A DNA stretch of 27,270 nt from a virus: the IMG/VR virus record IMGVR_UViG_3300020195_000141, positions 1 through 27,270 of that record, one strand, 5' to 3'. Within the stretch, counting starts at the first letter, position 1. Each line of letters starts with the position of its first letter. The position numbers were made by a program, and so were the translations under genes. The notes under the pieces were generated by a model. It saw nothing but the letters and a program-made list of their open reading frames with translations, ran no database searches and was not told the origin of the DNA. Below are positions 1-27,270 of the stretch, in pieces.

Positions 1-178
1 AAATATATGCGTTTTGTCCCAGTCTCATGTCGGGTTTCTCATCTTCACCCACCATATCTAGCATAGCTTGGGTGATGGCTTTGGACTCATCTGACACAAC
101 TGGTTTAATCTCTTTGTTGTTGGGGTCTATTTCCATATAGACTTTTCCGTTTAATGTAATTGTTTCTTGCTTTGACAT
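1..178 (-). CDS. Partial CDS, unknown small acidic protein (3' end outside window)
   Basis: The first 59 codons of a minus-strand gene that runs off the left edge. It begins at the ATG at 178 with a strong AAGGAGG ribosome binding site (184-190) five bases upstream. The visible N-terminus reads MSKQETITLNGKVYMEIDPN, followed by an acidic stretch. No domain is recognised. It follows the 201-449 gene after a 22-base gap, so it is probably the next gene of the minus-strand RNA ligase operon. It was chosen as real because of the ribosome binding site and the uninterrupted frame. Confidence 0.6.
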   Translation of the reverse strand, partial: MSKQETITLNGKVYMEIDPNNKEIKPVVSDESKAITQAMLDMVGEDEKPDMRLGQNAYI

Positions 179-200
179 TTCTGCCTCCTTGTTATTTAGT

Positions 201-449
201 TTACTCATCACTACCTCTTTTCTTTAGTTCGGCTAGGCGATCCTCTTGGCTACTCCAGCCCTTTTTAGTTCTAAAGTAGACTGAACCGTCCAAGTCACCA
301 CCAGTATTTGTCTGCTCATCTATCCTCGCTTCTGTTATGAGGGTTTGGATTATGTTACAAGCTTTAGCAGTTTCGCCCAGTTCAAACAGCTTTTCTATTT
401 CATCTAGCGCCTCATCTATAGTCTTATTAGCTTGGGGTTTGGGGGTCAT
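201..449 (-). CDS. Hypothetical 82-aa protein
   Basis: Unrecognised small protein. The N-terminal half is helical and acidic (TIDEALDEIEKLFELGETAK) and resembles a short helix-turn-helix repeat of the TPR kind. The C-terminal half is polar, ending in a basic/acidic helix. Its ATG overlaps the stop codon of the upstream RNA ligase gene by four bases (ATGA, 446-449), which implies translational coupling. The coupling and conserved gene order suggest it is made together with the ligase, but no function follows from the sequence. Confidence 0.65.
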   Translation of the reverse strand: MTPKPQANKTIDEALDEIEKLFELGETAKACNIIQTLITEARIDEQTNTGGDLDGSVYFRTKKGWSSQEDRLAELKKRGSDE

Positions 450-997
450 CGCTTCAACCTGTAGTCCTTTTTCTTAATCTTCACATAGCGACCATCTGGG
501 TGATGCCAGACTAAGCCCTCAATGTCCTTATCGGTCAGCCAATCCCTAAGAGCCTCAAAGGTTCTAGGAGCATCTGGATACTGTTCCGCTTCAGAATGTT
601 TAATTAGGGTGTGCGTTTCGTAATGTTCGGGGTTGCCCTGCACCTTAGCTCCGACTAGTTCGTATGTTCCATCTGGCAAATCTACCTTGTCAGGATTACC
701 GACAGCCTCTCTGTGCCACTTATCCTCACTACCGTTACCAACTTCGACCCATCCCATACTTTTGCCTGTTACGTCGTCGTGGTCGGCTAACTCAAACCCA
801 TACGGAGCTTCTCTACCAGCTCGCAGTTCGTAGCGTTTATACATCTTCCCACCACGGATTAAACAACTAGTGCCATCGTATTTACGGGTAGCTACACCTT
901 CACCATTTTGCACCCATTCAGTACCTTCAGAATAATTATCAAAGATTGCTCCGTTATTGTTAAAATCTCTCTTGAATAATGTTGGTATTTTTCTCAT
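446..997 (-). CDS. ATP-dependent RNA ligase (covalent nucleotidyltransferase family)
   Basis: A 183-residue protein with the ordered motifs of the ligase/capping nucleotidyltransferase superfamily. Motif I is KYDG at residues 39-42, with Lys39 the expected adenylated lysine. A motif III-like YELVGAKV lies at 112-119, motif IV EGLVW at 160-164, and motif V VKIKKKDY at 172-179. The enzyme would activate an RNA 5' phosphate with ATP and join RNA ends. In other phages such ligases repair tRNAs or RNAs cut by host defence nucleases. At 183 residues it is a minimal catalytic core with no extra C-terminal domain. The ribosome binding site GGAGG lies upstream of the ATG at 997. The start overlaps the stop of a 13-codon mini-ORF and the end overlaps the next gene, both as ATGA. 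The superfamily call is firm; RNA rather than DNA substrate is inferred from the short size and overall pattern. Confidence 0.85.
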   Translation of the reverse strand: MRKIPTLFKRDFNNNGAIFDNYSEGTEWVQNGEGVATRKYDGTSCLIRGGKMYKRYELRAGREAPYGFELADHDDVTGKSMGWVEVGNGSEDKWHREAVGNPDKVDLPDGTYELVGAKVQGNPEHYETHTLIKHSEAEQYPDAPRTFEALRDWLTDKDIEGLVWHHPDGRYVKIKKKDYRLKR

Positions 998-1035
998 TTA
1001 TTCTCACCTCCGATTAGTTCAATAGCTGTATTCAT
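994..1035 (-). CDS. Possible 13-codon coupled mini-ORF upstream of RNA ligase
   Basis: A tiny frame (MNTAIELIGGENK) whose ATG overlaps the stop of the upstream zinc-binding gene as ATGA. Its own stop overlaps the ATG of the ligase as ATGA. GGAGG lies ten bases before the start. It may be a coupling device that hands ribosomes on to the ligase, with the ligase ribosome binding site lying inside it, rather than a functional peptide. Chance cannot be excluded for a frame this short. Confidence 0.3.
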   Translation of the reverse strand: MNTAIELIGGENK

Positions 1036-1193
1036 CTTGCGTCCCTCCATGCGTATAACCTATGTTTGGATGAACAATACTTCTTGTTGCGTCTAGGACT
1101 TTGTAACTTTACCTTGCAATACAAACACTTTATTACCATGTCTCTAGCGTAACGGTAATGAAACGCTTTGTCAAGCCCATTGAGTCTATCCAC
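1032..1193 (-). CDS. Cys-rich zinc-ribbon-like microprotein (53 aa from GTG, 35 aa from ATG at 1139)
   Basis: The C-terminal 35 residues carry a CLYC knuckle followed fifteen residues later by YCSSKH, a treble-clef-like Cys/His pattern that probably binds zinc. Similar C..C/CS..C pairs appear in two other proteins of this window (12440-12784 and the HNH enzyme at 14545). The frame extends upstream to a GTG at 1193 through coding-like sequence (DRLNGLDKAFHYRYARD), whereas the ATG at 1139 would give a 35-residue form. Neither start has a clear ribosome binding site. The stop overlaps the next start as ATGA. It heads the ligase operon and may act as an RNA- or DNA-binding adaptor; that role is a guess. 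Confidence 0.55.
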   Translation of the reverse strand: MDRLNGLDKAFHYRYARDMVIKCLYCKVKLQSPRRNKKYCSSKHRLYAWRDAR

Positions 1194-1226
1194 TGTTTAG
1201 GTTAGGGATGGGGTGAGACAATATCG

Positions 1227-1352
1227 CCCCCTTACCTGGTAAACCTAAGGCTTCGGGGGTTTGGATAAACTATCTTGGTTAGATCACAAGCCAGGACTAG
1301 GTTGGACTTCAAGGGGGGCTGCCAGAGCCTAGATTTAAGGTCTGTGATCTAA
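1227..1352 (-). promoter_or_regulatory. Strongly folded RNA leader upstream of the RNA ligase operon
   Basis: Two nested hairpins precede the first gene of the minus operon. The first has a perfect 10-bp outer stem (TGTGATCTAA at 1343-1352 with TTAGATCACA at 1279-1288) and an inner CTAGG/CCTAG stem (1297-1301 with 1328-1332). The second pairs 1227-1231 with 1255-1259 (CCCCC/GGGGG), with an inner CCTTA/TAAGG stem (1230-1234 with 1246-1250). Apart from these the stretch 1194-1412 holds no gene. A weak minus promoter-like TTGTCA lies at 1414-1419. The leader could control expression or itself be an RNA product. Confidence 0.5.
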
Positions 1353-1412
1353 TACGTCTTTGTTGGTAAGGTGGTCGTACAACACCTGATAGTTATTTGT
1401 TGAACGCCACTA

Positions 1413-1442
1413 TTGACAAATAGATGTTGTACGCGGTATGAT
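1413..1442 (+). promoter_or_regulatory. Sigma70-like promoter of a short transcription unit
   Basis: TTGACA (1413-1418), an 18-base spacer and TATGAT (1437-1442). The predicted start near 1449 lies only about 25 bases before an intrinsic terminator, and no gene lies between them. Confidence 0.6.
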
Positions 1443-1473
1443 GTGGGTACAATTTATCGTCAGCAGTGGCAAG

Positions 1474-1495
1474 ACCGTCCGTAAGGGCGGTTTTT
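1474..1495 (+). terminator. Intrinsic terminator
   Basis: ACCGTCC (1474-1480), loop GTAA, GGGCGGT (1485-1491), followed by a run of T. Seven base pairs with one G-U pair. It would end a transcript of roughly 50 nt from the promoter at 1413-1442. Confidence 0.7.
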
Positions 1496-1725
1496 CTATT
1501 CGTCAGCCGTGACAAACAGTACATTCAATTATGCGTTAAAAGACTCCAAAAGCAAATGATTATTTGATGAACCAGTGGATAAATAAGTTCTTACCTCTAT
1601 TATACAATATAATACTTGACAACAGTTTAATTTGGGCGGTTGGTCAGAGCGAGCAATTTAACTCTACCTACTAACATTCAGTTTTGTTTTCTGGTTGGCT
1701 GAGAACAACCAAAGTAAAAATGTAT

Positions 1726-1755
1726 TTGCCTAACAGCAACGCTATCGTGTATAAT
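1726..1755 (+). promoter_or_regulatory. Possible promoter of a second short transcription unit
   Basis: TTGCCT (1726-1731), an 18-base spacer and a consensus TATAAT (1750-1755). The -35 is weak but the spacer matches that of the promoter at 1413. The stretch 1498-1890 holds no gene that I can see. A 12-base repeat GAAGTGAAACTA occurs at 1763-1774, just after the start, and again at 1825-1836. Confidence 0.45.
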
Positions 1756-1775
1756 CAAAAGCGAAGTGAAACTAG

Positions 1776-1796
1776 CCCCTCCAAAAGAGGGGTTTT
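1776..1796 (+). terminator. Intrinsic terminator
   Basis: CCCCTC (1776-1781), loop CAAAA, GAGGGG (1787-1792), then TTTT. It follows the promoter at 1726-1755 by about 20 bases, so the unit would make a transcript of only about 35 nt. Confidence 0.7.
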
Positions 1797-1890
1797 CTAT
1801 TGTTAAACAACTATTTTAATTTCTGAAGTGAAACTAAATTAGTCTCTATAAGCTTAAACTCTCACCCGAAAATAATCAAGCATATAAACA

Positions 1891-1959
1891 TTACAGGCAA
1901 CCTTCGTCTATGGTATGACGATGCTTGCACCTTTGACAGAATCTAATTTTAAGCTTCAC
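1891..1959 (-). CDS. Possible 22-aa CxxC peptide
   Basis: A GTG-started frame whose start overlaps the stop of the upstream membrane peptide as GTGA. It has an FCQRCKHRH core with a third Cys near the end, a one-knuckle metal-binding pattern like several other microproteins here. It lies last in the minus operon that starts with the ribbon-helix-helix gene. There is no independent ribosome binding site, so it would depend on coupling. Size makes this tentative. Confidence 0.35.
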   Translation of the reverse strand: MKLKIRFCQRCKHRHTIDEGCL

Positions 1960-2051
1960 AATCCCCCCACTATTAAACTACTCACTTGGGGGACGAGCAA
2001 TAACATCAGAGCCAAAATTAAACCCAGTAAAGCTATGGTGGTGTAGGTCAT
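1956..2051 (-). CDS. 31-aa single-pass membrane peptide
   Basis: After the first five residues (MTYTT) the rest of the peptide is almost wholly hydrophobic, rich in Leu, Ile and Val with a single Pro near the middle, so it should span the membrane once. The ATG at 2051 lies eight bases after the upstream stop, with a GGGGAG ribosome binding site ending nine bases before it. The stop overlaps the next GTG. Role unknown. Small membrane peptides of phages are often lysis or superinfection factors, but nothing here decides that. Confidence 0.5.
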   Translation of the reverse strand: MTYTTIALLGLILALMLLLVPQVSSLIVGGL

Positions 2052-2056
2052 TTCAT

Positions 2057-2341
2057 TTATCTCCCCTCAAACTTTCCTATTATATGTATTGCGTTGTAGT
2101 AGTGGTACGCTCTCAATTCTTCTGAGCCTATCATAGTTTTATCCTCTTGGGCATATTTGTGAGCTAGGTTAAAAATCTTACTGGCAGTAGCTTCTTCTGC
2201 TCCTGTTATAAGGTCTTGGATAAACGACCTTAATTCAACTAAATCAAAAGTGACTGGTTCACCTCTTTTCCTGGGTATGTATGCTAATGAAACCACCTTC
2301 GCCCATTCAATATCTAGCTCTGTAAGTATGTCTTGGCTCAT
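2057..2341 (-). CDS. Hypothetical 94-aa helical protein
   Basis: No recognised domain. The predicted protein is mixed charge and mostly helical (WAKVVSLAYIPRKRGEP, then ELRSFIQDLITGAEEATASK) and ends in a helix with paired Tyr. The ATG at 2341 is used because AAAGGGG lies just upstream. A GTG three bases earlier is also in frame. The start shares its A with the stop of the C2H2 gene (TGATG), so the two are coupled. Confidence 0.65.
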   Translation of the reverse strand: MSQDILTELDIEWAKVVSLAYIPRKRGEPVTFDLVELRSFIQDLITGAEEATASKIFNLAHKYAQEDKTMIGSEELRAYHYYNAIHIIGKFEGR

Positions 2342-2439
2342 CACTCCCCTTTCAGTTTATGAATTTTAATATGCTCACTGAGCGTCATATCGAATACGTC
2401 ATATCCGCAGTCGGAACAGATGTTGTTGCTCATAATCAT
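2341..2439 (-). CDS. 32-aa C2H2 zinc-finger microprotein
   Basis: The whole protein is one zinc finger: Cys8, Cys11, His23 and His27 in the spacing C-x2-C-x11-H-x3-H, with Val/Phe and Leu in the usual core positions between the pairs. This is close to the classical C2H2 fold, which binds DNA or protein and is uncommon in phages. The start has AAAGGA five bases upstream and an in-frame second ATG two codons in. It sits directly after the ribbon-helix-helix regulator and before a coupled unknown gene, which suggests a regulatory or host-takeover role. That role is inferred. Confidence 0.6.
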   Translation of the reverse strand: MIMSNNICSDCGYDVFDMTLSEHIKIHKLKGE

Positions 2440-2440
2440 A

Positions 2441-2517
2441 TTATCCTTTCTTTAGTTTAGAGAGCGCATGAGCTAGTTCACAAATCAACCTGTGGCAGGA
2501 GACTCGAACTCATGCGC
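2441..2517 (-). promoter_or_regulatory. Hairpin plus conserved 18-nt leader before the C2H2 gene
   Basis: A 9-bp perfect stem, GCGCATGAG/CTCATGCGC (2464-2472 with 2509-2517), has further pairing inside and spans the stop codon of the ribbon-helix-helix gene. It is followed by AAACTAAAGAAAGGATAA (2441-2458 on the minus strand), which contains the ribosome binding site. The same 18 bases after another hairpin occur at 10001-10055. The hairpin may separate or process the two messages. Confidence 0.55.
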
Positions 2518-2689
2518 CCACCGCCAAGGGTAGAGAGGAAGCTTTACCCCCAGCGATGGTGTCTCTATTCAATGCTTCCTCTAACAGTAACTCTAAATAT
2601 ACTTTGACTGAGCGTTTATCTTTTTTAGCTTCAGCTTTTAATAGTTCGTATATATCAGGACGGATTGCTATTGTTGGCTCTCTTTTCAT
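2510..2689 (-). CDS. Ribbon-helix-helix DNA-binding regulator (leaderless)
   Basis: A 59-residue protein with the Arc/CopG-type ribbon-helix-helix pattern: a short N-terminal strand (PTIAIRPDIYELL) followed by two helices (KAEAKKDKRSV, then VYLELLLEEAL). Such proteins act as dimers or tetramers and bind palindromic operators. The ATG at 2689 is chosen because it lies six bases after a -10 box (2696-2701) of a good promoter, so transcription should start at or next to the ATG. There is no room for a ribosome binding site. An upstream ATG five codons earlier lies in the -10 region and is unlikely. It is divergent from the plus early operon and shares operator sequences with it, so it probably represses both. 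Confidence 0.75.
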   Translation of the reverse strand: MKREPTIAIRPDIYELLKAEAKKDKRSVKVYLELLLEEALNRDTIAGGKASSLPLAVGA

Positions 2690-2695
2690 ACAGGT

Positions 2696-2724
2696 ATAGT
2701 ACACGCCTAATACGTGTATGTCAA
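2696..2724 (-). promoter_or_regulatory. Promoter of the ribbon-helix-helix gene with inverted-repeat operators
   Basis: TTGACA (2724-2719), 17-base spacer, TACTAT (2701-2696). A 6-bp inverted repeat TACACG/CGTGTA (2700-2705 and 2713-2718) fills the spacer. A palindrome ATACCTGTAT (2697-2688) begins at the last two bases of the -10. Both are likely operators for autoregulation. Confidence 0.65.
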
Positions 2725-2745
2725 CCGTGGATTACATTCTGGCTA

Positions 2746-2782
2746 TTGACACCCCCCCCACCATGCTATACAATACAGGTAT
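2746..2782 (+). promoter_or_regulatory. Divergent early promoter with shared palindromic operator
   Basis: TTGACA (2746-2751), a 17-base C-rich spacer, TACAAT (2769-2774). ATACAGGTAT (2773-2782) begins at the last two bases of the -10. This is the same placement as the matching palindrome at the divergent minus promoter. Predicted transcription start is about 2781. Confidence 0.65.
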
Positions 2783-2799
2783 TAAATAAGGAGGAACAG

Positions 2800-3120
2800 A
2801 TTAAAAGGTTATTATTAGTTACCCTAAGTGTTTTAATATTTAGTATATTTAGTATTTTGTCAGTCAGCGCGAGTGTGCCAGTAATAAAATGCCCCACGGC
2901 AACAAGTGAAGGTGCTTACTTTGAGCGAGGTATAGGCAAAGACGGCAACGTAATATGTGGCTTTAGTTGGTATAACGCCTGCCCATACACTGAAGCAGTG
3001 TCGGCAAACGACCCAGGGTGCGAAAAACTTACTGAAGAGCAACTTAAACCTTGGCAACCCACCGTGCCTGCCCCTGAGCCTGCCACCGAGCCAGAACTCA
3101 GCGAGTGGGGGGGTAAGTAA
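2800..3120 (+). CDS. Secreted Cys-containing protein with an AUU start codon
   Basis: A 106-residue protein with a clear N-terminal signal sequence: KR followed by a hydrophobic stretch (LLLVTLSVLIFSIFSIL) and a small-residue cleavage region (SVSAS). The mature part has four Cys and a C-terminal Pro/Glu linker. The mapped promoter starts the transcript near 2781, and AAGGAGG (2788-2794) lies five bases before ATT at 2800. No ATG, GTG or TTG in frame lies between the transcription start and the signal sequence, so AUU is the best start. Upstream ATG codons lie before the promoter. It may act in the cell envelope, for example in superinfection exclusion, but that is a guess. Confidence 0.65.
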   Translation: MKRLLLVTLSVLIFSIFSILSVSASVPVIKCPTATSEGAYFERGIGKDGNVICGFSWYNACPYTEAVSANDPGCEKLTEEQLKPWQPTVPAPEPATEPELSEWGGK

Positions 3121-3398
3121 TGACTGATAGTTTTTTCGAAGAATTGATAGAAGCCACCGGCTCTGAGGATATGGCTAAGAAAGTTGTAGGCTTATTTGAC
3201 CGTACGCGCAAGCAGATAGGGCTTACGGAACAGCAACAGTCTGTCTATGACTATTTAGTTAGTGGCAAGCCTATAGTATCTCAGCGTCAGTTAGCCAAAG
3301 ACTGCGGGCTAGATCATCCCCAGAAGGTTGTGGCTATTTTGGCGGCTTTGACACTGAAGGGTTTTTTGATACCGCGCGATAAGGTTACTAAAATATGA
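3120..3398 (+). CDS. Winged-helix DNA-binding protein
   Basis: 92 residues. Residues 35-88 have a winged helix-turn-helix pattern: LTEQQQSVYDYL, then SQRQLAKDCGLDHPQKV as the likely turn and recognition helix, then LTLKGFLIP as the wing. The acidic N-terminal 30 residues may be a dimerisation helix. The ATG shares its A with the preceding stop (TAATG), so it is coupled to the secreted protein. As the second gene after the switch promoter it is a candidate early regulator. Confidence 0.65.
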   Translation: MTDSFFEELIEATGSEDMAKKVVGLFDRTRKQIGLTEQQQSVYDYLVSGKPIVSQRQLAKDCGLDHPQKVVAILAALTLKGFLIPRDKVTKI

Positions 3399-3550
3399 TA
3401 TTATTTTGCTCAGTATTTCATAAATGGTCTGATTGGAACGGTACTGCTGAGGGCTACCAAATTAGGTGGTGCGAAGGATGTAACAAACAGCAACGGCGTG
3501 TTATTAAGTTTAGAGTTGTAAAGTGGTTTAAGTTTGGAGAGCGTTTATGA
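3395..3550 (+). CDS. 51-aa Cys/Trp-rich microprotein
   Basis: The frame is linked by ATGA overlaps at both ends (3395-3398 and 3547-3550), strong evidence that it is translated. It holds FCSVFHKW near the N-terminus and RWCEGCNKQQRR in the middle, giving a probable Cys/His zinc site, followed by a basic tail. Similar short proteins that combine a C..H..W start with a CxxC are common in tailed phages, but their function is not known to me. Confidence 0.65.
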   Translation: MILFCSVFHKWSDWNGTAEGYQIRWCEGCNKQQRRVIKFRVVKWFKFGERL

Positions 3551-4422
3551 GCGACACCGAAACCCTCTACGAACTAAGTAATTGTGAGATTATGCGCTAT
3601 GAAACAGATTCAGAGCATTTTTACTACGGAGGGCTTATTGGAGAGGAAAAGCAATATTATTTATCTGTTACTCAGACCATAGATATTGGTGGGCCAGTAC
3701 CAGAAGGTTTGCGAGAATATTGGCGCGTTACTTCGTATGAAGAATCAAAAGAACGATTACAGATGACTGGTGATAGAGGTTCTAAGCTACATGATGCGCT
3801 AGACCAATTAATGCGAGCCAAAAAGCTTGACTTAAAAAATGATTATCGGTCTACTTTTGAAAAAGCTGGGATAGCTATGTTCATACGTTTCATAAGATTT
3901 TTAGACCCTGGCAAGTATTTCACTGAGTTAATTGTAGCCGACCCAGACCTACGTGTAGCCGGTACGCTGGACTTTAAGGGCTATGTTGAGGAGTGGCGCT
4001 TAGAATGCCTCCTAGACCCTAATAAGTACCTAAATATTGATTCAGAGGGTGACGTTCAACTCAAGGAAAAGTGGTTGGACTTGCCTAGTAAAAAACGAGT
4101 TCACATCATCATCGATTGGAAATTCAGTGCAAGGAATGCCTATAGTCATAAAATCCAGGTCGCAGCCTATAAAACGATGAACAATAAAACTCGTAAAGGT
4201 AGCCCAGTTACTAGAGCGTTTACTTGGCGATACAGCCCAAAACATAAACATGGCTTTGATTTTTCGGAGAGTTTATTAACCTATAAGTCTTTCAAACGTA
4301 TTTACGAAACAGCTATTGAATATCTAGGTAACTTTCCTGCCCCCCCTTCTCTTACACGTTACCCTGATTCTGTTCAACTTTACATAAAAAAGGAGAAAGG
4401 GAAAAAAGAATGGGCAAAATAA
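3547..4422 (+). CDS. PD-(D/E)XK nuclease, RecB/Cas4-like exonuclease
   Basis: 291 residues with the motif series of RecB-family nucleases: RGSKLHDAL (His82), a possible acidic residue near Glu127, GTLDF (Asp142), IIDWK (Asp190, Lys192) and QVAAY (Gln204, Tyr208). No Cys cluster for the iron-sulphur site of Cas4 is present. The enzyme would degrade or resect DNA with Mg2+. Next to an SSB-like gene it probably serves recombination or replication, much as phage exonucleases pair with annealing proteins. The start overlaps the upstream microprotein (ATGA) and the end overlaps the homing endonuclease gene by 13 bases. Confidence 0.8.
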   Translation: MSDTETLYELSNCEIMRYETDSEHFYYGGLIGEEKQYYLSVTQTIDIGGPVPEGLREYWRVTSYEESKERLQMTGDRGSKLHDALDQLMRAKKLDLKNDYRSTFEKAGIAMFIRFIRFLDPGKYFTELIVADPDLRVAGTLDFKGYVEEWRLECLLDPNKYLNIDSEGDVQLKEKWLDLPSKKRVHIIIDWKFSARNAYSHKIQVAAYKTMNNKTRKGSPVTRAFTWRYSPKHKHGFDFSESLLTYKSFKRIYETAIEYLGNFPAPPSLTRYPDSVQLYIKKEKGKKEWAK

Positions 4423-4853
4423 AACACAAGATGACTAATACACCCACTTACTACTCATGGAAGTCAATGAAAGCCCGTTGTCTCAGCCCTACAGCTACCT
4501 CCTATTGGAAATACGGAAAAGTGGGGATAAAAATTTATGAACCTTGGTTAATTTTTAACAATTTCTTAAAGGATATGGGCATCAGACCAATAGATAAAAC
4601 CTTAGATAGAATAGACCCCTACGGTAACTATGAACCATCTAATTGTAGGTGGGCCACGCCAACGGAACAGCGGAGGAATAGGCGTATGAATAGAAATAAT
4701 ACGTCAAGCTACCAAGGTGTTTATGATACCGGTTATAATACTTGGCGAACTTTGATTGCTTTTAGTAGTATTAATTATCATTTAGGCACTTTCACTAACA
4801 AAGAAGATGCAATAATGATGCGAATGGCTGCCGAGGAGCAATTACTGTGCTAG
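4410..4853 (+). CDS. HNH homing endonuclease with C-terminal AP2-like DNA-binding domain
   Basis: 147 residues. The first 90 match the phage HNH family with the SWKSMKARC start, a YGKVGIKIYEPW core and LDRIDPYGNYEPSNCRWAT (residues 65-83), then a basic tail. Residues about 97-145 (SYQGVYDTGYNTWRTLIA, then HLGTFTNKEDAIM) form an AP2-like strand-strand-strand-helix domain. Such enzymes are free-standing homing endonucleases that copy their gene into related genomes. It has a GGAGAAAGGG ribosome binding site inside the end of the nuclease gene and overlaps the following gene by seven bases, so it sits as an insert in the early operon. Confidence 0.8.
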   Translation: MGKIKHKMTNTPTYYSWKSMKARCLSPTATSYWKYGKVGIKIYEPWLIFNNFLKDMGIRPIDKTLDRIDPYGNYEPSNCRWATPTEQRRNRRMNRNNTSSYQGVYDTGYNTWRTLIAFSSINYHLGTFTNKEDAIMMRMAAEEQLLC

Positions 4854-5167
4854 TAGATAAATTCACCCAGTTAAACTACATCGGAGACATCTGGGAGCCC
4901 CATTATGCGGGCTACATAAGAGGTGGCTCGACAGACATGGTAGAAGTCTACATAGCTAAGCGGAAGATCAACCGCAACATAAGAGATATTAAATTAGTTT
5001 TTACCAGGGTCGGTGAGGATAGTATATTTGCTGGAGACTGGTTTTTAAGAAGAAAGGACGTACCGAAGAGGACAAAGTTCGATAATAATGGCATGGAATG
5101 TTTTGTGGTGCCGTGGGGTAAGTTTCAGCCACTAGAGTATGCTGAGAGAAGCGAATATGAAATGTGA
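4847..5167 (+). CDS. Hypothetical 106-aa protein
   Basis: No recognised domain. It is rich in aromatic and basic residues with alternating strand-like segments (GDIWEPHYAGYIRGGS, EVYIAKRKI, VFTRVGED), suggesting a small beta fold. The start is GTG at 4847 with GAGGAG eight bases upstream. It overlaps the neighbours on both sides. Its position between RecB-like nuclease and SSB genes suggests a DNA metabolism role, without direct evidence. Confidence 0.6.
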   Translation: MLVDKFTQLNYIGDIWEPHYAGYIRGGSTDMVEVYIAKRKINRNIRDIKLVFTRVGEDSIFAGDWFLRRKDVPKRTKFDNNGMECFVVPWGKFQPLEYAERSEYEM

Positions 5168-5291
5168 ATGTGATACCCAGGGCAAAGATGATGGGCAGAC
5201 AACCTGCTTCTTACATCATCAATGCTCAGATGGAGATTGTACGCATACAGACGAAGAAGATAATAATTATAAGGAGGACGATGATGAGTGA
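5157..5291 (+). CDS. 44-aa acidic Cys/His-rich microprotein
   Basis: The N-terminal 30 residues hold five Cys and three His (KCECD, TTCFLHHQC, GDCTH), a dense metal-binding pattern. The rest is almost all Asp, Glu and Asn. It overlaps the upstream gene by 11 bases and runs eight bases into the SSB start, as expected for coupled genes. The ribosome binding site is weak. The acidic tail could mimic DNA or contact the SSB partner proteins, but this is inference. Confidence 0.55.
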   Translation: MKCECDTQGKDDGQTTCFLHHQCSDGDCTHTDEEDNNYKEDDDE

Positions 5292-5868
5292 AAAAGATGG
5301 TCTTCGAGATTTCAAGTTTGCAGGTGGACTATTCATCAAATTAAACAGCGATGACAGCCCGCGTAAGTTACGGATAGTGACAACCGACCCCGTAGTATCA
5401 ATGGATAAATTCGGTAATACCCGTTTTGGGTTTATTGCCTGGGATTACAATAATGATAAGGCTGGTATTCTTAATACTACCCCAGGCGTAGCCAAGCAAG
5501 TCCAGGCTATCCACCAAGATGAAGATTTTGGGGCAAACATTAAAAATACTGATATTAAAATTACTACCACTGGGACGGGGATTGAAAGCCGACATACAGT
5601 TACGGCATTACCAACATCCGAGACGCTAACCAACGAAATGATTGGCAAACTCCGTGAGATTGATTTAGATGCAAAGATTGAAGAAGGTCAACGTATGACC
5701 TATTACAAGCCACAAGATGAAATAGATCAGACCAGTGGATATGATAAGGCCAAGGCAGTTGCAGCTGATATAAAATCTGGTGCTAATAAAGCCTTTCCTG
5801 ATGCTGTTGAGGTTAGTGATGAGGAGGTGGAAGAAAAGATTAACCTTGACGACATACCTTTTAATTAG
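5284..5868 (+). CDS. Single-stranded DNA-binding protein
   Basis: 194 residues from the ATG at 5284, chosen because AAGGAGG (5271-5277) lies six bases before it. A second ATG at 5281 is also possible but close. The C-terminal tail is strongly acidic and ends INLDDIPFN. A DDIPF-type acidic end is the hallmark of SSB proteins, which use it to recruit replication and repair enzymes. The N-terminal body is mixed strand with basic and aromatic residues fitting an OB fold, though I cannot align it to a named SSB family. It lies just after the RecB-like nuclease, fitting a replication/recombination block. Confidence 0.7.
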   Translation: MSEKDGLRDFKFAGGLFIKLNSDDSPRKLRIVTTDPVVSMDKFGNTRFGFIAWDYNNDKAGILNTTPGVAKQVQAIHQDEDFGANIKNTDIKITTTGTGIESRHTVTALPTSETLTNEMIGKLREIDLDAKIEEGQRMTYYKPQDEIDQTSGYDKAKAVAADIKSGANKAFPDAVEVSDEEVEEKINLDDIPFN

Positions 5869-5872
5869 GAGC

Positions 5873-5901
5873 TTGACAACTCCTTAAACTGTCCTTAGAA
5901 T
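5873..5901 (+). promoter_or_regulatory. Promoter for leaderless HNH endonuclease
   Basis: TTGACA (5873-5878), 17-base spacer, TAGAAT (5896-5901). The ATG at 5909 lies seven bases after the -10, at the expected transcription start. Confidence 0.65.
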
Positions 5902-5908
5902 GGAACAT

Positions 5909-6388
5909 ATGAATAAAATATGTTTCAAATGTGGAAAAGAAAAACCCCTAACAGCCTTTTACGAACACCCCCGGATGCCAGATGGTCATGTAAATAAGTG
6001 TAAAGAATGTAACAAGTTAGATGTCAGACAAAATTACAATATCAGGAAAGACCAGTACCATGAATATGACAAGACTAGACAACGCACAAGCCGAAAACGG
6101 ATGTTTAATCATCGCTACAGCCAAATCAGGCAGAGGGTTGAAGGTCGTGCAATTCGTAAATACAAAATCGAAGGCACAAAAATGCTAACTTATGCCGACT
6201 ACTGCATCTGGCTCAAAAATAACATGGATAATTTTGAGCAAACTTACAAACAATGGGAAACTAGCGGATTTACCCGAAAGCTAACGCCATCAATAGACCG
6301 TATTGACAATGCCATTGGCTATGTAGCTAACAATATGCGCTGGACGACAGTACAAGACAATTCAATTAAGTACACGGGAAAGCTTTGA
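5909..6388 (+). CDS. HNH homing endonuclease with N-terminal zinc ribbon (leaderless)
   Basis: 159 residues. The N-terminus has CFKCGKEKP and, about 20 residues later, NKCKECNK, a four-Cys zinc ribbon. The C-terminal part (SIDRIDNAIGYVANNMRWTT) is the HNH-type end found in phage homing endonucleases. The middle is basic. The start at 5909 is preferred to the upstream ATG at 5900, which lies inside the -10 box. There is no ribosome binding site, and the promoter puts the RNA start at the ATG. The stop overlaps the next gene (TGATG). Its own promoter supports a free-standing mobile gene. Confidence 0.75.
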   Translation: MNKICFKCGKEKPLTAFYEHPRMPDGHVNKCKECNKLDVRQNYNIRKDQYHEYDKTRQRTSRKRMFNHRYSQIRQRVEGRAIRKYKIEGTKMLTYADYCIWLKNNMDNFEQTYKQWETSGFTRKLTPSIDRIDNAIGYVANNMRWTTVQDNSIKYTGKL

Positions 6389-6777
6389 TGTCGTGGTATA
6401 AGATTAAAAGAGACCCTGCTGATGATGCCTTCTCTGAATGGATAAGGCGCAGGGATAAGGTTTGTCAGAAGTGTGGTAAGCCTGGCTACGGGGACAAAGG
6501 TATCACTGGCCTGGATGCCTCACACTGGCAAAGTCGAGGCAAAGAGGGTACGAGATTTGAACCGTTGAACGTAGATGCACTATGCCGCCCAGACCATAAA
6601 TGGTTTGGTGAACATAAAACCGAACACGATGCGTGGCAAGTAGAAAGAAAAGGTAAAGAGATTACTGATAAACTGATCCTACAGGCTCATACATATTGTG
6701 AGAAAAATAGAGAAGCCGAAAAGTTATACTGGAGGCTGCAATTAACGAAAGGAACTTATGATAAAACCAGCATATAA
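6388..6777 (+). CDS. HNH / NinG-like recombination endonuclease
   Basis: 129 residues. CQKCGKPG forms a first Cys pair and LDASHWQSRGKEGTRFEPLN a central His motif. LCRPDHKWFGEHK completes the Cys/His metal site. This arrangement matches phage HNH recombination nucleases such as the NinG family, which cut recombination intermediates. Unlike the homing enzymes nearby it lacks an extra DNA-recognition domain. A long basic C-terminal helix follows. The ATG at 6388 overlaps the preceding stop, with GGGAAAG upstream. It overlaps the GroES gene by 20 bases. NinG versus another HNH subfamily is not settled by eye. Confidence 0.65.
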   Translation: MSWYKIKRDPADDAFSEWIRRRDKVCQKCGKPGYGDKGITGLDASHWQSRGKEGTRFEPLNVDALCRPDHKWFGEHKTEHDAWQVERKGKEITDKLILQAHTYCEKNREAEKLYWRLQLTKGTYDKTSI

Positions 6778-7057
6778 TTATCTGTTAGTTAAGAAGTTAG
6801 AGCGTGATACTGGGCTTAGTCTTGCCGCGGATATTGAGGATACTCATCAACGGTTTGAGATAATTGAAACGCCAATACCATTAATGGACAAACATCAAGG
6901 TTATCTTGAATATGGTGTGCTGGTAGACACTCACTATGACATCGGGCAGATTATCTATGTTGAAAAACACTCCGAGGCCAATACGCCTATAGAATTAGAA
7001 CAGCAAGGCTTGTCGTTAGTTTTAATAAGCCGTGTAATAGCTTGGGAGGAGAAATGA
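6758..7057 (+). CDS. groES: GroES-like co-chaperonin
   Basis: 99 residues. The N-terminus (IKPAYNYLLVKKLERDTGLS) matches the first strands of GroES, and DIGQIIYVEK followed by SLVLISRVIAW matches its C-terminal strands. The middle part, which in GroES holds the mobile loop, is divergent. The gene has AAGGA before the ATG and overlaps the GroEL start as ATGA. GroES would cap the GroEL ring. The identification rests on both the end motifs and the position directly before GroEL. Confidence 0.75.
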   Translation: MIKPAYNYLLVKKLERDTGLSLAADIEDTHQRFEIIETPIPLMDKHQGYLEYGVLVDTHYDIGQIIYVEKHSEANTPIELEQQGLSLVLISRVIAWEEK

Positions 7058-8691
7058 GCAGGGGAGATAGTAAAATAGTAACAACAGGCGATGAAGTCCG
7101 AATAAAGGCCTTAGCAGGCGCTAAGATAGCCTATGAAGCCGTAGCCTGCGCTTATGGCCCGTTAAGTGGTAATGTAGCCTTACAGAAGTCCTACGGCTCT
7201 AAAGTCATAACGCATGATGGCGTATCTATCATAAGAGAAATTAACCTAGCCGATGAACTCATGGACACTGGCGTTGACCTACTACACGAAGCCAGTAAAA
7301 AGAGTAATGATGTATCCGGTGACGGGACATCCGCGACAGTTTTACTTGGCTATCACATCATGCGTCTAGCTAACCAGCGCATCGCCGCCGGTTATAACCC
7401 TATGGGCCTCCGCAAAGGAATAGACAAAGCCTCAATATGGATAAAAAGCGAACTAGATAAACTAGCCACGCCTGTGCCGGATAATAAACTACACGAAGTA
7501 GCCACCATATCCGCTACCGACCCCGAAGTAGGGAAACTCGTAGCTGATACAGTTATAAAAGTTGGTGGTATAGGCATCACAGTAGAAGAATACGACGGCC
7601 TTGGCGTGATACAAGACGTTGTAGAGGGGTTGTATTTTGAAAAGGGCTGGGTAATGCCCCACTTCGTGACCGACAGGGAAACCGAAGAAGCTATCCACGA
7701 CAACGTAAGTATCTTGATCACCGAGAAAAGAATAAACTCCGTCCAAGATATTGCTCCGATGTTAGAAATGGTATTCAAAGACACCGAACATAAAACAGTT
7801 TTAATCATTGGCAATATAGGCGCTAAAGCGTTAGAAGTTTGTGCTTTAACCAATCAAGCTGGCAAAGTAAAGGTATGTGTAGTAGACCCTCCGGTTTATG
7901 GCGACCAAGTTTTAGGCTTTTTAGAAGACGTAGCCTGCATGACTGGTGGTAAGATAGTACCTAATAACCTACCGGCCGATAAAGTAACCAAAGAATATCT
8001 AGGTGACGCAGAAAAAATTATTGTTACTCAAAATAGTACAACCATAATCGGGGGCAATGCTGTCACTGAAGATGTAAATTTAAGAATTACCACGCTTAAA
8101 AAACAACTCAAGTCTGATAAATATAACCAGTACCAAAAAGAACGCATGGAAATGCGCCTCGCAAAATTACAAGGTAAAATAGGCATAATCAAAGTTGGTG
8201 GCGCAACTGAAGCAACTCGTCGTGAAGCTAAATTTCGTGTAGACGATAGTGTGCATGCCACCCGATGCGCTAAAGATGAGGGTATTGTGGCTGGTGGGGC
8301 TGTTGTGTTGGCAAGGTTTAGTATATTCAAAGACTCTAAACTAGAAAATATGAATAAGGATGAACTTGAGGGTTTTAACGTAGTTTGTGAAGCCTTATCC
8401 GAACCCTTCAAACAACTAATGATCAACGCCGGACAAGACCCAGGCTACCACCTATCCCAAGTCCTACAAGCTAAACCAGGTTACGGCTTTAATGTGATGA
8501 ACATGACTGATGAACCGATAGACCTAATCAAAGCCGGAGTAATTGACCCAGTAAAAGTATTGAAGTCAGTCGTGGAAAATTCTACAGACGTTGCGGGCAT
8601 AGCTATCACACTCAATGGCTCAATAACTTTTGACCGTGCTTGGCAATTAGAACAATTAAAAATTAATCAGATGACTGGAGCAAGTGCATGA
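7054..8691 (+). CDS. groEL: GroEL-type chaperonin (phage-encoded)
   Basis: 545 residues, close to the usual 540-550. Recognisable blocks are ITHDGVSIIREI with Asp55, SGDGTSATVLL with the catalytic-type Asp90, the apical domain EGLYFEKGWVMPHFVTD, and VGGATEATRREAKFRVDDSV followed by EGIVAGGAVVLA in the second equatorial part. The Gly/Met-rich C-terminal tail of bacterial GroEL is missing. The start at 7054 overlaps the GroES stop (ATGA) with GGGAGGA upstream. It would fold phage proteins, most likely the capsid or other virion proteins, using ATP. A complete phage GroES/GroEL pair is rare compared with phages that carry only a GroES analogue. Confidence 0.95.
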   Translation: MSRGDSKIVTTGDEVRIKALAGAKIAYEAVACAYGPLSGNVALQKSYGSKVITHDGVSIIREINLADELMDTGVDLLHEASKKSNDVSGDGTSATVLLGYHIMRLANQRIAAGYNPMGLRKGIDKASIWIKSELDKLATPVPDNKLHEVATISATDPEVGKLVADTVIKVGGIGITVEEYDGLGVIQDVVEGLYFEKGWVMPHFVTDRETEEAIHDNVSILITEKRINSVQDIAPMLEMVFKDTEHKTVLIIGNIGAKALEVCALTNQAGKVKVCVVDPPVYGDQVLGFLEDVACMTGGKIVPNNLPADKVTKEYLGDAEKIIVTQNSTTIIGGNAVTEDVNLRITTLKKQLKSDKYNQYQKERMEMRLAKLQGKIGIIKVGGATEATRREAKFRVDDSVHATRCAKDEGIVAGGAVVLARFSIFKDSKLENMNKDELEGFNVVCEALSEPFKQLMINAGQDPGYHLSQVLQAKPGYGFNVMNMTDEPIDLIKAGVIDPVKVLKSVVENSTDVAGIAITLNGSITFDRAWQLEQLKINQMTGASA

Positions 8692-8891
8692 CTAAAATTA
8701 AATTAGTAAACGCAGAAGTTTTTAAGTTAGAAGCTGGTAAGAAATATATTATTGGGCTTGATACTCGTATGGTATCTAATACAGATGCCCAGCTTTTGTT
8801 TCACGAATTAAATCAAATGGGCATAAAAGACTGTGTTGTTATGGCTTTTAGGGGCGACCCCAAAAATGGCATGAAAGTTATAGAACAATGA
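8688..8891 (+). CDS. Hypothetical 67-aa alpha/beta protein
   Basis: Starts with an ATGA overlap on GroEL and ends with one on the next gene. The pattern strand-helix-strand (KYIIGLDTRMVSNTDAQLL, ELNQMGIKDCVVMAF) resembles the many small ferredoxin-like phage proteins of unknown function. No catalytic motif is seen. Confidence 0.65.
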   Translation: MTKIKLVNAEVFKLEAGKKYIIGLDTRMVSNTDAQLLFHELNQMGIKDCVVMAFRGDPKNGMKVIEQ

Positions 8892-9151
8892 CCCCTTTAT
8901 GGCTCATTGTAGGGCTTTTAACGGGCTTTTACGCTCAAAAGGTCTACACCATGCTCAAAACAGTCTTTGACGACTACAGCGAGCGCAAACAAGCCTCACA
9001 GTCCGGTGTAGTCCGACCCGAACGTCACCAAGTAACTAGAAATATACCTATTGACCTCACCACACAATCAGGCTCAATAATGCGCCCAACTCCCGACCAA
9101 CATAGATTAAACGCTATGAAAGAACGAGATATAAAATTAAAACAATTATAA
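8888..9151 (+). CDS. Membrane-anchored 87-aa protein
   Basis: The N-terminal 17 residues (LWLIVGLLTGFYAQ core) form one transmembrane helix; the remainder is polar and basic with Arg/Gln-rich segments and should lie in the cytoplasm. It is coupled to the preceding gene by ATGA. No domain is recognised. Confidence 0.6.
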   Translation: MTPLWLIVGLLTGFYAQKVYTMLKTVFDDYSERKQASQSGVVRPERHQVTRNIPIDLTTQSGSIMRPTPDQHRLNAMKERDIKLKQL

Positions 9152-9420
9152 AATGTGACTTCTGTCATAAAAAAAAACCGACCACAGCTGTCATTCTTAA
9201 TAATGTATTCGGTCAAGGTTGCAGAGAGTGTAGGGATAAATTAAACCGGCAAGCCTCGCCTCTGTCCGCTCAGTACTTGCGTGATAGGGATAGAGAAGAT
9301 CACCAAAAAGACTTAATCCAACCATGGAGTAATGGCAAGCCCTCACGTGATTTTATACTTGCCTATCCAGAGCAAGCGTTAGACTATTTCACGCCCGCCC
9401 AACTTGCCGAATTCTCTTAG
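9145..9420 (+). CDS. Zinc-ribbon protein of 91 aa with AUU or AUA start
   Basis: The frame from 9145 to the TAG at 9418 encodes KCDFCHKKK, then GCRECRDKLNR, a four-Cys zinc ribbon. It ends in RDFILAYPEQALDYFTPAQL, a well-formed soluble segment. The coding character is clear, yet no ATG, GTG or TTG lies upstream of the first Cys pair before an in-frame limit. Candidates are ATT at 9145, ATA at 9148 or ATT at 9136. The start region overlaps the stop of the membrane protein (TAA at 9149-9151), so translation may restart there. A nine-A run at about 9169 could hide a sequencing error, but it lies downstream and would not create a start. Function unknown. Confidence 0.6.
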   Translation: MIKCDFCHKKKPTTAVILNNVFGQGCRECRDKLNRQASPLSAQYLRDRDREDHQKDLIQPWSNGKPSRDFILAYPEQALDYFTPAQLAEFS

Positions 9421-9443
9421 TTTATTTCAAGAAGTATGATAAT

Positions 9444-9626
9444 ATGGCTAAATTTAATGGCTGGACCAAAGAAACAACCATCAGTTATTGTTTATCAGGC
9501 ATAAAGAGCGTCAAAGAAATTAAAGCTAGTGGGGGAGAACCCTCTGGTGGATATGATAAGCGCATGGCATTTTATGTAAAAAGATTAAAAGATTGTGGTA
9601 TAAAAATAAAAAAAGAGGGCTATTAA
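9444..9626 (+). CDS. Hypothetical 60-aa basic protein
   Basis: A small basic protein (MAKFNGWTKETTISYCLSG start; paired Lys/Arg in the C-terminal half) with no recognised domain. There is only a weak purine stretch before the ATG. TATGAT lies three bases upstream of the ATG, too near for a leaderless start. It is the last gene before a two-way terminator. Confidence 0.5.
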   Translation: MAKFNGWTKETTISYCLSGIKSVKEIKASGGEPSGGYDKRMAFYVKRLKDCGIKIKKEGY

Positions 9627-9632
9627 CCCTCT
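9602..9632 (-). terminator. Intrinsic terminator shared by converging operons
   Basis: AGAGGG (9614-9619) pairs with CCCTCT (9627-9632) across a seven-base loop. On the minus strand it is followed by a long T tract (9613 down to 9602), an excellent terminator for the minus operon. On the plus strand the tract is only TTCT, so it is weaker there. The stem contains the stop codon of the plus gene. Confidence 0.75.
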
Positions 9633-9655
9633 TCTAAACACCGACCAAACCCAAC

Positions 9656-9835
9656 CTAATGCCCAACAATCCCCATGTACTTATGTACTATGGTCAACCC
9701 TCTACTCCCCCCAACATTGATCAACCACCTTTTTTTATCGAATTCTCTAACTATTTTATATGTTCCAGGCTCAATCCAGTCGCGCTCCTTGCCTTTTGTA
9801 CCTCTGACTATGATGCGTTTGATTGTTATATTCAT
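9656..9835 (-). CDS. Hypothetical 59-aa beta-rich protein
   Basis: Starts at the ATG at 9835, with AAGGAG three bases upstream, rather than at earlier in-frame ATGs. The sequence (ITIKRIIVRGTKGKERDW, GTYKIVREFDKKRWLI) suggests a small SH3-like barrel. It is the last gene of the minus operon, just before its terminator, and overlaps a Cys-rich frame upstream as ATGA. Confidence 0.6.
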   Translation of the reverse strand: MNITIKRIIVRGTKGKERDWIEPGTYKIVREFDKKRWLINVGGSRGLTIVHKYMGIVGH

Positions 9836-9906
9836 AAACTCCTTCCTATTATTGATTGTACCAAATGCGCATAACAATTATTGCATACACAGTGTTTGTG
9901 GTTTAT
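9832..9906 (-). CDS. Cys-rich continuation after an in-frame TAG (AUA start or stop readthrough)
   Basis: Directly after the TAG that ends the 29-aa peptide, the same frame continues for 24 codons with HKHCVCNNCYAHL, a probable metal site. It ends as ATGA over the start of the next gene, at the correct spacing. No ATG, GTG or TTG is available. It could be made by readthrough of TAG or by restarting at the ATA at 9906. TAG ends many other genes here, so general recoding is unlikely. Confidence 0.35.
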   Translation of the reverse strand: MNHKHCVCNNCYAHLVQSIIGRSL

Positions 9907-9996
9907 CTACAATGTTGAATATTCGTCAATGTCACTGCAAATGCAGTCATCGTTGTACGGATATTCGGATGCTGTACATTCGTCGTAGTGTCCCAT
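9907..9996 (-). CDS. 29-aa acidic Cys-containing microprotein
   Basis: An ATG-started frame with AAAGGATAACA upstream, the same leader as the C2H2 gene at 2439. It is acidic with three Cys (GHYDECTAS, DDCICSDID). Together with the frame after its TAG stop it would form a six-Cys protein of about 54 residues. Function unknown. Confidence 0.5.
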   Translation of the reverse strand: MGHYDECTASEYPYNDDCICSDIDEYSTL

Positions 9997-10000
9997 ATTG

Positions 10001-10055
10001 TTATCCTTTCTTTAGTTTGGGACAGGACTTCAGCTCGCCCGAAGCTACCCTGTCC
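10001..10055 (-). promoter_or_regulatory. Hairpin plus conserved leader, second copy
   Basis: GGACAGG/CCTGTCC (10020-10026 with 10049-10055) with inner CTTC/GAAG pairing, then an 18-base leader (10001-10018) identical to the one at 2441-2458. It carries the ribosome binding site of the 29-aa gene. Confidence 0.55.
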
Positions 10056-10058
10056 ATA

Positions 10059-10313
10059 TTAAGTTAGCAAGTATTTTTGTGCTTCGGTCTTTTTAGACTT
10101 ACCAGGCACTTTGACCTGTTCACGGTTTTTGTACATGTTATGAGCGATGAAGCCCATCATATACAGCGTACCTACGGCACTAAAATATCCACTTTGCTGG
10201 AATATCCACGTAAACATGGCTTCCAATCCAATCCAGATATACTGACCGCTCAACGGGTTAGTCACAATCAGTACAACGACTGCTATAACCGCACCTTTGT
10301 TTAGATTAGTCAT
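10059..10313 (-). CDS. Small two-helix membrane protein
   Basis: 84 residues with two hydrophobic segments, about residues 8-20 (AVIAVVVLIVTN) and 26-60 (YIWIGLEAMFTWIF, then GTLYMMGFIAH), and a basic C-terminal tail. Size and topology are compatible with a holin, but no lysin lies next to it and no family is recognised, so only the membrane location is claimed. AAGGAAC precedes the ATG. Confidence 0.6.
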   Translation of the reverse strand: MTNLNKGAVIAVVVLIVTNPLSGQYIWIGLEAMFTWIFQQSGYFSAVGTLYMMGFIAHNMYKNREQVKVPGKSKKTEAQKYLLT

Positions 10314-10351
10314 ATTGTTCCTTCCTATTAGTTATTATTACTTGGGGGCTG

Positions 10352-10819
10352 CTAAATCCTCTGCCCACCCGTTGGGCAATATGATGTACCGTGCTCGCGG
10401 TCAATGCTAGCCAGCCATTCTTCTACGGTGTCATTGACTCGCCGAAGTACGGCTGAATTAGTCTGTACTGCGTCTGGGTCTCCGTCTTCTTCCCCGTCTA
10501 TCCCGTCTATGTCCGCCAGTTCCAAGACATCGCAGAAGTAGATATCCAGCCCATCTATACCTGTAGCTTTGGCGGTATCCATGATGAGTCCATCGCCATC
10601 AGTTGATGAGCAGTACAGATATGAGCTAATTTTGCCATTGTCGCTGTGTTCGGGGTTGGCTAATGCATTCCCGCCCATGTGCAATTCGTGTCGCATCGAG
10701 CATATATCGCCAATCATATCATGCTGTTCTTCTGAGAGGGTTTTTATTCTCTTGTTCTCGGCTGCGAGATTACGGATGTAGCCATTCCGTGCGGTGGTTA
10801 ATTCTTGCCAGTTATTCAT
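10352..10819 (-). CDS. Hypothetical 155-aa acidic protein
   Basis: The first 45 residues form a probable coiled coil (LTTARNGYIRNLAAENKRIK). The rest is acidic (LADIDGIDGEEDGDPDA) and contains a few Cys and a GDGLIMDTAKATGIDGLDIY segment. I recognise no family. A GGAGG site lies nine bases before the ATG, overlapping the end of the upstream 34-aa gene. Confidence 0.6.
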   Translation of the reverse strand: MNNWQELTTARNGYIRNLAAENKRIKTLSEEQHDMIGDICSMRHELHMGGNALANPEHSDNGKISSYLYCSSTDGDGLIMDTAKATGIDGLDIYFCDVLELADIDGIDGEEDGDPDAVQTNSAVLRRVNDTVEEWLASIDREHGTSYCPTGGQRI

Positions 10820-10825
10820 AGTTGG

Positions 10826-10930
10826 CTACACCTCCTCAACGTATTCAATCACTATACGGCAGAGTGTTTCAATTTCTTCATCGTTCAGTGCGTGGTCTTT
10901 TAGGTACCTAATAAGTTCATCTGGTGTCAT
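10826..10930 (-). CDS. 34-aa helical microprotein
   Basis: An acidic two-helix peptide (TPDELIRYLKDHALNDEEI, then LCRIVIEYVEEV) starting at the ATG at 10930, with AGAAAGG nine bases upstream. It is the first gene of the minus operon driven by the promoter at 11126-11153. Its end supplies the ribosome binding site of the next gene. Helical register and charge make it look like a protein-binding or dimerising peptide. Confidence 0.55.
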   Translation of the reverse strand: MTPDELIRYLKDHALNDEEIETLCRIVIEYVEEV

Positions 10931-11119
10931 AGTTGGTTGCCTTTCTATAAGTTTATTGATTATCTACGATACAGGAATCTACATCTGATTGAATTGTTAA
11001 GTCCCACCGTAGGCACAAGCTAATCGCTTAGTGTTATGCAAGAGTATTGCCCACTTGCTTTCACTTGCGCCCTGGTAAGTGTCTCAAGCTGCCGGAGGCT
11101 CTAACGCTCTCGGTCTTAC
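10931..11119 (-). promoter_or_regulatory. Long 5' leader of the second minus operon
   Basis: About 190 bases between the predicted RNA start and the first gene, without coding potential. Several short hairpins are visible on the minus strand, such as CACTT/AAGTG around 11062-11081, GCAA/TTGC around 11036-11048 and AAGC/GCTT around 11017-11030. No known riboswitch is recognised. From 11154 to 11258 I see only AT-rich promoter-like sequence. Confidence 0.4.
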
Positions 11120-11125
11120 TCCCTT

Positions 11126-11153
11126 ATAATACTCTTATTGTATAGGGTGTCAA
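11126..11153 (-). promoter_or_regulatory. Promoter of the second minus operon
   Basis: TTGACA (11153-11148), 16-base spacer, TATTAT (11131-11126). RNA would start near 11119. Confidence 0.65.
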
Positions 11154-11258
11154 TAGATTACATACATAATGAGTATAATAGTAGTGCTGTACCTCTGTTA
11201 GATGTAGTATATATTACATTGTGTTATACTATAAACATCAATAAAGGGAGCAAATCAC

Positions 11259-11489
11259 ATGGCAAAAGCAAAAACTCATAAGCTAAAAGACACCCAAGCA
11301 AGTCTATTGCACTTCGTTCGCAATCATCAACAAGCGATATTCTCCGGGATACTTTCAACTATAGCTATGGACCTAGGTTATACGGTGACAGATAAAACAC
11401 AGTTCACACTTAAAGACGATCTAACAGAGCTAACTATGAGCGAACTAGAGTTAGCGGTTGATACCCCGGCTGTGGTTGCCCCAAAATAA
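11259..11489 (+). CDS. Hypothetical 76-aa protein at head of packaging operon
   Basis: Starts with a basic MAKAKTHKLKD, then SLLHFVRNHQQAIFSGIL and a VTDKTQFTLKDDLTEL segment. The protein looks like a small helical plus strand fold and lies directly before the small terminase gene. AAAGGGAG lies upstream. No function is assigned. Confidence 0.65.
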   Translation: MAKAKTHKLKDTQASLLHFVRNHQQAIFSGILSTIAMDLGYTVTDKTQFTLKDDLTELTMSELELAVDTPAVVAPK

Positions 11490-11494
11490 GGTAT

Positions 11495-12058
11495 ATGAAC
11501 TCAACTAATTATAAGAATGGCGTGTCGCAAAATAACGCTATAACAGGGGTCAACGTGGTTAAAAACAAATCGCGCGTCATTAAAAAAGAAAAGAAAATCA
11601 TAGTAACAGGTAAACAAAGAGCAACTGCCATAGCCTTAGTCGAGAATGTCCGAACGAATAAACCTTTAGGGCAAGTATTGAAATCGGTAGGTTATAAGAA
11701 ATCAATATCTGAACACCCAAGCAGAGTAATAGAGAGTCAGGGCGTGAAACAAGCATTAAGAGAGATTGGAGTTAATGAGTTTAAGCTAGCTGAAGTGTTT
11801 CATAGTGGGTTAGAAGCTAACAGGGTTGATATTATCAATGGTAAATCTGAACCAAGTGATCTCCCTGACGTAGCGTTTAGGGTCAAAACAGCCGAGATAG
11901 TTGCCAAACTTATGGGCTATTCAACAGATGCCAAACCCTCCGGGAACAACTACACAACCTTCGTCCAGGTCAATCAACTGGACCCGAACAAGCCTGCTGT
12001 ATCATCCGTGGTAGATAATACGCTTGACCTACTTATGTCCCAAACTAAAGAGGATTAG
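11495..12058 (+). CDS. terS: Terminase small subunit (TerS-like)
   Basis: 187 residues. A basic N-terminal tail is followed by a helix-turn-helix-like region (RATAIALVENVRTNKPLGQV, VGYKKSISEHPSRVIES) and a helical oligomerisation part (LAEVFHSGLEANR, then DVAFRVKTAEIVAKLMGYS). This order matches TerS proteins that recognise phage DNA and hand it to TerL. The C-terminal tail is flexible. The call rests on pattern and on its position upstream of TerL. AAGG lies just before the ATG. Confidence 0.65.
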   Translation: MNSTNYKNGVSQNNAITGVNVVKNKSRVIKKEKKIIVTGKQRATAIALVENVRTNKPLGQVLKSVGYKKSISEHPSRVIESQGVKQALREIGVNEFKLAEVFHSGLEANRVDIINGKSEPSDLPDVAFRVKTAEIVAKLMGYSTDAKPSGNNYTTFVQVNQLDPNKPAVSSVVDNTLDLLMSQTKED

Positions 12059-12123
12059 CACACCACATATAGCGTACCCGATTACGCATAGGCCGAATAA
12101 GGGCTTCTGACCCCTGACACGTC

Positions 12124-12141
12124 GCACAATCTACATTGTGC
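12124..12141 (+). promoter_or_regulatory. Inverted repeat, probable operator
   Basis: GCACAAT/ATTGTGC with a four-base centre, ending 19 bases before the -10 of the promoter at 12158-12166. It therefore lies over the -35 zone, a usual repressor site. Confidence 0.5.
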
Positions 12142-12152
12142 ACCAATAGTGG

Positions 12153-12185
12153 TAACATGGTATAGTATGTATGTATAACAGAGGT
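12153..12185 (+). repeat. Duplicated promoter region, copy 1 (extended -10)
   Basis: TAACATGGTATAGTATGTAT followed by a TATAACAG element. It contains TGG-TATAGT, an extended -10 (12158-12166). The same 20 bases plus the TATAACAG element recur at 12238-12269, 85 bases downstream. Confidence 0.6.
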
Positions 12186-12237
12186 CATCATACATATACA
12201 TAGCATGGGCTGGATAGATGTGTTCGATTGATTGAGT

Positions 12238-12269
12238 TAACATGGTATAGTATGTATTATAACAGGGGT
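12238..12269 (+). repeat. Duplicated promoter region, copy 2 (extended -10)
   Basis: Identical 20-base core (12238-12257) with TGG-TATAGT at 12243-12251 and TTCGAT 17 bases before it. It is followed by a GGGGTATACCCC palindrome near 12265-12276 and a C-rich run. The stretch 12059-12439 holds no gene. Both copies would drive the zinc-finger/terminase operon. Confidence 0.6.
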
Positions 12270-12439
12270 ATACCCCCACCCCCACCCCTGCCACGCTGAT
12301 TAGGTGCTATCGCCCACCCGAAGTTTCACTGAGTACACCATACACACACACTCCCATTTTCATATTTCTTTTTTTTATTTTAACAGTGGTGGTGTTCGCC
12401 TTTGTTATACGATGTATAGACATAATTAAAGGAGGATAG

Positions 12440-12784
12440 ATGACTTGTACCAACTGTGCCAAGCCAATCAACAGGGGTAGATGGTGTTCAGATAAATGTA
12501 GAATGTCCTATAAACGTACCTTTGAGGATAATCCAGCACCTATCCATAACCCGAACAAAGTAGAACCCGAACAGAACCCGAACACAATTTGTCCGACTTG
12601 TGATTATGCTAATTACGACCCAAACGATGAATGGTCACACTCAGCGTGTCATAAAACCCAGTTAGAGATTGAAGCCCATTACACATTAAAGAACTTCCCC
12701 CGTCTAAAGTATGGCAGTGGAGCTGGTAGTTACTCGCCCTATCCTAAGAGCAATCCAAAAAGCAAAGCCTACCTAGATGTATAG
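12440..12784 (+). CDS. Zinc-finger protein upstream of the large terminase
   Basis: 114 residues. The N-terminus has CTNCAKPINRGRWCSDKC, a compact four-Cys finger, and a second CPTCDYANYDPNDEWSHSAC-type site lies near residue 50. The C-terminus is Pro/Ser/Gly-rich. AAAGGAGG lies before the ATG. Its first finger resembles those of HNH enzymes in this window but there is no HNH catalytic segment. It may help the terminase or bind DNA at packaging start sites; this is inferred from position. Confidence 0.65.
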   Translation: MTCTNCAKPINRGRWCSDKCRMSYKRTFEDNPAPIHNPNKVEPEQNPNTICPTCDYANYDPNDEWSHSACHKTQLEIEAHYTLKNFPRLKYGSGAGSYSPYPKSNPKSKAYLDV

Positions 12785-12802
12785 CATGATACACTTACAT
12801 AA

Positions 12803-15358
12803 ATGGAGCCAGAGTTAAATAGAGAAGAGCTAAGAGCCAAAACTCACATGATTAACCCCGCTATGTGGGTGTTAGATTCAAACCTTATAAATGAGAATCA
12901 GAAACTTTTTGAGTTTTCTAAGCATAGATTTATGCTTCAGCCTTATTCTGACTCTTCCCCAGACCAGGTGATTATGAAGTCCGCTCAGGTGGGATGGAGT
13001 GTGGCGGCCATCTTAAAAAGCATCCATGCTGCTAATTTTTTGAAATTAAATGTTATTTACGTTTTACCGACGAAAAATGTTGTGAATGATTTCGTAAGGC
13101 CGAAAGTTAATCCGATGATTGATAGGAATCCGGAGATACGGAAGATGGTCAAGGGCGATGACTCGGTTTCACTTAAAAATGTTGGTGATAGGTGGATATA
13201 TTTTAGGGGAGCGTTTACTGAAAAAGAAGCGATAAGCACAACTGCCGACCTTATTGTGGCCGATGAGTATGATAGGTGTGACCAGGGGGTTCTTACGGTT
13301 TATCAGTCTAGGCTACAGGCTTCTGATTATGGGTGGTTTTGGAGGTTTAGCAATCCGAGCATACCAGGCTTCGGGGTGCATGAGCTTTATCAGGACTCAG
13401 ATCAGATGCACTGGTTTGTTACCTGCGGGCATTGTGGGCATGAGTGGTTTATGGATTTTGAAAAAGGTGAGAAGAATCACTATATAGATGAGGAGAGGGA
13501 AGTTTATGCCTGTGGGTCATGTAACGAGGAATTGATGGAGCATGACCGTCAGAAGGGCCGCTGGCTACCTAGATTCCCTCAAAGGGGGCCGAGGTGGGTT
13601 AAGGGGCATATGATAGGTCGGAGGGGTTACTGGTTGTCTCAGTTGATGATTCCTTGGGTGAGCGCGCGGAAGATTCTACAGCAGAAGGCTTCTATGAATA
13701 TTGAGGTGTTTCATAACTTCGTTCTCGGTTTACCTTATCAGGCCTCTGAATTTCTTATCAATAGAGAGTCTGTCTTACGGGCTTGCCAACCTGCCCTCGC
13801 GGAGAAGCGGGATGTGATTATAGGCTGTGACTCAGGGAAAGAAAAACATTGGGTGATGGGCAATCCTTCAGGAATATTCAGTTATGGGAAGACTACCGAC
13901 TGGGAGGATATTGAGAGACTTATAACGATGTATAACGCTACCGCCGTAATAGATGCCCTACCGGACTTCACCATTCCCGAACAATTATCCAGGAAGTACC
14001 CTGGACGCGTCTATGTGCATTATTATTCACCAGATAATTCTACGAGCATGGAAGTGAGCAAACGCAAGGAAGGGATGGATTTTGGGGTCTTACAGTCTGA
14101 TAGGACTAAACTTTTTGACCTTTTGGCAGCTGATGTGACGAGTGGGAAGATGAGGTTTTTCCAGGAGCCAAAAGATTTAGAGGATTTGATAAAGCATGTC
14201 GAAAATGTATATAGGGTAGTGGTGCCTGATACTAGGGGTATCCCTAAGGCTAGATGGCTCACGAAGGAGAATAAACCTGACCACTGGTGCATTTCTGGGG
14301 ATTCGCTTATTAAAACTTTACGAGGGGATATTAAGATAAAAAATGTTCAAGTTGGTGATTATGCCCTGACTAGCAAGGGTTACAGGAGGGTTAGTCGGGC
14401 ATGGATGACTAAGAAAAACGCGGCAGTTAATAAATATAAATTCAGTAATGGTGCGGAGCTTATTGCTACACCTAATCATAAAGTGGCTACAGAAAAAGGT
14501 TTCGTAGAGTTGCATGCTTTGGCATACTCTGATAGAATTAAAACATGGCAAAAGCCGAAGCAATTATTTTTCAAGGCGTTATATATCGTAGATATCCAGA
14601 TTCAAAAAATAGAAGCGATAGAGTTTACTTTACCTCAGGAAGTACGGAACGGGGCAAGGGACGGAAACGTTATCACCAAGAGTTTTGGATATCGCACAAT
14701 GGCAGCATCCCCATGGGGTTTGTCGTCCATCACAAAGACCACAATCCTCTCAACAACTCCCTTGGTAATCTCATCCTTATTAAAGATAGCGAACACCGTA
14801 CGCATCATAACTTGGAGCGATTTACCGACCCAGAATATGTCAAGCGGAACAGGGAACACTTGGACGAGGTTCGTATCAAATCGCATGCTTGGTTGGCATC
14901 CAAAAAGGGGAAGCAACACTTACGAGATAATGCGCAAAAAGCTTTCTATTTGGAAGAACCAATTATTTTTGACTGTATTGGATGTGGTACGAAGGTTACT
15001 TCTCATTGGCGACAAAATAATAAGTGGTGTTCAAAAGCCTGTAGCAATCGTATCCACGCCCGAAAGTTTAGGGAAAAGAAACGTTTACAACTTAACGGTT
15101 GAAGGTGAACACGAATACTATGCTAACGGTATTTTAGTTAGTAATTGTCATGCGCTGGCTTATTTCCGTGTTGGGCAATCTTTTTCTATGGGGCCAGACT
15201 CCGCAGGCGGGGTGAGACCTTCGGCTACCAGGAAGAGTTCTGGTATTATTGTAGATAGTAAGCATAATACCGTTAGTACGAAGAATGCTTTGGGTATGGA
15301 TTTTGATGCTTTTATAGAACGCAGTTTAGTTAAGAATAAAAGACGGAGAGTAACGTGA
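12803..15358 (+). CDS. terL: Terminase large subunit (GpA-type) interrupted by an intein
   Basis: 851 codons; 565 residues after removal of the intein (residues 496-781). The ATPase half has a Walker A-like MKSAQVGWS (58-66) and Walker B ADLIVADEYDR (149-157). A Cys4 zinc site (Cys208, 211, 237, 240) is typical of the GpA family. The nuclease half has GCDSG (Asp343), AVIDALPD (Asp384) and a third motif PDHW-CHALAYF that is split by the intein. TerL cuts concatemeric DNA and pumps it into the prohead. The intein must splice for the nuclease site to form, because it interrupts the motif at the W495/C782 junction. No ribosome binding site is seen before the ATG at 12803. Its end overlaps the next gene (GTGA). 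Confidence 0.9.
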   Translation: MEPELNREELRAKTHMINPAMWVLDSNLINENQKLFEFSKHRFMLQPYSDSSPDQVIMKSAQVGWSVAAILKSIHAANFLKLNVIYVLPTKNVVNDFVRPKVNPMIDRNPEIRKMVKGDDSVSLKNVGDRWIYFRGAFTEKEAISTTADLIVADEYDRCDQGVLTVYQSRLQASDYGWFWRFSNPSIPGFGVHELYQDSDQMHWFVTCGHCGHEWFMDFEKGEKNHYIDEEREVYACGSCNEELMEHDRQKGRWLPRFPQRGPRWVKGHMIGRRGYWLSQLMIPWVSARKILQQKASMNIEVFHNFVLGLPYQASEFLINRESVLRACQPALAEKRDVIIGCDSGKEKHWVMGNPSGIFSYGKTTDWEDIERLITMYNATAVIDALPDFTIPEQLSRKYPGRVYVHYYSPDNSTSMEVSKRKEGMDFGVLQSDRTKLFDLLAADVTSGKMRFFQEPKDLEDLIKHVENVYRVVVPDTRGIPKARWLTKENKPDHWCISGDSLIKTLRGDIKIKNVQVGDYALTSKGYRRVSRAWMTKKNAAVNKYKFSNGAELIATPNHKVATEKGFVELHALAYSDRIKTWQKPKQLFFKALYIVDIQIQKIEAIEFTLPQEVRNGARDGNVITKSFGYRTMAASPWGLSSITKTTILSTTPLVISSLLKIANTVRIITWSDLPTQNMSSGTGNTWTRFVSNRMLGWHPKRGSNTYEIMRKKLSIWKNQLFLTVLDVVRRLLLIGDKIISGVQKPVAIVSTPESLGKRNVYNLTVEGEHEYYANGILVSNCHALAYFRVGQSFSMGPDSAGGVRPSATRKSSGIIVDSKHNTVSTKNALGMDFDAFIERSLVKNKRRRVT
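14510..14538 (+). promoter_or_regulatory. Promoter inside the intein, for the nested endonuclease
   Basis: TTGCAT (14510-14515), 17-base spacer, TAGAAT (14533-14538), six bases before the ATG at 14545. It has the same -10 and geometry as the promoter of the endonuclease at 5909. Confidence 0.5.
14545..15102 (+). CDS. HNH homing endonuclease overprinted in another frame inside the intein
   Basis: 185 residues in the -1 frame relative to TerL. YHQEFWISHNGSIPMGFVVH followed by HKDHNPLNNSLGNLILI (residues about 42-79) is a textbook HNH_3-type core, with the His-His, Asn-Asn and Asn-Leu pattern intact. A C-terminal zinc finger has CIGCG and, further on, WCSKACSNRIHARK. The frame opens two codons after a TAA, so the ATG at 14545 is the only usual start. 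No ribosome binding site is present, and a promoter at 14510 would give a leaderless mRNA. Its last codons overlap intein block F. It probably cuts intein-free terL alleles so that the intein is copied in. Confidence 0.85.
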   Translation: MAKAEAIIFQGVIYRRYPDSKNRSDRVYFTSGSTERGKGRKRYHQEFWISHNGSIPMGFVVHHKDHNPLNNSLGNLILIKDSEHRTHHNLERFTDPEYVKRNREHLDEVRIKSHAWLASKKGKQHLRDNAQKAFYLEEPIIFDCIGCGTKVTSHWRQNNKWCSKACSNRIHARKFREKKRLQLNG

Positions 15359-15606
15359 GTTATTACGAAAAGCCATTTAAGGACCATAGGTACTCGCCGC
15401 CAATATCTATTTATTTATTGAGCGATGATACACCGGAGATGGAGCCGTTGAATTGCTTGTTTTGCAAAAGAACGATAGTTGACGTGAAAGGGACAGTAGA
15501 CAAGATTATCTCAACTCCAATGCCTTTGATAGACTTTGGGGTAGCTATCAATATACGTTGTAAGTTATGCCACGCTCACTATCGGTTGTTGATTAATATG
15601 AATTAG
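15355..15606 (+). CDS. Zinc-binding 83-aa protein between terminase and portal
   Basis: GTG start overlapping the terL stop (GTGA), with GGAGAG upstream. It carries CLFCK near residue 34 and CKLCH near residue 69, a four-ligand zinc site, with a hydrophobic middle (IISTPMPLIDFGVAINI). It is complete in itself; the AP2-like frame that follows is separate. Position suggests a virion or packaging accessory, otherwise unknown. Confidence 0.65.
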   Translation: MSYYEKPFKDHRYSPPISIYLLSDDTPEMEPLNCLFCKRTIVDVKGTVDKIISTPMPLIDFGVAINIRCKLCHAHYRLLINMN

Positions 15607-15700
15607 GTATAGTTTAGGTAAGTATAATGATAAAAACAAAGCTATTGATGCATATAGAGAAGCTGCAATATATCATTATGGCGAAACCTATCAGGGGTAG
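15602..15700 (+). pseudogene. Remnant of an AP2-type homing endonuclease
   Basis: A 32-codon open frame reading RYSLGKYNDKNKAIDAYREA then AIYHYGETYQG matches the last strand and helix of an AP2 domain, as in the 4410 gene and its relatives. There is no ATG, GTG or TTG start, no HNH part, and it begins right after an in-frame TGA. Best read as the tail of a decayed homing endonuclease gene. An AUU start or +1 frameshift from the gene before it (15606 TAG) is less likely but not excluded. Confidence 0.5.
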
Positions 15701-15717
15701 GTTGCTAGTTGGGACTA

Positions 15718-15726
15718 TGGTATAAT
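15718..15726 (+). promoter_or_regulatory. Extended -10 promoter of the portal operon
   Basis: TGG-TATAAT (15718-15726), with no good -35, as expected for extended -10 promoters. RNA would start near 15733, just before the start-site hairpin. Confidence 0.55.
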
Positions 15727-15737
15727 GTTTTCAACGC

Positions 15738-15765
15738 CCATAGGCTTAAACAAAGGAACCTATGG
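15738..15765 (+). promoter_or_regulatory. Start-site hairpin of the portal gene
   Basis: CCATAGG (15738-15744) pairs perfectly with CCTATGG (15759-15765). The ribosome binding site AAAGGA (15752-15757) is in the loop and the ATG (15762) is in the 3' arm, so folding would limit portal translation. Confidence 0.5.
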
Positions 15766-18023
15766 AAGATACATCAGACGAAGGCAGCATATTTGACCTT
15801 GAACTAGAAGACGACGACTTACTAGCTCTTATCAAAAAACCCCTAGAAGAGTCTGAAACTTACTGGGATAATTTCAACGGCTTAAAAGCTGCCCGTGAAG
15901 ATAATATGAACCTGTGGATGCCTAACCACTGGGGAGATAAAAACGTCTATGACTTCCAAGAAGAATATTTATACCAAGACCCTCGAATTTTCATTTCTGT
16001 AGAGACAATTATTTCAGTTGTAAACTCCCGTATTCCGGTTGTAGACATTATGCCAGCCCAGGATACAGTTATAAGCGAACAGGCTGCTAAAGATTTATCT
16101 AAAGTCTTACATGCTCACAGTGATAAGTTCCGTGCTCTTGATATTTTTAGGATTGGGGCGCGAAATCTTCTGCTAAAACGCATAGGCTTTGTTAAGTTAC
16201 GTTGGGACCCTTTGGCGGGTAAAAATGGTGAGATTGTCCCTGAAGCTATTCCTCCTGAAGATATTGTCGTAGATAAAGACGCTCGTTGGGGTGATAACCC
16301 TCGGTTCACCTCTCATAAGATCAGAAACAAAACAGTAGAAGAATTACTATCAATGTTCCCAGACTCTAAGGAAAAGATTTTAGAAATGGCTGGCGTAGAC
16401 CGCAGGGATAAAGAAGGTAAGCGCGTAGCTTATAAGTCTCAATTAGCCAAGAAGCACGATATATGGGAAACCTGGTTCCATTATTTTGAAGATGGGTATA
16501 AGTCTGGCGTGGCCTTGACGGATATTAAGTCTCAATATGTATTAGGTAAGATTCGTAACCCTAACTGGAATTATGAAGACGAAGAAGGCTTTACGGGTAA
16601 TTTTTTAGATATTCCTATCCCACCATTCTTTCCGATTAACTATCTGAATGATGGTACTTCATACATTGATTTGACCTCGATGGTTGAGCAGGCGGCTCCA
16701 CTACAAAGAATACTTGACCGTCGGGGTTTCCAGATTATGGAGAACGCCGAGATGGCTGGGTCTGGTTTAGTCTTTAATACCCAAATGATAGATAAGGCTG
16801 ATATAGGTAAATTAGTTGGAAGTCCGGATGAGAGAATCGGTGTCAAAGGTTCTGTCCGTGATGCCGTGGCTCGGATTGCTCCTCCACCTCTTCCGAGCTA
16901 CGTCATTGAGGATAAGCTAGATGCTAGGAATGAAATAGATAATATCTTTGCTACGCAGGAAGTTACCCGTGGCGAACGCAGTGGTAATAAAACTCTGGGC
17001 CAAGACCAAATGCAACGTGAGCAAAATTACACCCGTATGGACGACATAGCTAGGGCTATAGAGCGTACCGCCACGAATTACTACCGATACCTCATTCAGA
17101 TGATGAAAGTCTATTACACAGAAGAACACTACTTCAAAGCCGTTGGTGAGGACGGGAAGTTTGATTACCTAGTAATGAAACAAGATGCTATAGAAGATGG
17201 TATTGATCTTAAAGTTGGGGTAGGGTCTATGCTGCCTGTTAATAAGCAACGCCAGCAGGAGGCTATGGAATCCTTGATTCAGCAAGGTTTGATAGACCCT
17301 CTGTCGGTTTATGAGGTGCTTTCTGGAGGCAATCTCGCTAGTCCCCAGAAACTACTTGAGAGGTTTATATTATTCAAGACTGACCCGATTGCTTTCATGG
17401 GCAAGGCTAAGCAAGACGAGTTTTCACGCGAAGCCTTTATAGATGTTCAGATTCTGAACCGTGGTGAGATGCCACTTCCTAGGGATGAAATAGGCGAAGA
17501 ATACCTTAAATTTATGAATAACTACATTCTGACTGGTTCGTTTGAAAAACAACCCGACCTTGTAAAACAGATGTATATGGAGTGGATGAAGATAGTCCAG
17601 GCTCAGGCTCAGAAGCAAATGGAAGCCTTCCAGACCCAAGCACCTACTCAGGAGGACATGGATAAGACTAATCAGGGCAATCAGCCCCAGCAGAACCTCC
17701 TAGACCCTAATGCTCAACCTCCTCAGCAACAACAAGCTCCTCAGGAACCTATACCTCCCGACCAAATCGTGAATTACAAAGATGCCCCTGAGGAAATTAA
17801 ACGCCAGATGGAAGCCGCCAATGGCTACCAACCGTCTAAAACTCCTTCACCCATCCAGCAGACTTTGGAAATGAAAGCCCAGCAATCGGCTATAGATACG
17901 AAGCTGAAGGCTCAACAGCAACAGCACTCACAAACCATGGTAGAAGATGACCATGAAATAAAGAAAAAGCAAGTAGCCAAGAAAGACTCTGAGAAGAAAA
18001 AGAAGCCTACCAAAAAGAAGTAA
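15762..18023 (+). CDS. Portal protein
   Basis: 753 residues. Residues 1-600 have the portal character: an acidic N-terminus, WDNFNGLKAAREDNMNLWMP, several strand/helix stretches, and the long helix-rich part with LDRRGFQIMENAEMAG and QDQMQREQNYTRMDDIARAI typical of portal stem and wing helices. The C-terminal 150 residues are very rich in Gln and Pro, then Lys, a flexible tail in the head interior. Twelve copies would form the DNA entry ring. It is large for a portal, near the P22-type size. The AAAGGA site is four bases from the ATG. Called from composition, size and gene order (TerL, portal, scaffold, capsid). Confidence 0.8.
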   Translation: MEDTSDEGSIFDLELEDDDLLALIKKPLEESETYWDNFNGLKAAREDNMNLWMPNHWGDKNVYDFQEEYLYQDPRIFISVETIISVVNSRIPVVDIMPAQDTVISEQAAKDLSKVLHAHSDKFRALDIFRIGARNLLLKRIGFVKLRWDPLAGKNGEIVPEAIPPEDIVVDKDARWGDNPRFTSHKIRNKTVEELLSMFPDSKEKILEMAGVDRRDKEGKRVAYKSQLAKKHDIWETWFHYFEDGYKSGVALTDIKSQYVLGKIRNPNWNYEDEEGFTGNFLDIPIPPFFPINYLNDGTSYIDLTSMVEQAAPLQRILDRRGFQIMENAEMAGSGLVFNTQMIDKADIGKLVGSPDERIGVKGSVRDAVARIAPPPLPSYVIEDKLDARNEIDNIFATQEVTRGERSGNKTLGQDQMQREQNYTRMDDIARAIERTATNYYRYLIQMMKVYYTEEHYFKAVGEDGKFDYLVMKQDAIEDGIDLKVGVGSMLPVNKQRQQEAMESLIQQGLIDPLSVYEVLSGGNLASPQKLLERFILFKTDPIAFMGKAKQDEFSREAFIDVQILNRGEMPLPRDEIGEEYLKFMNNYILTGSFEKQPDLVKQMYMEWMKIVQAQAQKQMEAFQTQAPTQEDMDKTNQGNQPQQNLLDPNAQPPQQQQAPQEPIPPDQIVNYKDAPEEIKRQMEAANGYQPSKTPSPIQQTLEMKAQQSAIDTKLKAQQQQHSQTMVEDDHEIKKKQVAKKDSEKKKKPTKKK

Positions 18024-18066
18024 ACTATGTTATATTGAACGGTAGTCAATTAAAATAGGAGTCAAT

Positions 18067-18969
18067 ATGGCAGATAAAGAGGAGAAAAAAGATGAAGCCA
18101 AAAAAGAAGAAGAAGTACTAACACTCGCACAGGTCCATGACCAAACTATAGCTAAATTAGAACATGAGGGGGATGATGATGATAGTGCCAAAGACGATTC
18201 CGATACCGGCGATAAAGACGCCGGGGCTGATAAAGATGCAGCCGATGGCGACGATAAGGCCGGTGATGAGGATGAATCCAAGGACGCTGACGCTGGAGAA
18301 GCACCCGTGGGAGCTGCAATTCCTGACAAACAGCTTCCAGCCGAGAAGCCCGAAGAAGATGAACCAGCCCCTGAACTAAACGAAGACACCACCAAAAAAG
18401 GCCCAGGCAAGATTACCGTTAAAGACGTGGATGGTGGGATTCACTATTTTAATAACCTGGATGAAGTGCCTGATGACTTTGAACCAGCTACTTATAAACA
18501 CTGGGGACAAGTTGTTCAAAAGTTTACCGAGAAGTCTGCTAGTGACCGCGTAGCTCAAGCTGACGCTGAAACTAAAGCTGAGGAAGCAGAACGCTCCGCT
18601 AGGATAGATGCCATAAAAGCTGACTGGGATAAGGACATAAAAATCTTAACTGATGCTAAAAGTCTGCCTAGTGATGAAACAGAAAAGAAAGTTGTTACAG
18701 ATGCTGTGTTCGCTATAATGAACGAAAAGCTCGCAGAAGGTAGGGTAATAGACTTTGCCACGGGATATGAACTGCATGAAGGTCGTAAAGGCAAGGATAC
18801 TGGTGCTGAAGCTAAAGCCAAGGTTGCTGAAGATAAAAAGAAACGTGGAGCTATGGTATCTGGTGCTGGGACTGGTGGCGGTGCAGCTAATAAGCCTAAG
18901 ATTATGGAAGCTCCACCATCGGGTCTAACTTTAGATGATATTCACATGTCTGTTTTGGACTCTCTGTAA
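18067..18969 (+). CDS. Scaffold-like acidic protein
   Basis: 300 residues. The first 115 residues are extremely acidic with Asp/Glu/Lys repeats (for example DGDDKAGDEDESKDAD), and the middle holds a folded patch (GGIHYFNNLDEVPDDFEPAT). A long helix follows (ADAETKAEEAERSARIDAIK), then a short C-terminal helix after a Gly/Ala-rich linker. This is the usual composition of a capsid scaffolding protein, and it lies between portal and capsid. AGGAG lies six bases before the ATG. Confidence 0.7.
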   Translation: MADKEEKKDEAKKEEEVLTLAQVHDQTIAKLEHEGDDDDSAKDDSDTGDKDAGADKDAADGDDKAGDEDESKDADAGEAPVGAAIPDKQLPAEKPEEDEPAPELNEDTTKKGPGKITVKDVDGGIHYFNNLDEVPDDFEPATYKHWGQVVQKFTEKSASDRVAQADAETKAEEAERSARIDAIKADWDKDIKILTDAKSLPSDETEKKVVTDAVFAIMNEKLAEGRVIDFATGYELHEGRKGKDTGAEAKAKVAEDKKKRGAMVSGAGTGGGAANKPKIMEAPPSGLTLDDIHMSVLDSL

Positions 18970-18997
18970 ACCGAATAGGTTTATTTTAGATACTGTG

Positions 18998-19135
18998 CTA
19001 TCTTTTAGTAGATAGTGTAGATACGGGTACTATGGTTTTCTAGGGGCGAACCTTTCATGTCCAACCTGCAGGGTTTTCGACTTGCTAAGGTCATAGACAA
19101 TCCCATAGCACCCGCATACACACTATTGTCTACAC
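18998..19135. ncRNA. Large folded RNA element between scaffold and capsid genes
   Basis: Paired arms: CTATCT/AGATAG (18998-19003 with 19010-19015), or alternatively ATAGTGT/ACACTAT (19012-19018 with 19120-19126). Then a symmetric 5x5 internal loop and CGGGTACTATGG with CCATAGCACCCG (19024-19035 with 19103-19114). The one mismatch is A-C on the plus strand but G-U on the minus strand, which favours a minus-strand RNA. Inside are ACCTT/AAGGT and GTC..AACC/GGTT..GAC arms. No coding frame explains it. Confidence 0.5.
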
Positions 19136-19255
19136 CATAGGCACAGCCTCTTTTTTGATTTTCACTTCTAGGTTCAATTCAATACTAGGGTTAATGCGCT
19201 CATACTCTTTGATGTCCTGAGCCAGCGTCTCTAGCGTAACTTCACGTCTTGGCAC
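19130..19255 (-). CDS. 41-aa minus-strand helical microprotein in the late region
   Basis: A GTG-started frame (PRREVTLETLAQDIKEYERI, then a Lys/Glu strand) on the strand opposite to all neighbours. It has good soluble composition and ends at the folded element. A weak AGGA site lies 12 bases upstream. The stretch 18970-19440 therefore holds three things: this gene, the folded element and a small AUA-started gene. Function unknown; moderate confidence because of size. Confidence 0.45.
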   Translation of the reverse strand: MPRREVTLETLAQDIKEYERINPSIELNLEVKIKKEAVPMV

Positions 19256-19265
19256 CTATATATTC

Positions 19266-19284
19266 ATCCTAAAGGAGCTAGGAT
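19266..19284 (+). promoter_or_regulatory. Start-site hairpin with ribosome binding site in the loop
   Basis: ATCCTA (19266-19271) and TAGGAT (19279-19284) pair across AAGGAGC. The ribosome binding site is in the loop, and the ATA start overlaps the end of the stem. It has the same design as the portal hairpin. Confidence 0.5.
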
Positions 19285-19357
19285 ATGTAAAATATGTAGA
19301 AGAGAGAGTGGCAGAAGGTTTGACGAGAAGCGTAGAGAGAAGCGATTGCAAAAATAG
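19283..19357 (+). CDS. 24-aa CxxC basic microprotein with AUA start
   Basis: Reads CKICRRESGRRFDEKRREKR and on to a TAG, a single Cys knuckle followed by a very basic helix, likely nucleic-acid binding. AAAGGAG (19271-19277) lies five bases before ATA at 19283. The nearest ATG (19285) reads straight into TAA, so AUA is the natural start. An intrinsic terminator follows 30 bases after the stop. Confidence 0.45.
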   Translation: MCKICRRESGRRFDEKRREKRLQK

Positions 19358-19387
19358 ATAAAGTGTGCTTAACTTCTAAGTAATACG

Positions 19388-19416
19388 CCCGTCGGCAGTC
19401 AGCTGGCGGGTTTTTT
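19388..19416 (+). terminator. Intrinsic terminator upstream of the capsid gene
   Basis: CCCGTC/GGCGGG (19388-19393 with 19405-19410; one G-U), followed by six T. It lies between scaffold and capsid genes, so capsid transcription needs readthrough or a promoter in between. Confidence 0.7.
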
Positions 19417-19440
19417 ATATAAAGTAACTAGGAGACAGAA

Positions 19441-20508
19441 ATGGTATTATCAGAACGAGTAAAGACAATCACAGAAGAAAAATACGTACCGGTTAGTATA
19501 GATGGTATTTTGAACTCTAATGTATTCACATCCCGTGTGTTTATGCGTGAGAACAAAAACTGGGGTGGCCGTCAGCTAATGATTCCACTACAGTTCGCTA
19601 AACCAACATCAGGTGGTTCATTCTCTGGTCTTGGTGACTTTGATACTGCTCTACAGGACACTCGTATCCGTCAGACATTTGAAACTGCTTATTTCTACCA
19701 GAACGTATCACTTAGTGGTACAGAAGTATCTCTTAATAAGACTGATGCCGAAGTGCTTGACCTTGCGAAGATCACTTTAGAGGAAGCACAGAACGCTATG
19801 CTTGATACTATCGGTGACCAACTTTACGGAGTTGGCGCTGGTGATGACTTTACTGGACTGGAAAAAATTGTAGATGCTGGGGCTAACACCTCAACTTACG
19901 CTGGACTTACTCGTACTACTTACACTCAGTTGAACTCAACTGTTACTGCCGCTTCAGGTGGAGCATTGACATTCGCTGGTATGGCAGTAGATATGAGAGG
20001 CGCAAGTGCCGCAAGTTCTAAGAGACAACGACCTTCGATTATCGTTACTACGGAAGTTGCTTGGGACCTATTGGAAAGCCTGTTCACTCCAGCTATTAGC
20101 TCTAACTACGACTCGCTATCACGGGGTCAAATTACTACCTATAGTAAGCCTGGTGTTACGCTTTCTGGCCAAGACAGTCTCAAGGGCAACTACGGCTTTG
20201 AAACACTTGTGTGGCGCGGTATCCCAATCGTTGCTGATGAGAAATGTACTTCAGGTGTTGTGTACTACTTGAACGAGGAATACCTACACTGGTACAACCT
20301 AAAGGGTGTTGGTCTGACATCCTACAAAGTATCAGGACAAGTCGATTCAGTTTACTCAGAATACGGACGTAACTACCCAATCCAATGGTCTGGTCTCCAG
20401 AAACCACACGCTCAGTACTCTGACATTGGTCAATTCATGTGCTTAGGTAACTTAATCTCTGGTTCTACTCGCCGACACAGCAAGCGAACCGGTGTGACGA
20501 CAGTATAA
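19441..20508 (+). CDS. Major capsid protein (HK97-fold-like)
   Basis: 355 residues. The N-terminal helix and arm (ERVKTITEEKYVPVSIDGIL) lead into E-loop-like sequence (RQLMIPLQFAKPTSGGSFSG). The spine helix region is DAEVLDLAKITLEEAQNAM and the P-domain segment is PSIIVTTEVAWDLLESLFTP. GFETLVWRGIPIVADEKC is a motif common in phage capsid proteins. There is no N-terminal protease-cut delta domain, consistent with a separate scaffold. GGAG lies seven bases before the ATG. The phage GroEL may fold it; that is inferred. Confidence 0.85.
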   Translation: MVLSERVKTITEEKYVPVSIDGILNSNVFTSRVFMRENKNWGGRQLMIPLQFAKPTSGGSFSGLGDFDTALQDTRIRQTFETAYFYQNVSLSGTEVSLNKTDAEVLDLAKITLEEAQNAMLDTIGDQLYGVGAGDDFTGLEKIVDAGANTSTYAGLTRTTYTQLNSTVTAASGGALTFAGMAVDMRGASAASSKRQRPSIIVTTEVAWDLLESLFTPAISSNYDSLSRGQITTYSKPGVTLSGQDSLKGNYGFETLVWRGIPIVADEKCTSGVVYYLNEEYLHWYNLKGVGLTSYKVSGQVDSVYSEYGRNYPIQWSGLQKPHAQYSDIGQFMCLGNLISGSTRRHSKRTGVTTV

Positions 20509-20529
20509 GAAAGGTAATAGGAGAATATT

Positions 20530-21255
20530 ATGGGATTAGGAACACAGTCAGTAGTACTCGGACAAGATTTTAGAGATATTAGCGTAGATCAGCAGATGCC
20601 ACTAGGGCAAATAGCACCGACATCAGACGGACGTGAGTTTCGTTATGGTAAAGCTGGAGTGTCGGCATTAGCTCCAGGGCTAATGAATGTTGGCCCACCA
20701 GTTGTCCCCGACCACGTTAACTTAGTAACCGCCGCAGCCGCTGTCGGTGCAACTTCCGTAACCGTCACTTTAGGTGCTACAGCCGCTACCGCCAACCAGT
20801 ATGCCGGTGGTGTGTTATACGGCAACGTAACCTCAACTGGACTCGGTATTGGTTATCGCATCAAGGGCAACCCTGCCGCTGACGCTTCAGCTACGCTAGT
20901 AGTTCAATTAGATGAACCAATCGTCGTAGCTTTTACTGCTACTACAAAGATTAACCTTTTCGCTTCTCAGTATAATAAGGCAATCGTAGCCCCAGCTGCT
21001 GCATCAGCCGCTGTCCCTGTCGGTGTCTTTACAGGCGCTTCCCTGACCGCTGCCTACTTCGGTTGGCTCCAAGTCCGAGGCCCTGCCCCCTTGCAGTGTG
21101 CAGCTACGGTCTATACCTTGGGTGAAACGGTCACCCAGAGTACCCAGACCGCTGGAAACGGAACCCTGGGTATAGATGCACAACCTATCTACGGTGTTGC
21201 CGCACAACTCGGAATATCCACTCAGTATCAGTTAGTCAATCTAAACTTAGGTTAA
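20530..21255 (+). CDS. Capsid-associated structural protein
   Basis: 241 residues, rich in Ala, Thr, Gly and Val and predicted all beta (VTAAAAVGATSVTVTLGAT, IVVAFTATTKINLF). The N-terminus (LGQIAPTSDGREFRYGKAG) resembles the attachment part of head decoration or head-fibre proteins. It lies directly after the capsid gene with GGAG before the ATG. It is probably a head decoration protein; the exact role is unproved. Confidence 0.65.
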   Translation: MGLGTQSVVLGQDFRDISVDQQMPLGQIAPTSDGREFRYGKAGVSALAPGLMNVGPPVVPDHVNLVTAAAAVGATSVTVTLGATAATANQYAGGVLYGNVTSTGLGIGYRIKGNPAADASATLVVQLDEPIVVAFTATTKINLFASQYNKAIVAPAAASAAVPVGVFTGASLTAAYFGWLQVRGPAPLQCAATVYTLGETVTQSTQTAGNGTLGIDAQPIYGVAAQLGISTQYQLVNLNLG

Positions 21256-21264
21256 GGAGTTAGT

Positions 21265-21480
21265 ATGGCTGAAGTACAAGAAACAGACGTTAACGCTTAT
21301 GTAGTAGACGTACAAGAAGCTGAAGCTGCTTTGGTGCAAGCTGAAGGAAATCTAGCCGCAGCTAAGCGTAGCCTAGCTGAAAAGCGTGGTGACGTTGAAG
21401 AAGCCGAACCTGAAGCCGAAGAAGCCTCTGAAGATCAGGAAATTGTTAAAGTAAAGAAATCTAAAAAAGGTAAAAAATAA
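21265..21480 (+). CDS. 71-aa coiled-coil protein
   Basis: A helical protein with a heptad-like AEAALVQAEGNLAAAKRSLA, an acidic second part and a Lys-rich end (KVKKSKKGKK). It lies between two structural genes, and its stop overlaps the next start by one base. It may be a connector or scaffold helper. Confidence 0.6.
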   Translation: MAEVQETDVNAYVVDVQEAEAALVQAEGNLAAAKRSLAEKRGDVEEAEPEAEEASEDQEIVKVKKSKKGKK

Positions 21481-22022
21481 TGGCTCGTAAATTAGAAGGT
21501 TATGTCCAAGTAGTTAAAGAAGACGGTATCCAAACTGATAAGCCGGTCATTCTTAATGGTACAGCTGCAACATTAGCTGTCGGTGGTACGTTGACCGTTA
21601 CTGGTGCGCAGACATTCACTGGAGTAGCAAACTTTACAGTAGCTCCAGTATTTTCCGCAGCTCCTAGTGGTGCCAGTACGCTGAGAACAGTTACCGATAG
21701 TGCATTAGTTGGAGCAACAGTTGTTCTTACGGCAGCACAATGTGGTCAGACATTCAACAACCGAGCAACTTCGGGTTCACCTTCTTGGACACTACCAACC
21801 GCATCAAACGGTTTATGGTACTCATTCACCGTTTCTAACGTTACAGCAGGCTTCACCATCACGGGTGGAACGATGAAGTATAAGACAACAGCCACAGGTA
21901 CTACTCTCTCAACCACAACCTGTACAAACACTCAAGGTACAGCGGTTGTAAACGATCACATTGTATTCGTTTGTGACGGTACTGTATGGCGATGTGTGTC
22001 TCAATCAGGTATCTTCGCTTAA
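21480..22022 (+). CDS. Structural protein, tail- or head-fibre-like
   Basis: 180 residues. A short N-terminal part (ARKLEGYVQVVKEDG) is followed by repetitive Thr/Gly/Val strands (GTLTVTGAQTFTGVANFTV) as in trimeric fibres. A C-terminal beta domain has one Trp motif (VCDGTVWRCVS) common in phage fibre ends. Role inferred from composition and location. Confidence 0.6.
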   Translation: MARKLEGYVQVVKEDGIQTDKPVILNGTAATLAVGGTLTVTGAQTFTGVANFTVAPVFSAAPSGASTLRTVTDSALVGATVVLTAAQCGQTFNNRATSGSPSWTLPTASNGLWYSFTVSNVTAGFTITGGTMKYKTTATGTTLSTTTCTNTQGTAVVNDHIVFVCDGTVWRCVSQSGIFA

Positions 22023-22031
22023 GGAGTAATT

Positions 22032-22142
22032 ATGCCTGGAGTACCCCTACCACGAGATGATAACGGTAATGTCGCTGCTGGCACAGCTGAAACTGGTGCT
22101 ATCATAATTAACTTTGCAGTCATAAAAGCCGTAAGCTCGTAG
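22032..22142 (+). CDS. 36-aa structural microprotein
   Basis: Starts at an ATG with AAGGAG upstream. It has PGVPLPRDDNGNVAAGT and a hydrophobic end. Small Asp/Asn/Gly-rich proteins like this lie between virion genes in many phages. Not otherwise recognised. Confidence 0.55.
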   Translation: MPGVPLPRDDNGNVAAGTAETGAIIINFAVIKAVSS

Positions 22143-22201
22143 GTCTTTTAACCCTATACAATAAGTACCCCTAATAGTCACGGTCTGAAAGGACGGAATA
22201 T

Positions 22202-22636
22202 ATGACAGTACGACAAGCAAAATACGGCAACCCAGCTAACTATAATTTAACTCCATCTATTCGTAATGACGAGGATCCGTCAGCTTTAGAAGTTGATGCT
22301 AGTGGCAATCTTCTAACCTCCGCTAGTACCCTCTCGGCTGGTGAAGATCTTGTCAACGATGTTCTAAAAGTAGAAGATCGTTCTTCATATACCAACCTTA
22401 CTGCAAGCGCCCTCATAAAAACTGGTGCTGGACGAGTAAAGGGATGGTCAGTCAACTCACACACATCAGGAACTCTAAAGCTGTGGGATAATACATCGGC
22501 TGCCACAACTACTCTACTAAACACTGTTTCGTTTGCTGCTGGTCCTTCTGTGACTAGCCTGCCAGATGTAGAGTTCTCAACTGGCCTATACGCCACGATA
22601 GCAGGAACACTAGATATAACCATATTCTGGAAGTAG
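22202..22636 (+). CDS. Beta-sandwich structural protein
   Basis: 144 residues. The C-terminal half (GRVKGWSVNSHTSGTLKLWD, then LPDVEFSTGLYATIAGTLDI) is a small beta sandwich often found in phage and prophage virion proteins, where it decorates heads or fibres. AAAGGACGG lies before the ATG. Confidence 0.6.
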   Translation: MTVRQAKYGNPANYNLTPSIRNDEDPSALEVDASGNLLTSASTLSAGEDLVNDVLKVEDRSSYTNLTASALIKTGAGRVKGWSVNSHTSGTLKLWDNTSAATTTLLNTVSFAAGPSVTSLPDVEFSTGLYATIAGTLDITIFWK

Positions 22637-22644
22637 GAGTAGAT

Positions 22645-22920
22645 ATGAATAAATATAAAATCACGAATGTAGACGCAGCAAAAGGACAAGTAACCTTTCA
22701 AATACTAGACGGTACAACAGTTGTAATGACTGATACTCGTGGGGACTTACCTTTTGAAAGTGCTGGAGATGAAAAAGAACTAGACGCAATTCTAAGTAAA
22801 TTTGCGAATGATGTACTAGCTGACAAGGTTACTCGGACAGTAGACGCAGAAGTTACTAAGATGGTAGGAGTGTCCAAAACAGCTAAGACCGAAGCTGAAC
22901 TAGCCGCCAAGGAGACTTAA
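22645..22920 (+). CDS. Hypothetical 91-aa virion-region protein
   Basis: An N-terminal beta segment (NKYKITNVDAAKGQVTFQIL) is followed by a helical second half (LDAILSKFANDVLAD) and an Ala/Glu/Lys-rich end. Location suggests a structural or assembly role. AGGAG lies before the ATG. Confidence 0.6.
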   Translation: MNKYKITNVDAAKGQVTFQILDGTTVVMTDTRGDLPFESAGDEKELDAILSKFANDVLADKVTRTVDAEVTKMVGVSKTAKTEAELAAKET

Positions 22921-22921
22921 C

Positions 22922-23659
22922 ATGCCTCGTAGAAACATACTAAAGATGCTTTATACGAGTAGCATCTATATCCCTGCCACGGCTAGAATTACTGTTCCTA
23001 TAAACAGAACTACGCTAGTCAGCTCAGTGACTGTTGGCTGTTGGGCTAAGAAAAGCAACAACAGTCCCATAACTACTTTCCCTACGCCATTTGCTCTTTG
23101 GGGTAGACAAATCTTTTTCACATTAGGTTCAGCTACGAACATATTCAGCTTTAACGGCAATACCGACAATACACATAACGGATCTATGGCAACTACCTTG
23201 GGAGTGGAGACAAGGGACAGCTGGGTGCATTTAGTTGTAACTTATGATGGTACAAGAATCTCTCTTTATGTAAACGGTGAAGTAAGAGCAGGGGCTATTA
23301 CTACATCAGGTCCATTCACTAGTAACACTACCCAAAATGTTGTATTTGGGACTAACAACGGAGGAAATAATGATTATGTAGCTAACTTCCAAGAAGCTTT
23401 CGTTGGCACATTAATGACAGCTGATGAGATAAGGGACATATACAGAAGTGGTACTTTCAATACCTCTAAATTAAGAGGCTTATACCCACTTAATGAAGGC
23501 GCAGGAACTACCGCCACCGACACTTCGGGTAACGGCAACAACGGCACTATTACAAATGGTTCATGGTCAACGGATACCGTAACAGGTGTTCGCACAGCCA
23601 CAGGAACTAGAACGGCAGCAGGAGCAAGAACCACCGCCACAACTAGAACGGCAGCATAA
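22922..23659 (+). CDS. LamG / concanavalin-like lectin domain protein
   Basis: 245 residues. Residues about 35-210 form a LamG-type jellyroll: the strands WVHLVVTYDGTRISLYVNGE are the classical LamG signature and GLYPLNEGAGTTATDTSGNG is the matching end. Such domains bind sugars or surface polymers. The C-terminus is an Arg repeat with period six (RTATGT, RTAAGA, RTTATT, RTAA). Likely a receptor- or surface-binding virion protein. Confidence 0.75.
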   Translation: MPRRNILKMLYTSSIYIPATARITVPINRTTLVSSVTVGCWAKKSNNSPITTFPTPFALWGRQIFFTLGSATNIFSFNGNTDNTHNGSMATTLGVETRDSWVHLVVTYDGTRISLYVNGEVRAGAITTSGPFTSNTTQNVVFGTNNGGNNDYVANFQEAFVGTLMTADEIRDIYRSGTFNTSKLRGLYPLNEGAGTTATDTSGNGNNGTITNGSWSTDTVTGVRTATGTRTAAGARTTATTRTAA

Positions 23660-23667
23660 TGCACTTG

Positions 23668-23676
23668 TGGTATACT
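23668..23676 (+). promoter_or_regulatory. Extended -10 promoter
   Basis: TGG-TATACT, the same extended -10 style as at 12158 and 15718. It precedes the gene at 23707 by about 30 bases. Confidence 0.4.
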
Positions 23677-23706
23677 CCTGTTATAACTAATAGGAGTCAA
23701 TAATAT

Positions 23707-24264
23707 ATGCAACCTAAAACTAATCAACCAGATGGATATACGCCCCGCTGGAGACATTTCCATACCCAATCAACTGTTTGGGCACAGAATCCTTTAGATC
23801 ACGATGTAGTATTTAACGTAGCAGATGAACACGATAACTCATACGCCTACCGTATGAAGTCCGGTGAAATAAGCGAATTACCTGGTGGAGCTGTAGCTAC
23901 GCTAGGTGTAAAAACCCTTGTAGATGAGTTAATCCAAAATAATAAAAGTGACCTGCTCCGGATTTACGAACCTGCGGTAAGGGCAAAATACGAAGATGAG
24001 ATTATAATGAGAATTAAAGACGCGCCTATGCGCGAGGCTAAGGCCGGCGGTGGAGAGATAGATTTGTCTATGTCTAAAACCAAAGAAGTTGAAGAAGATA
24101 TTAAGCCCCCTACAACCCCTCCTCCTGGTACTGGCTATAATGTCCCAGACGAAGAAGAGTTCCCAGCCCTAAACCCCAAAGAAGCATCAGCCCAAAAAGA
24201 AGCCCTAGCGGTTGCCTCTGCCACTACGAGCAAACTCCCTACCTCTAAAGTCATAGACGACTAA
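23707..24264 (+). CDS. Hypothetical virion protein of 185 aa
   Basis: The folded N-terminal part (TVWAQNPLDHDVVFNVADEH) leads to a helical middle (LVDELIQNNKSDLLRIYEP) and a long Pro/Glu/Ala-rich flexible end. No family is recognised. It is followed by an overlapping coiled-coil gene (TAATG). Confidence 0.6.
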   Translation: MQPKTNQPDGYTPRWRHFHTQSTVWAQNPLDHDVVFNVADEHDNSYAYRMKSGEISELPGGAVATLGVKTLVDELIQNNKSDLLRIYEPAVRAKYEDEIIMRIKDAPMREAKAGGGEIDLSMSKTKEVEEDIKPPTTPPPGTGYNVPDEEEFPALNPKEASAQKEALAVASATTSKLPTSKVIDD

Positions 24265-25034
24265 TGGACGACTTTGAGGTACTTAAAAAAAAGATAGCTG
24301 ACCTTCAATTTGAGCATAAAGAATTAGTGAGGAAACTTCCGAAGCTAAAATTACAGGTTGAGGCTAAGGAGCTAGAAGTCCGCACACTGAATAGACAAAC
24401 AGTTAATGTGATGGCGGACATGGAACGCGCCACAGATAAAATACGAGATGCAAAGATTACATTCAACGTCGAGGCAAAAGAACGAACCGATGCCATAGAA
24501 GTCAGTGAAGCCAAGTGGGAAAAAGAATACACTACTAGCCTTTATATTCTTGAACAGCGTGAATTAGAGGCTGATAGGCGTAATGATGAATTGGATAGTC
24601 AACAGAATGAACTAGACGTTAGATATGAAGAAGCTGATGACCGTGAAACTGATGTTAGTCTAAGAGAAACAGATACCGAGAAACGTGAGAAAAATGTTGA
24701 AGCAACAGAAGGAGAACTGAACAATCGTAAAAATACCCTAAAGTTAGCAGAAGAAGAGTTAAATAAACGAGAAAAGGCTATCAACGTACGTGAAACCACC
24801 CTAGAACCACGTTTGCTTGAAGTTGATGAATTATATCAATCAGTGGCTAAAGACCGTACAGAAGCCCAAGGAATACTAGAAAAAGTCCAAGAAGCTAATG
24901 CTGTAATAGAAATGCGCGAAAAAGTAGTAAGCCAACGTGAACGAAAAGCGAACACTAAAGAAAAAGAACTAGATGAGAAATCTGAGGAAATAGCCAAGCG
25001 CCAGGAACAGTTACGCAAACATCTAGGGTTATAG
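24264..25034 (+). CDS. Long coiled-coil protein
   Basis: 256 residues, almost entirely charged helix with heptad periodicity (for example ELNNRKNTLKLAEEELNKRE). It has no Cys, Trp-rich or membrane part. It could be a fibre shaft, internal scaffold or tail component. The start shares a base with the preceding stop. Confidence 0.65.
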   Translation: MDDFEVLKKKIADLQFEHKELVRKLPKLKLQVEAKELEVRTLNRQTVNVMADMERATDKIRDAKITFNVEAKERTDAIEVSEAKWEKEYTTSLYILEQRELEADRRNDELDSQQNELDVRYEEADDRETDVSLRETDTEKREKNVEATEGELNNRKNTLKLAEEELNKREKAINVRETTLEPRLLEVDELYQSVAKDRTEAQGILEKVQEANAVIEMREKVVSQRERKANTKEKELDEKSEEIAKRQEQLRKHLGL

Positions 25035-25046
25035 TAATATAAGAGC

Positions 25047-26471
25047 ATGGCAAATGCTCCCCGCGACGCAAACGCAGTAACCACCCTAATGGGTGTGGAC
25101 ATACTTGATCTCACCACTCCTACTCTTTTAGCGGTTGATGCGATTACTAATAGACTTCTAGTTCAGTTACCATCAGGCGGTTCTGGATTAACCGACACAG
25201 AACTACGAGCAACAGCCGTACCTGTAAGTGGTACTATAACCGCTAATGTAGGCACAGTTGGCACTCTAGCTACCGCCAATAAACAAGACACCGGTAACAC
25301 ATCTATAGCTTCCGTAGACACCAAAACCCCTGCCCTCGGACAAGCTTTAGCCGCTGCAAGTGTCCCCGTTATTCTTCCCTCGGCTACCATAACTACCCTC
25401 ACGCCCCCAGCGGCGATTAGTGGATTTGCTACCGAAACAACTCTCGGCACACGCCTTGCAGAAGCCACCTTCACAACTCGTATTCCAGTTCAGGGTCAGG
25501 CTTTAGCGGCTTCTTCAATCCCAGTTGTCTTGACAGCGGCTCAGGTTACAACCCTAACTCCACCCGCAGCTATCACGGGTTTTGCGACCGCAGCCAACCA
25601 ACTAGCAGACGGTCATAACGTAGTAGTTACCTCAGCTCCATCTACAGCAGTTACAAATGCTGGGATTACGACAATAGCAGGTGCGGTAGCTGGTACGGAG
25701 ATGCAAGTAGATGTTCTAACGATGCCAACAACAGCCGTAACTGGAACTTTCTTCCAAGCCACTCAACCCGTATCATTCACTGGTTCAACAGATGTCGCCA
25801 CCCAAACAACCCTTGCATCAGCTCTTACCGCTCTGCAGCTTATTGACAACGCCATCTCTGGTGCTGGATTTAACACTACACAAATAGGTGGCGTAAATAT
25901 CGCCTTAAATACAGGTACTCGTTCAACGGGCACTCAAAGAGTAACTATTGCGACAGATGACTTAGTACCAGTTACGGGAACAATAACAGCAGTAACAGCA
26001 ATCACTAATGCACTACCCGCAGGAACTAATGCAATCGGTAAGTTAGCCGCTAACTCAGGTGTAGATATAGGTGATGTAGATATTCTCTCAATAGCAGCGG
26101 GCACTAACTTAATTGGTGGAACTTTCCCAACCCCATCAGGAGCTTCAGCACAGGGGCTATCAAACGACACCTCGGTAGCTTATGAGGCATCTTCTGTTTC
26201 TAAGGCTTCAGCAGGGACGGTCTATGGGGTGACAGGATATAACTCTCGTACATCAGCTCAGTTCTTTCAATTATTCAACTCAACAACCGTCCCAGCGGAC
26301 ACAGGTGTGCCAGTTATTACATTCACAGTCTCAGCTTCATCTAACTTTTCAGTAGACTTTGGGGTATATGGTAGATACTTCTCTACGGGTATAGCGTGGA
26401 GTAACTCATCAACGGGACCAACTAAAACAATAGGCTCTGCGGATATGTTCGTAGATGTGAACTACAAATGA
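25047..26471 (+). CDS. Repetitive structural (fibre-like) protein
   Basis: 474 residues. The middle has repeating units rich in Thr, Ala, Val and Pro (for example [20 protein letters not shown], repeated 60 residues later as [20 protein letters not shown]). The C-terminal domain ([37 protein letters not shown]) is a beta sandwich common at the ends of phage virion proteins. Likely a fibre or head-surface protein. Confidence 0.65.
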
Positions 26472-27270
26472 GCGACTTAACCATATCACCAGCACTGCGC
26501 GGTGACGCTTTAGTAGCTAACCCTTTATCTCAGTTCGCCGCCACTACATCAGCTCAACTAGCAGGTGTTATATCTGATGAAACAGGCACAGGTGCAGCCG
26601 TTTTTGGGACTACTCCAACTTTTACAACCAGCATCACAGCCCCCCTAATAATAGGCGGTACTGCTTCAGGTGATGACGTAACTCTCCAATCAACTTCACA
26701 CGCTACGAAAGGTGATTTATTTTTAGATGATAGAGTTTTTTTATGGCCATCAATTCCTACGAATACAAATGCAAATGTTCTTAACTTTACCCCAACATTC
26801 AATTCTAATAACACAGTATTAAACATTGTTAATATCACCCCAACGATAACATCAACAAGTGGCACTGCGTTTTCTTTCCAGGCTATTAAAGGAGCTGGGA
26901 CTTATAAGTTTCTCGCTAACCCCTTATTTGGTAATAGTTTCTACTTATTCGTTGCTCAGCCGATAGTGTCACTGGATGCAACGGGGGTTAAAGCTGCTAA
27001 TCTCAGTGCTTTATTTGACCAAATGTCATTGACTACAGCCTCTACTATAGCGGCGGGAACAAGTCCATCCTTTGTTTCGCATTGGTGGAACGCAATGGCA
27101 AGCAGTGTTGGTGCATCTTCGGCTAATACCGTAACTGATTTTGTTGGGCTTAGAGCCAGTCCTCGGATGGGTTCGGATACAGCTGGTGGCACTCCATCAG
27201 TTACTACTGTTACTAATTCCAAAGGTGTTTGGGTTGAAAACTTAGTCAAAAGTGGAGCAGGTACAAATAC
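26468..27270 (+). CDS. Partial fibre-like structural protein (3' end outside window)
   Basis: 267 codons visible. The ATG overlaps the previous stop (ATGA). The N-terminus contains [20 protein letters not shown] and related sequences, a segment widely seen at the start of phage beta-helix and fibre proteins. Thr/Ser/Ala-rich strands follow to the edge. A coupled partner of the previous gene. Confidence 0.65.

Follow-up and report, generated by a model that had tools for sequence, protein, structure and literature searches.

The terminase large-subunit gene (terL) of a viral genome fragment very probably harbors a mobile intein whose homing endonuclease is overprinted as a complete gene in the -1 frame, with start signals of its own. 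We reached this reading from a 27,270-nt stretch of DNA (IMG/VR record IMGVR_UViG_3300020195_000141), the whole of which we call the window, and from related loci. The architecture, its recurrence, the openness of both frames, the constraint on the HNH frame, the two predicted folds and the start signals across the family were each computed. The features of the locus are as follows.

12803..15358, + strand: terL, the terminase large-subunit precursor with its intein (GpA/phrog_675 type), one open ORF of 851 codons
12803..14287, + strand: TerL N-extein, ending ...KPDHW directly before the acidic motif of the nuclease domain (compare the intein-free homologues L037-L046)
14288..15145, + strand: intein of 286 codons, Cys1 to Asn286 (TerL codons 496-781), from profiles, splicing residues and the structure model
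14468..14479, + strand: TxxH motif of block B, T61-P-N-H64 (TPNH), from the sequence; H64 is invariant in the alignment
14510..14515, + strand: -35-like TTGCAT within intein codons, below the threshold of a generic promoter scan
14530..14538, + strand: extended -10-like TG-A-TAGAAT, after a 17-bp spacer and 6 nt before the HNH start (p 0.018 in the window by synonymous recoding; family-wide tests)
14545..15102, + strand: predicted HNH homing endonuclease gene, 185 codons plus stop, in the -1 frame relative to the intein (ORF, profiles, stop counts, constraint, model)
14728..14796, + strand: HNH catalytic core, H62-H63, D65, N70-N71, N75 and H84, invariant in 80 sequences
14974..15042, + strand: zinc-ribbon cysteines of the HNH protein, C144, C147, C162 and C166, at least 90% conserved in 80 sequences
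14558..15037, + strand: intein-frame reading of the overlap, a linker without structure between the splicing-domain halves (residues 91-250, pLDDT mostly 42-65; no amino-acid constraint)
15083..15145, + strand: splicing blocks F and G (VYNLTVEGEHEYYANGILVSN); the HNH stop (15100-15102) sits within block F
15146..15358, + strand: TerL C-extein, the +1 Cys (15146-15148) followed by HALAYFRVG..., from the sequence and intein-free homologues

The HNH ORF runs from ATG to TGA and is nested entirely in the -1 frame, its last codons overlapping block F (VYNLTVEGEHEYY in the window). In the TerL frame, Pfam and NCBIfam profiles recover the N- and C-terminal splicing regions of an intein at residues 496-563 and 761-782 (NCBIfam intein_Cterm 27.3 bits, cut-off 15.6; intein_Nterm 23.1, just under its cut-off of 24.5; Pfam Intein_splicing likewise just under its cut-off), and profile searches of the window found no endonuclease domain in that frame. 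The -1-frame protein matches Pfam HNH_3 at 1.1e-12 as well as HNH phrogs, carries a C-terminal Cys4 site and gives a profile match to I-HmuI (1u3e) at E 0.0012. A preliminary description of this DNA had placed splicing blocks without an endonuclease in the TerL frame, and a complete 185-codon HNH/zinc-finger gene, overlapping block F at its end, in the -1 frame; the profiles bear this out, the coordinates of the gene are exact and its stop does fall within block F. The intein ends in SN and is followed by Cys: its penultimate residue is Ser, not His, and both Asn286 and the +1 Cys are present. Its class 1 Hint features are Cys1, the TxxH of block B, an insert that lacks a counterpart in homologues and a Hint fold.

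The predicted structures separate the two products. The HNH model (AlphaFold, AF2) is confident throughout, with a mean pLDDT of 96.6; in the intein model, pLDDT exceeds 90 at residues 1-90 and about 251-286 and drops across the overlap to the values listed above. Foldseek matched the intein model to gp41-1 and DnaB inteins (gp41-1 at E 2.2e-7, TM 0.86 by target length), and gp41-1 and NrdJ-1 are among the nearest solved inteins. The HNH model gave weak partial matches to HNH domains, with no match below E 0.001 and none over the whole chain. Because the two ends fold, the overlap is unstructured and the HNH gene ends near block F, the splicing domain is, as modeled, built from the two ends of the intein, and the HNH gene would occupy the gap where an in-frame endonuclease usually lies.

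A nucleotide search of the window against named phages gave no match, and protein searches were therefore used. The window is nearly identical to IMG/VR contig 3300020219_000004 over 10.4 kb, with 7 mismatches and 1 gap. Intein-free terL relatives are 49-85% identical over the best aligned segment. Homologues without the insert (L037-L046) read PDHW-A-HALAY or PDHW-L-HALAY at the same site, where the window reads PDHW-[intein]-C-HALAY, and the comparison of terL genes with and without the intein that the preliminary description called for thus finds empty sites.

The same layout, in the same relative frame throughout, occurs in at least 148 non-redundant loci, a lower bound drawn from loci ranked by similarity to the window rather than an unbiased sample, in which HNH-less inteins at the site could be missed. 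The set was built from a first 99 loci (87 non-redundant at 90% nucleotide identity) and a further 78 (of which 61 were non-redundant at 80%), all classified uniformly; loci were treated as separate below 80% nucleotide or 55% amino-acid identity and, being homologous, are not fully independent. When viral contigs were scanned with the HNH protein, a TerL intein with a -1-frame HNH gene turned up in differing terminases (L002-L005 and L007) and in the near-identical contig. Tetrasphaera phage TJE1, Acinetobacter phage Highwayman and Rhodobacteraceae phage LS06 carry the same overprinted layout; their records annotate terL alone at the locus, so the endonuclease has been missed. Among the matches listed, a strong HNH match flanked by both intein halves was overprinted in 99 of 101 cases, the other two being split inteins, and a search keyed on the intein C-terminus returned the same frame relation in 81 of the 81 matches listed, where confirmation with the whole intein, linker included, favors members that hold the HNH gene.

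All exteins, where scanned, are TerL proteins of Terminase_3, Terminase_6, GpA or T7 type. The splicing residues are conserved, with C1 in 84/87 members and TxxH in 85/87; in 81 of 83 parsed members the terminal Asn is preceded by His (56) or Ser (25). In 97% of loci the HNH gene ends no more than 60 nt from block F. No broken HNH gene beside an intact intein frame, which would be a sign of a homing cycle, was seen, an absence that says little because the loci were selected for HNH or intein similarity.

This recurrence bears on the idea that an HNH domain once in frame was displaced by a frameshift, whether an error of sequencing or assembly or a recent mutation. Inteins with in-frame HNH domains do exist (L161, L163, L168 and L171), and the preliminary description had named such relatives as the sign of an accident of this kind; they were found only in other proteins (RNR, deoxyhypusine synthase), and none was among the loci found at this TerL site. 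Complete HNH genes with their own start and stop sit in one and the same frame in independent assemblies and isolate genomes alike. We regard an error or displacement as refuted by the number of non-redundant loci and give it practically no credence.

Could two such frames stay open by chance? When the HNH gene of the window is recoded synonymously at local GC, keeping its protein, the intein frame acquires a mean of 8.6 stops, compared with 0 observed (0/1000 recodings as low); when the gene's own codons are exchanged among like residues, 3.3 stops are expected (p 0.001). The earlier estimate of once in several thousand is of the right order, and the recurrence settles the matter of chance. 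Across the first 87 loci there are 0 intein-frame stops over the HNH gene, where 435.8 (GC-synonymous) or 171 (codon swap) are expected, and across the later 61 loci 0 where 270 are expected; these zeros are partly by construction, because membership of the set demanded one ORF, and what they fairly show is that hardly any locus fell short of this requirement. The third frame calibrates the null (1446 stops observed, 1439 expected; in the later set, 980 and 935), and free-standing HNH relatives carry 12 stops against 10.5 expected (L048), 11 against 8.4 (L056) and 8 against 9.0 (L052).

Substitutions tell the two frames apart. In 32 disjoint pairs, changes silent in HNH and altering the intein accumulate at 0.196 per site and changes silent in both frames at 0.119, as against 0.031 for changes altering both and 0.016 for those altering HNH and silent in the intein. 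The dNN/dSN ratio is 0.16 for HNH, and the intein frame shows no depression in the overlap. Selection on the HNH frame is strongly purifying, and the intein frame across it is kept free of stops, with no constraint on its amino acids. The substitution test in both frames that the preliminary description proposed therefore finds one frame constrained and the other merely open, and its reading of the ORF as a true overprinted endonuclease, which would uncouple homing from splicing, gains support from this constraint and from the recurrence in the same frame. Those of its predictions that computation could address were all borne out.

Phage HNH genes are often located in group I introns, which raises the possibility that the insert is removed as RNA or that the -1 ORF is a decaying passenger. 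No RNA intron was detected at the locus (an Rfam search to E 1 gave no match), the splicing residues are conserved, selection on the HNH gene is strongly purifying and the intein frame is never interrupted, all of which make either version highly improbable.

HNH starts across the family carry non-random signals of their own and fall into two classes: about half have a Shine-Dalgarno (SD) sequence, and the others, including that of the window, do not. SD energies at or below -5 are found at 51% of HNH starts compared with 20% of other out-of-frame ATGs. At many SD-less starts the ATG is preceded, at a distance of 6 nt, by a string such as TGATATACT or TGATAGAAT, and hexamers resembling TTGACx lie another 16-17 bp upstream. 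The -10-like bases double as codons of the conserved tail of block B (LDxLxxGDxI), and because the promoter-like bases also encode this tail, we used as the null synonymous recodings that preserve the intein protein and the codon usage of the gene.

Against this null, SD-less starts have a mean promoter score of 7.36 compared with 3.83 +- 0.41 after recoding (Z 8.6; 0/500 recodings as high). Starts of the SD class have little of this signal at the 6-nt distance (Z 2.9); their promoter excess lies farther up, 15-60 nt before the start (Z 8.4). In the later set, which played no part in forming the promoter idea, the values are Z 8.1 for the leaderless promoter (41 loci) and Z 4.5 for the upstream position in the SD class (13 loci). 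Among 65 loci below 55% amino-acid identity the mean score is highest at the 6-nt gap (5.39 compared with 1.60, Z 11.5) and below 0 at every other gap. The amino-acid motif of block B by itself already makes a -10-like string likelier (after recoding, the mean at the 6-nt gap is 1.6 bits), and part of the promoter excess is compositional, since a diffuse preference for T/A also raises other gaps (Z about 4 to 7.6 at several of them).

A sigma70-like -35/-10 pair in block-B codons, placed exactly 6 nt before the ATG, suggests a leaderless mRNA, as a -10 element ending there would put the transcript start at or near the start codon. For the window itself, the match (TTGCAT, 17 bp, TG-A-TAGAAT, 6 nt, ATG; p 0.018) lends weak to modest support at this single site; a generic promoter scan of the window did not call it, and promoters there are no commoner than in shuffles.

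That negative scan fits an account in which the HNH gene has no promoter and is translated from the terL transcript, with initiation at an internal SD in some members and a weak leaderless-like or coupled start in the others. For the half of the family with a clear SD, an internal SD on terL mRNA would suffice. However, the synonymous choices at SD-less starts favor a -35/-10 pair at a single set distance much more strongly than recoding does, and the SD class has its own promoter excess farther upstream in both sets; we consider translation from the terL transcript unlikely, though a real possibility. Programmed -1 ribosomal frameshifting within the intein, yielding a fusion of the N-terminal intein half to HNH, would explain why the relative frame is always -1. 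It is very improbable, since little of the -1 frame is open ahead of the HNH start: in most SD-less members a stop lies 3-12 nt before the ATG (14539-14541 in the window), which leaves almost no room for a slip. Members also have a start codon of their own, often with an SD, and free-standing relatives begin at the same point of the alignment as the overprinted HNH.

We therefore return to a gene with its own start signals and, somewhat more cautiously, lean toward a broader claim: that these loci form a widespread class of phage inteins with an overprinted endonuclease gene and a leaderless promoter of its own in splicing-domain codons, making homing transcriptionally independent of the host gene, with separate origins as well. 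The separate origins would be represented by L167 (at the ATPase site of a terminase) and L177 (in DNA polymerase I), which hold HNH in the remaining alternative frame of their inteins (0 intein-frame stops each, compared with 12.0 and 10.0 expected) and point to intein overprinting having arisen more than once. The same HNH family occurs in further layouts. Acinetobacter phage BP10 and Exiguobacterium phage EauM-23 have it as a free-standing gene beside terminase genes (in BP10, upstream of terS); in Lactobacillus phage CL2 and L152 it separates the two halves of a split TerL intein; and Brochothrix phage BL3 has split intein halves with an HNH remnant. Some discordant pairs suggest horizontal transfer between terminases; the distance correlations (r 0.54 for HNH and splicing domain, 0.69 for HNH and extein, partial 0.25) do not cleanly separate co-inheritance of HNH with the splicing domain from that with the extein, and so fall short of proving it.

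Inteins are usually described with the endonuclease as an in-frame domain, without one, or split around it. Dassa et al. reportedly described in 2009 fractured genes in which a free-standing endonuclease gene separates the halves of split inteins of the gp41-1 and NrdJ-1 type. Such fractured genes resemble the window in that the endonuclease is a separate gene between intein halves, but there host gene and intein lie in two ORFs joined by trans-splicing, whereas the window has one continuous 851-codon ORF and an overprinted endonuclease. Canonical mobile inteins share with it an endonuclease-bearing intein in a terminase: for mycobacteriophage TerL inteins, splicing and cleavage have been shown in some cases, the inteins lie in the ATPase half and the two described endonuclease domains are LAGLIDADG (PMC5050341). 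Canonical inteins carry an in-frame LAGLIDADG or HNH domain, whereas the window has an out-of-frame endonuclease, a site at the nuclease-domain motif and, in the TerL frame, no endonuclease match and an overlap without structure.

The nearest published element is ShiLan, an out-of-frame HNH/zinc-finger insert in actinobacteriophage DNA methylases that is open in the host frame, for which the authors infer homing and suggest leaderless translation (Arsenault, Gosselin and Gogarten 2025, PMC11855218). The window element would work alike, with an HNH/zinc-finger endonuclease in an alternative frame of an insert that stays open in the frame of the host gene. ShiLan has no splicing domain, stays in the protein, uses a GTG start and the third frame, and is reported from mycobacteriophages in methylases. 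The inserts of the window family, by contrast, are true inteins: their splicing blocks are conserved, their hosts are the terminases of many phage groups, the endonuclease is in the -1 frame, and sequence statistics pick up its start signals. Because splicing blocks are present and conserved, the window element is not a member of ShiLan.

For overlapping reading frames in phages, the ShiLan paper cites a preprint on actinobacteriophage inteins with 'non-canonical architecture' (Gosselin, Arsenault and Gogarten, bioRxiv 2025, 10.1101/2025.01.02.630785) and 'Non-canonical inteins' (Gorbalenya 1998); going by how they are cited, either may already describe out-of-frame endonucleases in inteins. 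In the literature searched, which these two papers lie outside, neither an overprinted endonuclease in a splicing intein nor an internal promoter for one is described. The earlier claim that no known intein is like this one is weakened by ShiLan and possibly by the 2025 preprint. The priority of an overprinted endonuclease in a TerL intein is uncertain.

Expression, splicing, cleavage and homing, which we infer from sequence, could proceed as follows. Ribosomes on terL would pass straight through the intein, whose first ~90 and last ~37 residues would fold as an ordinary Hint splicing domain and excise it; the ~160 middle residues would be a filler linker with a sequence set by the HNH gene, required only to be stop-free. 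From an internal ATG in the -1 frame, the same DNA would yield a free HNH/zinc-ribbon endonuclease, its production driven by signals within the N-terminal half of the intein: in the window and about half of the family these would be a sigma70-like promoter with its -10 ending 6 nt ahead of the ATG, so that the mRNA is leaderless; in other members they would be an SD with a promoter farther upstream. The enzyme would presumably cut intein-free terL at the nuclease-motif site, and repair would copy the whole unit in.

Overall, these loci are numerous natural examples of long genes that overlap on the same strand with a clear role for each frame, one functional and the other only kept open, a layout retained over deep divergence and many terminase types. 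They also make it possible to test whether conserved protein-coding motifs can conceal a promoter. The overprinted arrangement could plausibly be a stage on the way to split inteins: a single stop codon in the linker frame would leave two intein halves on either side of a working endonuclease, and the same HNH family is found in such split terminases. If expressed as proposed, one stretch of DNA would give rise both to a splicing protein and to the enzyme thought to spread it.

The overprinted-HNH layout has counterparts in two other inteins, in which the intein frame is free of stops over the HNH ORF, against the mean expected when the HNH protein is kept and its codons are synonymously recoded:

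L177:2602-3195, HNH ORF within L177:300-4226, DNA polymerase I intein, Rubritepida MAG
L167:2275-3156, terminase intein with HNH ORF, within L167:1521-4106, Polaromonas MAG

In the DNA polymerase I intein, the HNH ORF occupies the other alternative frame (10.0 stops expected in the intein frame, 0 observed), and overprinting there likely arose independently. The Polaromonas intein sits in the ATPase half of the terminase, with the HNH ORF in its +2 frame (0 versus 12.0). Separately, two inteins of unlike design share a single TerL (L002:1055-4504): the one at the nuclease site is of the overprinted-HNH type, and the one in the ATPase half appears to carry a LAGLIDADG endonuclease in frame.

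Uncultured phages also carry an arrangement like that of ShiLan, the published out-of-frame HNH insert in actinobacteriophage DNA methylases, which lacks splicing domains (PMC11855218):

L012, L013, L018, L023, L031, each ~3000-5000, and L022, ~1000-2600, methyltransferase-like ORFs, each with a +2-frame HNH ORF

The HNH gene is also found outside this layout. Among Acinetobacter phages, it lies within the TerL intein in Highwayman, whereas a relative in BP10 (L048:2498-3139) is free-standing, upstream of terS. The same family accompanies split inteins; a helicase gene is also broken in two:

L052:455-2771, L055:709-2604, L152:1487-3772, split TerL inteins with the same HNH family
L053:1314-4040, L054:1314-4046, uvsW helicase of Straboviridae, divided between two ORFs

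The split TerL inteins, from phages CL2 and BL3 and one uncultured Spirochaetes MAG, are ordered as intein-N ORF, HNH, then intein-C with the TerL C-terminus; in BL3 the HNH is reduced to a remnant, and in CL2 and BL3 the "terminase" annotation covers just the first half of TerL. Between the two uvsW ORFs lies a hypothetical gene, with intein-N similarity at the break; uvsW is here a fractured gene, probably with a split intein.

At the splice junction of the window, Cys occupies the +1 position beyond the intein (15146-15148), where intein-free terL genes encode Ala or Leu; after splicing, TerL would therefore carry a single changed residue next to its nuclease motif.
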